From: Clostridia bacterium
GTDB taxonomy: Bacteria > Bacillota > Clostridia > Christensenellales > Borkfalkiaceae
DNA length: 64,000 bases
Reading direction: 5' to 3'
Assembly: GCA_017465145.1 (NCBI GenBank)
Contig: JAFTWU010000017.1
Coordinates: forward strand, 124,001 to 188,000
The notes beneath the pieces are model-generated. The model made no database searches, was not told where the DNA came from, and was given only the letters and a program-made list of their open reading frames with translations. Each line of letters begins with the position of its first letter. The stretch's first letter is position 1. The position numbers and the translations under genes are program-made. Shown in pieces: positions 1 through 64,000 of this stretch.

Positions 1-99
1 AAGTAGTTTAGCGCACTCTACTGCAAGAGCCGTTTTAGACGATGCGGTAGGACCACAAATGATTATTATTTTATTTTTTACACTATTCTTTTGAACCAT
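1..99 (-). CDS. miaA: tRNA dimethylallyltransferase MiaA, N-terminal part
   Basis: Only the first 33 codons lie in the window; the gene continues beyond base 1. It reads MVQKNSVKNK, then a hydrophobic strand IIIICG and GPTASSKT, the P-loop of the MiaA family (usually GPTASGKT or GPTAVGKT), followed by ALAVECAKLL. MiaA transfers the dimethylallyl group to N6 of A37 in tRNAs reading codons that start with U. The ATG at 97-99 lies inside the end of mutL, giving an overlap of about 22 bases, so the gene is the last visible member of the miaB-mutS-mutL unit. The second G of the usual GKT context is S here. MiaB, which methylthiolates the product of MiaA, is encoded upstream in the same unit. The call rests on a short motif plus context. 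Confidence 0.8.
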   Translation of the reverse strand, partial: MVQKNSVKNKIIIICGPTASSKTALAVECAKLL

Positions 100-1985
100 T
101 TATCAATTTCCGTTCTAGTAATTTTAACCATAACAGGTCTTCCGTGCGGACATTTTAGTCCTGGATTTTCTTCTATTGCTTTTTTAATAACTTCAACGTC
201 TAAATCAGTCATTTTATCGCCTGATTTAACGGCAGATTTGCACGCTTTTTGGGCAATTTTATCCGCCATAAGATTATCTGCCCTAAGTGATTTTAATTCA
301 CCTAAATCATTTAATATATCGTTAAAGAATTTATCTAAATTTAAGTTAGTTAAATAAACGGGAATAGACGAAACCTTAAATGAATTTTTGCCAAATTCAC
401 TAATTTCAATGCCCATATCGTTTAATACGGCAAGATTATCGCTTAAAAAGTTAGATTCTATGCTGTTAACGGTAATAGTATAAGGCAAAAGAAGTGGTTG
501 AAGTTCAATTTTTTTACTATTAAAGGCGTTTATTAATTTATCGTATAAAATTCTTTCGTGTGCGGCGTGTTGGTCAACAATTAAAAGGTTTACCCCGTCA
601 TCAAACATTAAATAAGTGTTCAAGGCTTGCCCAATATATTTTAAATCAACTTTAACGTTAATTGAAATAGGCTCAGCCGTTACGTTTGATATATTAGAAT
701 TGACGGTATTTGTAATTACTGTTGACGTAACGTTTGCGCTACCGCCTTTAGCAAGTTGTTCTAAAAAACGCTTGTTTTCTTCAAAAATATCGTTTGAATT
801 ATCAGATTTGTTTAAGGGATTTTTTTCTTCCTTTTGCTCTACGTCACTAAATACAAGTGAATCAAATTTATAGGTTTCTAGTGGCATTTTGCTGTTTACG
901 TTACTATTTTGTGTAGCATAAACAATAGTATTTTCGCTAGATAATTCCTTACTATTTTGTGCACTATCTAAACCAATGTTGGCTATGGATAGTGCTTCTT
1001 GAGAGCCATCTAAAACTTTAGATAAAACGGAATAAATACTGCCGTAAATAATTTGATTATTTGAAAAACGAACCTCTAATTTGTTTGGGTGAACGTTAAC
1101 GTCAACTATTTCAGTAGGCAAGGTTAAATTAAGAACGTAAAAAGGATATTGTCTTTTCATCATATAAGGCGTATAAGCATTAGAAATTGCCGAACTTATA
1201 GTTTGGTTTACAACGTATCGCCCGTTTACAAAAATAGATTGATAAGACCTATTCCCTTTATAAAAATTTTGTTTGCCTATATAACCGTTAATTTTTAAAC
1301 CGTTTTTAATGGTATCAACGTAAAAGCAATTTTTTATGGTTTCAATGCCGTAAATTTGAACAACGGCAGATTCAAAACCATCGCCAAAAGACTGAAATAG
1401 CACCTTACCGTCTGCAATATATTTAAAAGCAATATTTGGGTTACCCATAATAAATCTTGCAACAGTAACTGAGATTTCGCTTTCTTCTGCCCTAACGCTC
1501 TTTAAGAATTTTTCCCTAGCGGGTGTATTAAAGAAAAGGTTGTCAACTGTAATTTCCGTGCCGTTAACAGCGCCATAATCAATTATTTCTTCAATATTAC
1601 CGCCTTCACAGTAGATACTTGCGCCCGTTTCTTGAAGTTCGGGTTTAGAAACGATTTTAATTTTAGAAACAGCTGCAATACTTGCAAGCGCTTCACCCCT
1701 AAAACCAAGCGTTATTATATTATCAAGGTCTTTTACAGATGAAATTTTACTTGTAGCGTGTGCTAAAAGAGCCTTTTTTAATTGACTTTTTTCTATACCA
1801 GAGCCATCGTCGGTAATTTTTATTGACGCAATACCGCCTGAAACTATTTCAATGGTAATATTTTTAGCACCAGCGTCTATAGAGTTTTCAACAAGTTCTT
1901 TAACGACAGATGATGGACGTTCAACAACTTCGCCCGCTGCTATTCTATTGTAAATTTTACTACTTAAAAGGTTAATTACACTCAT
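78..1985 (-). CDS. mutL: DNA mismatch repair protein MutL
   Basis: 635 residues, normal for Gram-positive MutL. The N-terminal GHKL ATPase domain shows IAAGEVVERP with VVKELVENSIDAGA (Mg and ATP binding), DDGSGI and GFRGEALASI. The middle is a low-conservation linker (about residues 330-440). The C-terminal dimerization domain contains DQHAAHERI, the metal-binding motif of MutL proteins with endonuclease activity, and CPHGRP near the end. This is the nicking type found in organisms without MutH. The ATG shares one base with the mutS stop (TAATG), so the two proteins are probably made by coupled translation; AAAGGA inside the mutS end serves as the ribosome site. MutL links MutS mismatch recognition to strand incision and removal. 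Confidence 0.97.
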   Translation of the reverse strand: MSVINLLSSKIYNRIAAGEVVERPSSVVKELVENSIDAGAKNITIEIVSGGIASIKITDDGSGIEKSQLKKALLAHATSKISSVKDLDNIITLGFRGEALASIAAVSKIKIVSKPELQETGASIYCEGGNIEEIIDYGAVNGTEITVDNLFFNTPAREKFLKSVRAEESEISVTVARFIMGNPNIAFKYIADGKVLFQSFGDGFESAVVQIYGIETIKNCFYVDTIKNGLKINGYIGKQNFYKGNRSYQSIFVNGRYVVNQTISSAISNAYTPYMMKRQYPFYVLNLTLPTEIVDVNVHPNKLEVRFSNNQIIYGSIYSVLSKVLDGSQEALSIANIGLDSAQNSKELSSENTIVYATQNSNVNSKMPLETYKFDSLVFSDVEQKEEKNPLNKSDNSNDIFEENKRFLEQLAKGGSANVTSTVITNTVNSNISNVTAEPISINVKVDLKYIGQALNTYLMFDDGVNLLIVDQHAAHERILYDKLINAFNSKKIELQPLLLPYTITVNSIESNFLSDNLAVLNDMGIEISEFGKNSFKVSSIPVYLTNLNLDKFFNDILNDLGELKSLRADNLMADKIAQKACKSAVKSGDKMTDLDVEVIKKAIEENPGLKCPHGRPVMVKITRTEIDKWFKRIV

Positions 1986-4570
1986 TATTTATCCTTTAGT
2001 TTTTCACTTAAATCAATTAAAATATTGAAAGCATTCATTGGTGATAACGTGTTAACGTCTAAATCTTTAATAATTCTTTCAACTTCTGAAAGTTCTGGAA
2101 TATTAACTTCTTCATTTATAGCAATCTTTCTAGAACTATTGTTAATATCGTTGTTTTCTAGTTCTTTTAGAATAGATTTTGCGCGTGTGGTAACCTCTTT
2201 ATTAACGCCCGCAAGCTGTGCAACTTCTATACCAAAACTTCTGTTTGCGCTACCGCGCATAATTTTACGCATAAATACGATACCGCCTTGCATTTCTTTA
2301 ACGGTAACTTTATAGTTTTTAATGCCTTCTAGTTTACCTTCAAGTTCAGTAAGTTCGTGGTAGTGGGTTGCAAATAAAGTTTTAGCGTGAACTTTATTGT
2401 TCAAATGTTCAACGATAGCCCAAGCAATACTTAAACCATCGTAGGTGCTTGTTCCCCTGCCGATTTCATCTAAAATAAGCAAGCTTTTATCAGTTGCATT
2501 AGCAATAATGTTTGCCATTTCAGACATTTCAACCATAAATGTACTTTGGTCACTAATTAAACTGTCGCTTGCACCTATTCTTGTAAAAATACGGTCTACA
2601 ACGGGAATTTCAGCTTCTTTTGCGGGAACGAAAGAGCCAATGTGGGCAAGCAAAGTAATTAATGCAACTTGGCGCATATAGGTGCTTTTACCCGCCATAT
2701 TCGGTCCCGTTATAATAAGCGTACGGTTTTCGTTATTGTCCATTAAAGTATCGTTTGCAACGAAACGTTCTTTAGAAATAGCTTCAACAACGGGGTGTCT
2801 ACCACCAACGATATTTAACCTTTCATAACTTGATAAAATGGTAGGTTTAACAAAGGAATTTTCCCTTGCAACAGTTGCTAAAGATAATAGCGCATCAAGG
2901 TCGGCAATAGCGTCTGCACACTCTTTTAAAAGTGCTATATTATTAGTTAAAACGCCCTTGATTTCATTAAAAATTTGCGATTCTAATTTGGCAAACTTTT
3001 CTTCTGCAGATAAAATTTTATATTCTAATTCTTTAAGCTCTTCGGTAATATAACGTTCAGCGTTTGCTAAGGTTTGCCTACGTTGATATTCGTAAGGAAC
3101 AAGTTCTTTAAACGAATTCGTTACTTCGATATAATAACCGAATACCCTATTATATGAAATTCTTAAATTTCTAATTTTAGTTTTATCGCGTTCACGATTT
3201 TCCATTTCAACGATAAATTTTTTACCGTTTTCACCCAATTCGCGAAGTTCGTCTAGTTCACTATTAAAACCCTTCTTAATAAAACCGCCGTCTTTAAGGT
3301 TATTTTGAGCGGTATCTTCATCAATAGACGCATTAAACAAGTTAACTATTTCACTAAAATCACCAAGTTTATATATAATATCAGAGCAAAATTTAGAGTC
3401 TAGGCCTGCCAATTGACATTTAACACTTGGTAAAACTTCTAAAGATTTTCTTAGTGCAACACAATCTTTCGGGGTTAAGTTATTGTTGGAAATTTTACCT
3501 GAAATTCTACCGATATCGCGCACGCAACCAAGTAAATCAGTAAGACTTTGGCGAATAACGGTGCTATTATAAAAACTTTCAACACCCTTTAGTCTATATT
3601 CAATTTTTTCTTTATCGCCTAGTGGGGACAAAACCCAACTTTGCAATCTTCTTGCGCCCATACTAGTGCGCGTTTTATCTATTAACCAAAGTAAAGAACC
3701 GTAACGTTTGCCATCGCGCAAAGTTTTAACAAGTTCTAGGTTGCGGATTGCCGTTGAATCTAGCATCATAAATTCTTTTGGGTTTTCTAAAGTGATAGAA
3801 TTTATGTTGATAAGAGCGTGTTTTTGCGTTTCTTTTAGATAAGAAATTAGTGCCCCGCTAGCATTGATTGTTCCATCGCCATCTTTAAGACCAAAACTAT
3901 CAAAAGATAAAACGTTAAATTGTTCTTCAAGGCGTTTTCTTGCCGTAATTTCGCTAAAGGCACTTTCAACGTAGCCGTTAAATTTTGGCAAAACACCAAA
4001 TATAATTAAAGGAGCATCTACAAATAATTCAACTGCGTTATTATTTGCAATAATTTCTGCGGGAGAAATTTTGGTTAAAGCGTTTTGTAGTTCGCTAAAT
4101 TTTTCTGCACCCGTGAAAGAACGCGTATAAAATTCGCCGGTAGTAATATCCGCCCAGCTAATTGCAACAACGTCTTTTTCTATATAAACGGATGATATAA
4201 AATTATTAGATTTATCATCGATTAATTCATCGTTAATAACCGTTCCTGCGGTAACGATTTTTACAACGTCACGTTCAACCATTCCCTTACCCGTTGCTTC
4301 GGTAAGTTGTTCACAAATTGCAACCTTTTGTCCTTGTGCAACAAGTTTAGATATATAAATATCGGCAGCGTGATGCGGAACGCCACACATAGGTGCGCGT
4401 TCTTCTAACCCACAATCTCTGCCTGTAAGCGTTAAATCTAAAATAGCAGATGCTTTAACGGCATCGTCAAAAAACATTTCGTAAAAATCGCCTAATCTAT
4501 AAAAGATTATGCAATCTTGATATTTTTCTTTGACTTGAAAATAATGTCTCATCATTGGCGAAAGTGCCAT
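1985..4570 (-). CDS. mutS: DNA mismatch repair protein MutS
   Basis: 861 residues, the usual MutS length. The N-terminal mismatch-recognition domain carries the FYEMF motif (Phe-X-Glu) near residue 30. The C-terminal ABC-type ATPase has the P-loop GPNMAGKSTYMRQ, Walker B LLILDEIGRGTSTYDG and the following helix-turn-helix dimerization segment. It binds mispaired bases and small loops as a dimer and recruits MutL. A ribosome site (AGAGGT) precedes the ATG by about 7 bases. It lies 67 bases downstream of miaB and overlaps mutL by one base, consistent with one miaB-mutS-mutL-miaA transcript. Nothing in the sequence suggests truncation or loss of a key residue. Confidence 0.98.
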   Translation of the reverse strand: MALSPMMRHYFQVKEKYQDCIIFYRLGDFYEMFFDDAVKASAILDLTLTGRDCGLEERAPMCGVPHHAADIYISKLVAQGQKVAICEQLTEATGKGMVERDVVKIVTAGTVINDELIDDKSNNFISSVYIEKDVVAISWADITTGEFYTRSFTGAEKFSELQNALTKISPAEIIANNNAVELFVDAPLIIFGVLPKFNGYVESAFSEITARKRLEEQFNVLSFDSFGLKDGDGTINASGALISYLKETQKHALININSITLENPKEFMMLDSTAIRNLELVKTLRDGKRYGSLLWLIDKTRTSMGARRLQSWVLSPLGDKEKIEYRLKGVESFYNSTVIRQSLTDLLGCVRDIGRISGKISNNNLTPKDCVALRKSLEVLPSVKCQLAGLDSKFCSDIIYKLGDFSEIVNLFNASIDEDTAQNNLKDGGFIKKGFNSELDELRELGENGKKFIVEMENRERDKTKIRNLRISYNRVFGYYIEVTNSFKELVPYEYQRRQTLANAERYITEELKELEYKILSAEEKFAKLESQIFNEIKGVLTNNIALLKECADAIADLDALLSLATVARENSFVKPTILSSYERLNIVGGRHPVVEAISKERFVANDTLMDNNENRTLIITGPNMAGKSTYMRQVALITLLAHIGSFVPAKEAEIPVVDRIFTRIGASDSLISDQSTFMVEMSEMANIIANATDKSLLILDEIGRGTSTYDGLSIAWAIVEHLNNKVHAKTLFATHYHELTELEGKLEGIKNYKVTVKEMQGGIVFMRKIMRGSANRSFGIEVAQLAGVNKEVTTRAKSILKELENNDINNSSRKIAINEEVNIPELSEVERIIKDLDVNTLSPMNAFNILIDLSEKLKDK

Positions 4571-4637
4571 ATTTTTACCTCTTTAGGAATTCTTTAGTAG
4601 GATTTTATTTGTAGAAAAAAATAATTATTAAATTAGT

Positions 4638-5966
4638 CTAGTCTTTAACTACGTCGCCTAATAGCGACATACCACCCGTTTTAGTGATTTTAACGTTAAC
4701 GAATTGACCTAAAAGGCTTTCGTCACCACTAAAATAAGCCATTCTGCCGTAAACGTCACGCCCTAAATATTTACCGCGTTTTTCATCGTAACCTTCACAT
4801 AAAATTTCTATCGTTTTGCCAAGATAACCTTTAGATTGATTGCGATTTGCCGTATTTTGAACGTCAATTAATTGCATTATACGGCGTTTAGACGTTTCTT
4901 CATCAATTTGACCGTCCATTTTGGCGGCGGGGGTGCCGTTTCTTTTTGAATAAATAAAGGTAAACGCGCCTGAAAAACCAACTTCTTTAACTAAATTTAG
5001 AGTGTCTAAAAAGTCTTCTTCAGTTTCGGTAGGAAAACCAACCATAATATCGGTTGTTACCGCCATATCGGGTATATTTTCGCGCAAAAGTTTAATTTTT
5101 GACAAATAGTCTTCCCTGGTATAGTGGCGGTTCATAAGTTTTAAAATCCTGTTAGAACCAGCTTGTACGGGTAAATGTACAACTTTACAAACCTTAGGAT
5201 TATTTTTAAGCGCTTCAATTAATTCTAAAGAAAAATCTTTAGGGTGGTTAGTCATAAATCTTAAGCGGAATTTCCCATCGATTTTTGCAATTTCATTAAT
5301 TAAATCTGCAAAAGACGTTGTGCCCAAATCTTTACCGTAAGAGTTAACGTTTTGACCAAGCAAAGTGATTTCTTTATACCCTTCTTTAATTAAAGAACGG
5401 CATTCGTTAATAATATCTTCCGGTTTTCTACTACGCTCTCTACCCCTAACGTAAGGAACGATGCAATATGTACAAAAGTTATTACAACCGTATACGATAT
5501 TAACCCAAGCGTTTGGATAACTAGTTCTAGTTTTTGGGGTATTTTCAACAATTTCCCCTTCCTTTTCCCAAACTTCTTTAACGTGTTTTTTTCCGTTTAA
5601 ACGTTTTTCAATTAAAGGGCGAAGTTGTTCTAGGTTATGCGTACCAAAAACTATATCAATAAATGGTAACTTTTCTAAAAGTTTATCGGCATAGCCTTCT
5701 TGTTGTGTCATGCAACCGCCAACGGCAATAATAAGGTCTTTATTTTTACGCTTTAATTGTTTTAACGCGCCTATATTACCTTCTGCACGGTCTTCGGCAT
5801 TTTCACGAATACAGCACGTGTTAAAAACGATAATATCCGCTTCTTTTTCGTTTTCTGCTAGTTCATAGCCCATTTCGCACAAAATACCGGCAATTTTTTC
5901 CGATTCGTGCAAATTCATTTGGCAACCATAAGTTGTTATATAATATTTTTTTCTATTAGTTTCCAT
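4638..5966 (-). CDS. miaB: tRNA-2-methylthio-N6-dimethylallyladenosine synthase MiaB
   Basis: 442 residues. The N-terminal UPF0004 domain has three conserved cysteines in TYGCQMN, FNTCCIREN and VGGCM, which bind the auxiliary Fe-S cluster. The radical SAM domain has the CxxxCxxC motif in CNNFCTYCIVPYVRGRERSR. A C-terminal TRAM domain follows. It adds a methylthio group to i6A37 of tRNA. Promoter TTGACA-17-TAAAAT ends only 8 bases before the ATG, and no Shine-Dalgarno sequence is visible, so the mRNA may be leaderless or nearly so. It is the first gene of the unit that includes miaA, which makes the substrate for MiaB. Confidence 0.96.
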   Translation of the reverse strand: METNRKKYYITTYGCQMNLHESEKIAGILCEMGYELAENEKEADIIVFNTCCIRENAEDRAEGNIGALKQLKRKNKDLIIAVGGCMTQQEGYADKLLEKLPFIDIVFGTHNLEQLRPLIEKRLNGKKHVKEVWEKEGEIVENTPKTRTSYPNAWVNIVYGCNNFCTYCIVPYVRGRERSRKPEDIINECRSLIKEGYKEITLLGQNVNSYGKDLGTTSFADLINEIAKIDGKFRLRFMTNHPKDFSLELIEALKNNPKVCKVVHLPVQAGSNRILKLMNRHYTREDYLSKIKLLRENIPDMAVTTDIMVGFPTETEEDFLDTLNLVKEVGFSGAFTFIYSKRNGTPAAKMDGQIDEETSKRRIMQLIDVQNTANRNQSKGYLGKTIEILCEGYDEKRGKYLGRDVYGRMAYFSGDESLLGQFVNVKITKTGGMSLLGDVVKD

Positions 5967-5974
5967 ACAAAATT

Positions 5975-6003
5975 ATTTTACATCAATAAGTTTCTTTTGT
6001 CAA
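5975..6003 (-). promoter_or_regulatory. Sigma-A type promoter for miaB-mutS-mutL-miaA
   Basis: On the minus strand, -35 TTGACA (5998-6003), 17-base spacer, -10 TAAAAT (5975-5980). The expected start of transcription falls at about 5966-5968, on or beside the miaB ATG (5964-5966). Inferred from sequence match and position only. Confidence 0.65.
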
Positions 6004-6015
6004 TTTTAATGATAC

Positions 6016-6043
6016 TTGTATTTTAAATATAATAATATATAAA
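6016..6043 (+). promoter_or_regulatory. Possible promoter for the penicillin-binding protein gene
   Basis: TTGTAT (6016-6021), 16-base spacer, TATAAA (6038-6043). The start codon is at 6054, so the 5' leader would be only about 4 bases. The surrounding run of A and T offers other possible -10 boxes, so the exact choice is weak. Confidence 0.35.
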
Positions 6044-6053
6044 CTAAGAACGT

Positions 6054-8285
6054 ATGAAGAAATCTATTAAAGTTCTTTTAGCGTTGTTTGGAATTTTTAT
6101 AATTTTACTTATATTTTGCTTATCTTTTTATCTTGTTACCACGGCAAAATATAACCTTGATGAAAGCAAAATAGTTAACTTAAATTCAACTGTTGAATAT
6201 TACGATATTAACGGCAAATTTATCGAAGAGCAATCTGGCGGTGTTGCCGTAACGGAAATTAAAGAATTATCTAACCACGTTAAAAACGCCTTTATTTCCA
6301 TAGAAGATAAACGATTTTACAATCATAAAGGCGTTGACTTTCGCGGTCTTGCACGAGCATCGGTTAATAACTTAAAAAGCCACTCTTTTAAGCAAGGTGC
6401 TTCAACGATAAGTCAACAATTAATTAAAAACACACATTTATCAAACGAAAAAACGTTAAAAAGAAAGCTTGTAGAATTCAAATTAGCGCGACAGCTTGAA
6501 AAAAAATATAACAAAGATGAAATTTTAGAAAAATATTTAAATACCATTTATTTTGGTGATGGTTGTTATGGGATTACCGATGCATCAATGCATTATTTTG
6601 GCATTTCTGCCGATAAATTAACCTTAAATCAAAGCGCAATGCTTGCAGGAATAATAAAAGCGCCGTCAACTTATTCCCCGTTTAATAACCAAGAAAAATG
6701 TTTTAACAGAAAAGATTTGGTTTTAAGCGAAATGTATAATCAAGGATATATCACAAAAGAACAATTAGATAGCAATTATAAAGTTAATCCTATATTAAAA
6801 GAAAATTCAAACGGTGACGTTTATGATTACGTTTATCTAGTAAAAAAACAACTTAGTGATTTTTTTGACAAGTCCGCGTATCAAATGAAAAACGTTAAAA
6901 TTTACACTTATTTTAACCCAGAAAAACAACAAATTATTAATGAAAATTTTAATAATTACGATATGGGCACAGATAAATCTATCATTTTAACTGATAATTC
7001 AAACAAAATTATCGCATATAAGTCAACTTGTGGCGAAATAAAACGGCAACTAGGCTCTGTAATAAAGCCTTTGCTTGTATATGCGCCCGCTTTAGAAAAT
7101 AATTTAGTGCATAATTGCACGATAATTGATGATGAAAAGATAGATATTAACGGGTATACCCCATCTAACGTTAACGATAAATACTACGGCAAAGTGTCGG
7201 TTAAATATTCACTTGCAAAAAGCCTAAATACCTGCGCTGTAAAATTGTTAAATTACGTTAAGGTTGAAAATGCTTTGCCTTATCTAGAAAAAGTTGGAAT
7301 TAATTATGGAGAAAACGATAAATCTTTAGCATTAGCGTTAGGTTCTAGTGAAAATGGTTTTACGTTAAAGGAAATTACAACTGCATATAACGTTTTTAAC
7401 GATTACGGTAATTATACTTTGCCAAGTTGCGTTGATAAAATCATTACTGAAAACGGCAGAATTTTATTTAAGGAATACAACCAAAAAACTAAGGTTTTTT
7501 CTGACGATACGGTTGAATTAATAAACGATTCGTTAAAAGATTGCATAGAATATGGAACGTCTAAAAACTTGAAAAGTAATTTGTCAAATATACGTGCTAA
7601 AACGGGTACTGCTGGTAATAAAAACGGCAATACGGACGCTTATAGCATATCATATAACCCTAATTACGTTTTAGGAGTTTGGTACGGAAATAAAACAAAT
7701 AAGTTAATGGAAAATAAAGTTAGTGGTGGCACATATCCTACCTTGACAGCATCAACTATTTGGAACGATTTACAAAAACGCGGATTAACTGATGATGTAC
7801 CTTTTGAAAAATCTGAAAATATAGTAGAACTTAATATTGATAAAATTTCTTATGAAAAAGATAACAAGATTGAAATTGCTGATGAAATTGCACCAGAGCG
7901 TTATATTTTAAAGGAAAAATTTAGAAAAAACAACGCACCAATAGATAAATCAAAGCGTTTTATTTCGCCTACTATAGAAACACCGCAAATATCAATAAAT
8001 AACAATATAATTTCAATACGATTATGTCAGACACAATTATATAATTTTATTGTATTTAAAGAGTTTAACGGTATAAAACGTAAGATTTTTGATACAAAAT
8101 ATCAAAGCTTTAATAATTGTATTTTTGACCAAGAAATTTTACCAAATACACTCTATTCTTATTCAGTCGTTCCCTATTATGAAAAAGATGGAATAATCTA
8201 TAATGGAAATCCTGTGTATTTAAATAAAATTAAAACGGACAATTTTTCATTACAAGATATTTGGTGGGATAAAGACGTAAATTAA
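6054..8285 (+). CDS. Class A penicillin-binding protein (glycosyltransferase/transpeptidase)
   Basis: 743 residues, bifunctional peptidoglycan synthase of the PBP1A type. A short lysine-rich start is followed by one membrane anchor (about residues 7-30). The GT51 glycosyltransferase domain (about 45-230) shows SIEDKRFYNHKGVD with the catalytic Glu, QGASTISQQLIKN and a KDEILEKYLNTIYFG segment. The transpeptidase domain has the serine motif SVIK (in GSVIKPLLVY), SLN as the SxN motif, and KTGTAG as the KTG motif. After about residue 620 there is a C-terminal extension without a clear domain assignment, perhaps fibronectin-like. It polymerizes lipid II and cross-links peptides outside the membrane. 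The gene stands alone, divergent from miaB and ended by a hairpin terminator. Confidence 0.93.
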   Translation: MKKSIKVLLALFGIFIILLIFCLSFYLVTTAKYNLDESKIVNLNSTVEYYDINGKFIEEQSGGVAVTEIKELSNHVKNAFISIEDKRFYNHKGVDFRGLARASVNNLKSHSFKQGASTISQQLIKNTHLSNEKTLKRKLVEFKLARQLEKKYNKDEILEKYLNTIYFGDGCYGITDASMHYFGISADKLTLNQSAMLAGIIKAPSTYSPFNNQEKCFNRKDLVLSEMYNQGYITKEQLDSNYKVNPILKENSNGDVYDYVYLVKKQLSDFFDKSAYQMKNVKIYTYFNPEKQQIINENFNNYDMGTDKSIILTDNSNKIIAYKSTCGEIKRQLGSVIKPLLVYAPALENNLVHNCTIIDDEKIDINGYTPSNVNDKYYGKVSVKYSLAKSLNTCAVKLLNYVKVENALPYLEKVGINYGENDKSLALALGSSENGFTLKEITTAYNVFNDYGNYTLPSCVDKIITENGRILFKEYNQKTKVFSDDTVELINDSLKDCIEYGTSKNLKSNLSNIRAKTGTAGNKNGNTDAYSISYNPNYVLGVWYGNKTNKLMENKVSGGTYPTLTASTIWNDLQKRGLTDDVPFEKSENIVELNIDKISYEKDNKIEIADEIAPERYILKEKFRKNNAPIDKSKRFISPTIETPQISINNNIISIRLCQTQLYNFIVFKEFNGIKRKIFDTKYQSFNNCIFDQEILPNTLYSYSVVPYYEKDGIIYNGNPVYLNKIKTDNFSLQDIWWDKDVN

Positions 8286-8289
8286 TAAA

Positions 8290-8316
8290 AAAGCACCTAT
8301 AAATAGGTGCTTTTAA
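8290..8316. terminator. Bidirectional terminator between the PBP gene and thiI
   Basis: Perfect 10-bp arms AAAGCACCTA / TAGGTGCTTT around TAAA, with T on one side and A on the other. It lies between two convergent genes and can serve both strands. Confidence 0.85.
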
Positions 8317-8333
8317 TATTCATAGATTATAAA

Positions 8334-9491
8334 TTAAAGTTCAATTTTTTCAATATTTTTTAACGCTTCTTCAATTAATCCTTCAACGTCTAGCCTACTT
8401 TCCGCTTTAATAACGCGTTCTAAATTAGGTTTAATTGCAGGGAATTTTGGCAAGAAAACCGTGCAACAGTCTTCGTAAGGTAAAATAGACGTTTCATAAG
8501 TATCAATTTTGCGTGCTATTTCAATAATGTCTATTTTATCCATCATAATTAAGGGACGTAAAACAGGCATTGTTACAACGGAATTCGATGAAGTTATACT
8601 TTCAATTGTTTGACTTGCAACTTGACCTAAACTTTCACCCGTTATAATTGCTTGAGAACCTATTCTTTTTGATAATCTTTCTGCAATTCTCATCATAAAT
8701 CTGCGCATTAAAGTAATCATAAATTCTTCAGGGCAATTTTTATGAATTTCTTCTTGAATATGAGTAAATGATACAACGTAAAGATTTATTCCACCGTTAA
8801 ATTCACCAACGCGTCTAGTTAGTTCAATTACCTTTTCTTTAGCTGCTTCGCCCGTATAAGGGAAACTATGGAAATGCAAACAATCTAGCCTCATACCGCG
8901 TTTACAAGTTAAATAACCGGCAACGGGACTATCTATACCGCCTGAAATAAGCAAAAGTCCTTTGCCTGCTGAACCTACAGGCATACCGCTTAAACAACGG
9001 ATACTATCGGTATATACGAACGTTTTGCCGTCTTCACGAATATCTACTGAAATAATAAAATCGGGGTTTTTAACCTTAACGCTTAATTTCCCACCGAATT
9101 TTTCTAATACTTTACCGCCAAGTTGTCTTGACGTTTCCATAGAATCAGGCGTAAACGTCTTATCTGCTCGGTTAGTTTCAACCTTAAACGTACCTATTTT
9201 TTCTGCACACAATAAAAGCGCAGCTTCAACTATATTATCAAAAGTGCTTTCAACTACAAGTGCACGACTAACCGTGTGAATACCTGCAATTTTTCCTAGT
9301 TTATCAATAATATATTCGTAATCGTTATCGTCAAAATCTTCAATTAAATATCTGCTGTGCATTACGGTAAACTTAAAATCTATACCCTTTAATGAACGCT
9401 TGATATTTTCTTTAAGCATTTTTTCAAAAAAACTGCGATTTTTACCTTTTAAGTGAATTTCGCAATATCTAATTATAATTGCAGTTTTCAT
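8334..9491 (-). CDS. thiI: tRNA 4-thiouridine synthase ThiI
   Basis: 385 residues, the short form of ThiI without a C-terminal rhodanese domain. It has an N-terminal ferredoxin-like segment, a THUMP RNA-binding domain (about residues 60-165) and a PP-loop ATP pyrophosphatase domain with SGGIDSPVAG. It activates U8 of tRNA by adenylation and inserts sulfur. Because the rhodanese domain is absent, sulfur must come directly from a partner cysteine desulfurase; one is encoded immediately upstream with an ATGA overlap. A role in thiamine thiazole synthesis is known for some family members but cannot be judged here. It is the last gene before the terminator at 8290-8316. Confidence 0.95.
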   Translation of the reverse strand: MKTAIIIRYCEIHLKGKNRSFFEKMLKENIKRSLKGIDFKFTVMHSRYLIEDFDDNDYEYIIDKLGKIAGIHTVSRALVVESTFDNIVEAALLLCAEKIGTFKVETNRADKTFTPDSMETSRQLGGKVLEKFGGKLSVKVKNPDFIISVDIREDGKTFVYTDSIRCLSGMPVGSAGKGLLLISGGIDSPVAGYLTCKRGMRLDCLHFHSFPYTGEAAKEKVIELTRRVGEFNGGINLYVVSFTHIQEEIHKNCPEEFMITLMRRFMMRIAERLSKRIGSQAIITGESLGQVASQTIESITSSNSVVTMPVLRPLIMMDKIDIIEIARKIDTYETSILPYEDCCTVFLPKFPAIKPNLERVIKAESRLDVEGLIEEALKNIEKIEL

Positions 9492-10627
9492 CTCATCGTT
9501 TCCTTTAATTTTTTTGCCTTTTCGTTGATAATTTTAACAGCAATTTCCGCTTCTTGCATTGTAGAATTGGGCGAAAAACTTATACGAAGAACGCCGTCTA
9601 AAATCTTTTCATCATACCCACAAGCTGTTAAAACACGACTAAATCTATTTTTAGACGAACAAGCAGAACCGTTACCAACAAGAATATTTTCCATTTCAAG
9701 TAAATGCATTAAAACTTCACCACGAAGTCCTTTTGCAGATACTGAAAGAATATATGGACTTGATATACTACTATCTATACTAGATAGAACCGTGAATACG
9801 TCTTTATCTAAGTTTTCTGCAATAAACTCTTTAATTTCTTGTACTTTTTTATAATTTTCCTTTAATGATAGGGCGCGTTCTTCAGTAGCATATTGAAAAA
9901 CTTTAATACCAAAAACGTTTTCAGTACCGCTCCTTAATCCGTTTTCTTGTCCTCCACCGAAAATTAACGGTGATACGTTAAGTTTTTTACGTTTAATTAG
10001 TGCACCAACACCCTTTATACCGTTAATTTTATGCGCGCTTATAGAATATAAATCAATTTTATTTGATAATCTATACGGTAATTTTGCATAGGCTTGAACA
10101 CCATCTACGTGAAAGATAATTGATGGGTTGATTTTTTTAATTCTATCCGCAATAGTATTAACGTCGTTTATAGCGCCCGTTTCGTTATTAACGTGCATTA
10201 TTGAAACGAAAGAAACCCCACTGTTTTTTTCAATAAAATCGTATAGCCTTTCGGTATTTACGCTTCCGTCTTTATTTAAATCGATAAATTCAACGGATAA
10301 GCCCCTATTTTTTAATTCTAAAAAGCTCTTATGAACGGCAGAATGTTCGCCCTTATCGGTAACGAATATACCGCGTTTAACTGTGCAAAATATTGCTTGA
10401 TTATCACTTTCAGAGCCACATGAAGTAAAAATAACTTCATAATCGTTAGAAATTGCACCAAGACATCTTAGAATACTATCTTTTGCACACTTAATTTCTT
10501 TAGCGCAATTTAACCCGCCGTTATACAAGGTTGACGGGTTATAAAATTTATCGTTATTAAATTCTATTGCCTTATCTATCGCGCTCTTTGAAGGCACGGT
10601 AGTTGCGGCATTATCAAAATATATCAC
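9488..10627 (-). CDS. Cysteine desulfurase (NifS/IscS family), likely ThiI sulfur donor
   Basis: 379 residues, a fold-type I PLP enzyme. The start MIYFDNAATT is typical of the family. The PLP lysine lies in SISAHKINGIKGVGAL, and the catalytic cysteine in GNGSACSSKN. It releases sulfur from cysteine as a protein-bound persulfide. The start codon is GTG, sharing GTGA with the stop of the upstream membrane protein gene, and its own stop overlaps the thiI start (ATGA). Tight coupling with thiI argues that it is the NifZ/IscS-type partner for tRNA thiolation rather than a general Fe-S assembly enzyme; no iscU, sufU or regulator lies near. The same arrangement is common in Bacillota. Confidence 0.92.
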   Translation of the reverse strand: MIYFDNAATTVPSKSAIDKAIEFNNDKFYNPSTLYNGGLNCAKEIKCAKDSILRCLGAISNDYEVIFTSCGSESDNQAIFCTVKRGIFVTDKGEHSAVHKSFLELKNRGLSVEFIDLNKDGSVNTERLYDFIEKNSGVSFVSIMHVNNETGAINDVNTIADRIKKINPSIIFHVDGVQAYAKLPYRLSNKIDLYSISAHKINGIKGVGALIKRKKLNVSPLIFGGGQENGLRSGTENVFGIKVFQYATEERALSLKENYKKVQEIKEFIAENLDKDVFTVLSSIDSSISSPYILSVSAKGLRGEVLMHLLEMENILVGNGSACSSKNRFSRVLTACGYDEKILDGVLRISFSPNSTMQEAEIAVKIINEKAKKLKETMR

Positions 10628-11205
10628 TTAAAATCATCCTCTAAAACGTGACGTTTACAATAAATCATTAAAGATTTAATAAAATCTTTAGAACACTCTA
10701 AAACGAATAATAACTTTTCGCCTTTTTCGTTGGCAACGATGTAGAAAAACTCTTTTCCTTCTGCAGCCATAGAATTAGGCGATAATACTTTTTTAGAGAT
10801 TTCTTTCATTTTTGAATATTTTATATAGGTTGAGCTTTGAAACTTACCAATTTTTTCAATATTATCAGTAGAAATTGAAACAATTTGTTTTCTTTTTGCC
10901 CTATTTATTACTTTAGAAAACCTTATTGCACCGGTCAAAATTGAATAATCGTATTCTGTATAAAAACGATTTTTAATAAAATATGAAAAAATTGCAATAG
11001 AAAAAAATGTTAAAGTTGGCAATAATAATAAAACCAACCAAGTACCTAATCCATAGGAATCTCTAGATATTGTAAATATTGAATAAAACCAGAAAATCCC
11101 CGCAAAAAAAGCAACAAATGCAACGACAAAAAAGATATAATACTGAGTCTTTGCTTTCTTTTCGTTTTGAATTAAAACTGATTCTTCTAAATAAAACTCT
11201 CTCAT
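10624..11205 (-). CDS. Small two-helix membrane protein, DUF6106-like
   Basis: 193 residues. After a charged start with a likely cytoplasmic N terminus there are two hydrophobic helices (about residues 22-45 and 54-77). The rest is a soluble domain rich in beta-forming residues, beginning FYTEYDYSILTGAIRFSKV and including a lysine/arginine stretch NRAKRKQIVSI. The two-helix plus NxEYDY-like layout recalls the clostridial DUF6106 family, a family of unknown function; this is from memory, not a search. It is translationally linked to the cysteine desulfurase (GTGA overlap) and lies 57 bases downstream of mutS2. I do not propose a function. Its placement between mutS2 and a sulfur-relay pair may be coincidental. 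Confidence 0.6.
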   Translation of the reverse strand: MREFYLEESVLIQNEKKAKTQYYIFFVVAFVAFFAGIFWFYSIFTISRDSYGLGTWLVLLLLPTLTFFSIAIFSYFIKNRFYTEYDYSILTGAIRFSKVINRAKRKQIVSISTDNIEKIGKFQSSTYIKYSKMKEISKKVLSPNSMAAEGKEFFYIVANEKGEKLLFVLECSKDFIKSLMIYCKRHVLEDDFK

Positions 11206-11261
11206 ATTTTTCTCTTAAAATATTTTTTGTATATTTTAACATAAAAAGGTAAAACGCTCAA

Positions 11262-13631
11262 CTATTTTAATTTAACAATTGTAACGCCGTTTTCACCTTC
11301 GCCATACTTTCCGCGACGATATTCCAAAACGTTTTTATCAGTTTTAAGATAATCTCTAATCGCTTTAAGCAAAATACCCTTACCAACGCCATGAATAATT
11401 TTAACTTCTTCAAGTCCGTTCAAAATTGCGCTATCAATAAAATTTTCAACTTCAGTAACCGCTTCTAGCGACGTTTTGCCTATTAAATTAATTTCTAGTT
11501 TTGGTGTACTAGTTAAATTGGAAGTTTTTTTGTTTACCTTTACCTTTTCATCCTTATTAATAGGCTTTTCATTGTTGAACAAATCGTTATATTTAACCTT
11601 AGTTTTAATATCTCCTATAAGAACGTCTGCTTCGCTTTTTTTATCGTTTAAAGCGATAATTTTAGCGTAGGTTCCTAAACTTTTAACGTAAACTTTATCG
11701 TTTACCGAAATATTTTTAACGTCAGCCTTAGATAATACAACGGGGCTATCGTCTACGTCAGAATCTAAATAACGGCTATTTTTTAATCTATTTTTAAGTT
11801 CACTTGCCCTAAAAACTTCTTTACTTTCAAGTTCAGCATTTTTCAAAATTGACTTTAAATCGTCAATAATCTCTTCCGCTTCTATAAGTTTATCGGCAAC
11901 GATGCGCTTTGTTTCGTGCTTAGCATTCGTATAGATTTTTTCACGCTCTCTAGCAATTTTTTCCTTTTCAAGCGCGATTAAATTAAGTTCTTCTTGTTGT
12001 TTTTGTTTTAACTTATCAAGCTCTTCGCTTAAGAGTTGATATTCTCGCCTACTTTCTTCTGCGCGTTTTAATACGTTGTTATAATTTAGCGCAGATTGGC
12101 TCATATAACTATAAGCCTTGTCAATTATATCATCGTTAAGACCTAAAGTCTTTGCAATAGTAATGGCGTTAGAACTGCCCGGCATACCGATATTTAAGCG
12201 GTATAATGGTTTAAGATTTTCAGGGTCGAACTCCATGCAAGCATTTTCAATTTTATCGTTTTGCATTGCAAATTCTTTTAGTTGGGCGTAGTGCGTCGTT
12301 ATAATCCCGTAACAATTATTAGAAATTAACTTATTGATAATAGCAAGGGCTAAAGGACTGCCTTCTTCTGGGTCTGTACCAGCACCGATTTCGTCAATTA
12401 AAACCAAACTTTTTTCGCATGCATTGTTGGTAATTTCAATAATATTTTTAATGTGCGATGAGAATGTTGAAAGACTTTGCTCTATACTCTGTCCATCGCC
12501 AATATCACAAAAAACGTCGTTAAAGACAGAAATAACAGTCCCTTCTCCCGTAGGTAAAAATAAACCGCTCATCGCCATAAGTGAAAAGATACCAACAAGT
12601 TTTAAAGTGATAGTTTTACCACCCGTATTAGGACCGCTTATAAGTAAAAAGTTATATTTTTCACCAAGTGAAACCGTTACGGGAACAACTTTGTCTTTAT
12701 CAATTAGCGGGTGTCTTCCGCGATAAATGTCAACGATACCTTTATCGTTTAATATAGGACGGGTACTTTTTGTTTCATAAGCGTAATTTGCACGAGCGTA
12801 ACAAAAGTCAATTTCGCTTAATATTTCCATATTATAGCGTAAAGATTGCGTCATTGTGCCAACCCTAGCGGATAATTCCGCTAAAATTTTAGCAATTTCT
12901 TCTGCTTCATCAAAAAGTGCACGCTTTAGGTCGTTGTTAAGTTCCATAACGTGCTCTGGTTCTATAAATACGGTAGCGCCAGAAGACGACTGGTCGTGAA
13001 TAAAACCTTTAACAAAACTACGATATTCGCTTTTAACCGGTATAACGAATCTATCTTGGCGCATCGTAACAACGGCGTTTTGCAAATATTTACTTAAATT
13101 TCCGCGCATATAAGAGTTTAATTGTTCTCTTATTCTAGCATTAATATTTCGAATTTCCTTTCTTATAGAATAAAGTTTTGGCGACGCGTTATCGCTAATT
13201 TCATCTTCTGATAAAATTTTAGAAGTAATTTCCTTTTCAAAATCTTCATTAACGTATAAATTTTTAGCAAATTCTTTTAAATAAACGATAGAATCATCGC
13301 TAAAAGTATTAAAAGACGATGCGGTTATCCTTGCACTTTTTAGATTATTAGCAACCTTTAAAAGTTCGCCACAAGATAAAACACCGCCAACGTCTACCCT
13401 TTTGAATTCTTCTGTTAAATCGTCAAAATAATATATAGACGGTAGATTATAGGTGTACAAAACCTTAAACGCTTCTTCAGTTTTATTAAGCAAATATTCC
13501 GCTTGTTTAAAATCCGTAACGGGCAAAAAGCCGTTTATAGTGCTTTTTGTGCTTTCTAAAACGGCGTAGTTGCTTAATATATCTTTAATTTTGTCGTACT
13601 CTATACTTTCAAGAGTCTTTAAGGAAATCAT
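11262..13631 (-). CDS. mutS2: MutS2 family protein (ribosome rescue/anti-recombination ATPase)
   Basis: 789 residues, standard MutS2 length. There is no mismatch-recognition domain. The core and lever region is followed by the ABC ATPase with GPNTGGKTITLK and LVLIDEIGAGTDPEEGSP, a long charged coiled coil (about residues 510-620), a small KOW-like segment and a C-terminal Smr domain. In Bacillus subtilis MutS2 (RqcU) acts on collided ribosomes, and other members suppress recombination. The Smr domain here reads LEINLIGKT where the family normally has LDLRG, and HGVGKGIL where HGxGxGxL is usual, so the residues linked to Smr nuclease activity are not conserved. The gene lies 26 bases downstream of pheT and probably shares its transcript. 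Confidence 0.93.
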   Translation of the reverse strand: MISLKTLESIEYDKIKDILSNYAVLESTKSTINGFLPVTDFKQAEYLLNKTEEAFKVLYTYNLPSIYYFDDLTEEFKRVDVGGVLSCGELLKVANNLKSARITASSFNTFSDDSIVYLKEFAKNLYVNEDFEKEITSKILSEDEISDNASPKLYSIRKEIRNINARIREQLNSYMRGNLSKYLQNAVVTMRQDRFVIPVKSEYRSFVKGFIHDQSSSGATVFIEPEHVMELNNDLKRALFDEAEEIAKILAELSARVGTMTQSLRYNMEILSEIDFCYARANYAYETKSTRPILNDKGIVDIYRGRHPLIDKDKVVPVTVSLGEKYNFLLISGPNTGGKTITLKLVGIFSLMAMSGLFLPTGEGTVISVFNDVFCDIGDGQSIEQSLSTFSSHIKNIIEITNNACEKSLVLIDEIGAGTDPEEGSPLALAIINKLISNNCYGIITTHYAQLKEFAMQNDKIENACMEFDPENLKPLYRLNIGMPGSSNAITIAKTLGLNDDIIDKAYSYMSQSALNYNNVLKRAEESRREYQLLSEELDKLKQKQQEELNLIALEKEKIAREREKIYTNAKHETKRIVADKLIEAEEIIDDLKSILKNAELESKEVFRASELKNRLKNSRYLDSDVDDSPVVLSKADVKNISVNDKVYVKSLGTYAKIIALNDKKSEADVLIGDIKTKVKYNDLFNNEKPINKDEKVKVNKKTSNLTSTPKLEINLIGKTSLEAVTEVENFIDSAILNGLEEVKIIHGVGKGILLKAIRDYLKTDKNVLEYRRGKYGEGENGVTIVKLK

Positions 13632-13657
13632 TTAAGGTCTATCCTATAAAAATAAAT

Positions 13658-16060
13658 TTATCTTAATTCAGCGTTTACTTTATTTCTTAAATTATTAAGA
13701 ATAAGTTTTATAGTATCGTCAATTTCGCTTACGTTAAGGGTACGTTCGGTTGATTGGAAAACAATGTTGAACGCCATACTCTTTTTGCCCTTTTCAACTT
13801 GATCGCCTTGATATACGTCAAAAAGTTTAATGGTTTGTAAGAATTCCCCACCAACTTCGTTTATAGCATCAAAAATTTCAGCACAACTTACTTTAACGTC
13901 TACGGTTATAGCCAAGTCTCTTTCAATTGCTGGGAATTTAGAGATGGTCTTAAACATAATTTTATCAGTAAATACGCTTACTAAACTTGCATAATCAAGC
14001 TCACAAATGTATACGGGTTTATCAACGTTATATTTATCGGCAAGGTCAGGACGTAATTGACCGAAAGAACCGATTAAAACGCCGTCAACAAACACGTTTG
14101 CAGAACGCGTGGGGTGCAAATATGCAACTTCGGGTTTAACGTATTTAACGTCTTTACCCGCGCAATAAGTGTTCAAAATACCTTCTACAACGCCTTTTGC
14201 GGTAAAGAAACTTTCGTTTTCACCGAACATTGCAAAGCAAAGCTTAGCGGTTTCAATAGGTAATTCAACCGACTTATCGGGGTTTACCGTGTAAATTTTT
14301 GCAAGCTCAAATAATCTGCCGTTATAATTTTTACGGTTTAAGTTAAAAGCAACCGCTTTAACCATTGACGGAACGAGTGAACGGCGCATAACTGCCATAT
14401 CTTCGCTTAAAGGATTAATAATTCTAACGATTTTATCACCATTTTCGCCCGTTTCGATATTAAAATCAGCAAAATCTTTTTCCGGAACGAAAGAATAAGT
14501 AATTGTTTCAAAGAAATTATAACCAATAAGCAAGTTTTTAAGGCTTTCTAATTTACTTTGAGCGTCGTTTAAACCACCGTTAGTAATTGCAGATGTCTTA
14601 AGAAGAGTTGGCTTAATATAGTCGTAACCGTATTCTCTAATAATTTCTTCAGCGATATCAGGGTAACTTTCCATATCTTCACGGTAAAGTGGAACGTTAA
14701 GCGTTAAATTGCCATTATCCATTTTTACGTCGAAATGAAGTCTTTCTAAAATGTTTTTCATTTCATTTTCAGGCACGTCAATACCTAGAACAGCGTTAAC
14801 TTTTCCAACGGTAGTTTTTATAACTTTTTGTTCAATGGGTTTGTCCATTAAATCGTAACCGTCGCAAGCGATTTTACCGCAACCAAGTTCATCAATTAAG
14901 TGAAGAGCGCGCTTTAACCCAGTTTCTACAGAGAAATAATCAACGCCCTTTTCATATCTTGCAGAAGAATCACTTCTTTGACCAAGCATTCTAGACGTTT
15001 TACGAATATTATCGCGCACGAATCTTGCAGATTCAAACACAACGGCTTTAGTATCTTCTTTTATACCACTATTTAAGCCACCCATAACACCCGCTAAAGC
15101 AACGGGTTTATAAGCATCGCAAATAACAAGATTATCGTTTGTTAATGAAAATTCCTTTTCATCAAGAGTAACGATTTTTTCGCCGTTATCAGCCCTGCGA
15201 ATATTAATTTCGTTACCTTCTAATTCGTTCATATCGAAAGCGTGCATAGGTTGACCGATTTCTAATAAAACGTAGTTGGTTATATCAACTATATTGCTTA
15301 TTGAACGAAGTCCCATTGAAAATAGTCTTTTCTTCATCCAATCAGGCGATTCGCCCGTTTGAATATCCGAAACGTAATGAGCCATATATCTTGGGCATAA
15401 ATCAAAGGCTTTATTAGTTACTTTTATCATGTCTTTAGTGCTTATATCATTAGCAACTTTATAATCAAGTGCGGGCATTTTTAAGGGTTTATCAAGCACC
15501 GCAGCAACTTCACGCGCGATACCCAAAATCGACTGACAATCAGGGCGATTTGCGGTAACGTTTATGTCAAATATAAAGTCATCTATGTTAAGTAATTCTT
15601 TAACTTCTTCACCTAAAGGCAAATCGTCAGATAATATTAAAATACCGTTAACTGACGCACCTTTATAAAAGTCATCGTTAATACCTAATTCTTCCCCGCT
15701 ACAGAACATACCAAATGACGGTAAACCGCGAAGTTCACCATTATAAATATGTTCGCCATTAAATAAGGTTGAGCCGTCTAATGCAACGGGAACGACTGCG
15801 CCTTCAAAAATATTTGTAGCAGCTGTTATAATTTGTAATATGCCGTATTTACCAGCGTTTACTTGAGTTACTGACAACTTGTCGGCGTTAGGGTGTTTTT
15901 CTATTTTTTCGATTTTACAAGTAACGATTTTATCAATGTTAGCGCCAAAGTGAACAAGTTCTTCTACTTCAAAACCACACGAAAAAAGTTTTGCTTGCAA
16001 TTCTTCTGCTGAACAATCTATATCTACGTATTCTTTTAACCAAGAAAGTGGTGCTTTCAT
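13658..16060 (-). CDS. pheT: Phenylalanyl-tRNA synthetase beta subunit
   Basis: 800 residues, full length. Domains in order: N-terminal tRNA-binding OB domain (about 40-150), B3/B4 editing domain (about 210-390), B5 domain (about 400-475), the catalytic-like core with REYGYD and YSFVPE segments, and the C-terminal FDX-ACB anticodon-binding domain (about 705-800). Two beta chains pair with two PheS chains. The beta chain holds tRNA and hydrolyses Tyr-tRNAPhe. It starts 4 bases after pheS and is controlled by the same T-box leader. Confidence 0.98.
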   Translation of the reverse strand: MKAPLSWLKEYVDIDCSAEELQAKLFSCGFEVEELVHFGANIDKIVTCKIEKIEKHPNADKLSVTQVNAGKYGILQIITAATNIFEGAVVPVALDGSTLFNGEHIYNGELRGLPSFGMFCSGEELGINDDFYKGASVNGILILSDDLPLGEEVKELLNIDDFIFDINVTANRPDCQSILGIAREVAAVLDKPLKMPALDYKVANDISTKDMIKVTNKAFDLCPRYMAHYVSDIQTGESPDWMKKRLFSMGLRSISNIVDITNYVLLEIGQPMHAFDMNELEGNEINIRRADNGEKIVTLDEKEFSLTNDNLVICDAYKPVALAGVMGGLNSGIKEDTKAVVFESARFVRDNIRKTSRMLGQRSDSSARYEKGVDYFSVETGLKRALHLIDELGCGKIACDGYDLMDKPIEQKVIKTTVGKVNAVLGIDVPENEMKNILERLHFDVKMDNGNLTLNVPLYREDMESYPDIAEEIIREYGYDYIKPTLLKTSAITNGGLNDAQSKLESLKNLLIGYNFFETITYSFVPEKDFADFNIETGENGDKIVRIINPLSEDMAVMRRSLVPSMVKAVAFNLNRKNYNGRLFELAKIYTVNPDKSVELPIETAKLCFAMFGENESFFTAKGVVEGILNTYCAGKDVKYVKPEVAYLHPTRSANVFVDGVLIGSFGQLRPDLADKYNVDKPVYICELDYASLVSVFTDKIMFKTISKFPAIERDLAITVDVKVSCAEIFDAINEVGGEFLQTIKLFDVYQGDQVEKGKKSMAFNIVFQSTERTLNVSEIDDTIKLILNNLRNKVNAELR

Positions 16061-16064
16061 ATCT

Positions 16065-17090
16065 CTATCTCCTGTTGAATTGCTTTAAGAATTTAACGTT
16101 GCTTTCAAAAAGCGTTCTAATATCGGGTATACCGTATTTAATCATGGTAATACGTTCAATACCTAGACCAAACGCTAAACCAGAATAAACGTTAGAATCT
16201 ATACCGCTCATTTCTAAAACGTTTTTATTAACGATACCTGCGCCAAGAATTTCTATCCAACCCGTACCTTTGCAAAGGCTACAACCTTTACCGTGGCACT
16301 TACAACAGGTAACGTCTACTTCTACACTAGGTTCGGTGAAGGGAAAGTAAGAAGGACGGAAACGGGTTTTAGTGTCGCTATCAAACATAATTTTAACGAA
16401 TTCATCAAGTAAACCCTTCAAGTCGCACAAAGATACGCCCTTATCAACTACTAAGCCTTCAATTTGATGGAACATTGGAGAGTGTGATGCATCGTCGTCT
16501 GCCCTATAAACTCTGCCTGGGCTTAAAATCTTGATCGGCGGTTGTTTCTTTTCCATAGTTCTAACTTGTCCTGGTGACGTGTGCGGACGGAGTAAAACGT
16601 TGTCGCTAATATACAAGGTATCTTGCATATCTCTTGCGGGGTGGTCTTTTGGAATATTTAAAGCTTGGAAACAATAGTAGTCGCTATCAATTTCTGGGCC
16701 TTCAAACACTTCAAAACCCATACCGCAAAATGCATCTAAAATTTTATTTTTAACAATATTTAAGGGGTGCAAACTGCCAACTGATGCTTCTTCACCGGGA
16801 AGAGTAATGTCAACGGCTTCACGTTCATATTTAGCAAGCGTTTCGGCTTGTTTAACCTGTTCTTCTTTTTTAGCGATAATTAAAGATACTTCTTCTTTAA
16901 GTTCGTTTACGAATTTACCGTAAGACGCACGTTGATCGGGCGCCAAATCTTTCATACAACGCATAAGTGAAGTAATTTCACCGCTTTTGCCAAGATATTT
17001 AGCCTTAAGGTCGCCTATTTCCTTCATAGACGAAACGATTTCAAGGTCAGCGTTGACTTTTGTTCTAATTTCGTTAAATTGTACTTGCAT
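16065..17090 (-). CDS. pheS: Phenylalanyl-tRNA synthetase alpha subunit
   Basis: 341 residues, normal for bacterial PheS. The N-terminal coiled coil includes LGKSGEITSLMR. The class II catalytic core contains LLRPHTSPGQVRTM (motif 2 region), DDASHSPMFHQIEG and RFRPSYFPFTEPSVEVDV (motif 3 region). It charges tRNAPhe with phenylalanine as part of an alpha2-beta2 enzyme. A strong ribosome site AGGAGG lies 4 bases before the ATG. The gene directly follows a T-box leader and its terminator, so expression should rise when uncharged tRNAPhe accumulates. A tRNAPhe gene is found about 5 kb away at 22175. Confidence 0.98.
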   Translation of the reverse strand: MQVQFNEIRTKVNADLEIVSSMKEIGDLKAKYLGKSGEITSLMRCMKDLAPDQRASYGKFVNELKEEVSLIIAKKEEQVKQAETLAKYEREAVDITLPGEEASVGSLHPLNIVKNKILDAFCGMGFEVFEGPEIDSDYYCFQALNIPKDHPARDMQDTLYISDNVLLRPHTSPGQVRTMEKKQPPIKILSPGRVYRADDDASHSPMFHQIEGLVVDKGVSLCDLKGLLDEFVKIMFDSDTKTRFRPSYFPFTEPSVEVDVTCCKCHGKGCSLCKGTGWIEILGAGIVNKNVLEMSGIDSNVYSGLAFGLGIERITMIKYGIPDIRTLFESNVKFLKQFNRR

Positions 17091-17100
17091 AATTCCTCCT

Positions 17101-17358
17101 AAAAAAATAAAAACACCCTAAAACTTAGGGCGTTTTTAATAAACGCGTTACCACCTAATTCACTTAATAAAAATTATTAAGCCTTATTTAATTCTATTAC
17201 GGGAATTAACCGTTGTAGCCTACTGATAAATTAACTTTCGGTACAAGACTCCAAAGTGAATAATGCGCTACACACGTTAAAACCTTACAGCCGGTGGGTT
17301 TTATTCTCTTGCCGTGATTAAAGAGCATCTGTCTTTTTCATAGTCTTTAATATTAACG
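17101..17358 (-). promoter_or_regulatory. T-box riboswitch controlling pheST
   Basis: On the minus strand the leader contains the T-box core GGTGGTAACGCG (17141-17154), whose UGGU bulge can pair with the ACCA end of tRNAPhe. A strong terminator hairpin follows (17109-17137) with a T run. The base of stem I is formed by AAGACT (near 17345) and AGTCTT (near 17245). A UUC codon at 17258-17260, followed by A, lies on the 3' side just above this stem, at the place expected for a specifier, and matches Phe. Uncharged tRNAPhe should stabilize the antiterminator and allow transcription of pheS, pheT and probably mutS2 and beyond. Stem II/III details were not folded. Confidence 0.92.
17109..17137 (-). 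terminator. T-box regulated terminator before pheS
   Basis: Arms AAAAACGCCCTAA / TTAGGGTGTTTTT on the minus strand, with one G.U pair and loop GTT, followed by a T-rich run. It competes with the T-box antiterminator just upstream. Confidence 0.9.
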
Positions 17359-17364
17359 ATTGTT

Positions 17365-17393
17365 ATTATAATATTATTTAAAGATTTTGTCAA
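17365..17393 (-). promoter_or_regulatory. Consensus sigma-A promoter of the pheST T-box leader
   Basis: Minus strand TTGACA (17388-17393), 17-base spacer, TATAAT (17365-17370): an exact match to both consensus boxes. It starts the T-box transcript at about 17358. Confidence 0.9.
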
Positions 17394-17472
17394 CAAAAAA
17401 AGGCAAATGCTTAACATTATTATAATAAAGATGACGATTGAAAGAAAATTTTTGCTTAAATGTTAAAATATG

Positions 17473-18138
17473 TCAAACTAGTGGTCGTGTTAAGTAAATT
17501 TCTGGCACTTTACCAACTATAACGGTTTCACAAATTAAAATTGAACTGCCTACTGATATTGTTTTGCTTTTTACAATCGTTTCGACGTTTATTTCTACAG
17601 TTACTCGCACGAAAATAGAATGTAACGTCTGATTTATGCCCACCGACTTAAACTCTCCAAAAAAAACACAATTTACTGTTGAAATAGACAATAATTTATG
17701 ATTAATGGGCTTTCCGTAACCTTCTAATCCGGGAATCCCCGTAAAAGCAAAAATAGGCACTTTAACGCCTTGACTTAGCTTACTATCTAATAAAATTTTA
17801 GTTGTTTCCGTAACGTTTTGACTTATTTGATTAATTTTATAAGAATTTGTTGTCATTAAACTTACGTTTCCACTATCATCTTTATCTATGGTAATTAAAT
17901 CTGTATAATTTATTCCGTCGTTTAAGGAAATTTTCACAGCGGAATTAATAGATTCCGCTCCGTAACTTTTAGCGTAGGTTTCACCGATATTTCGCAAAAT
18001 AATATTTGTAGAATATAGATATAAAATAAAAATAGCACAGAAAATTATAATAGCAATAATAACCCCGTGCTTATTATTTTTTATTCTTTTACGTCTTTTA
18101 TTTTTATAATAAATATTTTCTTCACAACATTCTATCAT
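17473..18138 (-). CDS. yunB: Sporulation protein YunB
   Basis: 221 residues. A basic start (KNKRRKRIKNNKH) precedes one transmembrane helix (about residues 26-44). The outside domain has the YunB family patterns SVGINQTLHSIFVRV and VGKVPEIYL near the end. In Bacillus subtilis yunB is transcribed by mother-cell sigma-E and is needed for full sporulation; its biochemical role is unknown. Here it lies 18 bases after spoVAE on the same strand. No Shine-Dalgarno sequence is visible before the ATG, and there is no other in-frame start nearby; a CATATCTAT just upstream faintly resembles a sigma-E -10 box, but I cannot support a promoter. Confidence 0.9.
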   Translation of the reverse strand: MIECCEENIYYKNKRRKRIKNNKHGVIIAIIIFCAIFILYLYSTNIILRNIGETYAKSYGAESINSAVKISLNDGINYTDLITIDKDDSGNVSLMTTNSYKINQISQNVTETTKILLDSKLSQGVKVPIFAFTGIPGLEGYGKPINHKLLSISTVNCVFFGEFKSVGINQTLHSIFVRVTVEINVETIVKSKTISVGSSILICETVIVGKVPEIYLTRPLV

Positions 18139-18156
18139 ATAGATAGATATGAAATT

Positions 18157-18531
18157 TTAATTCTTTTTAGACCTAGAGTGGAAAATTACTGCAAATATAT
18201 AACCAAAAACAATCGCTGCAGTAATTCCCATACCTGCTGCCGTAATACCACCTGTAATTGCCTTAAAAAGACTCTCTTTTGCCCCTTCCATCGCTCCTTT
18301 TGCAAGTAAATAACCAAACCCTGATATAGGCACCGTAGCCCCTGCACCTGCAAAATCTACGATAAATTGATAAACTCCAAACGCTTGCAATACTAAACCC
18401 GATAAAAGAAAAATTACTAATATTTTGCCTGAAGTAATTTTTGTATAATTTATTAACAGTTGCGCAATTAAACATATTGCACCGCCAACCGCAAACGCTT
18501 TCAAAAAAGTTAATATAATTTCTAATACCAT
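18157..18531 (-). CDS. spoVAE: Stage V sporulation protein AE (SpoVAEb type)
   Basis: 124 residues with about four hydrophobic segments and the SpoVAC/AEb family pattern GGAICLIAQLLI and AGATVPISGFG. The same pattern occurs in the neighbouring SpoVAC (VGGFICCIGQ, GGGSIVPITGF). SpoVA proteins form the inner-membrane channel that moves Ca-dipicolinate into the forespore and releases it on germination. It starts 15 bases after spoVAD. A short lysine-rich tail follows the last helix. Confidence 0.95.
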   Translation of the reverse strand: MVLEIILTFLKAFAVGGAICLIAQLLINYTKITSGKILVIFLLSGLVLQAFGVYQFIVDFAGAGATVPISGFGYLLAKGAMEGAKESLFKAITGGITAAGMGITAAIVFGYIFAVIFHSRSKKN

Positions 18532-18546
18532 AATATATCCGTTTAT

Positions 18547-19536
18547 TTAATTTTCTATTACTACTGCGTGCGCAATCCCCGGTATACTTTCGCCTTGTTG
18601 AGACGATACCGAAGACAAAAGCGCCCCCGTTGCAATTAAAAGAATTTTATTTAGTTTTTTTTCTTTAAGAAGTTTATAAAAATAAGAGCAAAAAACCATT
18701 GAACTGCATCCCGCGCCACTTCCACCTTGATATTCGTGTTCTGCAAGATTATACACAAGTTCGCCACAATCTACGTGATTTTTTTCAATATCAATACCCT
18801 TTTCCCAAAGCAAATCTTTCATTATTCTAGAACCTAAAGTTCCTAAATCACCCGTAATAATAAGGTCGTAATCGTTTGGGCTAAAGCCGTTTTCAGTAAA
18901 ATGATATAAAAGTGTATCCGCAGCCGCGGGAGCCATCGCCGCGCCCATATTATTGGCGTCAGTAACGCCGTAATCAATGATTTTACCTATAGTAGCGCAA
19001 GTGATTTTTGGCCCGTCTCCTATATTTGATAAAATTAACGCACCAGCACCCGTTACCGTCCATTGTGCTTGGGGCGGACGGGTACTCCCTAACTCTAACG
19101 GATACCTATATTGACGCTCAGCCGTTGAAAAATGGCTACCCGTTGAACATACAACTCTTTTCATATATCCGCCGTCAATAAGGGTTGCTCCTATCGTTAA
19201 AGCTTCGGTAAAAGTTGCACAAGCATTATATACGCCTAAATATCCCGTGTTAAAGTTGCGCACGGCAAAAGTTGATGAAATTATTTGATTTAGAAGGTCG
19301 CCTGCAATTATAGAATCTATATTAACGTCATCAAGTTTAGCCTTTTCTATAACCTTTTTTATTACCGCAAGCATCATTTTGCTTTCGGCTTTTTCAAAAG
19401 ATTTTTCATCAAATAAATCGTCGTCAAGCTTTCTTTCAATATAATCTTTTAAGCAACCTTTAGATTCTTTTGGTCCGCCTATTGATGCAGTTTCTAAAAT
19501 TATAGGTTTGTTTCTAAAAAATATCGTTCTACTCAT
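18547..19536 (-). CDS. spoVAD: Stage V sporulation protein AD
   Basis: 329 residues, full length, with the thiolase-like fold of SpoVAD. Visible family stretches include GVYNACATFTEALTIGA, STGSHFSTAERQYRYPLE and GGSGAGCSSMVFCSYF. In Bacillus subtilis SpoVAD binds dipicolinic acid and sits at the membrane with SpoVAC and SpoVAEb. Its start shares one base with the spoVAC stop (TAATG), indicating coupled translation. No domain loss is seen. Confidence 0.97.
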   Translation of the reverse strand: MSRTIFFRNKPIILETASIGGPKESKGCLKDYIERKLDDDLFDEKSFEKAESKMMLAVIKKVIEKAKLDDVNIDSIIAGDLLNQIISSTFAVRNFNTGYLGVYNACATFTEALTIGATLIDGGYMKRVVCSTGSHFSTAERQYRYPLELGSTRPPQAQWTVTGAGALILSNIGDGPKITCATIGKIIDYGVTDANNMGAAMAPAAADTLLYHFTENGFSPNDYDLIITGDLGTLGSRIMKDLLWEKGIDIEKNHVDCGELVYNLAEHEYQGGSGAGCSSMVFCSYFYKLLKEKKLNKILLIATGALLSSVSSQQGESIPGIAHAVVIEN

Positions 19537-19994
19537 TAAAAAATCATATACCCCACGTAATATACTAGTCCAACTAAAACGCTACCCGCAACCCCAAATA
19601 CAATGATAGGTCCTGCAACGATAAACATTTTTGCAGCCGTACCGTAAATATAACCTTCCGTTTTAAATTCCATAGCTGGAGAAACTACTGAATTTGCAAA
19701 ACCCGTGATAGGCACAATAGAGCCACCGCCTGCAAATTTCCCTATTCTGTCATAAACACCAAGTCCCGTTAAAAACGCACCTAAAAATATCATTACTAAA
19801 GAAACGTAAGCGGAAAGTTCATCACCTTTTAACTGAAAAATCCCTTCTAGTGCATATCTTACGGCTTGCCCTATACAACAAATAAAACCGCCAACTATAA
19901 AAGCACGAAAAAGTGAGCGTTTTTCATTGGTTTTTGGGGATATACCCTTTACGTATTCTAAATAATTTTTATTATAAAACTGTCGTTTTTTCAT
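19536..19994 (-). CDS. spoVAC: Stage V sporulation protein AC
   Basis: 152 residues, with about four membrane helices and the motifs VGGFICCIGQAVR and GGGSIVPITGFANS. SpoVAC acts as a mechanosensitive channel component for dipicolinate. A clear ribosome site AAGGAG lies 7 bases before the ATG, just after the stop of a 30-codon ORF. The genes spoVAA and spoVAB, which precede spoVAC in Bacillus, are not present; the locus runs directly from sigF to spoVAC. Confidence 0.96.
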   Translation of the reverse strand: MKKRQFYNKNYLEYVKGISPKTNEKRSLFRAFIVGGFICCIGQAVRYALEGIFQLKGDELSAYVSLVMIFLGAFLTGLGVYDRIGKFAGGGSIVPITGFANSVVSPAMEFKTEGYIYGTAAKMFIVAGPIIVFGVAGSVLVGLVYYVGYMIF

Positions 19995-20008
19995 AGCAAA
20001 TCTCCTTT

Positions 20009-20101
20009 TTAACGCTTTTCAATTTCTTTAGTCGTTTTAAATAACGTTTCCCTTTCATCATTTGTTATTAACGGATTGTAATTTTTCGGTTTATATTTCA
20101 T
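20009..20101 (-). CDS. Possible 30-residue protein between sigF and spoVAC
   Basis: The minus strand encodes a 30-residue hydrophilic peptide starting MKYKPKNYNPLITNDERE and ending KTTKEIEKR. An AAAGGGG ribosome site lies 3 bases before the ATG, and the stop is 14 bases before the spoVAC start, so translation could be coupled to spoVAC. It is highly charged, with no membrane segment. I do not recognise it. It could instead be untranslated leader: a GGTATA / GGGAATAAAG pair just upstream faintly resembles a forespore promoter, which would place the transcript start inside this ribosome site. Confidence 0.45.
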   Translation of the reverse strand: MKYKPKNYNPLITNDERETLFKTTKEIEKR

Positions 20102-20141
20102 TTACCCCTTTATTCCCTTTTAAAATTTATTTATACCTTAA

Positions 20142-20170
20142 AATAAAAAAACGGCTAAATTTTTAGCCGT
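20142..20170 (-). terminator. Terminator overlapping the 3' end of sigF
   Basis: Minus-strand arms ACGGCTAAA / TTTAGCCGT with a 2-base loop, followed by a T run (20145-20150). The hairpin includes the last codons and the stop of sigF (stop at 20155-20157). It separates the spoIIA operon from the spoVA genes. Confidence 0.75.
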
Positions 20171-20871
20171 AATTTATCTAATATTTTATTTTCCAAACGG
20201 GATATTTGAACTTGCGACACCCCTAAACTTTCCGCAATTTCACTTTGGGTTCTATCACGGTAAAATCTTAAAAAGATAATCTTCTTTTCCCTATCGTTTA
20301 ATCCTTCTATAATAGACGTTATATGAATTTTATCTATCATTTTTTCTTCACTATCATAGTTAGCAATTTTATCAATCAGCTCTTGAGAATCGTCTTCATC
20401 ATCAAATTTATCGTAAATTGATAATGGCATTTTAGAACTATCTAAAGCAACGATAACTTCATCTGGTGTAATTTGAAACTTTTCGGCAACAAATTCAACC
20501 GTTGGAGATTGGTTATTTATCGTTTGATATTCATCTATAAACTTATTAATTTTATTAGCAAGTATTTTTAGATTTCTAGAAACCTTTATTGCCCCGTTAT
20601 CGCGAATATACCGCTTTATTTCACCAATCACCATTGGCACGGTATAAGTTGAAAACTTTACACCAAAACTTTCATCAAAATTATTAATTGCTTTTAAAAA
20701 ACCCATACAAGCAATTTGATAAAGGTCGTCGTATTCTACCCCTTTCCCCTTAAAACGCCTTATAATACTCTTTAAAAGCGGAAAATTATGATTAAAAATG
20801 ATAGATTTGGCATATTCATCGCCTTTCTTTGCTTTTCTTACGTAATCAAGTAAAACATCTTGCTCAAGCAT
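20155..20871 (-). CDS. sigF: Forespore RNA polymerase sigma factor sigma-F
   Basis: 238 residues, the usual size. Region 2 contains DDLYQIACMGFLKAINNFD and VKFSTYTVPMVIGEIKR (the -10 recognition and core-binding helices). Region 3 follows, and region 4 ends with ERKIIFLRFYRDRTQSEIAE type sequence leading into a helix-turn-helix SLGVSQVQISRLE. It directs the first forespore-specific transcription. Position after spoIIAA and spoIIAB, with only 3 bases between spoIIAB and sigF, distinguishes it from the close relative sigma-G. Activity is controlled by SpoIIAB binding and SpoIIAA release. The stop codon lies within a terminator hairpin. Confidence 0.96.
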   Translation of the reverse strand: MLEQDVLLDYVRKAKKGDEYAKSIIFNHNFPLLKSIIRRFKGKGVEYDDLYQIACMGFLKAINNFDESFGVKFSTYTVPMVIGEIKRYIRDNGAIKVSRNLKILANKINKFIDEYQTINNQSPTVEFVAEKFQITPDEVIVALDSSKMPLSIYDKFDDEDDSQELIDKIANYDSEEKMIDKIHITSIIEGLNDREKKIIFLRFYRDRTQSEIAESLGVSQVQISRLENKILDKLRLKI

Positions 20872-20874
20872 AAA

Positions 20875-21306
20875 TTATACTGCGTCGGAAATAATTTTTT
20901 TTGACATATAAATTTTTGTGCCTTCGTTAAGTTTAGACTTTACTTCAACGCTATCCATAAAACTTTGCATGATGGTAAAACCCATACCGGAACGTTCTTC
21001 ATCACCCTTAGTGGTGTAAAATGGTTGCAAGGCTTCTTCAATATTCGATATACCAACGCCGTTATCAAATATATTTATATGTATATTGCCTTTTTCAATA
21101 TAGGCTTCAATAGTAATTTCGCCGGGATTATTGGGATAGCCATGAACAATACAGTTTGTAACCGCTTCACTTACGGCTGTTTTTATATCGGAAACTTGGG
21201 CAACACTAGGATTAAGTCGCAAAACAAAGCAACCAACAACCGTTCTTGCAAAGTGTTCATTTTCAGAAATAGCTGAAATTTTTAATACCATTTTGTTGTT
21301 ATTCAT
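20875..21306 (-). CDS. spoIIAB: Anti-sigma-F factor and kinase SpoIIAB
   Basis: 143 residues, a GHKL-fold serine kinase. Motifs are AVSEAVTNCIVHGY (N box), FDNGVGISNIEEALQPFYTTK (G1 region) and ERSGMGFTIMQSFMD (G2 region). It holds sigma-F inactive and phosphorylates SpoIIAA. It has an AGGGG ribosome site, is 20 bases after spoIIAA, and ends 3 bases before sigF. This gene order is the classic spoIIA operon. Confidence 0.97.
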   Translation of the reverse strand: MNNNKMVLKISAISENEHFARTVVGCFVLRLNPSVAQVSDIKTAVSEAVTNCIVHGYPNNPGEITIEAYIEKGNIHINIFDNGVGISNIEEALQPFYTTKGDEERSGMGFTIMQSFMDSVEVKSKLNEGTKIYMSKKIISDAV

Positions 21307-21326
21307 TATTAAACCCCTAAATTAAG

Positions 21327-21635
21327 TTAAATTTTTGGCATAATACTATATAAGCCGGCAAGTTCTATAACCTTTTCAGTCGCAACTGACGCCCCTGATA
21401 TGTATGATGCAACGTTTTGTTGCTTTAATTTTTTATACCTACCAATTAAAAGTCCTATCCCCGTGCTATCCATAAACGAAACTCCCGATAGGTCAAAAAT
21501 AACGTTACTAGACGTATAATTATCATTAAGAACTCTATCAATTAAATTTTTTGCTTTAGAAGATGAACATTCATCTAGTTCGCCGTAAACGAATACGGTT
21601 AAATCACTTCCGTTTTTTTGATATTTAATATTCAT
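21327..21635 (-). CDS. spoIIAA: Anti-anti-sigma-F factor SpoIIAA
   Basis: 102 residues, a single STAS domain. The phosphorylated serine is in VSFMDSTGIGLLIGRY. When dephosphorylated by SpoIIE it binds SpoIIAB and frees sigma-F in the forespore. A good ribosome site AAGGGGC lies 5 bases before the ATG. The 200 bases upstream are extremely A/T-rich; I could not assign a sigma-H promoter there. Confidence 0.96.
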   Translation of the reverse strand: MNIKYQKNGSDLTVFVYGELDECSSSKAKNLIDRVLNDNYTSSNVIFDLSGVSFMDSTGIGLLIGRYKKLKQQNVASYISGASVATEKVIELAGLYSIMPKI

Positions 21636-21787
21636 AATTGCCCCTTAAAATCATTTGAAAAAATCTTACAACACGGCGCTTGGAAAAAAATATATTAAAA
21701 AGTAAAACAATAAAAGAATTTGTCATATTGAAAAAATAAAAAATTAAAAAAACATTAAAAAAATTTTGAAAAATCGTTGAATTTTTG

Positions 21788-21816
21788 TTGACAATTCTTG
21801 CAATTTATAATACTAT
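21788..21816 (+). promoter_or_regulatory. Promoter of the six-gene tRNA operon
   Basis: TTGACA (21788-21793), 17-base spacer, TACTAT (21811-21816), about 20 bases before the first tRNA. Sequence match and position support it. The region also faces the start of the divergent spoIIA operon. Confidence 0.75.
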
Positions 21817-21836
21817 ATTAAGGCGTCCTAGCTAAA

Positions 21837-21912
21837 CGGGGTGTAGCGCAGTTGGTAGCGCGCTTGCTTTGGGAGCAAGATGTCGGGAGTTCGAGTCTCT
21901 TCACCCCGACCA
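21837..21912 (+). tRNA. tRNA-Pro (anticodon UGG)
   Basis: Acceptor CGGGGTG pairs with CACCCCG, CCA is encoded. The anticodon stem CTTGC/GCAAG encloses TTTGGGA, giving UGG. T arm GGGAGTTCGAGTCTC is normal. Confidence 0.95.
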
Positions 21913-21944
21913 ACAAATTATGACGCATGTCTTCACAGTTTTAA

Positions 21945-22021
21945 GGGCCTTTAGCTCAGTTGGTTAGAGCGGTCGGCTCATAACCGATTGGTCCGCGGTT
22001 CGAGTCCGTGAAGGCCCACCA
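21945..22021 (+). tRNA. tRNA-Met (anticodon CAU), elongator type
   Basis: Acceptor GGGCCTT pairs fully with AAGGCCC, and CCA is encoded. Anticodon loop CTCATAA gives CAU. The paired first base and lack of three G-C pairs in the anticodon stem argue against the initiator. A lysidine-modified Ile tRNA cannot be fully excluded from sequence. Confidence 0.88.
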
Positions 22022-22047
22022 CTCAATTTAATCCTTAAAACATATTT

Positions 22048-22124
22048 GGCCCGGTAGTACAGATGGTTAGTACGCCAGCCTGTCACGCTGGAGGTCGAGG
22101 GTTCGAGCCCCTTCCGGGTCGCCA
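22048..22124 (+). tRNA. tRNA-Asp (anticodon GUC)
   Basis: Acceptor GGCCCGG pairs with CCGGGTC (one G.U), discriminator G and encoded CCA. Anticodon stem CCAGC/GCTGG encloses CTGTCAC, giving GUC. Confidence 0.95.
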
Positions 22125-22174
22125 AAAGATAAATGCTTGTAGATAATACAAGCATTTATCAAAAAACTTGATAT

Positions 22175-22250
22175 GCCTCGGTAGCTCAGTAGGTAGAGCA
22201 GGGGACTGAAAATCCCCGTGTCGGTGGTTCGATTCCGCCCCGAGGCACCA
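22175..22250 (+). tRNA. tRNA-Phe (anticodon GAA)
   Basis: Acceptor GCCTCGG pairs with CCGAGGC, with discriminator A and CCA encoded. Anticodon stem GGGGA/TCCCC encloses CTGAAAA, giving GAA. Its ACCA end matches the UGGU bulge of the pheST T-box in this window. Confidence 0.95.
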
Positions 22251-22272
22251 AGTTTTAACTTTTACACTCTTT

Positions 22273-22348
22273 GCTGGTGTAGCTCAACTGGCAGAGCAGC
22301 TGATTTGTAATCAGCAGGTTGCGGGTTCGATTCCAGTCACCAGCTCCA
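22273..22348 (+). tRNA. tRNA-Thr (anticodon UGU)
   Basis: Acceptor GCTGGTG pairs with CACCAGC, CCA is encoded. Anticodon stem GCTGA/TCAGC encloses TTTGTAA, giving UGU. Confidence 0.95.
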
Positions 22349-22389
22349 ATCGTATCCACTATCCCCTGTTGGTTTTTAATTTAATATAT

Positions 22390-22474
22390 GGGAAGGTTCC
22401 AGAGCGGCCAAATGGAACAGACTGTAAATCTGTCGTCAGTGACTTCGGTGGTTCGAATCCACCTCTTCCCACCA
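22390..22474 (+). tRNA. tRNA-Tyr (anticodon GUA)
   Basis: 85 bases, class II tRNA with a long variable arm. Acceptor GGGAAGG pairs with TCTTCCC (one G.U), CCA is encoded. Anticodon loop CTGTAAA gives GUA. It is the last tRNA of the operon and lies closest to the composition break of the K+ uptake island. Confidence 0.95.
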
Positions 22475-22476
22475 TA

Positions 22477-22524
22477 AAGAAACCATAATATTGATACGAA
22501 AATATCGGTATTGTGGCTTTTTTA
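22477..22524 (+). terminator. Terminator of the tRNA operon
   Basis: A roughly 20-bp imperfect stem with several G.U pairs, arms 22477-22496 and 22503-22522, loop CGAAAA, ending in a T run (22518-22523), starting three bases after tRNA-Tyr. Confidence 0.7.
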
Positions 22525-22691
22525 TTGCCCAAATGGGGGTATTTTGCCCTTTTTATAGATTCTATAGTAAAAATTGAGGCTTGCTGGGAGAGTTTTCGTC
22601 CTTGCAAGACTTTTTTGTTTTTAGCCGTAAAAATATAAATCGTTCAATTTATGGGGTATCGTTCAATTATTGTTTCCATAAAATAAAAGCC
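22525..22691 (+). other. Gene-free stretch between tRNA operon and K+ uptake unit
   Basis: I see no coding region here. It contains the 11-base direct repeat ATCGTTCAATT at 22639-22649 and 22658-22668. This stretch is the likely left edge of the differently composed trk segment, but no integrase or clear target duplication was found. Confidence 0.5.
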
Positions 22692-22720
22692 TTGATTTAA
22701 GTTGGATTTTTTGCTATAAT
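22692..22720 (+). promoter_or_regulatory. Upstream promoter candidate of the K+ uptake unit
   Basis: TTGATT (22692-22697), 17-base spacer, TATAAT (22715-22720). A partly symmetric TTGATATC-acact-GATATCCAA at 22747-22768 lies between this promoter and the next one and could be a protein-binding site. Confidence 0.45.
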
Positions 22721-22783
22721 AAACTCACCGATAAATGAGAATATGCTTGATATCACACTGATATCCAATTGTGTAAAAATATA

Positions 22784-22812
22784 TTGACATAAACAGCGAA
22801 ATGTGATACAAT
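22784..22812 (+). promoter_or_regulatory. Main promoter of the K+ uptake unit
   Basis: TTGACA (22784-22789), 17-base spacer, TACAAT (22807-22812). Transcription would start at about 22819-22820, the first base of the leader ORF ATG. Confidence 0.7.
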
Positions 22813-22819
22813 TATAGAA

Positions 22820-22900
22820 ATGAATAACAAAAAAAGGAACCAGCTGACTGCAGAGGACATTGGTTCCTTTATGCTTTTTAGAGAAAAATCTTATGGATAG
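22820..22900 (+). CDS. 26-residue leader ORF overlapping the ktrB start
   Basis: ATG at 22820 opens a 26-codon frame that starts MNNKKRNQLTAEDIG and ends FREKSYG, with stop TAG at 22898-22900. It overlaps the ATG of the K+ channel gene by 8 bases in another frame. The promoter -10 box ends 7 bases before this ATG, so translation would begin at or near the 5' end. The frame contains a perfect 10-bp hairpin. It could be a leader peptide that controls translation of the next gene by coupling or by opening the hairpin. It could also be chance. I do not recognise the peptide. Confidence 0.4.
   Translation: MNNKKRNQLTAEDIGSFMLFREKSYG
22833..22870 (+). promoter_or_regulatory. Leader hairpin upstream of the ktrB start
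   Basis: Perfect inverted repeat AAAGGAACCA (22833-22842) / TGGTTCCTTT (22861-22870) with an 18-base loop. There is no immediate T run (ATGCTTTTTA follows), so a translational role seems as likely as termination. Confidence 0.55.
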
Positions 22901-24254
22901 AAAAAAGAAATTCACACTTTCAACCACGCAGATCATATTGCTCAGCTTCCTCGTGACCATTCTAATAGGAAGCGGACTTTTGGCTTTGCCAATCAGCTCT
23001 GCAAGCGGAGAAGCCGTGCCGTATCTCGATGCGCTTTTCACGGCAACCTCCTCCACCTGCGTGACGGGACTCGTTACAATTCCCACGGTATCCACATGGA
23101 GCGTGTTCGGGCAGATCGTCATTCTGCTTCTCATACAGATCGGCGGTCTTGGTATCATCACCATTATGTCGGGACTGATGCTTCTTCTCAATAGAAAAAT
23201 GGGCATCGGCGATCGATTACTCATTCAAGATGCCTTCAATCTCAATACGATGTCTGGGCTTGCGAAATTCGTCAAAAACGTACTGTTCGGAACGCTGATC
23301 ATTGAAGGAGTCGGTGCTGTCCTGTATATGTTTGTGTTCGTTCCCGAGTTTGGTGCAAGGGGCATCTGGATATCGGTATTCAATTCGGTTTCGGCTTTCT
23401 GTAATGCCGGCATTGACATTATCGCGGAAAACAGCCTTTGCAATTACGCAACCAATCCCTTGATCAATATCGTCACCTCCGCTCTCATCATTCTCGGCGG
23501 TCTCGGATATATCGTGTGGTGGGATGTTCTCTGTGTGGTTAAAAGCCGTTCACCGAAAAACAGAAAAATATTCAGGCACTTGTCCTTGCACTCAAAGATT
23601 GCCATTACGGTCACGGCAGGGCTCATTCTTGTCGGTGCAATTCTCATATTTATTTTTGAATATGCTAACCCATTAACCATTGGAGAGATGTCCTTGTTCG
23701 ATAAAATTCAAACATCCCTCTTCCAATCGGTTACTACTAGAACTGCTGGCTTTGCTACAATTCCGCAAGAAAATTTGACAAATGCCTCTGCCACCGTATC
23801 TATTATCTTGATGCTGATAGGTGGTTCACCCGTAGGAACGGCAGGTGGTATGAAAACCGTAACCATTGCCGTCCTCATTTGCTCGGCATTTGCTACAATC
23901 CGTAATAAGAACAGCGCAACATTATTCGGTCGCTGCATTTCCGAGGAATCAATAAAAAAGGCGGTTTCGGTTGTTGTAATGTTCCTTACTATTTGCGCTA
24001 CATCGACCATTCTTTTGATGGCAACGAGCAATGCTTCTCCCATAGATGCGGTTTATGAAACGGTCAGCGCGACGGCAACAGTCGGTCTTTCAAGAAACTT
24101 AACGGCAACACTTAACACATTTGGAAAACTAATTATCATCGTAACGATGTATTTCGGCAGAGTTGGGCCAATATCGTTGGCTATTGCTCTTGGAAGCAAA
24201 AATGAGAGTCAAAATGTTATTTCAGAGCCGACGGAAGATATCAGTATAGGATAA
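22893..24254 (+). CDS. TrkH/KtrB-type potassium uptake channel subunit
   Basis: 453 residues from ATG 22893 (a TTG at 22860 would add 11 residues). The protein has the fourfold membrane-pore-membrane repeat of the SKT superfamily. The selectivity-loop segments are SSTCVTGLVTIP, NAGIDII, RTAGFATIP and TATVGLS, and GGSPVGTAGGMKT marks the third-repeat gate region. It moves K+ (with Na+ in many Ktr systems) through the membrane and needs a cytoplasmic RCK ring. Its partner is encoded 12 bases downstream. By hand, bases 23101-23160 are 31/60 G+C against 20/60 for 26521-26580, so this gene was probably acquired by transfer. Start choice: ATG has only weak ribosome-site sequence before it and may depend on the leader ORF. 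Confidence 0.92.
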   Translation: MDRKKKFTLSTTQIILLSFLVTILIGSGLLALPISSASGEAVPYLDALFTATSSTCVTGLVTIPTVSTWSVFGQIVILLLIQIGGLGIITIMSGLMLLLNRKMGIGDRLLIQDAFNLNTMSGLAKFVKNVLFGTLIIEGVGAVLYMFVFVPEFGARGIWISVFNSVSAFCNAGIDIIAENSLCNYATNPLINIVTSALIILGGLGYIVWWDVLCVVKSRSPKNRKIFRHLSLHSKIAITVTAGLILVGAILIFIFEYANPLTIGEMSLFDKIQTSLFQSVTTRTAGFATIPQENLTNASATVSIILMLIGGSPVGTAGGMKTVTIAVLICSAFATIRNKNSATLFGRCISEESIKKAVSVVVMFLTICATSTILLMATSNASPIDAVYETVSATATVGLSRNLTATLNTFGKLIIIVTMYFGRVGPISLAIALGSKNESQNVISEPTEDISIG

Positions 24255-24266
24255 AGGAGAAGAACA

Positions 24267-24917
24267 ATGCAAAAAAAGAAAACATACGCAATCTTTGGAC
24301 TTGGAAGATACGGCACAGCCGTGGCAAGAGAACTTGTAGAGAACGGCATGGAAGTCATTGCCGTAGATATTGAGCAAAGAATAGTCAATGATGCAGCGGC
24401 ATATCTGCCCGTATGTAAATGCGCTGACGTGACCGATGCGGAGGTCATCTCACGCCTTGGAATTGGAAGTATTGATACGGTCATTGTATGTATGGCAAGT
24501 AACCTTGAAGCGAGTGTGATGGCGGTCACGCTTTGCAAGGAGGCAGGCGTTAAGAATGTTATTGCAAAATGTGCGAATAAAATGCAGCAAAAAATATTGC
24601 TTCGTGTGGGGGCAGATCAAGTGGTTTTCCCTGAAAACGAGTCTGGTATACGCCTTGCTAAGAACCTCTTAAGCTCTGGATTTATTGATATGATCTCTCT
24701 GGCAAAGGACGTGTCTATGGTTGAGATCGATGTGAAAGACGAGTGGTGCGGCAAGAACTTAATTGAATTAAATCTCCGTAAAAAATACGGATTCAATATC
24801 GTTGCAATCAAGAAAGGCGAGAAAGTCACCGTAAATATCAATCCCGAGCAGGTACTTGATGCTCAAACTACACTGATCGTGATTGCAAACACGACAAAAT
24901 TGGCAAAATTGAAATAA
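24267..24917 (+). CDS. TrkA/KtrA-type regulatory subunit (RCK domains)
   Basis: 216 residues. The RCK_N domain has the Rossmann signature FGLGRYGTAVARELVENG followed by an acidic VDIE, typical for NAD(H) or ATP/ADP binding. The RCK_C domain (about 135-216) begins near SMVEIDVKDEWCGKNL and can bind cyclic di-AMP in some Ktr proteins. The octameric ring gates the channel subunit encoded just upstream; ribosome site AAGGAG lies 10 bases before the ATG. It shares the higher G+C content of the channel gene, which marks both as one transferred unit. Confidence 0.93.
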   Translation: MQKKKTYAIFGLGRYGTAVARELVENGMEVIAVDIEQRIVNDAAAYLPVCKCADVTDAEVISRLGIGSIDTVIVCMASNLEASVMAVTLCKEAGVKNVIAKCANKMQQKILLRVGADQVVFPENESGIRLAKNLLSSGFIDMISLAKDVSMVEIDVKDEWCGKNLIELNLRKKYGFNIVAIKKGEKVTVNINPEQVLDAQTTLIVIANTTKLAKLK

Positions 24918-24947
24918 AACCGTCAAATTCCAATTTATCGAACTAAA

Positions 24948-25002
24948 ATGGGTGCAAACCCTTGTAGGAAGATGCACCCATAGTTCAAAAATTTGCACCC
25001 AT
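24948..25002 (+). repeat. Inverted repeat downstream of the K+ uptake unit
   Basis: ATGGGTGCAAA (24948-24958) and TTTGCACCCAT (24992-25002) are perfect 11-base inverted copies; a third partial copy GATGCACCCAT lies between at 24971-24981. No T run follows, so this is not a clear terminator. It stands at the right edge of the G+C-rich segment. Confidence 0.6.
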
Positions 25003-25037
25003 TGCAAAATTGTATCAAAATTTTAGATTACTCACAA

Positions 25038-25072
25038 GAAAAACCTAAAACGAATTGTTTTAGGTTTTTTTG
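25038..25072 (+). terminator. Terminator after the K+ uptake unit
   Basis: Arms AAAAACCTAAAAC / GTTTTAGGTTTTT with loop GAATT and a T run to 25071. Confidence 0.85.
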
Positions 25073-25074
25073 TA

Positions 25075-25103
25075 TTTACAATTTTTCAGAACTATGTTAA
25101 AAT
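25075..25103 (+). promoter_or_regulatory. Promoter of the small lipoprotein gene
   Basis: TTTACA (25075-25080), 17-base spacer, TAAAAT (25098-25103), directly after the previous terminator and 43 bases before the start codon. Confidence 0.6.
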
Positions 25104-25146
25104 ATACCTAACAGTAAACAATAAATTAAATAAGGAGCATTATTGT

Positions 25147-25566
25147 ATGAAAAAAATATTAACAATATTATTAAGCATCGTTTGTCTTTCTTTTTTTCTT
25201 TCAAGTTGTAGTTTACTAGATAAAGCATTCCCCAAAGCTAACCCTATTCGATATCCAAACGTTGAAGATATTACCGAACTAACTATTTTCAACAGTAATA
25301 ATAAGTCAAAAATAAATATTATTGATGAAACCGACATAGATAAAATTATCAACAACATTAGCAATAGTGAACCGACAAGAAATAAATCAGTTAATGATCA
25401 GCCTTATGTAGGCCATTATTATTTCATAAGTATAAAAGCGAACAACGAAAACTACTATTATTATTTATACAAGGAAAACGGCAAAACATATATAGAAAAA
25501 CCTTATGTGGGAATATATCGTGTGAATAACGATTTTTTAACCTATATCGAGGGGTTGTTTAACTAA
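25147..25566 (+). CDS. Small lipoprotein, DUF5301-like
   Basis: 139 residues. The signal peptide (MKKILTILLSIVC) ends in a lipobox LSSC with the lipid-anchored cysteine near residue 20. The soluble part contains NKSVNDQPYVG, YYYYLYKENGK and IEKPYVGIYRVN, which resemble the DUF5301 family (function unknown); this is recalled, not searched. It should sit on the outer face of the membrane. Ribosome site AAGGAG lies 9 bases before the ATG. It has its own promoter and a terminator at 25612, so it is a single-gene unit between the K+ island and a hydrolase pair. Composition matches the host, not the island. Confidence 0.7.
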   Translation: MKKILTILLSIVCLSFFLSSCSLLDKAFPKANPIRYPNVEDITELTIFNSNNKSKINIIDETDIDKIINNISNSEPTRNKSVNDQPYVGHYYFISIKANNENYYYYLYKENGKTYIEKPYVGIYRVNNDFLTYIEGLFN

Positions 25567-25611
25567 AATATAATAATTCAAGTCATATTAAGATATTAAA
25601 TTATTTACAAG

Positions 25612-25649
25612 ATAAATCTTTATTCAAAACATAAAGATTTATTTTTTTT
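25612..25649 (+). terminator. Terminator after the small lipoprotein gene
   Basis: Perfect 12-bp arms ATAAATCTTTAT (25612-25623) / ATAAAGATTTAT (25631-25642), followed by seven T. Confidence 0.85.
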
Positions 25650-25717
25650 ACTTAATTATTGTTTGATTAGAAAAGAATTACTTAACCAATTAATAGCTAC
25701 ATTAAATATAATGTAAT

Positions 25718-26224
25718 ATGAAATTAATTGAATATAACAGAAGTTCGGCAGTAAATTATGCAAAAGAATGGGCACTAAAAAGAAATAATAAATATTACGA
25801 CTTTAGCAATATCGGTGGAGATTGTACAAATTTTGCATCGCAATGTTTATATGCGGGCGCGCCCGTTATGAACTACACCGCAAATTTTGGTTGGTATTAT
25901 AATAGCGTTAATGATAGAAGTCCCGCTTGGACGGGGGTTGAATTTTTTTATAACTTTTTAATTAATAACAACGTTAATAACGAAATTGGTAACGGTTACG
26001 GCCCATTTGCAGAAGAAACAACCCTAAACAAAACTGAAGTTGGTGATTTTATTCAACTAGGAAATTTTAATAATTTTTTTCACACGGCAATTATCGTTGG
26101 ATATCAAAATAATGGAATTCCTTTAATTGCATCACACTCCCGCGACGTCTATAATGAACCTATTACAATTTTTAATTTCTATATATATAGATGTTTACAT
26201 ATTTTAGGTGTTAAAAACTCATAA
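25718..26224 (+). CDS. Putative cysteine amidase (Amidase_6 family)
   Basis: 168 residues. The family signature GGDCTNFASQCL supplies the likely nucleophile cysteine, and FFHTAIIVGYQ a likely catalytic histidine; SHSRDVYNEP near the end may supply the third residue. The layout (RSSAVNYAKEWAL, DCTNF, a tryptophan-rich stretch, then HTAI) matches Amidase_6 proteins of Bacillota, which are predicted to cleave amide bonds in peptides or cell-wall material. There is no signal peptide or membrane segment, so it may stay in the cell. No ribosome site precedes the ATG, and a TATAAT at 25707-25712 lies 5 bases before it, suggesting a leaderless transcript. The substrate is unknown. Confidence 0.8.
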   Translation: MKLIEYNRSSAVNYAKEWALKRNNKYYDFSNIGGDCTNFASQCLYAGAPVMNYTANFGWYYNSVNDRSPAWTGVEFFYNFLINNNVNNEIGNGYGPFAEETTLNKTEVGDFIQLGNFNNFFHTAIIVGYQNNGIPLIASHSRDVYNEPITIFNFYIYRCLHILGVKNS

Positions 26225-26261
26225 TACATAATTAAATAATCTATAAAAACATTGACAAAAA

Positions 26262-26290
26262 CATAATAAAAATATACAATTTAAATATAA
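26262..26290 (+). promoter_or_regulatory. Promoter of the family 20 hexosaminidase gene
   Basis: TTGACA (26262-26267), 17-base spacer, TACAAT (26285-26290), 18 bases before the start codon, with GGAG as ribosome site between. Confidence 0.75.
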
Positions 26291-26308
26291 AACTTATGGA
26301 GAATTTAT

Positions 26309-28405
26309 ATGCTTTTTCCCCTACCTAAAACGATAAATTTAACTAAAGACAAGCTATATTTTAACGGTATTAAAAATTCTAACTTGCTAAATGAATTTTT
26401 AAATGAAACAATGCGTGTTTATAACATTATGTCTGACATAAATAATGGTATAAACATTAATATATCACTAGATAATTGCTTAATAAAAAATGACGAGTAT
26501 ATTATTGAAATTAATAACAATATATTAATTAAGGGCGCAAATGAAAACGCTGTTAAAAAGGGCTTGTTTACCCTATTTGATTTGATTAAGGTTGAAGACG
26601 GCAGATATACTCTTTCAAAAGGCACTATACACGATTATGCATTTAAGCAAATGCGCGGTATTCACATTTACCTTCCCCCCGCTGACAGTATTGACGAGTG
26701 CAAAAGATTTTTATTCGCTTGCGCATCCCTTAAATACAATACCGTATTTTTAGAAATCGGCGGTGGTATGCAATATGACAAGCACCCAGAAATTAACGTT
26801 GCTTGGACTAAATTTTGCCGTGAAGTAGAGCGCTACCCCGAAGGGCCTTGGGGCTTGCAAGGTTCTGAAGCTTATTGGAAAGATAGCACGCATATTGAAC
26901 TTGCTGGCGGTAGTTTTTTAACAAAGGAACAAGTTAAAAACTTATGCAACTATATAGAAATGCTTGGTATGGAAGTTATACCCGAAATTCAAGCTTTATC
27001 CCACGCTTATTATCTAACGCTTGCCGATAATTCTATTGCCGAACGACCATACGAACAATACCCCGACACATATTGCCCTTCTAACGATAAAAGTTATGCA
27101 TTATACGAAGATTGTGCAACGGAAATTATAGAATTATTACATCCTAAAAAAGTTTCAATTGGACACGATGAAATTCGCGTTATTGGCGAATGCCCCTTAT
27201 GTAAAGATAAAAGCGGTGCTGAACTTTTAGCAATGGATATCAATCGCCTACATAATTTTTACAATAAACACAGCATAAAAGTATTTATGTGGGGTGAAAA
27301 ATTACAAAAATTCACCGATTATCGTGGCAATGAAACAGGTGGCACGGCTGAAAGTGAAATAATAGACGATTACGGCAGAAAATACTCTCTAAAAGAAACT
27401 TACGGCGCTATTGATATGATTCCAAAGGATATTACCATGCTAGATTGGTATTATTCACAAGGTTTTGCCACCGAAAAACAATTCAATGATAAAGGTTTTA
27501 ACGAAATCTTTGGCAATTTTGCCGGCTCTAAAATTCAAAAATGGCAAGAAAGAGCATCATCTCAAAACGTTTTAGGTGCGGAAGTTTCAACTTGGTGTAT
27601 TCCAAACGAATATGAACTAGGTTTTAACGGTTGGTTATATGAAATTGTATTTTCTTCTGCAGTTTTATGGCAAGATAATTACGATGACAATATGCGCGAC
27701 TCCTTTGCTCGCTCCACAGAAACACTCTTGCCAAGGGTTAGAAATATAATTAATTGTGGTATTCACCTATTTGACGGCACGTTAAATTCTTTAAATAACG
27801 TTTATAAAGGGAACGGTGAAAATCTAGATGCAATGCCAACAAATGAACAACCAAGTGTTGACCTTAAACTTGCTAAAGCTTTATCAAACGGCGGTTTAAC
27901 GGCAACAAATGGTGTAAAAATTGCTGAAAAAGCTAAAAACGTTGTCTTGTTCCACGCGGTAGAAAACGCCCCTACAAATCGAATTCAAACGTGGGCTTTT
28001 AAGGATAAATTAACTGAATTCCCTGCATCTTACGCCGTTGATTATGAAGATGGTTTAACAATTAGAATCCCCATTGAATTTCCCGTTATGGTTGGCAAAT
28101 TCGATTCATTGCCTACGTTTAGCCCCGTTGAAGACGGCGCTTTAATAAATGCAGACGTTGACGATAATAGAAAAGCAACTAATTTTACTGAATGCCCACT
28201 TGTACAAGCTGATGACGTATACCGCGATGCATCTTCTTATTTTTGCCGTATCGCCCGTTTTAACACTAAAAACGGTGAAAAAAGTGTGTTTGCTTATGAA
28301 TGGGTTAATCCAAGACCTAACGTAAAAATTACCACCATACGCAAGGTTAATGAAACGCGTAGCCCTATTGAATTATTATTCTTTGGCGCAGGTATAATCA
28401 AATAA
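26309..28405 (+). CDS. Glycoside hydrolase family 20 (beta-N-acetylhexosaminidase-like)
   Basis: 698 residues. An N-terminal alpha/beta domain (about 20-105) resembles the non-catalytic GH20b domain. The TIM-barrel follows from about residue 115 (MRGIHIYLPPAD). The acid pair Asp-Glu of the GH20 substrate-assisted mechanism is in VSIGHDEIRV. Downstream CPLCKDKSG gives two cysteines of unknown use. A C-terminal region (about 500-698) has no clear assignment. There is no signal peptide, so it should act on imported or recycled amino sugars in the cytoplasm. It stands alone, with its own promoter and a bidirectional terminator. The exact sugar is not known. Other amino-sugar genes (a GlmM fusion and its partner) lie 2 kb away. 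Confidence 0.85.
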   Translation: MLFPLPKTINLTKDKLYFNGIKNSNLLNEFLNETMRVYNIMSDINNGININISLDNCLIKNDEYIIEINNNILIKGANENAVKKGLFTLFDLIKVEDGRYTLSKGTIHDYAFKQMRGIHIYLPPADSIDECKRFLFACASLKYNTVFLEIGGGMQYDKHPEINVAWTKFCREVERYPEGPWGLQGSEAYWKDSTHIELAGGSFLTKEQVKNLCNYIEMLGMEVIPEIQALSHAYYLTLADNSIAERPYEQYPDTYCPSNDKSYALYEDCATEIIELLHPKKVSIGHDEIRVIGECPLCKDKSGAELLAMDINRLHNFYNKHSIKVFMWGEKLQKFTDYRGNETGGTAESEIIDDYGRKYSLKETYGAIDMIPKDITMLDWYYSQGFATEKQFNDKGFNEIFGNFAGSKIQKWQERASSQNVLGAEVSTWCIPNEYELGFNGWLYEIVFSSAVLWQDNYDDNMRDSFARSTETLLPRVRNIINCGIHLFDGTLNSLNNVYKGNGENLDAMPTNEQPSVDLKLAKALSNGGLTATNGVKIAEKAKNVVLFHAVENAPTNRIQTWAFKDKLTEFPASYAVDYEDGLTIRIPIEFPVMVGKFDSLPTFSPVEDGALINADVDDNRKATNFTECPLVQADDVYRDASSYFCRIARFNTKNGEKSVFAYEWVNPRPNVKITTIRKVNETRSPIELLFFGAGIIK

Positions 28406-28432
28406 TCATCAAATACAAACATAAACAAGTAA

Positions 28433-28460
28433 AAAACCCGCTAATATTAGCGGGTTTTAC
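28433..28460. terminator. Bidirectional terminator between hexosaminidase and mrp
   Basis: Perfect inverted repeat AAAACCCGCTAA / TTAGCGGGTTTT around TA, between convergent genes. Confidence 0.85.
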
Positions 28461-28473
28461 ATTTTACTTTTAA

Positions 28474-29286
28474 TTATTTTATAGCGCTTAATACGTTAGT
28501 TAAATATTGTTTTTCAATATTTTCGATAGCGCCGTTATCAACCAAAAAAGCTACTGCGGGGTTTACGGGAATTTTATCAAAGGTATTAATTAAATATTCG
28601 CTTGCAACCTTTTCTATTTTGCTTTCGCCAAAAATTTCTAGTTTTTTGCCACAGTCTGGGCACTCTAAATAAGACATATTTTCAACAAGAGCAAGAACGG
28701 GAATTCCCATCATATTTGCCATTTTAACAGCCTTACCAACTATCATTGAAACAAGTTCTTGTGGAGACGTTACAACGATTATGCCGTCTACGGGAAGAGA
28801 TTGAAAAACGGTAAGTGGAACGTCGCCTGTTCCCGGGGGCATATCAACGAACATATAATCCACGTCGCCCCATTTAACGTCCGTCCAAAATTGCTTAACA
28901 GCACCTGCAATAACGGGACCACGCCATACTACAGGGTCAGTATCGTTTTCAAGCAATAAATTTATAGACATAACCTTGATACCTGAATTTGTTACAACGG
29001 GGTTAATAGTCTTTCCATCTTCAGATAAAGCCTTTTCGGTTAAACCAAAGGCTTTGGGAATAGATGGGCCTGTAATATCGGCATCAAGCACTGCAACGTT
29101 ATAGCCTTGGCGTTTAGTATAAGTAGCAAGAAGTGAAGTAATAAGTGATTTACCAACACCACCTTTACCACTAACAACACCTATCACCTTTTTAACGTTA
29201 CTAAATTCGTTTTGTTTTTCTTTCAAGTCTCTTTCTGCACATTTTTCTTTGCAAGATGAACAATCGTGCGTGCAACCTTCACTCAT
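28474..29286 (-). CDS. Mrp/Nbp35-type Fe-S cluster carrier ATPase
   Basis: 270 residues. The N terminus has four cysteines in EGCTHDCSSCKEKC, like the Nbp35 branch that binds a [4Fe-4S] cluster. The deviant P-loop GVVSGKGGVGKS, a switch region DADITGPSIPKAFG and the DMPPGTGD segment are standard for Mrp. A second pair CPDC near residue 205 bridges a labile cluster between two subunits. It likely carries Fe-S clusters to apo-enzymes; the ferredoxin-type IorA in this window would be one kind of client. It is a single gene with a promoter whose -10 box lies inside a palindrome. Ribosome site AAGGAG is present. Confidence 0.93.
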   Translation of the reverse strand: MSEGCTHDCSSCKEKCAERDLKEKQNEFSNVKKVIGVVSGKGGVGKSLITSLLATYTKRQGYNVAVLDADITGPSIPKAFGLTEKALSEDGKTINPVVTNSGIKVMSINLLLENDTDPVVWRGPVIAGAVKQFWTDVKWGDVDYMFVDMPPGTGDVPLTVFQSLPVDGIIVVTSPQELVSMIVGKAVKMANMMGIPVLALVENMSYLECPDCGKKLEIFGESKIEKVASEYLINTFDKIPVNPAVAFLVDNGAIENIEKQYLTNVLSAIK

Positions 29287-29343
29287 TAAACTATCTCCTT
29301 AAATTAGTTAAAATATTTTTTGCAAATAAAAATAAATTTAATC

Positions 29344-29368
29344 TACCGTTAAATTATATCAAACGGTA
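29344..29368 (-). promoter_or_regulatory. Palindrome spanning the mrp -10 box, possible operator
   Basis: TACCGTT (29344-29350) and AACGGTA (29362-29368) are inverted copies separated by 11 bases; the mrp -10 box lies between them. A repressor bound here would block the promoter. The protein is not known. Confidence 0.45.
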
Positions 29369-29381
29369 AAAATATTTGCAA
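29353..29381 (-). promoter_or_regulatory. Promoter of mrp
   Basis: Minus strand TTGCAA (29376-29381), 17-base spacer, TATAAT (29353-29358), about 65 bases before the start codon. Confidence 0.7.
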
Positions 29382-29429
29382 ACTTTTAGCAAAACAAAAA
29401 TGCTTTTTCTTAAATTAAGGTAAAATTAC

Positions 29430-29458
29430 TTGCCTAAAACTTGTATTAATGATAGAAT
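29430..29458 (+). promoter_or_regulatory. Promoter of the inorganic pyrophosphatase gene
   Basis: TTGCCT (29430-29435), 17-base spacer, TAGAAT (29453-29458), 24 bases before the start codon; AGGAG ribosome site follows. Confidence 0.65.
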
Positions 29459-29482
29459 ATTAAAAAAAATTAGGAGACTTAC

Positions 29483-30025
29483 ATGAATATTTGGCACGAT
29501 ATTGAAAGTTCAAGAATTCAACCTGAAGAATTTATCGGTGTTGTTGAAATAAGTAAAGGTAGCAAGCAAAAGTATGAAATGGATAAAAGAACGGGGTTAC
29601 TTAGACTAGACCGTATTTTATACACTTCTACTCACTACCCAGCAAACTACGGCTTTATCCCCCACACCTTAGCGGAAGATAACGACCCGCTAGACGTATT
29701 AATTTTATGCTCTGAAAGTCTTAACTCTATGAGTTTAGTTAAGTGCTACCCTATCGGCGTTATAGTTATGAACGACAACGGTGCTGTTGATGAAAAAATT
29801 ATTGCAATCCCCTTTGCTGATCCCAACTATAATACCTATAAAAGTATTCACGATTTACCAGAACATATTTTTGAAGAAATGCGCCACTTCTTCCAAGTGT
29901 ATAAACAACTTGAAAATAAGCATACTAGCGTAGACGTTGTTGCAGACAAAGAAGAAGCAATTAAAATTATCGAAAAATCGATGGAAAACTATAAAAAGAA
30001 TCTTTACGAATTAACCGCAAAGTAA
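29483..30025 (+). CDS. ppa: Inorganic pyrophosphatase, family I
   Basis: 180 residues, a soluble family I enzyme. Conserved parts are FIGVVEISKGSKQKYEMDK, the STHYPANYGFIPHT strand and the metal-binding signature DNDPLDVLIL (the D-x-D-P-x-D-x-L motif). It hydrolyses pyrophosphate to phosphate with Mg2+ and pulls biosynthetic reactions forward, including the ADP-glucose pyrophosphorylase reaction encoded elsewhere in this window. It is a single gene with its own promoter and terminator. Confidence 0.96.
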   Translation: MNIWHDIESSRIQPEEFIGVVEISKGSKQKYEMDKRTGLLRLDRILYTSTHYPANYGFIPHTLAEDNDPLDVLILCSESLNSMSLVKCYPIGVIVMNDNGAVDEKIIAIPFADPNYNTYKSIHDLPEHIFEEMRHFFQVYKQLENKHTSVDVVADKEEAIKIIEKSMENYKKNLYELTAK

Positions 30026-30054
30026 TTATATATTTTAATAGAGAACAACAATAT

Positions 30055-30086
30055 AAGGATAGTGAAATTTCACTATCCTTTTTTTG
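30055..30086 (+). terminator. Terminator after ppa
   Basis: Perfect palindrome with arms AAGGATAGTGAAA / TTTCACTATCCTT (30055-30080) followed by a T run. Confidence 0.88.
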
Positions 30087-30187
30087 TGAAAATTTTTATC
30101 AAAAAATTTTTTAATGTATTTTTTTAATTACTTTCTAATTTAATCTTAAAAAATTAAAATTTATCATTTATAAAAATACATTTTCGC

Positions 30188-30226
30188 AACCAACAATTGA
30201 CAATTAATGTAAAGCAAAAATGGTTG
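30188..30226 (+). promoter_or_regulatory. Possible operator at the HTH-GlmM promoter
   Basis: CAACCA (30190-30195 region) and TGGTTG (30221-30226) form an inverted repeat that overlaps the -35 box of the fusion gene. The fused protein carries a DNA-binding domain, so autoregulation at a site like this is possible. The repeat is short and could be chance. Confidence 0.25.
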
Positions 30227-30252
30227 TTATAAATCATATATTATATTATACT
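30224..30252 (+). promoter_or_regulatory. Promoter of the HTH-GlmM operon
   Basis: TTGTTA (30224-30229), 17-base spacer, TATACT (30247-30252), 30 bases before the chosen start codon. Confidence 0.6.
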
Positions 30253-30282
30253 AGAAATACTTTTTTATAAATGGAGTTTATT

Positions 30283-31884
30283 ATGACTATAGGTGAAAAA
30301 ATCATAAAACTTAGACAAAAAAATGGCATATCACAAGAAAATTTAGCTTTTGAACTTGATGTTTCTAGGCAAGCTGTTTCAAGATGGGAAATGAATCAAT
30401 CAATCCCACAAGTTGAAAAAATTATAGAAATATGTAATTTTTTCAACATATCAACTGATGAGCTGTTAACAAATCAATGTATTAGTATTATTGATAAAAA
30501 ACAAAAAAATAAATATTTTGGAACTGACGGATTTAGAGGCAAGGCAAATATTAACCTAACATCTATGCACGCGTACAAAATTGGCAGATTCCTAGGTTGG
30601 TATTATTCCAAACAAAAACCGACAAACCATCGCTCTAAAATAGTTATAGGCAAAGATACAAGACGTTCAAGTTATATGCTTGAATATTCGTTAGTTGCAG
30701 GCATAACTGCTTCAGGAGCGGATGCATATATGCTACACGTAACTACAACGCCTAGCGTTTCATACGTTACACGCCAAGACGAGTTTGATTGTGGCGTTAT
30801 GATTACCGCTTCTCATAATCCTTATTTCGATAATGGAATTAAACTTATGAATAGCTTTGGAGAAAAAATCGATAATGAAACAATTTCACTTATTGAGGCA
30901 TACCTTGATGGTGATTTTAGAGCATTAAATATTACTGGAGAAGACTTGCCGTTTGCCACAGAAGAAAAATTAGGATTAATTGTCGATTATTCATCTGGAA
31001 GAAATAGATATATCGCCTATTTGATTGCGCTGGCATCTAGGTCTTTTAAAAACTTAAAAATTGCACTTGATTGCGCTAACGGTGCATCTTGGATGATAGC
31101 AAAATCCGTTTTTAGTGCTCTTGGTGCTCAAATAGATGTTATTGGAGCAAACCCTAATGGATTAAATATAAACGATAATTGCGGTTCAACAAACGTAAAC
31201 AAACTATGCAAACTAGTTAAAGAAAAACACTATGATTTAGGATTCGCATTTGATGGTGACGCAGATAGATGTATTGCAGTAGATAACAACGGTCACGTGG
31301 TTGACGGAGATATGATGCTTTACGTTTTAGCAAACAGATTAAAAGAAAGAGAAATGCTGAATAAAAACACTATAGTTACAACAATAATGTCGAATAGCGG
31401 TTTTATAGAAAGTCTTAAAACATCAGGAATAAATTGTGAACAAACTCAGGTTGGAGATAGATTTGTATACGAACTTATGCAAGATAAAGATTATAGTTTA
31501 GGTGGCGAACAATCAGGTCATATTATTATAAAAAAATATGCTACAACTGGTGATGGCATTTTAACAGCAATAATGATAACGGAAGAAGTTTTAGAATCAA
31601 AAACAACTCTTTCAGCACTTACTGCACCTGTTAAACTTTTTCCGCAATATTTATTAAATGTAAAAGTTAAAGATAAAACGAGCGTTTTAAATGATGAATC
31701 CGTAATTTTAGCAACAAGTATAGTTGAAAATAAAATAAATAAAAGAGGTAGGGTCTTATTAAGAGAAAGTGGAACTGAACCTATAATTAGAATTATGGTA
31801 GAATGTGAAGACGAAGAACTTTGCAAACAATACGCTAAAGAAATTGAAGAGTCAATTATCTTAGGGGGGTACAAAGTTGAATAA
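30283..31884 (+). CDS. XRE helix-turn-helix domain fused to phosphoglucosamine mutase (GlmM-like)
   Basis: 533 residues from ATG 30283. An ATG four codons earlier is rejected because its GGAG is the ribosome site of this start. Residues about 4-61 are a complete XRE/Cro-C1 helix-turn-helix (SQENLAFELDVSRQAVSRWE). A lysine-rich linker follows (about 62-77). From residue 78 the protein is a full phosphohexomutase of GlmM type: FGTDGFRG, the phosphoserine loop TASHNP (Ser about 177), metal loop FDGDADR (about 323-329), sugar loop GEQSGH (about 408-413) and phosphate loop RESGTEP (about 494-500). All catalytic motifs are intact. GlmM converts glucosamine-6-phosphate to glucosamine-1-phosphate. 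The fusion suggests an enzyme that also regulates transcription. The reading frame is continuous through the junction. It overlaps the next gene by 8 bases. Confidence 0.9.
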   Translation: MTIGEKIIKLRQKNGISQENLAFELDVSRQAVSRWEMNQSIPQVEKIIEICNFFNISTDELLTNQCISIIDKKQKNKYFGTDGFRGKANINLTSMHAYKIGRFLGWYYSKQKPTNHRSKIVIGKDTRRSSYMLEYSLVAGITASGADAYMLHVTTTPSVSYVTRQDEFDCGVMITASHNPYFDNGIKLMNSFGEKIDNETISLIEAYLDGDFRALNITGEDLPFATEEKLGLIVDYSSGRNRYIAYLIALASRSFKNLKIALDCANGASWMIAKSVFSALGAQIDVIGANPNGLNINDNCGSTNVNKLCKLVKEKHYDLGFAFDGDADRCIAVDNNGHVVDGDMMLYVLANRLKEREMLNKNTIVTTIMSNSGFIESLKTSGINCEQTQVGDRFVYELMQDKDYSLGGEQSGHIIIKKYATTGDGILTAIMITEEVLESKTTLSALTAPVKLFPQYLLNVKVKDKTSVLNDESVILATSIVENKINKRGRVLLRESGTEPIIRIMVECEDEELCKQYAKEIEESIILGGYKVE

Positions 31885-32542
31885 CATAAAAACAAAAAAA
31901 TTAATTGATTTAAATAATACTTTTTTAGATTTAACATTTGAGCAATTTGAATATCCTTGGGAAATTTTACCAAATATAAATTCAATTATATTAAAAATAT
32001 TAGAAAATCCACCAAAAAACTATACCTTACTTAAAGACGGCATTTTAATTGGTAAAAATGTTAAAATAAGCAATACAGCAACCATACTTCCACCTGTAAT
32101 TATCGGGGACAATACAGAAATTAGGCATTGTGCATATTTAAGAGGTAACGTTATATTATTAAATAATTGCGTAGTTGGAAATTCATGCGAACTTAAAAAC
32201 GCAATATTATTTAATGATGTGCAAGTTCCACACTTCAACTATGTTGGCGATTCAATTCTTGGAAATCACTCACATTTAGGCGCAGGAGTTATATGTTCTA
32301 ATTTAAAAACAGACAAGAAAAATATAATAATTAAGACAGACTCAATGCATATTGAAACAAAGTTAAGAAAATTTGGTTGTATTATTGGCGATGGTGTTGA
32401 AGTGGGCTGTAATTCCGTATTAAACCCAGGAACAATAATATGTAAAAATTCAAGAATCTATCCCTTAACAAACGTCCGAGGCGTCATTGCTGAAGAACTA
32501 ATAGTAAAATCAATGCAAAATATTGTAAAAATTGACGACTAA
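31877..32542 (+). CDS. Left-handed beta-helix acyltransferase-like protein, UDP-GlcNAc pathway
   Basis: 221 residues. After an N-terminal segment with FEYPWEILPNI, the protein is a hexapeptide-repeat beta-helix (about residues 55-205), with ATILPPVIIGDNTEIRH, VGNSCELKNAIL, VQVPHFNYVGDSILG, HLGAGVICSN and EVGCNSVLNPGTII. Clostridial relatives are commonly named UDP-N-acetylglucosamine pyrophosphorylase, and the helix resembles the acetyltransferase half of GlmU. However, no nucleotidyltransferase domain is present, so uridylyl transfer is not supported; acetylation of glucosamine-1-phosphate is the more likely activity. It overlaps the HTH-GlmM gene by 8 bases, so the product of one enzyme would feed the other. 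A terminator follows. Confidence 0.78.
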   Translation: MNNIKTKKLIDLNNTFLDLTFEQFEYPWEILPNINSIILKILENPPKNYTLLKDGILIGKNVKISNTATILPPVIIGDNTEIRHCAYLRGNVILLNNCVVGNSCELKNAILFNDVQVPHFNYVGDSILGNHSHLGAGVICSNLKTDKKNIIIKTDSMHIETKLRKFGCIIGDGVEVGCNSVLNPGTIICKNSRIYPLTNVRGVIAEELIVKSMQNIVKIDD

Positions 32543-32576
32543 TCAATCTAATAAAATTGTTAAGAAATATCAAAAC

Positions 32577-32618
32577 AAAAAGCACGTTATTATCAATTAA
32601 TAAATAGCGTGCTTTTTT
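32577..32618. terminator. Bidirectional terminator
   Basis: Arms AAAAGCACGTTATT / AATAGCGTGCTTTT (one G.U pair) followed by a T run; located between convergent operons. Confidence 0.8.
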
Positions 32619-32638
32619 ATAAAATATTTTTAAATTAT

Positions 32639-33472
32639 TTATAAAGAAATATTAAGTAATTTACAAGCGTTTTTATATGCAATTTTTTCTAACGTTTCTC
32701 TAGATAAACCAAAAGATAAAAGCGCTAGCTTATCGGCATTGATATCGTGCCACGGACAATCGGTTGCAAATAATACCTTATCTTCACCGTGTTTTTCTAA
32801 TATTTTAAGAAAAAGTTCTTTATCGATTGAGCCAAAGGTAAAAGCCGTATCAAAATAAACGTCTTTACCCGCCAATTTATCATAAACTTCTTCCCATTGG
32901 CGATGAGCGCCGTAATGTCCCAAAACGAATTTATTATGATTCACCTTTTCTATAACTTTAAGAACTCTATCTGGTGTGCAAAGAACGGGTTTATCTTTAT
33001 AACCATCGTCAACGCCAGAATGAGTAACGACAATCATATCTAGTTTTTTAGCCATTTCTAAAATTATAATATATCCATCGTCGTCTATAAAAGTTTCTTG
33101 ATAATCGGGGTGAATTTTAACACCTTTAATGCCGTTATCTTTAAGAAATTGCATTTTTTCTTCTATATTTTCACACGCTGGGTGCATTCCGCCAAATGAG
33201 ATAACCTTAACGCTTGAATCGGCAAACCTTTTATTAATTTCAATAGCAAACTTTGCAACAGACTCAAACTGAGTCGGCTTTGTTAAAACGGGCAAATTTA
33301 CCGCAATAGTGCCGTTAGCATTTTGAAGATTATTTAATAAACCATCTAACGTGCCGTCAGTATGCGGTATCGCCCCACTATTATTATGCAATGCGAAAAC
33401 TGTTGCATTTGCAATTTTATCTGGGAAACAATGTGTGTGAAAGTCAACTAATTTATTAAAGGGCGCAAACAT
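32639..33472 (-). CDS. Amidohydrolase-family metal-dependent hydrolase
   Basis: 277 residues from ATG 33472 (a GTG two codons earlier is possible). The protein is a TIM-barrel of the Amidohydro_2 type: DFHTHCFPD at the start of the barrel gives the HxH metal ligands, KIHPDYQE, a VVTHSGVDDG histidine, LGHYGAHRQW and FATDCPWHD with the catalytic aspartate follow. Such enzymes include decarboxylases and hydrolases of aromatic or lactone substrates, so a role in the aryl-acid pathway of the operon is reasonable but not proven. The start lies inside the end of the ACT-domain gene (about 17 bases overlap). It is the last gene of the minus-strand block. Confidence 0.8.
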   Translation of the reverse strand: MFAPFNKLVDFHTHCFPDKIANATVFALHNNSGAIPHTDGTLDGLLNNLQNANGTIAVNLPVLTKPTQFESVAKFAIEINKRFADSSVKVISFGGMHPACENIEEKMQFLKDNGIKGVKIHPDYQETFIDDDGYIIILEMAKKLDMIVVTHSGVDDGYKDKPVLCTPDRVLKVIEKVNHNKFVLGHYGAHRQWEEVYDKLAGKDVYFDTAFTFGSIDKELFLKILEKHGEDKVLFATDCPWHDINADKLALLSFGLSRETLEKIAYKNACKLLNISL

Positions 33473-33890
33473 CTTCACTTGTTAAACACTTAATTCCGTA
33501 TTCTGCTAAAACGTCACTTGCCTTATTCAAATCGGAAGTTTTCAAAACAACAAACGCTCTATTGGCGTTAGTAGATAAACCGTACATATATTCGATATTA
33601 ATATCGCGTTTTGATAAAATTTCAAGCAAAGTTTGAAGGCTACCTGCTTCGTGTTGAATTTCAATAACTAAAACTGCGGTAAGCATGGTTGAAAAACCTT
33701 GTTCTGCAAGTTTTTCTTTACCAATTTCAGGCTTATTTACGATTAAACGTAATAAACCGTATTCAGTAGTGTCTGCTAAACTTAAAGATAAAATATTAAC
33801 GTCATTATTTTTAAGAACGTTTAACACTTCACCAAGTCTGCCTTGTCTATTTTCAATAAATACAGATAATTGTTTTGCTGACATAATCAT
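33456..33890 (-). CDS. Tandem ACT-domain protein
   Basis: 144 residues made of two ACT domains (about 3-70 and 72-142), each with the beta-alpha-beta pattern: KQLSVFIENRQGRLGEVLNV begins the first, and EIQHEAGSLQTLLEIL the second. ACT domains bind amino acids and regulate metabolism. Genes of this kind commonly follow phenylacetate-CoA ligase and ior genes in anaerobes and may sense an aromatic amino acid. It has no catalytic domain. AGGAG lies just before the start; a second ATG two codons later is also possible. It is 9 bases after paaK. Confidence 0.88.
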   Translation of the reverse strand: MIMSAKQLSVFIENRQGRLGEVLNVLKNNDVNILSLSLADTTEYGLLRLIVNKPEIGKEKLAEQGFSTMLTAVLVIEIQHEAGSLQTLLEILSKRDINIEYMYGLSTNANRAFVVLKTSDLNKASDVLAEYGIKCLTSEDVCAL

Positions 33891-33899
33891 TTTCTCCTA

Positions 33900-35198
33900 T
33901 CAATATAATTTACGATTATCAATAACGTGTACCGCTTTGCCTTGACTTCTTACTAAGGTTTGCGGTTCAACGATTTTAACCTTGGGGTTAAGACCTAGCG
34001 CTTGAGAAATTACGTGTGTAATTTTTTTGTTTAACTTTTCTAAACCACGAATTTCATCTGTAAAGTATTCGGGGTTAACTTCAACTTGAATTTCCAAAGT
34101 GTCAAGGTTATTTACACGGTCAACAACGATAACGTAGTGAGGTGAAACTTCGGGAACTTCTGCAAGAGCTGCTTCAACTTGGCTTGGGAATACGTTAACG
34201 CCACGGATAATAAGCATATCGTCAACTCTGCCCTTAAATCTACTAATTCTAGCGCTAGTTCTTCCACATTCACAAGGTGTGCGGTCGATACTAGTTAAGT
34301 CTTTAGTCCTATATCTAATTAAAGGCAAGCCTTCTTTGGTTAACGTGGTGAAAACAAGTTCGCCAACTTCTCCATCAGGAACTGCGGTAAGCGTGTCAGA
34401 ATTCAAAATTTCGGGGTAGAAATGATCTTCGCAAACGTGTAGCCCTTTGTTGTAAATACAGTCGCAAGCAACACCCGGCCCCATAATTTCACTTAAACCA
34501 TATATATCGTGAGCGTGAATATTTAATCTTCTTTCAATATCTTGGTGCATTTTTTCCGTCCAAGGTTCAGCACCACAAATAGCAGTTTTTAGCTTAAGTT
34601 CGCCTAGTTTTCCTTCTTCTGCCAAAACTTCGCTAATATGTAAAAGATATGAAGGAGTACAAGCAATTGCAGTCGCTTTAAAGTCAAGCATCATCGTGGT
34701 TAATTTTTTGGTGTTGCCCGTACTCATAGGAACAACCATTGCGCCGATTTTTTCTGCGCCGTAGTGCGCACCGAGACCACCCGTAAATAAACCGTAACCG
34801 TATGCAACTTGAATTACGTCGTTTTTAGAAACGTCTGCCATAGCAAGACATCTTGCAACACATTCCGACCAAATATCTAAGTCTTTTCTAGTGTAGCCAA
34901 CAACCGTTGCCTTACCCGTTGTACCGCTTGATGCGTGAACTCTTACAATTTGGCTTTGCGGAACGGCAAAAAGTCCAAAAGGATAATTATCTCTTAAATC
35001 ATCTTTAGTGGTAAAAGGTAATTTAGAAATGTCTTCAATACCTTTGATATCACTAGGAAGAAGTCCTAAATTTTGCATTTTTTTGCGGTAAAACTCTACG
35101 TTATGATAAACGTAATCGACAAGTTTTACAAGTCTTGCGCTTTGAAGTGCGGTCATCTCATCACGCGACATGCACTCTTTTTTCTCATTCCAAATCAT
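33900..35198 (-). CDS. Phenylacetate-CoA ligase (copy 1)
   Basis: 432 residues from ATG 35198, which follows GGAG by 6 bases; a TTG four codons earlier is less likely. ANL-superfamily adenylate-forming enzyme. Motifs: VRVHASSGTTGKATVVGYT (P-loop), IYGLSEIMGPGVA, LIRYRTKDLT and FKGRVDDMLIIRGVNVFPS. It activates an aryl acetate with CoA and ATP, or runs in reverse to conserve energy from aryl-acetyl-CoA. It follows iorB in the same operon. A second ligase precedes iorA; the two share the same start (MIW) and length and are clear paralogues. The exact aryl substrate of each cannot be told from sequence. Confidence 0.92.
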   Translation of the reverse strand: MIWNEKKECMSRDEMTALQSARLVKLVDYVYHNVEFYRKKMQNLGLLPSDIKGIEDISKLPFTTKDDLRDNYPFGLFAVPQSQIVRVHASSGTTGKATVVGYTRKDLDIWSECVARCLAMADVSKNDVIQVAYGYGLFTGGLGAHYGAEKIGAMVVPMSTGNTKKLTTMMLDFKATAIACTPSYLLHISEVLAEEGKLGELKLKTAICGAEPWTEKMHQDIERRLNIHAHDIYGLSEIMGPGVACDCIYNKGLHVCEDHFYPEILNSDTLTAVPDGEVGELVFTTLTKEGLPLIRYRTKDLTSIDRTPCECGRTSARISRFKGRVDDMLIIRGVNVFPSQVEAALAEVPEVSPHYVIVVDRVNNLDTLEIQVEVNPEYFTDEIRGLEKLNKKITHVISQALGLNPKVKIVEPQTLVRSQGKAVHVIDNRKLY

Positions 35199-35222
35199 AA
35201 TTTGCTCCAAATATTTTTTATG

Positions 35223-35795
35223 TTATTTGCCGTTTTTTCCGGCTAAAAAAGCTTGTTTATTAATATCAATGGTTTTAGGTGGAACAGTTTTAGTTAAAAC
35301 GTCAAGCCACTCATCTTCGCTAAAGCCAATATATTTAGCAGATGCGCCCAAAACAACGGAATTAAGCACCTTAGAATTGCCAAGCTTTTTTGCAATATCT
35401 AACCCGTCGATAACAACGGTTTTACGCTTAGAAGAAACTTCATCTAGTATATTTTCGGGATATTTAGCAACGCCCGTTACAACTGTCATAGGGTCAATAC
35501 GACAATCGTTAACAATTAAAACGCCGTCTTTTTTAAGATAATGCAAATATCTTAAAGCTTCTAATCTTTCAAACGCGATTAAAACATCTACATCGCCTTC
35601 TTCGACCACCGGTTCAAATACCTTTTCGCCAAAACGCACGAAAGTTACAACACTACCACCGCGTTGAGCCATACCGTGAACTTCTGAAAGCTTAACGTCG
35701 AAACCATCGTTTAATGCTGTTTTACCGATAATTCTACTAGTTAAAAGTGTACCTTGACCACCAACGCCAACTACCATAATATTTAAGTTTTTCAT
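35223..35795 (-). CDS. iorB: Indolepyruvate:ferredoxin oxidoreductase, beta subunit
   Basis: 190 residues, a pyruvate:ferredoxin oxidoreductase gamma-type domain with MVVGVGGQGTLLTSRIIG and SEVHGMAQRGGSVVTFVR. It pairs with IorA, whose stop shares its start codon region (1-base overlap), giving the two-subunit enzyme. The complex oxidatively decarboxylates indolepyruvate, phenylpyruvate or hydroxyphenylpyruvate to the aryl-acetyl-CoA, with electrons passed to ferredoxin. It ends 24 bases before paaK copy 1. Confidence 0.94.
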   Translation of the reverse strand: MKNLNIMVVGVGGQGTLLTSRIIGKTALNDGFDVKLSEVHGMAQRGGSVVTFVRFGEKVFEPVVEEGDVDVLIAFERLEALRYLHYLKKDGVLIVNDCRIDPMTVVTGVAKYPENILDEVSSKRKTVVIDGLDIAKKLGNSKVLNSVVLGASAKYIGFSEDEWLDVLTKTVPPKTIDINKQAFLAGKNGK

Positions 35796-37534
35796 TATCT
35801 TTCCACCTTATTTATAGCGTTAAATTTACAATAGTTGATACAAAGCCCACAGCCGTTACACATTGTTTCATCAATTTTAATAGTGCCATCATCTTGCTTG
35901 GTTATTGCAGGACAACCAATTTTTAAGCACATACCACATTTTTTGCATTTATCACTTTCTGCCTTGCAAACGTAAGGGAATTTATTACCTTTAAGTAGTG
36001 CACAAGGAGCTTTAGCAATAATTACCGTTAACACATCACTTGCAACGCTTTCTTTAATGGTCTTTTTCAAACCATCAACGTCAAAAGCATCGATAGTTAT
36101 AACGTTTGGCACGCCGATAGATGAACAAAGATTTGCTAAATCTATAGCATAAGTTTCTTCACCCTTTAGAGTCTTACCCGTTGCGGCGTGTTCTTGGTGT
36201 CCAGTCATACCGGTAGTGCGGTTATCCAAAATTAAAACCGTGCCCGTAGATTTATTGTAAACCATATTTACAAGAGAGTTAATACCCGTATGCAAAAAGG
36301 TTGAATCGCCAATAACTGCTACCCAATTTTTTATGTAATCTTTACCCTTTGCCTTTTCAATGCCGTGAAGGGTTGAAATACTTGCCCCCATGCAAACGGT
36401 GGTGTCAATAACGTTAAGTGGAGCAACTGCACCAAGAGTATAACAACCGATATCGCCTGCAGCGTGAATTTTAAGAGAATTTAAAACTGAGAAAACGCTT
36501 CTATGCGGACAACCTGGGCACAAAATCGGTGGACGCGCGGGAACTGTTGCTCTATCTTCGCATTGAGATTTAACGCCTAAAATAGCGTTTTTAATAAGAT
36601 TTGCGCTATATTCGCCTTGCTTTGTAAAGATTTCTTTACCGATAACGGTATATCCCCAAGACTTAACTTGTTCTTCGATAACGGGTTCAAGTTCTTCAAC
36701 GACGTAAACTTTTTCAACCTTTGACATAAAGTCATCGATAAGTTTTTTAGGCAATGGATTAACTAGACCAAGCTTTAATACGCTAGCATTTGGGAAAGCT
36801 TCTTTAACGTATAAATAAGGAATACCACTTGTAATAAAGCCAATTTTAGTATCGCTTAATTCTACCTTATTTACAGGAAATTTTTCGCCGTCAATAGCCA
36901 TACGGTTTTCTCTATCTTCAACGACTAAATGTCTACCGATAGCAGAACCTGGCATCATAACGTGTTTTTTAACGTTACGTTCATAAACTTTGTCTTCAAC
37001 TTCTACTCTATCACAAAGTTCAACTATACCTTGAGAGTGTGAAAGTTTAGTGGTTGTTCTTAAAATAACGGGAGTGTCGTATTTTTCGCTAAGTTCAAAA
37101 GCAAATTTAGTAAATTCTTTTGCTTCCATACTGTCAGAAGGTTCTAAAACGGGAACGTGAGCTGAGCGCGCAATCATTCTAGTATCTTGTTCGTTTTGTG
37201 AACTTGCAAGACCTGGGTCGTCTGCAACAACGATAACAGAGCCACCGTTAACGCCCGTATAAGCAAAAGTATAAAGCGGGTCGCTTGCAACGTTTAACCC
37301 AACGTGTTTCATACACGCTAAACTTCTAACACCCGAATAAGATGCACCGATAGCAACTTCTAAAGCGACCTTTTCGTTGGGTGCCCACTCACAGTAAACT
37401 TCGGGATATTTTGCTAAATTTTCACTTATTTCAGTACTTGGCGTGCCAGGATATGCACTTGAAACCTTAACGCCCGCTTCATATACCCCACGTGCTATGG
37501 CTTCGTTACCAAGCATAATAATTTTATCTTTCAC
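35795..37534 (-). CDS. iorA: Indolepyruvate:ferredoxin oxidoreductase, alpha subunit
   Basis: 579 residues. The N-terminal PFOR domain includes VKVSSAYPGTPSTEI. The thiamine pyrophosphate part carries LCPGCPHRSVFSVL, GDIGCYTLG and GDSTFLHTGINSLVNMVYN. The C terminus is a ferredoxin with two Cys clusters, CKKCGMCLKIGCP and CNGCGLCINYC, for [4Fe-4S] centres. Oxygen-sensitive and typical of anaerobes. It works with IorB and ferredoxin on aryl pyruvates from aromatic amino-acid transamination. It sits between the two phenylacetate-CoA ligase genes, with 1- to 2-base spacing. Confidence 0.96.
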   Translation of the reverse strand: MKDKIIMLGNEAIARGVYEAGVKVSSAYPGTPSTEISENLAKYPEVYCEWAPNEKVALEVAIGASYSGVRSLACMKHVGLNVASDPLYTFAYTGVNGGSVIVVADDPGLASSQNEQDTRMIARSAHVPVLEPSDSMEAKEFTKFAFELSEKYDTPVILRTTTKLSHSQGIVELCDRVEVEDKVYERNVKKHVMMPGSAIGRHLVVEDRENRMAIDGEKFPVNKVELSDTKIGFITSGIPYLYVKEAFPNASVLKLGLVNPLPKKLIDDFMSKVEKVYVVEELEPVIEEQVKSWGYTVIGKEIFTKQGEYSANLIKNAILGVKSQCEDRATVPARPPILCPGCPHRSVFSVLNSLKIHAAGDIGCYTLGAVAPLNVIDTTVCMGASISTLHGIEKAKGKDYIKNWVAVIGDSTFLHTGINSLVNMVYNKSTGTVLILDNRTTGMTGHQEHAATGKTLKGEETYAIDLANLCSSIGVPNVITIDAFDVDGLKKTIKESVASDVLTVIIAKAPCALLKGNKFPYVCKAESDKCKKCGMCLKIGCPAITKQDDGTIKIDETMCNGCGLCINYCKFNAINKVER

Positions 37535-37535
37535 G

Positions 37536-38834
37536 TTATTTACTCCTTAAATCTTTAATGCGCTTTGCCTTACCTTCAAAACGTTGCAAGGTATTGGGCG
37601 ACTCTAACAATACTTTAGCATCAAGCCCCAAAATAATACGAAGTTTATTTCTAACTTTTCTAGAGATATCTTCTAGTTCCCTGAAAGAGTCGGTTACGTG
37701 CGCAAGTTCTACTCTTACGGTTAATTTATCGCTATATCCTTCGCGTTCTACGATAATTTCATAATGCGGACCAAGTTCGTTGAAACTTAAAATAACTTCT
37801 TCAATTTGGCTTGGGAAGACGTTAACACCACGAATTTTAAGCATATCGTCGCTTCTACCCGTTAAGTTTGCCATACGGCAGAACGTTCTTCCACACTTAC
37901 ACTTTTCATAAGTCAATTTGGTTATATCTTTAGTTCTATAACGGATAAGCGGTAACGCTTCTTTCTTTATACAAGTAATAACAAGTTCACCTTCTTCACC
38001 TTCGGGTAAAACTTCGCCTGTAACGGGGTCAATAATTTCAGGTATAAAGAAGTCTTCGTTAATATGCATACCGCAAAGATATTCACATTCACCCGAAACA
38101 CCGGGGCCCATAAGTTCACTCATGCCGTAGTTTGAAGTAACAAGCATATCGTCACCCCAAACTTTGTGCATTTCTGCACGCATAGCGTCCGTTAAAAGTT
38201 CACTACCAACAAGACCAATTTTAATTTTTAAGTCGCGTGCAGGGTCAATACCCATTTCTTTCGCAACTTCTGCAAGTCTAAGCGCATATGAAGGTGTTGC
38301 AACCAAAAGAGTTGTGCCAAAATCTTGCATGTACATAATTTGTTTTTCACTATTACCCGTTGAAGACGGTATAATTGCCGCGCCAACCCTTTCTAAACCA
38401 TAGTGAAGACCAAGCGCACCCGTAAACATACCGTATCCAAAACAAATTTGAGCAACGTCTTTTTCAGTAGCACCGCCCATGCACGCAATACGCGAAACAC
38501 ATTCCGTCCACGTGTCCATATCGGCTTGAGTATAACCAACTACCGTAGGTTTACCCGTAGTACCGCTTGACGCGTGAATTCTTAAAAGTTTGTCCTTAGA
38601 AACAGCAAAAAGACCGAAGGGATAATTATCGCGCATATCCTGTTTAGTTACGAAAGGCAACTTAGCAAGGTCTTTAAGCGTAACGATATCTTCGGGCTTT
38701 ACACCCGCTTTATCCATTTTTTCACGGTAAGCGGGAACTAATTTATATACACGGTTAACCGTTTCTTTAAGGCGGGATAACTGAATTTCTTCAATTTCCG
38801 CCCTAGAAAGAGTTTCTTCTTTTGACCAAATCAT
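37536..38834 (-). CDS. Phenylacetate-CoA ligase (copy 2)
   Basis: 432 residues, paralogue of the copy at 33900-35198. Motifs: LRIHASSGTTGKPTVVGYT, SNYGMSELMGPGVS, LIRYRTKDIT and LTGRSDDMLKIRGVNVFPS. It has AAAGG about 10 bases before ATG. It lies directly before iorA, so the two ligases flank the oxidoreductase. Two copies may serve different aryl acids (for example phenylacetate, indoleacetate or hydroxyphenylacetate) or different directions of the reaction; this is inference. Confidence 0.92.
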   Translation of the reverse strand: MIWSKEETLSRAEIEEIQLSRLKETVNRVYKLVPAYREKMDKAGVKPEDIVTLKDLAKLPFVTKQDMRDNYPFGLFAVSKDKLLRIHASSGTTGKPTVVGYTQADMDTWTECVSRIACMGGATEKDVAQICFGYGMFTGALGLHYGLERVGAAIIPSSTGNSEKQIMYMQDFGTTLLVATPSYALRLAEVAKEMGIDPARDLKIKIGLVGSELLTDAMRAEMHKVWGDDMLVTSNYGMSELMGPGVSGECEYLCGMHINEDFFIPEIIDPVTGEVLPEGEEGELVITCIKKEALPLIRYRTKDITKLTYEKCKCGRTFCRMANLTGRSDDMLKIRGVNVFPSQIEEVILSFNELGPHYEIIVEREGYSDKLTVRVELAHVTDSFRELEDISRKVRNKLRIILGLDAKVLLESPNTLQRFEGKAKRIKDLRSK

Positions 38835-38852
38835 TATATAAATACCTTTAAA

Positions 38853-40403
38853 TTAAATAATTTCGTTTTCGATGGGTTTTAAGAAAGATTCTTCAATCAC
38901 TTCTTGTTTAGGTGGTTTTGTAAAACGGCTTACGATAAACGTTGAAATCATTGAATAAGCCATACAAATTACACCTATAAGCGGAGAACAAGCAACGCCT
39001 TGTTTTAACGCTTGACCAACCGTACAATTAAAACCGTAATAATTATATCCTAGCACGAAAATTAACGTAACGGTTAAAATAAGCGTGCCGATAATTGATA
39101 CCCAAACGGCAGATTTTGTAACGCGTTTTGAATATAAGCCGAACACGTAAGGTCCAATAAAACAACCTGCAAGCGTGCCCCAACTTAAACCCATTAAATA
39201 AGCGATTGCTGAAATTTGATATATGTCGTTTAATATTGCTATAACAACGGAAATAACAACGAAAACTAAACACAATATTCTCATTGTCCAATTTACGTTA
39301 TTATCACTAGCATTTTTATTTATTTTTCCTTTATAAATATCAACCGCAACTACCGATGCTGAAGATAATGAAACGGATGCAAGAGTTGACATACTTGCCG
39401 ATAAAATAAGCACGGCAATTATACCGATTAACCCGGGAATTCCGTTTTTAATTACAAGGTTTAACATTTCGGGAATAATATTGTCACCGCCAACGTTTGC
39501 AAATTCTGGGAATAAACCTGAAAGCGCGCCCGTAAAATATGCGCCAAAACCGATAATTAAGGCAAAAATCGTACTAACGATAATACCTTGATTAATTGAT
39601 TTTCTATCACGAACGGCATAATACTTATGTACCGTTTGTGGTAAACCGTATACACCGAAAGACGTTAATAATACAAGTGATAAAAGTGAAACGGTGCTAC
39701 CGTAAATACCCGTTGACGTACTGTTAAAAGTAAACCAAGTCTTGTTAACGTCGCTTGTAAGCTTTGACAAATCCCAATTAACGTGTGCGTCGTTTAAGAA
39801 AGAGAATACCATAAGCGCAACGCCAATAAGCATTATAATACCTTGAATAAAATCTGATAATGCAGTTGCAAAATATCCGCCAAAACATAAATATAACGCG
39901 GTTAAAACGGCAAGACATAGCATTACAATCCAACCGTCTATACCAAATACGATTTCAAACAAACTGCTTAACCCGTTATAAACTGATGCAGAATAAGGAA
40001 TTAAAAACAAGAAAATAATTACGGCAGAAACAAGTTTAAGTGATTTACTGTCATAACGTTTTTCGAAAAATTCTGGCATAGTTTTTGCTGAAAGACGCCT
40101 TGTCATATTTTTCGTGCGTTTTGCAAGTAATATCCAAGCAAGCAATGCACCGAAAATCGCGTTGCCAACCCCTATCCAAATTGACGCTAAACCAAATTGT
40201 GCGCCAAATTTACCTGCATAACCTATAAATATTACAGCGGAAAAATAGGTCGTACCATAAGAGAACGCGCTCATCCAACCGTTAAGCCCCTTTTTACCCG
40301 CAAGTAAAAAATCGTTAACTGATTTTGCTCGTTTTCTAGTGTATAAAGCAATAAAAACCATACTTAAGGCATATAAACAGATAATTACGTAGCTCCAAAT
40401 CAT
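38853..40403 (-). CDS. Sodium:solute symporter (SSS family)
   Basis: 516 residues with about 13 hydrophobic helices, starting at once with a membrane segment (MIWSYVIICLYALSM). The family signature region KSVNDFLLAGKKGLNGWMSAFSYGTTYFSAV follows helix 1. The substrate is not determined; SSS members carry amino acids, organic acids, sugars or vitamins with Na+. Its place between purB and the ior/paaK genes suggests import of an aromatic compound or export/uptake of its acid product, but this is inference. No Shine-Dalgarno sequence is seen before the ATG, and the gene starts 21 bases after the purB stop. Confidence 0.85.
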   Translation of the reverse strand: MIWSYVIICLYALSMVFIALYTRKRAKSVNDFLLAGKKGLNGWMSAFSYGTTYFSAVIFIGYAGKFGAQFGLASIWIGVGNAIFGALLAWILLAKRTKNMTRRLSAKTMPEFFEKRYDSKSLKLVSAVIIFLFLIPYSASVYNGLSSLFEIVFGIDGWIVMLCLAVLTALYLCFGGYFATALSDFIQGIIMLIGVALMVFSFLNDAHVNWDLSKLTSDVNKTWFTFNSTSTGIYGSTVSLLSLVLLTSFGVYGLPQTVHKYYAVRDRKSINQGIIVSTIFALIIGFGAYFTGALSGLFPEFANVGGDNIIPEMLNLVIKNGIPGLIGIIAVLILSASMSTLASVSLSSASVVAVDIYKGKINKNASDNNVNWTMRILCLVFVVISVVIAILNDIYQISAIAYLMGLSWGTLAGCFIGPYVFGLYSKRVTKSAVWVSIIGTLILTVTLIFVLGYNYYGFNCTVGQALKQGVACSPLIGVICMAYSMISTFIVSRFTKPPKQEVIEESFLKPIENEII

Positions 40404-40424
40404 AAGTAAAATAAAATCATCTTT

Positions 40425-41858
40425 TTATAAGAAGATTTCTCCTTTTTCGCCCAAGCAATTTTTATTTTTTTCTAATATTGGGTCAACTTCGTTTTGAATA
40501 AATTCAACAACTTGAGAAGGCGCTCTGCCAATATATTTTTTTCCATCTAAAACGTCGTCAAGTTTATCTTTAACAGCAACGAAATGTTCGTCCGTCTTAA
40601 TTAAATCAATAAGATTGTTTTCTAAACCGTGAATTTTTACGTTTTCAGATGCTTTCATTGATAGAACTCTAATTGCTTCGTGCAAGGTTTGACGGCTACC
40701 GCCCGCCTTTACGCATTCCATAATAATATTTTCGGTTGCCATAAAGGGAAGTTCTGCTTTAACGTGTTTTTCAATAACTTTATCGTATACTACTAAATTA
40801 TCAGAAATATTAAGATATAGTTGCAAAATACCGTCAACAGCTAGGAAACTTTGCGGAATAACTATACGTTTATTTGCAGAATCGTCTAGCGTTCTTTCAA
40901 ACCATTGTGTTGAAGAAGTAATTGCCGTGTTAAGCGGAGTGGTTAAAACTAATCTTGCCAAAGCACAAAGTCTTTCACTACGCATAGGATTACGCTTATA
41001 CGCCATAGCGGATGAACCAATTTGACTCTTTTCAAAAGGTTCTTCAACTTCTTTCATACTTTGCAAAAGTCTTATATCGTTAGCAAATCTATAAGCACTT
41101 TGTGCAATTTGAGATAAAACGCTTAAAACGTTATAATCGAATTTTCTAGGATAAGTTTGCCCCGTTACGCCGTAAACGTTTTTATAACCCATTTTATTGC
41201 ATACAAGTTTTTCAAGCATTTTAATCTTTTCTTCATCATTATCGAAAAGTTCCATAAAACTTGCTTGAGTACCCGTAGTGCCCTTTACACCACGAAGTTT
41301 GAACTTTGCTTTTAATTCAACTAATGATTGATAATCCATAGTTAAATCTTCAAGCCACAACGTTGCACGCTTACCAACAGTTGTTAATTGCGCAGGTTGA
41401 AAGTGTGTAAAACCAAGCGTTGGCAAATCTTTATATTTAAGAGCAAATTTTTTTAGGTTATTAATTACGCAAACAAGTTTTTTAAGCACGATATCAAGCG
41501 CCTTATCAATCATAATAAGTTCCGCATTATCAGTAACGTAACAACTTGTTGCGCCAAGGTGAATTATACCTTCAGCTTTCGTTGCTTGAGAACCGTATGC
41601 TTTAACGTGTGCCATAACGTCGTGTCTAACTTCTTTTTCAAATTTGTTTGCAACGTCATAATTAATATCGTCTGCATATTTTTTTAGGTCTTCAATTTGT
41701 TCATCTGTAATATTAAGACCCAACTCTTTTTCGCTTTCAGCAAGCGCAATCCAAAGTTTACGCCAAAGTTTAAAACGCGTATCGTTTGAAAAATTTTGCG
41801 ACATATCTTTTGTTGCATATCTTGTTATTAAGGGGTTAACGTAAATATCGTTTTGCAT
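40425..41858 (-). CDS. purB: Adenylosuccinate lyase
   Basis: 477 residues from ATG 41858, which has AGGAG 5 bases before it; an upstream in-frame ATG at 41882 lacks such a site and would add residues unlike the family. Fumarase/aspartase superfamily. The signature loop is SSAMAYKRNPMRSERL. It splits adenylosuccinate to AMP and SAICAR to AICAR in purine synthesis. It lies 47 bases after galK and before the SSS symporter, with no other purine gene near. This larger form (about 477 residues) is the version found in many Clostridia. Confidence 0.95.
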   Translation of the reverse strand: MQNDIYVNPLITRYATKDMSQNFSNDTRFKLWRKLWIALAESEKELGLNITDEQIEDLKKYADDINYDVANKFEKEVRHDVMAHVKAYGSQATKAEGIIHLGATSCYVTDNAELIMIDKALDIVLKKLVCVINNLKKFALKYKDLPTLGFTHFQPAQLTTVGKRATLWLEDLTMDYQSLVELKAKFKLRGVKGTTGTQASFMELFDNDEEKIKMLEKLVCNKMGYKNVYGVTGQTYPRKFDYNVLSVLSQIAQSAYRFANDIRLLQSMKEVEEPFEKSQIGSSAMAYKRNPMRSERLCALARLVLTTPLNTAITSSTQWFERTLDDSANKRIVIPQSFLAVDGILQLYLNISDNLVVYDKVIEKHVKAELPFMATENIIMECVKAGGSRQTLHEAIRVLSMKASENVKIHGLENNLIDLIKTDEHFVAVKDKLDDVLDGKKYIGRAPSQVVEFIQNEVDPILEKNKNCLGEKGEIFL

Positions 41859-41905
41859 AAAAACTCCTATTATGCCTGACATAATCAGACGTAAAATTAC
41901 TTGAT

Positions 41906-43141
41906 TTATAGTACTATTGTACCAACTGAACGAACTTTAAGCGGAATAACGTTTTCTTGGCCATAAAATTTAGCCATAGATAATATAAAATCGTTTGCTT
42001 TATCGTTTTTAACTATGTTTAGCGTTGTCCCTGCAAAGCCACCACCGTGTACCCTATTGCATGCACAATCAAAATTTTTAGCAATTGCAAGAGCCTTTGG
42101 TATAGCTTGGTCAACGCTACCGCCAACGTAACAGTTTTGAAGTTTATTTAATGAACTTATTCCAGAATCGTTAATACATTTTTCAAAGGCAAGATAATCG
42201 TTATTATCTAGTGCTTTTTCCAAAGCGTCTACCCTTTCGTTTTCTTCATAAAAGTGGAAGGCGCGAAGAACTGATCTATCACTTAGTTTATTAAGTTTTT
42301 CGGCAAGACCATCAATAAATTCTTCTTTAGACATATCAATAAGTCTTTCATGTCCATATGCTTTAGCAACAGCTTTCATTTCAGCGGGAATTGCTGCGTA
42401 TTCATCCGTTAAATTTGCGTGGCTACCGCCCGTGTTAACTAAAACAAGAGTATAATCTGACAAAGAGTTATCAATGTTTGTTACACCAATTTTATCTTTA
42501 TTTGAAAAATCTAACTTTTTAAGACCACCAAAAGCGATTGCCGTTTGGTCTAAAAGCCCACAAGGTTTACCAAAATAAACGTTTTCTGCATATTGAGATA
42601 CTATCGCCTTCGTTTCCGCATCAATTTTAGAGTCGTTATATAAAAAATTAATAATTTCCGCAATTAATACTTCAAAAGATGCAGAACTAGAAATTCCCGC
42701 ACCGCCCAAAACTGAACTTGTTGTCGTGCAGTTAAACCCGCCAACTTTATAGCCTTTATTTTTAAGTGCAACGACAATACCGCGTACCAAAGCGTCTGAC
42801 GTGCCTTTCTTTTCAATTTCTTTACCGTTAATATCAACTATAATGTCGCTATAACCCTTGCTTTTAATACATATTACGTTATTATCAGTAGGCATAAAAA
42901 AAGCTAAGGTATCTAAACTTATAGCACAAGAAACAACCTTGCCACCATTATGGTCGGTATGATTACCGCACACTTCTACTCTACCGCTTGATGATGCGAT
43001 ATAAGCACAATTATAACCGAACTCTTTCTTGAAACGGGCAAATTCGTTTTCGTAACGAACAAGTTGATTACCCTTTTCACCGTATAGTGAGATAAAGTTA
43101 TTTTCAACGCTTGATAAATTTGAATAAGGGCTTTTTAGCAT
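41906..43141 (-). CDS. galK: Galactokinase
   Basis: 411 residues, GHMP kinase. SSGRVEVCGNHTDHNGG is the galactokinase signature (usually GEHTDYNGG; here GNHTDHNGG). The glycine-rich phosphate loop is GGAGISSSASFEVLI, and GGGFAGTTLNIV the C-terminal GHMP motif. It makes galactose-1-phosphate. No galT or galE is visible here, so the rest of the Leloir pathway must be elsewhere, or another sugar may be the substrate. It is first in the minus-strand block, with a promoter at 43172-43200 and only a weak ribosome site (GGTG). Confidence 0.9.
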   Translation of the reverse strand: MLKSPYSNLSSVENNFISLYGEKGNQLVRYENEFARFKKEFGYNCAYIASSSGRVEVCGNHTDHNGGKVVSCAISLDTLAFFMPTDNNVICIKSKGYSDIIVDINGKEIEKKGTSDALVRGIVVALKNKGYKVGGFNCTTTSSVLGGAGISSSASFEVLIAEIINFLYNDSKIDAETKAIVSQYAENVYFGKPCGLLDQTAIAFGGLKKLDFSNKDKIGVTNIDNSLSDYTLVLVNTGGSHANLTDEYAAIPAEMKAVAKAYGHERLIDMSKEEFIDGLAEKLNKLSDRSVLRAFHFYEENERVDALEKALDNNDYLAFEKCINDSGISSLNKLQNCYVGGSVDQAIPKALAIAKNFDCACNRVHGGGFAGTTLNIVKNDKANDFILSMAKFYGQENVIPLKVRSVGTIVL

Positions 43142-43171
43142 ATAACACCGCCATTTTATTTTTACTATAAA

Positions 43172-43200
43172 ATTATATCACTTTTTATTGCTTTTGTAAA
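43172..43200 (-). promoter_or_regulatory. Promoter of galK and the downstream minus-strand genes
   Basis: Minus strand TTTACA (43195-43200), 17-base spacer, TATAAT (43172-43177). Confidence 0.7.
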
Positions 43201-43278
43201 TGTTAACAAGGGGTATTTTGCCTTGATTTTAATAAAAAAAACTTATACCTTACCGCGCCAATAACTATGGCATAACAC

Positions 43279-43307
43279 TTGACTAAAAAAAATTAGTATT
43301 ATATAAT
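43279..43307 (+). promoter_or_regulatory. Promoter of leuS
   Basis: TTGACT (43279-43284), 17-base spacer, TATAAT (43302-43307). The 5' leader is about 74 bases and includes an inverted repeat GTGTTG / CAACAC; no T-box motif is present. Confidence 0.75.
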
Positions 43308-43388
43308 GTTTATTAGTGTTGTAATTAATTTAATAATTGACGTTATTTCGCAACACGTTACTACTTATTTTTACAGGAGTTTTCTTTT

Positions 43389-45818
43389 ATGGATTTCAAA
43401 AGTGTAGAACAAAAATGGAGAACTTATTGGTCAAAGGAAAAACTTGGCGTTTTTAACCCCAAGAATACCGATAAAAAATATTACTGTCTTGAAATGTTCT
43501 CTTATCCTTCAAGTTCTAAACTACACCTTGGCCACTGGTATAACTATGGCCCTACCGATAGTTTCGTTCGCTACAAAAAAATGAAAGGTTATGAAGTTTT
43601 TCAACCAATGGGCTTTGACGCTTTTGGCTTACCTGCGGAAAACTATGCAATAAAAACGGGTATTCACCCCGACGATTCAACCAAACAAAACATTGCAAAT
43701 ATGGAACAAACTTTAAGCGAAATGGGCGCAATGTTCGATTGGACTGCAGAAATTAAAACATGTGAAGAAGACTATTACAAATGGACGCAATGGCTCTTCT
43801 TAAAATTATATGAAAACGGTTTAGCATATAGAAAAAATGCACCCGTTAACTGGTGTCCTAATTGTAAAACCGTTCTTGCAAACGAACAAGTTGTTAACGG
43901 CGCTTGCGAAAGATGTAATTCTACCGTTATAAAGAAGGACCTTACTCAATGGTTCTTTAAGATTACCGAATATGCAGAAGAACTACTTACTAGCCTTAAC
44001 GGTTTAGATTGGCCAGAAAAGACTAAATTAATGCAAAAGAATTGGATTGGCAAATCTACCGGTGGCGAAATTGAATTTACCGCTGAAAGTGGCGATAAAT
44101 TTAAGGTATTTACCACTCGTGCCGACACACTTTTCGGTGTATCATACGTCGTTCTTGCCCCCGAACATCCTTTAGTTAACAAATTAACTTCTAAAGCACA
44201 GAAAAAGGCCGTTCAAGCATATATTGACGAAACCTTAAAGGCAAATGAAATTGACCGTTTATCCACCACACGTGAAAAAACGGGTGTTTATATTGGACAC
44301 AACGCTATTAACCCCGTTAACGGCAAATCAGTTCCCATTTATATTTCAGACTACGTTTTAGCATCATACGGTACGGGCGCTGTTATGGGCGTTCCCGCAC
44401 ACGATGAAAGAGACTTTGACTTTGCTACAAAATACGGTTTACCTATTAACCGCGTGGTTAAGGGCGTAAATAACGTTAACGATGATTTACCCTTCTGTGA
44501 AGACGGTATTATCGTAAACAGTCCCGAATTTGACGGCTTAACTAGTGAAGAAGGCAGAAAAGCAATTATTAATAAACTTGTTCAAAGTGGCGCTGGTGCT
44601 TATAAAACCAACTACAGATTACGCGACTGGTTAGTTTCTCGCCAACGTTATTGGGGTGCACCTATCCCCGTTATCCATTGTGATAAGTGTGGTATCGTGC
44701 CCGTTCCATATAACGATTTGCCCGTAAAATTACCTTACGACGTAGAATTTACCCCAGACGGCGAATCTCCATTAGCTAAGCACGAAGGCTTTATGAACGT
44801 TAAATGCCCCGTTTGCGGTGGCCCTGCTCATAGAGACCCCGACACCTTAGATACCTTCGTTTGCTCTAGCTGGTATTTCTTAAGATACCCCGACGCACAC
44901 AATAGCAAAATGCCTTTCAACCCCAAGGTAATTAACAAAATGTTACCCGTTGATAAATACGTTGGCGGTGCTGAACACGCTTGTATGCACCTTTTATATG
45001 CTCGTTTTATCACTAAGGCGTTGCGCGATATGGGTTATTTAACCTTTGATGAACCTTTCAAATCACTCGTTCACCAAGGTATTATCTTAGGGCCTGACGG
45101 CTTGCGTATGAGTAAATCCAAAGGCAACGTTATCGCCCCCGACCCATACGTAGATAAATACGGTTCCGACGTGTTAAGATTATACTTAATGTTTGGTTTC
45201 TCTTATACTGAAGGCGGTCCTTGGAACGACGACGGCATTAAGGCTATTATTAAATTCCTTGACAGAATTGAACGTTTGGCAATTAAGCTAAAAGATATGA
45301 AAGCAAACAAGAACGTTCAAGTTGAAAAAGATGAAAAAGACCTACTTTATGCAACCAACTATGCTATTAAGCAAGTTGATAAAGATATGGAAGTTTTCTC
45401 TTTCAACACCACCGTTGCAAGACTTATGGAATTGCTTAACGCTCTATATAAATACGATTTACTTGACAATAAAAACGTTAAGTTATTCAAGAATTGCTTT
45501 AAGACTTTTATTCAGTTGTTAGCGCCTTGCGCTCCCCACTTTGCAGAAGAAATTTGGGAAATGCTTGGTGGCAAACCTTCTATCTTTAATACTGAATATC
45601 CTGTTTGCGATGAATCTGCACTTGTTCGTGATGAAGTTGAAGTTGCCGTTCAAATCAATTCTAAAATGAAAACTAGAATTACAATTTCTGCAACTTTAAC
45701 CGAAGATGAAATCAAAGAAGTTATTCTTGCCGATGAAAAACTCGCCCCCGAACTTGCAGGTAAATCAATTAAAAAAATGATTATCGTTCCAAAAAGATTA
45801 ATTAATATTATTGTTTAA
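43389..45818 (+). CDS. leuS: Leucyl-tRNA synthetase
   Basis: 809 residues, bacterial-type LeuRS. The HIGH motif appears as [17 protein letters not shown], the KMSKS motif as [15 protein letters not shown]. Zinc-type cysteines in [14 protein letters not shown] and HCDKCG are visible, the CP1 editing domain lies near residues 220-420, and the anticodon-binding helical domain is at the C terminus. It charges tRNALeu and removes mischarged residues. AGGAG lies 9 bases before the ATG. A P-type ATPase gene follows at once, likely on the same transcript. Confidence 0.98.
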
Positions 45819-45822
45819 GGTT

Positions 45823-48258
45823 ATGAAAAAGAAAGATATAACAATTAAACCAATTGAAAGATTTAGCCCTTCTATAAAAGAAGGGCTTTCGCCTTTACAA
45901 GTTGAATCGCGCAAAAACGATGGTTTAGTTAATAACGTTAAAAAAAGTTATTCTAAATCATACTTGAAAATTTTACAAAACAACCTTTGCACCTTTTTTA
46001 ACTTACTAGGACTTCTTGTTGCGATAGCACTTACGGTGGCAAAACAACCTATCGGCAGTTACTTTTTCGTTGTAATTTATATTGCAAATATCGGTATAGG
46101 AATTATTCAAGAAATTCGTGCAAAAAAATGCATTGATAAACTATCTTTAGTTGCTGAAAAGAAAATTAAAGTAATAAGAAATGGTAATACTGTTGAAATT
46201 TTATCAACCGAAATCGTTTTAGACGACGTTGTTTTACTTGGCATAGGGAATCAAGTTCCAACCGATAGCGTTATACTTGATGGCACTATTGAAGTAAACG
46301 AAGCCCTGCTTACCGGTGAAAGTGTTCCCGTTAAAAAACAAGTTGGCGACGTTATTTTGGCAGGTAGCTTTATCGTTGCAGGCGTTTGTACGGCTAAAGC
46401 CGATAAGGTTGGTAAAAACAATTACGTTGAAACACTTTCTTCAAAAGCAAAACAATATAAAAAGCCCAACTCTGAACTTATGGGCTCTCTACGTTTCATT
46501 ATTAAAACTATAAGTTTTTTAATTGTTCCCGTTGCTATTGCTTACGTTGTAAAAGGCGCTATCGCCCGTCAACCGTTTGAAGATATAGTTGGCGGTTCTT
46601 CTGCCGTTATTATAGGTATGATACCGTCTGGTATGTTCTTACTTACAAGTTTAGCGCTAGCAGTTGGCATAATTAAACTTGCAAGACACAATACTCTAGT
46701 ACAAGACCTTTACTCACTAGAAATGTTGGCGCGCGTTGACACAATTTGTTTTGACAAAACGGGCACTATAACAGACGGCAAAATGACTGTTTATGACGTT
46801 GAAACATTAAATAATGATAGTTTACCAATTCAAACTATCGTGGGCAGTATGCTTAATAGCCTTAAAGACAACAACCAAACCGCCCTTGCCCTACTTGATA
46901 AATTTGGTGAAAATGGCACGTTAAAAGCAAGTGCAACAATGCCCTTTAATTCGGCAAGAAAGTTATCTGCAGTTACGTTTGAAAATGAAGGCACTTATAG
47001 TTACGGTGCACCCGAATTTGTTTTACCTAAAGAACAATATGCAAAATTAAAAGATAAAATTGAAACTTATGCACATAAGGGTTTACGCGTTTTGGTTTTA
47101 GCAAAATCTAACGGCAAAATTGAAAACGACGTATTGCCAAACGACTTTAGTCCTATTGCGCTTATTTTAATCGCAGACAACATTCGTGAAGACGCTATTG
47201 AAACTATAAAATGGTTTAAGGATAACGACGTTCAAATTAAAGTAATTTCAGGCGATAACCCAATTACCGTTGCAGAAGTTTCTAAGCGCGTTGGCATTGA
47301 AAACGCTGATAAATATATAAGTTTAGAAGGCTTAACTGATGAAGAAGTAATTGATGCGGCAAACAAATATACAGTCTTTGGCAGGGTTTCCCCCGAACAA
47401 AAGGCGTTACTTGTTAAATCAATGCGTGCAAATGGACACGTTACTGCAATGACCGGTGATGGCGTTAACGATATTTTAGCAATGAAAGAAGCCGATTGCG
47501 CGGTATCCGTTGCCGAAGGTAGTGACGCGGCAAGAAACGTTTCCCATATAGTTTTAATGGATAACAACTTTAACTCTATGCCAAAGGTTGTTTACGAAGG
47601 CAGGCGCGTTATTAATAACGTTCAAAGTTCTGCATCACTATTCCTAATGAAAACGCTGTTCCATATGTTAATGGGAATTATAATGCTATTTATTCCCGCA
47701 TTTGAAACATATCCCTTTAAACTTGAACAAATGATTTTAATTGAAGTTCTAGTTATTGGTATTCCATCATTTGCACTATCACTTCAAGCAAACGATAGCC
47801 GTGTTAAAGGTAAATTTATAAACGAAGTATTACATAAATCGCTACCCTCTGGCTTGCTTATGGTTTTAAGTGGCGGTTCGGCGTTTGTTTACGCTTGGAT
47901 ACGCGGCATTGACCCAAGCAACCCCATAATAGTAACTTTATCAGTTATAATGTTAACTCTTGCGGGAAGTATAAGTTTAATGTATATATGCAGACCCTTT
48001 AATAAATATCGCACCTTAGTATTTACCGTGTGCACAACCATTATTCTAGGCGTTATAATTTATTCTTCAATTTGCGGACTTGACCTTCTTAAACTTGTAA
48101 AATTATTACCGTTTAATTCGCATAAATATCAGTTATTGTTAGTTGCATTAGTTATTGCGTCTGACTTTGGCATTTTCCCCTTGTTACAAAAACTATGCTC
48201 TTATATAAAGTTGCCAGATATAACAAAAATTTCATTTAAGAAAAGCAAACAAAAATAA
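45823..48258 (+). CDS. Cation-transporting P-type ATPase (Exp7/CtpE-like)
   Basis: 811 residues from ATG 45823; a TTG at 45811 would overlap leuS. Motifs of P-type ATPases: LLTGESVPVK (actuator domain), DKTGTITDG with the phosphorylated Asp, and TGDGVNDILAMKEADCAV (hinge). About ten membrane helices. The membrane-4 motif reads GMIPSGMFLLTSLALAVG; P-type pumps usually have PEG or PxL at this place. The overall pattern fits an uncharacterized subfamily related to pneumococcal Exp7 and mycobacterial CtpE, where Ca2+ has been proposed for CtpE; the ion here is not known. It follows leuS by 4 bases and has only a weak ribosome site (AAGG), so translation may depend on leuS. Confidence 0.88.
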   Translation: MKKKDITIKPIERFSPSIKEGLSPLQVESRKNDGLVNNVKKSYSKSYLKILQNNLCTFFNLLGLLVAIALTVAKQPIGSYFFVVIYIANIGIGIIQEIRAKKCIDKLSLVAEKKIKVIRNGNTVEILSTEIVLDDVVLLGIGNQVPTDSVILDGTIEVNEALLTGESVPVKKQVGDVILAGSFIVAGVCTAKADKVGKNNYVETLSSKAKQYKKPNSELMGSLRFIIKTISFLIVPVAIAYVVKGAIARQPFEDIVGGSSAVIIGMIPSGMFLLTSLALAVGIIKLARHNTLVQDLYSLEMLARVDTICFDKTGTITDGKMTVYDVETLNNDSLPIQTIVGSMLNSLKDNNQTALALLDKFGENGTLKASATMPFNSARKLSAVTFENEGTYSYGAPEFVLPKEQYAKLKDKIETYAHKGLRVLVLAKSNGKIENDVLPNDFSPIALILIADNIREDAIETIKWFKDNDVQIKVISGDNPITVAEVSKRVGIENADKYISLEGLTDEEVIDAANKYTVFGRVSPEQKALLVKSMRANGHVTAMTGDGVNDILAMKEADCAVSVAEGSDAARNVSHIVLMDNNFNSMPKVVYEGRRVINNVQSSASLFLMKTLFHMLMGIIMLFIPAFETYPFKLEQMILIEVLVIGIPSFALSLQANDSRVKGKFINEVLHKSLPSGLLMVLSGGSAFVYAWIRGIDPSNPIIVTLSVIMLTLAGSISLMYICRPFNKYRTLVFTVCTTIILGVIIYSSICGLDLLKLVKLLPFNSHKYQLLLVALVIASDFGIFPLLQKLCSYIKLPDITKISFKKSKQK

Positions 48259-48292
48259 TTTTATTATCATTTTTGAATAATTTAAAAAAATT

Positions 48293-48318
48293 AAAGGCAG
48301 TGCATTTGCACTGCCTTT
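48293..48318. terminator. Bidirectional terminator between P-type ATPase and acpP
   Basis: Perfect 12-bp arms AAAGGCAGTGCA / TGCACTGCCTTT around TT, between convergent genes. Confidence 0.9.
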
Positions 48319-48332
48319 AACTTTAATAAATA

Positions 48333-48563
48333 TTATTTTTTAGATTCAATTAATTTAATGATATCACCAACAGTTTTAATGTTAACTGCATCTTCTTCAG
48401 GAACGGTTATACCGAATTCTTCTTCAAGATTCATAAGCATTTCAACAACGTCAAGTGAATCAGCGCCAAGGTCTTTTATGATATCCTTTTCATCAGTAAC
48501 TTCATCAACAGGTCTATTTAATTGTTGAGAAATAAGTTCCTTTACTTTTGTTGCTAAATCCAT
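48333..48563 (-). CDS. acpP: Acyl carrier protein
   Basis: 76 residues from ATG 48563, preceded by GGAGG at 8 bases; this decides the start over an ATG five codons upstream. The phosphopantetheine serine is in LGADSLDVVEML. The protein is acidic, as usual. It carries acyl chains in fatty-acid synthesis. It is a single gene with its own promoter and no fatty-acid synthesis genes beside it. Confidence 0.97.
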   Translation of the reverse strand: MDLATKVKELISQQLNRPVDEVTDEKDIIKDLGADSLDVVEMLMNLEEEFGITVPEEDAVNIKTVGDIIKLIESKK

Positions 48564-48592
48564 TAAAGTAACCTCCAATAGTTATTATATTT

Positions 48593-48621
48593 ATTATACT
48601 ACAAATTCATTTAGAATACAA
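48593..48621 (-). promoter_or_regulatory. Promoter of acpP
   Basis: Minus strand TTGTAT (48616-48621), 17-base spacer, TATAAT (48593-48598), about 30 bases before the start codon. Confidence 0.75.
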
Positions 48622-48650
48622 GCATTATTTTAAAAAACCAACTAAATACG

Positions 48651-50456
48651 TCAATTAATATTTACCAAAACACAGAATGAATTAGGCTGTAAATTAATGC
48701 GTTTATTATACGATTTTTCAGTTAATAAATCGGTTAAATATCCATCAAAAGATAATTGTATATCACTAGTTGAAAGATTTACAGCAATCAACAATTCGGC
48801 ATCATCATTGAAACGTTTGAAAACGTATACACCTTTACTTTTGTATATTTCTTCAAAATTTCCATCGCTAAATACTGAATATTCGCACCTAATTTTGCCA
48901 AGTTTTTTATAAAATGAAAGCAAATCTTCGTCAATATTGTCCCAAGTGAAATAGGTGCGGTTAAGCGGGTCTTTAGCCCCTTGCATACCAATTTCATCAC
49001 CGTAATAAACGCTAGGAACACCGCACAACGTATAACTTAGAATAGATGCAACTTTTGCCTTAGTTTTTGCTAAATTATATTGATTTTGGTCAAGTTTAAC
49101 GTTAGCCATTTGAGATTTAGTCATACTAGCATAATCCACGTCTGAAACAGCAGTTAAAAGCCTAAAAGTATCGTGTGTGGCAAGCAAGTTCATTAAAGAG
49201 TTCAAAACAAAACTTGGGTAGTGGTCAATTTGTTCTTTAATAGTATATGAAAGAGTTTCAACTTCTCCATTTTTCACAAAACTCAAAATAGCTTTTTTAA
49301 GCGGATAGTTCATAACGGAATCAAGTTCTTTACCAATAAAATATTTACGCCTTACGTCATATGCTATTTTATTAGATGCATCTTCCCAAACTTCGCCAAT
49401 TATAATCGCATCTTTATTCTTGCGTTTTGCGGCAGAGCGAATTTTTTCAACGAAATGTGCAGGCAATTCATCAACAACGTCTAAACGCCACCCACCTATG
49501 CCGAGTGAAGAATATTTTTCTATAACGCCGTCTTTTCCCGTGATATATTCAATAAAACCCGAATTTTCACTTTTATTTGTTGCGGGTAACGTCTTAATTC
49601 CCCACCAACTTTCGTATTTATTTGGATAATTTTTGAAGTTAAACCATTCTATATACGGGGAGTTTTCGCTTTGATATGCACCGACGCTATCGTATCTTCC
49701 ATACTTATTAAAATACAAACTATCGTCGCCGGTATGATTGAATACACCGTCTAAAATAATTTTAATACCCTTTTTGTCGGCAGAGTTAATCAAAGATTTC
49801 AAATCGTTTTCATCGCCTAAAAGACTGTCAATTTGCATATAATCGCCCGTATCGTAACGGTGATTAGAGTATGATTTAAATATAGGATTAAGATAAATTA
49901 TAGTAACGCCAAGTTCACTTAAATAGTCTAATTTTTGCTCTATTCCCTTAAGGTCTCCGCCAAAAAAGTCGTTGTTTTGCACAACGCCTTTTTCATCTGG
50001 CAAAAAGATAGGCGCGTCATTTTTGTTGGCGTGAATAAATCTTTCCGTCTTTCCAATATTTTCACCCGAACTATTAAACCTATCGGGAAAAATTTGATAA
50101 ATTATCCCGCCCTTAAACCATTGTGGAACAGTATAATCTTCGTTATAAACGGATAACTGAAAATTGCTTGGATTATAAGTTATTTCACCACAAAATTTAT
50201 CGTTTAAGCCAACGTATTTACCATTAAGTAGGTCGAATTTATACCAAAACAAACCACTTTCGCAAAAGGTGTGGGATAATTCAAAATAATCACCCATATT
50301 TTGCATAGGCAATCGCATTTCTTCGTTAGAAAAATCTTTATTGCACACAAAAAGTACAGAGTCAAAATTACCTTTGACTCTGAACGTTACGGTTGTGCCA
50401 CGTTTTATAGCACCCGTTGTACTTTTATAAAATTTATCTAATGGATTATAAATCAT
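48651..50456 (-). CDS. Glycoside hydrolase family 13, neopullulanase/alpha-glucosidase-like
   Basis: 601 residues. An N-terminal beta-sandwich domain (about 1-115) comes before the TIM barrel that opens with GGIIYQIFPDRFN. GH13 conserved regions are LDGVFNHTGD (region I), GWRLDVVDEL with the nucleophile Asp (II), IIGEVWEDA with the acid Glu (III) and LLATHDTFR (IV). No signal peptide, so it works in the cytoplasm, probably on malto-oligosaccharides or glycogen branches left by phosphorylase. It is the last gene of the glycogen operon, 20 bases after glgP. Its exact bond specificity cannot be decided. I see no clear terminator after it. Confidence 0.9.
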   Translation of the reverse strand: MIYNPLDKFYKSTTGAIKRGTTVTFRVKGNFDSVLFVCNKDFSNEEMRLPMQNMGDYFELSHTFCESGLFWYKFDLLNGKYVGLNDKFCGEITYNPSNFQLSVYNEDYTVPQWFKGGIIYQIFPDRFNSSGENIGKTERFIHANKNDAPIFLPDEKGVVQNNDFFGGDLKGIEQKLDYLSELGVTIIYLNPIFKSYSNHRYDTGDYMQIDSLLGDENDLKSLINSADKKGIKIILDGVFNHTGDDSLYFNKYGRYDSVGAYQSENSPYIEWFNFKNYPNKYESWWGIKTLPATNKSENSGFIEYITGKDGVIEKYSSLGIGGWRLDVVDELPAHFVEKIRSAAKRKNKDAIIIGEVWEDASNKIAYDVRRKYFIGKELDSVMNYPLKKAILSFVKNGEVETLSYTIKEQIDHYPSFVLNSLMNLLATHDTFRLLTAVSDVDYASMTKSQMANVKLDQNQYNLAKTKAKVASILSYTLCGVPSVYYGDEIGMQGAKDPLNRTYFTWDNIDEDLLSFYKKLGKIRCEYSVFSDGNFEEIYKSKGVYVFKRFNDDAELLIAVNLSTSDIQLSFDGYLTDLLTEKSYNKRINLQPNSFCVLVNIN

Positions 50457-50476
50457 ATTATTAAACGATAAATTAT

Positions 50477-52900
50477 TTACTTAATACTCTTTAAGCCCCA
50501 AATATTGTTTGCATAATCGCGAATACTTCTATCTGCAGCAAAAATACCTGCCGTTGCAATGTTATTAAGGCTCTTTTTAGCCCAAGCCATTTTGTCAAGA
50601 TATACTTCGTCTACTTTAGCGTGGATATTATAGAAAGAACCAAAGTCAGCTAAGCACATATATGGGTCTGCAACGGGATGACCGGTTAATAAGTAACGCG
50701 CAATATCTTCAAAAGTTTGACCTGCAAAGCCGTGATTTAACGCTGCTATAACCTTATCTAACTTACGATTGTTAGTATAATAAGAAGATGCATTATAGCC
50801 ATGTGCCCAAAGTTTTTCAACTTCTCTAGCCGTTAGACCAAAGATAAAGATGTTATCTTTGCCACAAACTTCTTGCATTTCAACGTTTGCACCGTCAAGC
50901 GTACCGATAGTTAAAGCGCCGTTTATCATAAACTTCATGTTACCCGTACCACTTGCTTCTTTACCTGCTTGAGAAATTTGTTCACTAATTTCCGTTGCCG
51001 GCATAAGTTTTTCAGCCATAGAAACACAGTAATCTTCTAAATAAATTACGTTTAATTTTTGATTAATTTTTGGGTTGCGCCTTATATCTTCACTTAAGCA
51101 ACAAATCAATTTAATAATTTGTTTAGCAAAATAATACCCAGGTGCTGCCTTTGCGCCAAAAATAAAGGTCTTAGGCGTCATTTCCATATCGGGATTTTCT
51201 TTAAGTTCGTTATAAAGCGAGATGATATATAACGCGTTAAGAAGTTGACGTTTATATTCGTGCATGCGTTTTGCTTGAACGTCGAAGATAGAATTTGGGT
51301 CTAAAACGTAGCCTTGCTTTTTGCTTACGAATTCACAGAATTGTTCTTTCTTTATGCGCTTAATTTTATTTAATTCAGTTAAAACGGTCTTATCGTCTTC
51401 ATACTTTTTGAATTTAATTAATTCACTTGCATCCTTAACGAATCCGTTGCCGATACAATCGGTTAAAAGTGAAGTAAGTTCTGGGTTAGATTGACATAGC
51501 CAACGTCTATGTGCGATACCGTTAGTTACGTTAGTAAACTTTTCAGGGAAAACGTCATAGAAATCCTTGAAAATACTATTTTTAATAATATCACTATGAA
51601 GTGCTGAAACGCCGTTAACTGTATGTGATGCAACGACTGACAAGTTAGCCATCCTAATTTGGTTATGAGAGAAAATACTCATTCTGTCAATCTTATCCCA
51701 ATCGCCCGGGAATTTATCCCACATTTGACCGCAGAAACGTTGGTTAATTTCTCTTAAAATGGTGTAAATCCTAGGTAATCTTCTTTGAATTAAGTCTTCG
51801 CTCCATTTTTCAAGCGCTTCACTCATAACGGTGTGGTTGGTGTATGCAACGGTTTTGGTGACGATATACCAAGCATCGTCCCAAGAATAGCCGTTTTCAT
51901 CAATTAAAATACGCATAAGTTCGGGTATACAAAGTGCGGGGTGCGTATCGTTAATATGAATTGCAGCCTTTTCGGGAAGTGTTGAGAGTGAGCCGTATCT
52001 CTTTTTATGGTCTTGTAAAATATCTTGAAGAGCGGCAGAAACCAACAAATATTGTTGTTTCAATCTTAACGATTTACCTTCAAAGTGGTTATCTGAGGGG
52101 TATAAAACCTTAGAAATAAGTTCTGCTTCATTATCTTCTTGCATACTGCGCATATAATCGCCTTGAGAGAAGGTTTTCATATCGAAATCGCGTATGTTTT
52201 GCGCTTTCCAAAGACGTAAAACTGAAACAGCTTCGCTATCTTTACCAGAAATCATCATATCGTATGCAACTGCTTCAATTTCTTTAGCGTCAACGTGTTC
52301 TACTTTTAAGCCTTGGTCGGTCCAATATTCTTTAACGTAACCGTCAAACTTAATTTTATAGGTTTTATCCATACGTTGAGTAAGCCAAACTTCACCACCC
52401 GGCAACCAAATGTCAGGCAATTCCATTTGCCAACCATCAACGATTTTTTGTTTAAATAAACCGTATTCATAACGGATTGAATAACCCATTGCGGGATAAT
52501 TTCCGCTAGCCAATGCATCCATAAAACAAGCGGCAAGTCTACCTAAACCACCGTTACCAAGACCTGCGTCTGGTTCAATTTCATATAAATCTTCTAAACT
52601 GCAGTTAAATTCTTTTTTAAGCGCAGCGTTAAAAGCATCTTGTATGCTTAGGTTATAAGTATTGTTTTTAAGTGATTGACCAAGCAAAAATTCCATACAA
52701 AGATAGTAAACGCGTTTACCACCTTGAGTACGATATTTTTTGTTAAATGCGCTACGCTTTTCCAATAAAATATCCCTAACGCACATAACAACTGCTTTAT
52801 AAATTTGTTCTTTATTTGCTTCGGCGGGGGTTACGCCAAAATATTTTGAAAGTTTGCTCTTGATAAGTGAAAGAGCGTCTTTTTCTGTCATTTGAGCCAT
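50477..52900 (-). CDS. glgP: Glycogen/maltodextrin phosphorylase
   Basis: 807 residues, GT35. EASGTGNMKFMINGALT includes the PLP lysine, and MEFLLGQSLKNN and DAGLGNGGLGRLAACFMDA are family blocks. It releases glucose-1-phosphate from the non-reducing ends of glucan. It is encoded between glgA and the GH13 hydrolase, so breakdown and synthesis genes share one operon. Control is then likely at enzyme level, but this is inference. Ribosome site AGGAG lies close to the start. Confidence 0.96.
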   Translation of the reverse strand: MAQMTEKDALSLIKSKLSKYFGVTPAEANKEQIYKAVVMCVRDILLEKRSAFNKKYRTQGGKRVYYLCMEFLLGQSLKNNTYNLSIQDAFNAALKKEFNCSLEDLYEIEPDAGLGNGGLGRLAACFMDALASGNYPAMGYSIRYEYGLFKQKIVDGWQMELPDIWLPGGEVWLTQRMDKTYKIKFDGYVKEYWTDQGLKVEHVDAKEIEAVAYDMMISGKDSEAVSVLRLWKAQNIRDFDMKTFSQGDYMRSMQEDNEAELISKVLYPSDNHFEGKSLRLKQQYLLVSAALQDILQDHKKRYGSLSTLPEKAAIHINDTHPALCIPELMRILIDENGYSWDDAWYIVTKTVAYTNHTVMSEALEKWSEDLIQRRLPRIYTILREINQRFCGQMWDKFPGDWDKIDRMSIFSHNQIRMANLSVVASHTVNGVSALHSDIIKNSIFKDFYDVFPEKFTNVTNGIAHRRWLCQSNPELTSLLTDCIGNGFVKDASELIKFKKYEDDKTVLTELNKIKRIKKEQFCEFVSKKQGYVLDPNSIFDVQAKRMHEYKRQLLNALYIISLYNELKENPDMEMTPKTFIFGAKAAPGYYFAKQIIKLICCLSEDIRRNPKINQKLNVIYLEDYCVSMAEKLMPATEISEQISQAGKEASGTGNMKFMINGALTIGTLDGANVEMQEVCGKDNIFIFGLTAREVEKLWAHGYNASSYYTNNRKLDKVIAALNHGFAGQTFEDIARYLLTGHPVADPYMCLADFGSFYNIHAKVDEVYLDKMAWAKKSLNNIATAGIFAADRSIRDYANNIWGLKSIK

Positions 52901-52918
52901 AATTTCTCCTAAAAAGTA

Positions 52919-54601
52919 TTAAATATTGTAAATTTTTTCGTATTCGCCTGCCTGAACTTTCCAAGAAAAATCAGTAGTAATCGCCCTATTTTGAACGTCT
53001 TTCCAAGCGTCTTCGTTTTTAAATGTTCTTATTGCTTCGTTAATAACGTAAAGCATATCGTGTGCGTTATAATCGTGGAAAGTAAAGCCGTTACCCTTAA
53101 CGCCCGTATACGCTTTAATACTATCGTTTAAGCCACCCGTTTCTCTAACAACGGGAACGGTACCGTATCTGCTTGCAATCATTTGAGATAAACCGCAAGG
53201 TTCCATTTTAGAAGGCATTAAGAAAATATCTGCACCAGAATAAATTTTTCTAGATAAATCCTGATTAAATTCTATAATGGTAACGCATTTACCCTTAAAG
53301 CAATTTGCAACGTGGGTAAAATAGTTTTCATAAGACGTTTCTCCCGTGCCTAAAATTACAATTTGGATATCTTGTGATAAAAGCGTTTCAATTGTTGCGC
53401 GCAAAAGGTCTAAACCTTTATGAGAAACAAGCCTTGAAATAACCGCTAAAACGGGAACGTCTGCCCTTACGGGTAGCCCTAAAAGTTTTTGTAAGCCCGC
53501 CTTACATTCAGCCTTACCCGACAAATCGTTTGCCGAATAGTTTTTGAAAAGGAATTTATCAGTTTCGGGATTATAATAATCAACGTCTATACCGTTTAAT
53601 ATACCGTATAATTTATGACTATTTTTACGAATAATGTTTTCCAAACCGTGAGCAAAGAAAGAGTCTTTAATTTCTTCAGCATACGTTGGGCTTACGGTAG
53701 AAACGATATCGGTCATTTCGATAGCGGCTTTCATTAAGTTAACGTTACCGTCAAATTCAACGAATTGCTCAATAGCTTGTGGAAAACCGAAAATATCGCC
53801 GTAGCAATACATATTGAATATACCTTGATATTCTATATTATGAATTGTAAAAATTGACTTAATTTTTGCAAATTTTGCATCGTTATAATACATACCTTTA
53901 AGGTATACGATAGATGCGGCTGTTTGCCAATCGTTACAATGCAATATATCAGGATAAATATCAAGCCTTGCAATAGTGTCTAGAGCTGCGCGAGAAAAGA
54001 AAGCAAATCTTTCGCCGTCATCATAGAACCCGTAAATATTGCCTTCGCGCTTAAAGTAATATTCGTTATCTAAGAAATAGAATTTCACCCCTTCGTATTC
54101 ACAGTAAAACACGCCACAATATTGTGAACGCCAAGAAACTGAAACGTTAAAGCTTGTTAAAAACTTAAACTTTTCCTTAAATTCCGGCTTAATTTTGCTA
54201 TACATAGGCAAAATAACGCTAACGTCTAAATTGCCGTTTTTAGCAAGTGCTTTAGGAAGTGAACCTAAAACGTCTGCTAAACCACCCGTTGCAATAAAGG
54301 GTGCTGCTTCAGAACCCAAAAATACCACCTTTTTCTTTTCAGAAACGGTAATTTTAGGCAATTTTGCAGTAGTTTTAGTTGCGGTTTTTTTAGCAACCGT
54401 TGATTTTTTTGTCGTTGCTTTTGTAGTAGAACTAGAAGTGGTTTTCTTAGTTGTTACTTTTTTAGCCGTAGTTTTTGAAGTAGTGGCTTTAGCAGTTACT
54501 TTCTTTTCGCTAGATTTCTTAACCGTAGCCTTTTCTTCAGTTGCTTTAGCGGTTACTTTTTTAGTTTCGGGCGCTAAAGTAGTTTCAGATTTTTTTGCCA
54601 T
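52919..54601 (-). CDS. glgA: Glycogen synthase with long lysine/threonine-rich N-terminal tail
   Basis: 560 residues; the catalytic GT5 part begins near residue 89 (KKKVVFLGSEAAPF). The first 80 residues are a low-complexity tail with 23 Lys and about 24 Thr by hand count, in repeats such as TTAKKVTTKKTTS and KATTKKS. The nucleotide-sugar loop reads IATGGLADV where most synthases have KTGGL, so the usual Lys is Ala. SKMEPCGLSQMIASRYG and ETGGLNDS near the C terminus are standard. It adds glucose from ADP-glucose to glucan. The tail may bind nucleic acid, polyphosphate, glycogen or another protein; its use is unknown. Start: the ATG follows a GGAG site at 8 bases; inner Met starts that would remove the tail are not seen. 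Confidence 0.94.
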   Translation of the reverse strand: MAKKSETTLAPETKKVTAKATEEKATVKKSSEKKVTAKATTSKTTAKKVTTKKTTSSSTTKATTKKSTVAKKTATKTTAKLPKITVSEKKKVVFLGSEAAPFIATGGLADVLGSLPKALAKNGNLDVSVILPMYSKIKPEFKEKFKFLTSFNVSVSWRSQYCGVFYCEYEGVKFYFLDNEYYFKREGNIYGFYDDGERFAFFSRAALDTIARLDIYPDILHCNDWQTAASIVYLKGMYYNDAKFAKIKSIFTIHNIEYQGIFNMYCYGDIFGFPQAIEQFVEFDGNVNLMKAAIEMTDIVSTVSPTYAEEIKDSFFAHGLENIIRKNSHKLYGILNGIDVDYYNPETDKFLFKNYSANDLSGKAECKAGLQKLLGLPVRADVPVLAVISRLVSHKGLDLLRATIETLLSQDIQIVILGTGETSYENYFTHVANCFKGKCVTIIEFNQDLSRKIYSGADIFLMPSKMEPCGLSQMIASRYGTVPVVRETGGLNDSIKAYTGVKGNGFTFHDYNAHDMLYVINEAIRTFKNEDAWKDVQNRAITTDFSWKVQAGEYEKIYNI

Positions 54602-54673
54602 TAAATAAATCTCCTTAAAATATCAATTCTATCATTTGCCCTTATAGATATTAAGAAAATAAATTTCAATTTG

Positions 54674-55786
54674 TTAAATCATAATGCCTTTGCCAACGTA
54701 GAAGGGATGATTTTCACTGCCGGAAAGCACCTTCTTATCGGTAATAGTAACGTTTTTATCAGCGATAATGCAATTTAGTGAACAGTTTTCGCCAAGAACG
54801 GTGTTTTGCATTATGATACTATTTTTAACTTTTGTGCCACGCGCAACTTTTACGTTACGGAAAATAATACTGTTTTCTACTTCGCCTTCGATAACGCAAC
54901 CGTCGGCAATCATAGAATTAACTACTTTTGCATTGTGACCGTATTTTGTAGGAGCGGAGTCACGAATCTTGGTAAATACACTTCTATCACCAAAAATTTC
55001 GTGTCTATTGTTTTCGTCAAGTAATGCTAAGTTGCTATCGTAGAACGCTTGAAGAGACGTTATGCCCGCATAGAAACCCGTGTGTTCATAACCCATAATC
55101 TTCATACTCTTAAGGTTGCCTGCAACAACGTCTGCCATAAAGTGCTTTTTGTTGTGGCTTATTGCATCCATAACTATATTTTGTAAGAGTGATTTTTTCA
55201 AAACGAATACGTTAATAAATACGTTTGCCTTTTCATCACTAACTTCAGCAACTTGGTTAATACCAACGATACGGTTATCAACCATATCAAAAGTAATTGC
55301 GCTTTCTTCTGCTCCGTGGTCAGGCATACATTTTTTATAAACTAATGTAATATCTGCACGGTTGCGAATATGAGCTTCGATAACGTCGTTATAATTAATT
55401 CTGCTTACAGAATCACAGTCGGTCATAACAACGTAATCTTCGTCTGCACGGAATAAGAAGTTAGTAATACCCTTTAACGCTTCTAGTCTAGAAGTGTAAA
55501 GATTTTTACTACTGTTATCGCCAAAAGGTGGAAGAATAATAACACCACCGTCTTTTCTTGCTAAGTCCCAATCTTTACCACTACCAACGTGGTCGATTAA
55601 AGATTGATAGTTGCTTTTTGTAATAATACCAACGGTATCTATACCAGAGTTAACCATATTTGAAAGCGGAAAGTCTATAAGACGATATCTGCCACCAAAA
55701 GGAATTGAACCTAAAGTTCTAATTCTTACAAGTTCTGGAACGTTATTGTCGTGTATATTAGAGAAAATAATGCCAACTGCTTTCAT
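54674..55786 (-). CDS. glgD: Glucose-1-phosphate adenylyltransferase, GlgD subunit
   Basis: 370 residues. It has the nucleotidyltransferase fold and a C-terminal beta-helix (NSMIADGCVIEGEVENSI), but the GGxGxRL catalytic loop of GlgC is absent: the start reads AVGIIFSNIHDNNVPELV. In Bacillota GlgD is a regulatory partner that raises the activity of GlgC. It follows glgC by 2 bases, so balanced synthesis of both subunits is likely. Confidence 0.95.
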   Translation of the reverse strand: MKAVGIIFSNIHDNNVPELVRIRTLGSIPFGGRYRLIDFPLSNMVNSGIDTVGIITKSNYQSLIDHVGSGKDWDLARKDGGVIILPPFGDNSSKNLYTSRLEALKGITNFLFRADEDYVVMTDCDSVSRINYNDVIEAHIRNRADITLVYKKCMPDHGAEESAITFDMVDNRIVGINQVAEVSDEKANVFINVFVLKKSLLQNIVMDAISHNKKHFMADVVAGNLKSMKIMGYEHTGFYAGITSLQAFYDSNLALLDENNRHEIFGDRSVFTKIRDSAPTKYGHNAKVVNSMIADGCVIEGEVENSIIFRNVKVARGTKVKNSIIMQNTVLGENCSLNCIIADKNVTITDKKVLSGSENHPFYVGKGIMI

Positions 55787-55788
55787 TT

Positions 55789-56991
55789 TTATTTATCCTC
55801 CCTTTTAACGTCTTTATCTATGATAGTGCCACCGATAACTGAAGCGCCGTCTTCAACGGTAATATCTCTACCAAGAAGTGCTATACCCTTGCCTTCAGCC
55901 TTAGCGTTACCAATTTTTGCGTTTTTGCCGATAACGGTACGTTCGTCAATAATTGAATATTCAACAACAGCACCTTCGCCTATCGTAACGTCTGACATAA
56001 TAATACTGTTTTTAACAACAGCGCCTTTACCAATAATTACACTACTTGCTAAAACTGAATTTTCAAGCGTACCTTCAATTTCACAACCAGACATTATAAT
56101 AGAATTGTCTATTTTAGCGTTGTCGCCAATATAGTGTGGGGGTGCCAACGGGCTTCTAGATTGAATTTTCCAAGACGTATCACTAACGTCAAACACGGGA
56201 TTATCGCCAAGCAAGTCCATATTTGCTTCGTAAAGAGAATCAACCGTACCAACGTCTTTCCAATAGCCCTTAAATTCATAAGCCATCATTTTTGCGCCAT
56301 CAGCAAGCATCTTAGGTAATACGTCTTTACCAAAGTCGTTAGAAGAATTGGGGTTTTTGCTATCTTCTTCTAAATATTTATACAATTTCTTTGCAGAGAA
56401 AATGTAAATACCCATTGATGCAAGTGTTGACTTGGGTTTTTTGGGTTTTTCTTCAAATTCGTAAATACTACCATCGGGGTTAGTATTTAAGATACCAAAA
56501 CGTGATGCTTCTTCTATAGGAACGTTAATTGCCGCGATAGTGCAATCTGCGTTATTTGCCCTATGATAGTTAAGCATTATAGAATAGTTCATTTTATAAA
56601 TGTGGTCGCCAGATAACACCAAAACGTAATCTGGGTCAAACTGTTGTAAGAAGTGCAAGTTTTGATAGATTGCGTTTGCCGTACCTTTATACCAGTCAGA
56701 AGAGTGTTTACCTTGATATGGTGACAAAATATGTACACCACCAAACGCTCTGTCTAAGTCCCACGGTTGACCGTTACCGATATAATCGTTAAGAACTAAA
56801 GGTTGATATTGCGTAAGAACACCAACGGTGTCTATACCAGAGTTTACACAGTTAGAAAGCGGAAAGTCGATAATTCTATACTTACCGCCAAACGAAACAG
56901 CCGGTTTAGCAATATTGTTAGTCAAAGCATATAATCTGCTACCTTGACCGCCTGCAAGTAACATTGCAACGCATTTCTTCTTCCTTATCAT
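55789..56991 (-). CDS. glgC: Glucose-1-phosphate adenylyltransferase, GlgC subunit
   Basis: 400 residues. [13 protein letters not shown] is the catalytic nucleotide loop, [17 protein letters not shown] the sugar-binding region, and [14 protein letters not shown] the metal-binding part; a hexapeptide beta-helix ends the chain. It makes ADP-glucose and pyrophosphate from glucose-1-phosphate and ATP, the committed step. It forms a mixed enzyme with GlgD. The pyrophosphate is removed by the enzyme encoded at 29483. Confidence 0.97.
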
Positions 56992-57010
56992 GTTAAATCT
57001 CCTTAATATA

Positions 57011-58912
57011 TCAATTGGTTTTTACCAAATATATCCCTGTAAATCTTGGCAAAGTAAGTAAAATAGAATTATCTTTGCCGTGGGCCTGTTTTTTTGCCGT
57101 TTTAACGGTTTTGCGCCTTACTAAACCGCGACCGCCGAACCTTTTATCGTCAGTACAAAGTATCATTTTATAAACACCTTTATCGGCGCCAAGACGATAA
57201 TTCATATAGTCGTTGCCAGAAAAGTTTAACAATACTATAACTTCTCTACCTTCTTTATCTTTTCTAACAAAAGAAATTATATTGTTATCCTTTTCATCGG
57301 CGGAAATCCACTTAAATCCGTCCCAAGAATCTTCAATTTCAAAAAGCGCGGGAGTAGATTTATAAATATCGTTTAATTGTTTATTAAACGTCCAAAGTTT
57401 TTTATGTAATTCAAATTTAAGCATAAAAAACTCTAAACCTTCTTTTTCGTTCCACTCTTTAAACTGACCGTATTCGTTACCCATAAAAGAAAGTTTTTTA
57501 CCTGGGTGCGCGTACATATACGCGTTAAAAGTCCTTAAATTTGCAAACTTTGTGGGTATATCGCCCGGCATCTTATCTAAAAGGGATTTTTTGCCGTGAA
57601 CTACTTCGTCGTGAGAAATAGGTAAAATATAATTTTCGCTAAAAGCGTAAAACATTGAAAAAGTTATCTTGTTGTGATTATAAGAACGGAAATAAGGGTC
57701 ACATTTCATATAATCTAAAACGTCGTTCATCCAACCCATATTCCACTTGTAGTTAAAGCCTAAGCCACCATCGTGAACGGGTTTTGTCATAAGGGGAAAA
57801 GAAGTAGATTCTTCTGCAATCATTAAAACGTTAGGGAATTTTTCAAATATTGTCTTGTTTAACTTTTTGAAAAATTCTATTGCTTGAATATTATAGTTTC
57901 CGCCTTCTTCATTAGGCGTCCACTCACCGTTTTCCCTGTCGTAATCTAAGTAAAGCATTGATGCAACGGCGTCTACACGAAGACCGTCTAAATGGTATTT
58001 TTCAAGTAAGAATATTGCACTAGAGATTAAAAAGCATTGAACTTCATTTCTACCCCAGTCGAACATACGCGTGCCCCAAGTGGGATATTCTTTGCGGTGT
58101 GGGTGGCTATTTTCATAACAACACGTGCCGTCAAATTCGTAAAGCCCGTGTTCATCTTTTGGAAAATGTGCGGGAACCCAATCTAAAATTACGCCAATAC
58201 CGTTTTTATGTAAGGTATCCACTAGATACATAAAGTCTTTTGGTGTACCAAAGCGTGAAGTTATAGAATAATAGCCCGTAACTTGATAACCCCAAGAACC
58301 GTCAAACGGATATTCGGTAAGTGGCATAAACTCTACGTGGGTATATCCCATATCTAAAATATATTTTACAAGTTCAACCGCATATTCACGATAGGTATAA
58401 TAGTTGCCGTCATCGTGTTTTTTCCAAGACGCAAGGTTAACTTCGTAAATATTTATGGCTTTATCATATGGCGCTTTTTTGTTTTTGATATAATTTTCGT
58501 CGCCCCATTTATAGCCGTCGATATTATAAATTTTAGATGCCGTTCTTGAAGGCGTTTCACTATGGAAAGCATAAGGGTCTGCCTTAAGAACGGTTTTATT
58601 TTTATGTTTTATGGCAAATTTATATGCATCGAACTCATCTAACCCTTCAACGAATACTTCAAAAATACCGCCGTTAGAAATTCTTTGCATAACGTTAGCG
58701 TTGATATCCCAACAGTTAAAGTCGCCCACAACGGAAACCTTGCTTGCTTTTGGCGCCCAAGTGCGAAAAACAACGCCTTTTTTACCGTTTTGCTTGCAAA
58801 AATGCGCACCTAAATAATCAAAGGCACGATAATTTGTTCCTTGATGGAAAAGATAAATTGGTAAATCAGCATTATCTATTACTGAATTGTTAGCGACTTT
58901 TGTTTTTGACAT
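57011..58912 (-). CDS. glgB: 1,4-alpha-glucan branching enzyme
   Basis: 633 residues. N-terminal CBM48 domain (about 35-125) then GH13 barrel: [16 protein letters not shown] (region I), [15 protein letters not shown] with the nucleophile (II), IAEESTSFP (III) and [14 protein letters not shown] (IV). It moves glucan chains to alpha-1,6 branches. It is the second gene of the operon, 31 bases after pgi and 19 before glgC. The C-terminal beta domain ends with a basic segment rich in Arg and Lys. Confidence 0.96.
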
Positions 58913-58943
58913 TTATAACTTTTGTTTAACCTTTAATATTTAA

Positions 58944-60374
58944 TTAACAAACGTAATCAGACTTTTTAGCGGGTGCTTCGTCCATTTCTTTTTTAGTTGC
59001 TTCGTAACCTTTTCTACCAAATAAAGCATAGGTTGCGTTCTTGCCGCCTTCAACACCGGGTTGGTTAAAGGTGTTAATGTTAAGCATTGCCCCTGCAAAC
59101 GCCGTTTCCATTTCAAACATATATAAAAGTTGACCGATAGTAAACGCGTTAACTTCAGGTAAAGTAATAGTATAATTTAATCTTTTTGCGGTAGTTAAAG
59201 CATATTCGGTCGCTTTCATTTCCGCTTGAATAAGTTCGTTCATAGTGTGACCGCAAAGGAAATTAACGTCTGGAATATTTGCACAACCTTGGCTAATTTC
59301 AACGCTAGAACGATAGTTTTCAACGCCGATTAAGGTTATAACCTTATCAAAAGGACCTTCACGATATAATTGAACTTGAGAGTGTTGGTCGGTTACGCCA
59401 AGTGCTTTAACGGGGGTTTGACCAACGAACACTTCATTACCTTCGTTATCAACGGCTTTACCAAGACTTTCGCCCCATAATTGACAATACCAGTCTGCAA
59501 TATATTTTAAGCTATCTGCATAAGGCATCATAACTGAAATATTCTTGCCTTTATTCATTGCTAAATATTCAATAAGCGCGCTGATAAGTGCGGGGTTTTT
59601 GGTGTAATCTTTATTTTTGCAAAGTTTGTCCATATAGGCCGCGCCAAGCAACAATTCTTTAATATCAATACCAACCACTGCCGCGGGTAGTAAACCAACG
59701 GGACAAAGTTCAGAAAATCTTCCGCCAACGCCATCGGGAATATAGAAAGTTTTTAAGCCTTCTTCTTTTGCAATTTTAATAAGGTTACCCTTATTTTCAG
59801 AAGTAGTTGCAATCATATGGTCTTTCGCCTTATCGCCAAATCTCTTCTTTAAGATATCCATAATGATAAGGTATTGAGCCATAGTTTCACTTGTTGCGCC
59901 ACTCTTTGTTACGACGTTAAAAATAGTTTTATCTAAATCTAAAACGTCAAGTAATGCGTTCATTCTTTCGGGGTCTACGTTATCTTCAACGTAAAGTTTA
60001 GGTGCTTTACGCTTAGATTTAGGCAATTCGTTATGTCTTAAGTGACAAAGTGCTTGGAAAACAGCTATAGGACCAAGCGCAGAACCACCGATACCTAAAA
60101 CGACGAAATTATCGCATTTTTTCTTAATATCTTTTGCGGTTGTAATGATATCTGCAACGATTTCCTTTTGGTTATAAGGAAGTTCCGTCCACCCCATCAT
60201 GCCCGTGCCACGATTTTCTTTAACGTATTTTAAAGCGGAAAGAGCAAGCTTTTTGTTTGCAGAAAATTCTTCCGCACTAAAACCTTGCTCTGCGCCGATA
60301 TATTCAGCCATAACGTTGTTATAGTCTAGTTTAATTTGCATACTTTTTTGCCATTGTGAATTTTTCTTTGCCAT
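58944..60374 (-). CDS. pgi: Glucose-6-phosphate isomerase
   Basis: 476 residues from ATG 60374, preceded by GGAG; an ATG five codons upstream contains that GGAG and is rejected. Signature areas GIGGSALGPIAV, NVVTKSGATSETMAQY and TSENKGNLIKIAKEEG define the SIS-fold isomerase. It interconverts fructose-6-phosphate and glucose-6-phosphate. Being first in the glycogen operon, it connects glycolysis/gluconeogenesis to polymer synthesis. No phosphoglucomutase gene is present in the operon. Confidence 0.96.
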   Translation of the reverse strand: MAKKNSQWQKSMQIKLDYNNVMAEYIGAEQGFSAEEFSANKKLALSALKYVKENRGTGMMGWTELPYNQKEIVADIITTAKDIKKKCDNFVVLGIGGSALGPIAVFQALCHLRHNELPKSKRKAPKLYVEDNVDPERMNALLDVLDLDKTIFNVVTKSGATSETMAQYLIIMDILKKRFGDKAKDHMIATTSENKGNLIKIAKEEGLKTFYIPDGVGGRFSELCPVGLLPAAVVGIDIKELLLGAAYMDKLCKNKDYTKNPALISALIEYLAMNKGKNISVMMPYADSLKYIADWYCQLWGESLGKAVDNEGNEVFVGQTPVKALGVTDQHSQVQLYREGPFDKVITLIGVENYRSSVEISQGCANIPDVNFLCGHTMNELIQAEMKATEYALTTAKRLNYTITLPEVNAFTIGQLLYMFEMETAFAGAMLNINTFNQPGVEGGKNATYALFGRKGYEATKKEMDEAPAKKSDYVC

Positions 60375-60429
60375 TTTTAACGTCTCCATGTTGCATAAAA
60401 TTTAGTGTTTATATAATTTCACTACTATT

Positions 60430-60458
60430 AATATAATATATTATATTAAAGTTGTCAA
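60430..60458 (-). promoter_or_regulatory. Promoter of the pgi-glg operon
   Basis: Minus strand TTGACA (60453-60458), 17-base spacer, TATATT (60430-60435), about 56 bases before the pgi start. The only strong promoter seen before the seven genes. Confidence 0.75.
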
Positions 60459-60576
60459 TAAGGGTTTTGCCATATTTTGTTAAAATTTATCTATTAACCA
60501 CAAAATATATGGCTTAATTTATAAATTAATAAATTTTTTTCGGAAAAATTATATTTAAGAGCAAAAAACAAAAATA

Positions 60577-60612
60577 AAAGGGGTTGACAAAAAAGTCATC
60601 CCCCTTTATTTT
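60577..60612 (-). terminator. Terminator of valS
   Basis: Minus strand arms AAAGGGGGATGAC / GTCAACCCCTTT with a T6 loop, followed by a T-rich run; begins at the valS stop codon. Confidence 0.8.
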
Positions 60613-63241
60613 ATTCGCCCTTTAAATCATCAATTTGTTTTTTAAGTTTGTCGCGCATATCAACGTACTTATCTCGTTTTGCTCTTTCGGCGTCAACCAA
60701 CGCTTTAGGCGCTTTTTCCAAGAATCCGTTGTTAGAAAGTTTACCGCTTGCGCGTGCAATTTCATTTTCAACAGTTCTTAACTCATCACTTAAACGCTTA
60801 AGTTCCTTATCAAAATCAACAAGGTCGCCAAGTGGAATAAATAATTCAGCACCGTCGATAACCTGTGCAACAACTTTTTCAGTTAATACAGATTTATCGT
60901 TTACAAAACCAATTTCAGAAACACCTGCAAGTTTTTCAATGTAAACGCTACCGTTCTTAATAACCTTTTTATTTTCGGTTTTAACGTATAATGCAACGCG
61001 TTTAGAAGGTGCAGCACCCGTTTTAACCTTAATATTTCTTATATTTTTAATAATTTCTTTAACAGTTTCAATTTCCTTATCACTAGCAAAATAGTTAAGT
61101 TTTGCATTGTATCTTGGGAATTCTGCAAGCATTAAAGGTCCGTTAGCGCCCGGCATATCCTTATAAATCTTTTCAGTTACGAAAGGAACGAAAGGATGTA
61201 TAAGTTTTAATATTTCGCCTAAAACGTATACTAACACGCTAATTGTGTTATCGCGCTTAACGTCGTCTTCACCATATAAAACGGGTTTAGTTAATTCGAT
61301 ATACCAATCACAGAAATCATTCCAAACGAAATCGTAAAGGTTAGCAAGCGCAACGCCCATTTCATATTTTTCCATGTTAAGCGTTACTTCTTTAACCGTT
61401 TTATTAAGTCTAGTGATTATCCACTTATCAGCAGAATTTAACTTGCAATCTTTAATAGAAGAAATCTTTTTGCCGTCAGCGTTTAATAGAACGAACCTTG
61501 AAGCGTTCCAAAGTTTATTCATAAAGTTACGCGCGCCTTCGATTTTTTCATCAGAGAAACGCATATCACTACCAGCGGCAACACCGTTTATTAACGAAAA
61601 ACGCAAGGTGTCTGCACCGTATTTATCAATAATTACCGTTGGGTCAATGCCGTTGCCAAGAGATTTACTCATCTTTCTGCCTTGGCTATCACGAACTAAA
61701 CCGTGAATTAAAACGTCCTTAAACGGAATACGTTTCATGTGTTCTAGGCCAGAGAAAATCATTCTTGCAACCCAGAAGAAAATAATATCGTAACCGGTAA
61801 CTAAAACGTCGGTAGGATAGAAATATTCTAAATCTTCGGTATTATCAGGGTAACCTAGCGTAGAGAAAGGCCATAATGCTGAAGAAAACCAAGTATCTAA
61901 AACGTCTTCGTCTTGCTTAACGTTATGACTACCACACTTAGCGCAAACCTTAACGTCTTCTTTGCTGATAATCATTTCGCCACAGTCTTGGCAGTAGTAT
62001 GCGGGAATCCTATGCCCCCACCAAAGTTGACGTGAAATACACCAATCTTTAACGTTTTCCATCCAATTGAAATAAATTTTAGAAAAACGGTCGGGAACAA
62101 ACTTAACGCTCTTTTTACGAACAACGTCAATAGCGGGTTTTGCAAGTGGTTCCATCTTAACGAACCATTGTTTTGAAACGATAGGTTCTACGGTGTGGTT
62201 ACATCTATAACAATGACCTACTGCGTGATGCAAAGGTTCAATTTTAACAAGAGCACCAATTTCTTTTAATTCTTCTACGATAGCAGAACGGCATTCAAGC
62301 GCGTCCATACCTTGATATTTACCCGCGAATTCGTTCATAGTACCGTCGTCATTTAAAACGCGAACACGTTCTAAATTATGGCGCATACCAACTTCAAAGT
62401 CGTTGGGGTCGTGTGCGGGAGTAATTTTAACTGCGCCCGTACCGAATTCAAGTTCTACGTAATCGTCGTATACAACGGGAATTTCTTTATTAACGATAGG
62501 AAGAATAAGCGTTTTACCCTTTAAGTGAGCGTAACGGCTATCTTTTGGGTTAAAAGCAACGGCTGTGTCGCCAAACATAGTTTCTGGACGTGAAGTTGCA
62601 ACTGTAACGTATTCATCGCTATCTTTAACTTGATATTTTATATACCAAAGGTTGCTATCTTCTTCAACGTATTCAACTTCTGCATCAGATAAAGCGGTTT
62701 TACAGTCAGGACACCAATTAATAATTCTATCGCCCCTGTAAATCAAACCTTTTTCGTATAAATTAACGAAAACTTCTTTTACTGCGCGAGAACATCTTTC
62801 GTCCATAGTAAACGCCAAACGTGACCAATCACAAGAAGAGCCAAGCGTTTTTAATTGTTCAATAATTCTTCCGCCGTACTTTTCTTTCCAAGCCCATGCC
62901 CTTTCCAAAAAGCCTTCACGACCAACGTCTTTTTTCGTTAAGCCTTCTTTTGCCATTTGTTCAACGATTTTAACTTCGGTAGCAATTGAAGCGTGGTCAG
63001 TACCAGGCAACCACAAAGCGCTATAGCGTTGCATACGTTTATACCTGATTAAAGTGTCTTGAAGAGTTTCATCAAGCGCGTGCCCCATGTGTAATTGACC
63101 CGTTATATTGGGCGGGGGTATAACGATGGTAAAGGGTAACTTATTTGCGTCAACCTTTGCCTTAAAATAACCTTTACTTTCCCATTCTTCGTAAATTTCT
63201 TTTTCAAATTCCGAAGGATTATAGGTTTTTGCCATTTCCAT
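60611..63241 (-). CDS. valS: Valyl-tRNA synthetase
   Basis: 876 residues. HIGH motif in [22 protein letters not shown] motif in [14 protein letters not shown]. The CP1 editing domain is in the first half, a CxxC pair set ([15 protein letters not shown]) is typical, and the C-terminal coiled-coil arm that contacts tRNA is at about residues 805-876. It charges tRNAVal and clears threonine. GGAG lies 8 bases before the ATG. It is a single gene with its own promoter. The short leader (about 25 bases) leaves no room for a T-box. Confidence 0.98.
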
Positions 63242-63271
63242 AATGGTTTCTCCTTTTTACAATACCCGTTT

Positions 63272-63300
63272 ATTATACATAATAAAAAGAATAAAGTCAA
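63272..63300 (-). promoter_or_regulatory. Promoter of valS
   Basis: Minus strand TTGACT (63295-63300), 17-base spacer, TATAAT (63272-63277). Confidence 0.78.
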
Positions 63301-63396
63301 TCGGAATAAGTTGCAAAAACACATTATCTTTAACAAAATGCGCTTATACTTTCATAAAATAAACTATAAATTTAGCAATTTTAAGCGAGGAATATT

Positions 63397-64000
63397 ATGA
63401 AAAAAATTTTTACCATATTTTTAGCCCTTTGTTTTTTGATTTTTCCCCTATCAGCTTGTAAAAATGACGGATTAAAAGAAATAGAACTTAACGAAGTTAC
63501 ACACTCCGTCTTTTACGCTCCATTATATCTTGCTATTGAAAAGGGATATTTTGAAGAAGAAGGCTTAAAAATTAATTTAACTAACGGTGGTGGAGCAAAC
63601 AACTCTATGGCTGCCGTTTTATCTGGCACAGCACAAATTGGTTTAATGGGACCTGAAACGGTTATCTACGTTTACAACCAAGGCAAGAGAGATTGCCCTA
63701 AAGTTTTTGGACAATTAACACAAAAAGACGGTGCGTTTTTAGTTTCAAGAAATGATGAGCCGAATTTTCAATGGACCGATTTGCGCGGTAAAGAAATTTT
63801 AGCCGGTAGACGCGGGGGCGTTCCTGCTATGACTTTTGAATATATCCTTAATCAATTAGGTATGCAAGACGGCGTTGATTGTACCCTTAATTATGACGTA
63901 CAATTTAACCTTATGACTAGCGCGTTTATTCAAGGAACTGCTGATTATTGCACGGTTTTTGAACCTACCGCATCTGAATATGAAAAGAACGGAACTTGGC
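63397..64000 (+). CDS. ABC transporter substrate-binding lipoprotein (NMT1/SsuA-like), 3' end missing
   Basis: The first 201 codons are present and the frame stays open to the window end. The signal peptide MKKIFTIFLALCFLIFPLSAC ends in a lipobox (LSAC). The mature part starts with a two-lobe binding-protein pattern: HSVFYAPLYLAIEKGYFEEEG, GGGANNSMAAVLSGTAQIGL and TDLRGKEILAGRRGG, typical of the NMT1/THI5/SsuA group that binds aromatic precursors, sulfonates or thiamine-pyrimidine precursors. The ligand cannot be chosen. GAGG lies 6 bases before the ATG. The permease and ATPase would be expected just beyond the window. Confidence 0.88.
   Translation, partial: MKKIFTIFLALCFLIFPLSACKNDGLKEIELNEVTHSVFYAPLYLAIEKGYFEEEGLKINLTNGGGANNSMAAVLSGTAQIGLMGPETVIYVYNQGKRDCPKVFGQLTQKDGAFLVSRNDEPNFQWTDLRGKEILAGRRGGVPAMTFEYILNQLGMQDGVDCTLNYDVQFNLMTSAFIQGTADYCTVFEPTASEYEKNGTW

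Follow-up and report, generated by a model that had tools for sequence, protein, structure and literature searches.

A phosphoglucosamine mutase with an XRE-type DNA-binding domain in Clostridia, a probable regulator of its own operon

The 64,000-nt stretch of DNA analysed here (the window) encodes an XRE-type helix-turn-helix (HTH) domain joined in one chain to a complete phosphoglucosamine mutase (GlmM), and comparison with related loci indicates that this is probably an active GlmM doubling as the transcription regulator of its own operon. Four results of the sequence comparison carry this reading: the fusion recurs within a single clade of mutases; a palindrome, O1, occupies a steady place in the promoters of the fused genes; O1 and the HTH tend to occur together; and the strict form of O1 is nearly unique to the fused operon in the genomes that carry it.

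The fused gene is a single uninterrupted open frame at 30283-31884 on the forward strand, coding for 533 amino acids from an ATG at 30283 to a stop at 31882-31884; another ATG at 30271 overlaps the likely ribosome-binding site, which makes 30283 the likelier start. The preliminary description had read an XRE HTH and a full GlmM in one frame, and the profiles bear this out: Pfam HTH_3 matched residues 7-61 with 55.5 bits (gathering cut-off 23), PGM_PMM I-IV matched residues 77-523 of the same protein, all above their own cut-offs, and the GlmM profile TIGR01455 scored 512.4 bits (cut-off 447.55) over its positions 1-440 of 442. The active-site loops that had been listed as intact are all present (TASHNP, FDGDADR, GEQSGH and RESGTEP), and we take them to be the serine, metal, sugar and phosphate loops of GlmM, respectively; when 17 sequences including the window protein are aligned, the four loops are mostly invariant, with exceptions such as FDGDCDR, GEQTGH and SGTEA/SGTES in L011, L061 and L116. 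In the window gene, codons 1 to 95 offer an in-frame ATG, GTG or TTG only at residues 1, 37 and 95, so that no usual start lies between the HTH and the mutase, and from a usual start the window mutase would come only as a fusion product. In the relatives L010, L041, L061 and L063, however, the two parts have an in-frame GTG, TTG or ATG between them. Coordinates of the gene and its surroundings are collected in Table 1.

Table 1. Features of the fused glmM gene and its flanks in the window
Feature	Position	Strand	Basis and remarks
Terminator-like hairpin past the upstream pyrophosphatase gene	30055..30080	+	11 pairs and a T tail; consensus scan gave 3 in the region vs 1.0 in shuffles
O1, degenerate copy of GCAAC-N5-GTTGC (GCAACCAACAATTGA, 8/10)	30186..30200	.	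Motif score; candidate site
-35 hexamer TTGTTA, 23 nt past O1	30224..30229	+	Consensus match only; 15 in the region vs 16.2 in shuffles
-10 hexamer TATACT, 17 nt past -35	30247..30252	+	Consensus match only, with the same chance-level caution as for -35
GGAG, likely ribosome-binding site, 6 nt before ATG 30283	30273..30276	+	Read from the sequence
XRE/HTH_3 DNA-binding domain, residues 1-62	30283..30468	+	Pfam, alignment; recognition region VSRQAVSRWEMNQ
Linker, residues 63-76	30469..30510	+	Variable in sequence and length within the clade: 13-22 residues (alignment columns 63-84)
Complete GlmM with its four PGM/PMM domains (residues 77-533) and the stop	30511..31884	+	Pfam, TIGR01455, structure alignment
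Hexapeptide (LbH) acyltransferase resembling the C-terminal half of archaeal-type GlmU	31877..32542	+	Profiles; overlaps the glmM end

In the window genome (G000, 1.51 Mb, 94% complete) the fused protein is the only GlmM found, and the check for a second, unfused glmM proposed in the preliminary description revealed none there, the next TIGR01455 match reaching 69.2 bits, far under the cut-off. Exactly one GlmM above the cut-off was present in 10 of the 13 fused genomes that were searched with the profile (out of 28). The genome G066 has two, both fused (L046 and L144), while G062 has a second, unfused GlmM, unlike the first and placed beside glmS on a 7-kb contig, which is possibly a contamination, and the fused gene of G069 is truncated, with a score under the GlmM cut-off.

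The combined genus, order and class scans yielded 29 fused loci in 28 genomes, the window included, from at least nine families as labelled in the scans; the carriers belong to the Clostridia, and many come from animal guts. Of 37 genomes of the window genus, 24 contained a match with E 1e-60 or better, fused in three and unfused with 40-44% identity in 21, a pattern that would fit if a transferred fused gene had replaced the native one. Matches starting from residue 1 were obtained in 3 of 396 genomes over the order (E <= 1e-110) and in 15 of 391 over the class (E <= 1e-190), the window genome counted in both, at cut-offs that would miss weaker fused forms. Locus L139, taken as fused from a stop-to-stop frame call, was ruled out on reading its sequence. 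A chimeric assembly or a frame break, the worry voiced in the preliminary description, is extremely improbable as an explanation: the genomes with the fusion are mostly draft assemblies from metagenomes, which might favor such an artefact, but the frame is unbroken and the search for the same architecture elsewhere brought 28 further fused loci in 27 other assemblies, all in one clade. In a tree of 50 mutase domains this clade comprised all 29 fused members and five HTH-less ones with a support of 100/100; it needs five changes of the HTH state, at least four of them forced by well-supported branches, and is best read as the outcome of a single fusion followed by several losses of the HTH. The HTH-less proteins L043 and L176 still start with residues resembling the start of the HTH.

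The first hint of an inverted repeat came from the sequences upstream of the initial 13 fused loci, and the repeat was formulated as O1, GCAAC-N5-GTTGC. Among the first 15 loci it was complete (10/10) in nine and reached 9/10 in one, L011 being scored over a longer upstream stretch (420 nt), chosen once a genome search had revealed its site. Random 220-nt stretches of the loci (n = 2000), which may include true O1 sites themselves, scored 10/10 in 14 cases, 9/10 in 12 and 8/10 in 122. Fourteen loci fetched later from the class scan, which had not been used to find O1 but are related to the first loci and not independent of them, carried it at 10/10 in 13 cases and at 9/10 in one, in every case 90-123 nt ahead of the start codon; among 2800 mononucleotide shuffles of these test loci none reached 10 and one reached 9, and the two HTH-less sisters in the test set had 6/10. 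For an XRE/HTH_3 autoregulator a palindrome in its own promoter would be expected. O1 of at least 9/10 was present at 24 of the 29 fused loci of the clade (the window itself has only 8/10), against 2 of 88 HTH-less rows (L043 and L118, both 9/10, none at 10). The spans searched were up to 260 nt for the fused loci (with L011 taken before its GlmS remnant and L144 at -239) and up to 300 nt for the HTH-less rows, which contain one gene twice (L105 and L145) and include L139, with L176 and L177 being extra; 22 of the 88 were scored separately, none of them above 8. A motif scan with a variable gap was discarded: it gave 12/12 in four fused loci, yet the HTH-less L027, L035 and L043 reached 11/12, in L027 and L035 by matches with a 2-nt gap at -261 and -241 which score 6/10 with the fixed 5-nt core.

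The window copy of O1 has a score that was equalled or exceeded by 148 of the 2000 random stretches (7%) and is weak on its own, because chance reaches it often. The window as a whole contains 20 sites with up to three mismatches against 12.7 expected, which was equalled by 4 of 100 shuffles, so that the window alone proves nothing about the motif. The placing of a binding region at 30150-30270 in the preliminary description has therefore to be divided: relatives do carry a candidate site there, at a constant promoter position, but the window copy is degenerate. The other fused loci below 9/10 are L010, the nearest relative of the window, and L071, both with 8/10 at other positions only, and L041 and L046 with 7/10. 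These five loci, together with L043, which keeps a 9/10 O1 without an HTH, speak against autoregulation. The five fused loci might also be explained if the HTH was a hitch-hiker, fused yet unused for DNA binding at least in the window genome, where as in L010, L041, L046 and L071 a good site was not seen. This is improbable, given that the pairwise identity averaged over 14 fused proteins is 62% for the HTH vs 68% for the mutase, that the recognition helix varies little across the aligned fused proteins and that O1 tracks the HTH. The domain could also have been retained for stability or localisation.

The hairpin upstream of the window promoter separates the pyrophosphatase gene from the fused gene and suggests that transcription of the latter begins independently. 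In 17 of the 24 promoters with O1, the best pair of hexamers, scored with no shuffle control within an offset of 20-23 nt and a spacer of 16-18 nt, has the -35 located 22 or 23 nt past O1 and a 17-nt spacer, which puts the O1 centre near -65. The distance in the window is that of 8 of the 24 relatives, six of them sharing its spacer. In all 14 test loci the best GTTGGTTG match (6 to 8 of 8) starts 16-18 nt past O1; its second TTG is the -35, and its first TTG with an upstream CAA resembles a weaker copy of O1 near -43 (O2). The O2 pattern CAA-N6-GTTG, picked after the sequences had been seen, fits in at least 5 of 7 positions in 20 of the 24 promoters, with a mean of 5.75; for 1000 shuffles the mean was 2.8 and none exceeded 3.4. 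A good O2 is absent in L040, L042, L061 and L167, and the window O2 is poor as judged by eye; both observations add to the points against autoregulation.

Within the clade the site mostly disappeared with the domain: four of the five HTH-less members have O1 at 5-6/10 and L043 has the above-mentioned 9/10, the association of HTH and site (24 of 29 vs 1 of 5) having a Fisher p of 0.012 with no correction for descent. In L046 (genome G066), both the recognition helix and O1 are changed in comparison with the close relative L040; the ratio of nonsynonymous to synonymous changes between the two is 0.30 in the HTH (8 and 8 differences) and 0.06 in the mutase, as uncorrected counts from this one pair. 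The second fused copy of G066, L144, has an intact helix, so the same genome carries a fused GlmM with changed helix and site (L046:4001-4200) and another with the intact helix (L144:531-730).

The strict form of O1, GCAACYNNNRGTTGC, occurs in 28 places in the 28 fused genomes (a reversed control pattern in 3), and 22 of these places, in 22 genomes, coincide by coordinates with the fused operon; six fused genomes, the window genome among them, lack it, and it was not found in two HTH-less sister genomes. Three of the six off-operon places are situated up to about 200 nt upstream of XRE-type genes (L093:1501-1515, L184:1501-1515 and L180:1501-1515), L093 being HTH_3 by profile and L184 and L180 being read as XRE-type by eye. 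L093 and L184 share the SRQxxSKWE helix, which suggests that the palindrome may be a general operator of this type of recognition helix in Clostridia. A search of the 28 fused genomes with the strict pattern turned up no wider regulon. With one mismatch allowed many more scattered sites appeared, and the reversed control climbed too; one of them, before glmS in G062, was set aside because it belongs to the 7-kb contig with the unlike second GlmM. By its sites the fused protein looks like a near single-target regulator with its own operon as the candidate target, weaker sites elsewhere being possible. The claim of the preliminary description that the protein may switch genes is strengthened by an intact, fused and sole GlmM and by a candidate DNA site in relatives, and is narrowed to the protein's own operon.

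An acyltransferase gene follows the fused gene in 25 of the 28 fused loci with downstream DNA, the window included (it is absent in L039, L061 and L166), and likely codes for the GlcN-1-P N-acetyltransferase, as judged by its profiles. The third gene of the operon is nagB in 8 of 28 and glmS in 2 of 28, some of the stretches being too short to show it. In the genome G016 a GlmS remnant persists between the palindrome and the fused glmM (L146, reverse strand, ~1314-1610), a frame of 99 residues with parts of both GlmS ends. Full-length GlmS above the cut-off was detected in 11 of 28 fused vs 34 of 46 chosen HTH-less genomes, a difference with an uncorrected Fisher p of 0.006 that ignores descent and genome completeness, and the absence of GlmS as a driver of the fusion is only suggestive. 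NagB above the cut-off was present in 12 of 14 fused genomes. The window genome has NagB and a SIS-domain protein which is similar to NagB-II and to the isomerase half of GlmS and stays under both cut-offs; a stand-alone SIS-domain protein like the GlmS isomerase half is encoded at L107 (G000:C16:6289-7344), with similar matches in several genomes of the genus without full GlmS. The glmS ribozyme (RF00234) was not found in 12 of 13 fused genomes, G000 included, and was found in G064, with a positive B. subtilis control. Elsewhere in the window, a GH20-type glycosidase gene (26309-28405), three genes upstream, could free amino sugars; relatives of it were not seen at the compared loci, many of which span only 1.5 kb. 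A glycogen/starch-type cluster (48651-58912) includes amylase domains, a phosphorylase, two nucleotidyltransferase-LbH proteins and a branching-enzyme-like protein, and six tRNA genes are clustered at 21837-22471.

According to the available text of PMC8573169, GlmM of B. subtilis dimerises via domain 1. With the HTH presumably placed at the N-terminus of this domain, a dimer of the fused protein would expose two HTHs, which fits the demand of a palindrome. From the sequences we infer that the protein is active as a mutase, binds DNA physically and makes use of O2: the HTH pair would bind O1, centred at about -65, and perhaps the weaker O2 before the -35, centred at about -43 and two helix turns apart, and this binding would determine how strongly glmM and the acetyltransferase gene are expressed, along with nagB or glmS where one of these belongs to the operon. 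Activation and repression seem about equally probable as its sign. What such a regulator would read is a separate matter. It has an even chance of being a plain concentration autoregulator, in which the HTH reads the amount of GlmM with no ligand sensing and the catalytic state is irrelevant; the near single-target site agrees with this, and so does a linker varying in length and sequence, which does not suggest tight coupling. On the other hand, its partners nagB and glmS share GlcN-6-P with GlmM, which would make sensing useful, albeit this is not a direct argument. An effect of active-site occupancy on DNA binding is possible and is proposed tentatively. Equally tentative is a metabolite-gated switch, in which substrate binding or closure of domain 4 would change the presentation of the two HTH domains and couple the supply of amino-sugar phosphates to transcription of the operon: the mutase residues are intact, nagB or glmS takes the third place in 10 of 28 loci, and the usual control point is often absent, since searches detected no full-length GlmS in 17 of the 28 fused genomes and no ribozyme in 12 of 13. 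Against it, full-length GlmS was also not found in 7 of 11 HTH-less genomes of the window genus, many of which are incomplete. The most detailed version is rather unlikely: occupancy by amino-sugar phosphates would gate cooperative HTH binding at -65/-43, giving an autoactivation similar to that at lambda PRM or a repression of UDP-GlcNAc supply, with an active essential enzyme as a single-promoter factor where GlmS and its ribozyme have often been lost.

The closest comparisons differ in which part they share with the fused GlmM. The XRE-type dimers of lambda CI bind in tandem at its own promoter PRM and can activate it. The predicted tandem dimer sites at about -65 and -43 resemble this arrangement, while lambda CI is without an enzyme. 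PutA and BirA combine an active enzyme and a DNA-binding domain in one chain, with known ligand control. Catalytic residues and a DNA-binding domain are likewise found in one chain of the fused GlmM, but the enzyme and the DNA-binding domain are different ones, and its ligand control is hypothetical. Bacterial GlmM structures (3pdk, 7ojr, 6gyz) have the same mutase with four domains and the same active-site loops; their chains are without the HTH and align from about residue 68-76 of the fusion, near their own start. The stand-alone XRE regulators L093 and L184 have the same helix type and the same palindrome before their own genes, no GlmM match being reported in L093. BzdR, as described in the available text of PMC3602430, carries an XRE HTH on a shikimate-kinase-like domain which lost catalysis and senses benzoyl-CoA. 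The order of an N-terminal XRE HTH, a linker and a metabolic-enzyme domain is common to both; in contrast to BzdR, the fused GlmM keeps its active-site residues, is usually the only GlmM copy found and has the GlmM fold, its C-terminal part in the window being PGM_PMM I-IV and not a shikimate-kinase-like domain of the BzdR type. Titles and abstract openings of open-licence papers did not point to an HTH-GlmM fusion. The fusion of an enzyme with an HTH is of a known kind, and the HTH-GlmM form with its O1 palindrome appears to be new within this literature.

The origin of regulators from enzymes that gained DNA-binding domains is widely held and has been addressed by few experiments, as stated in the available text of PMC3602430, whose authors constructed a chimera of this kind and concluded that the enzyme activity had to be lost. 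The fused GlmM contrasts with this: its active-site residues are kept, it has a clear candidate DNA target, and the HTH was lost several times, mostly along with that target. Both the evolution from enzyme to regulator and the self-control of the early peptidoglycan steps can be tested here with one gene and one short promoter. If the most detailed reading, with gated cooperative binding at -65/-43, is true, the fused GlmM would represent a long-lived natural intermediate between an enzyme and a regulator.
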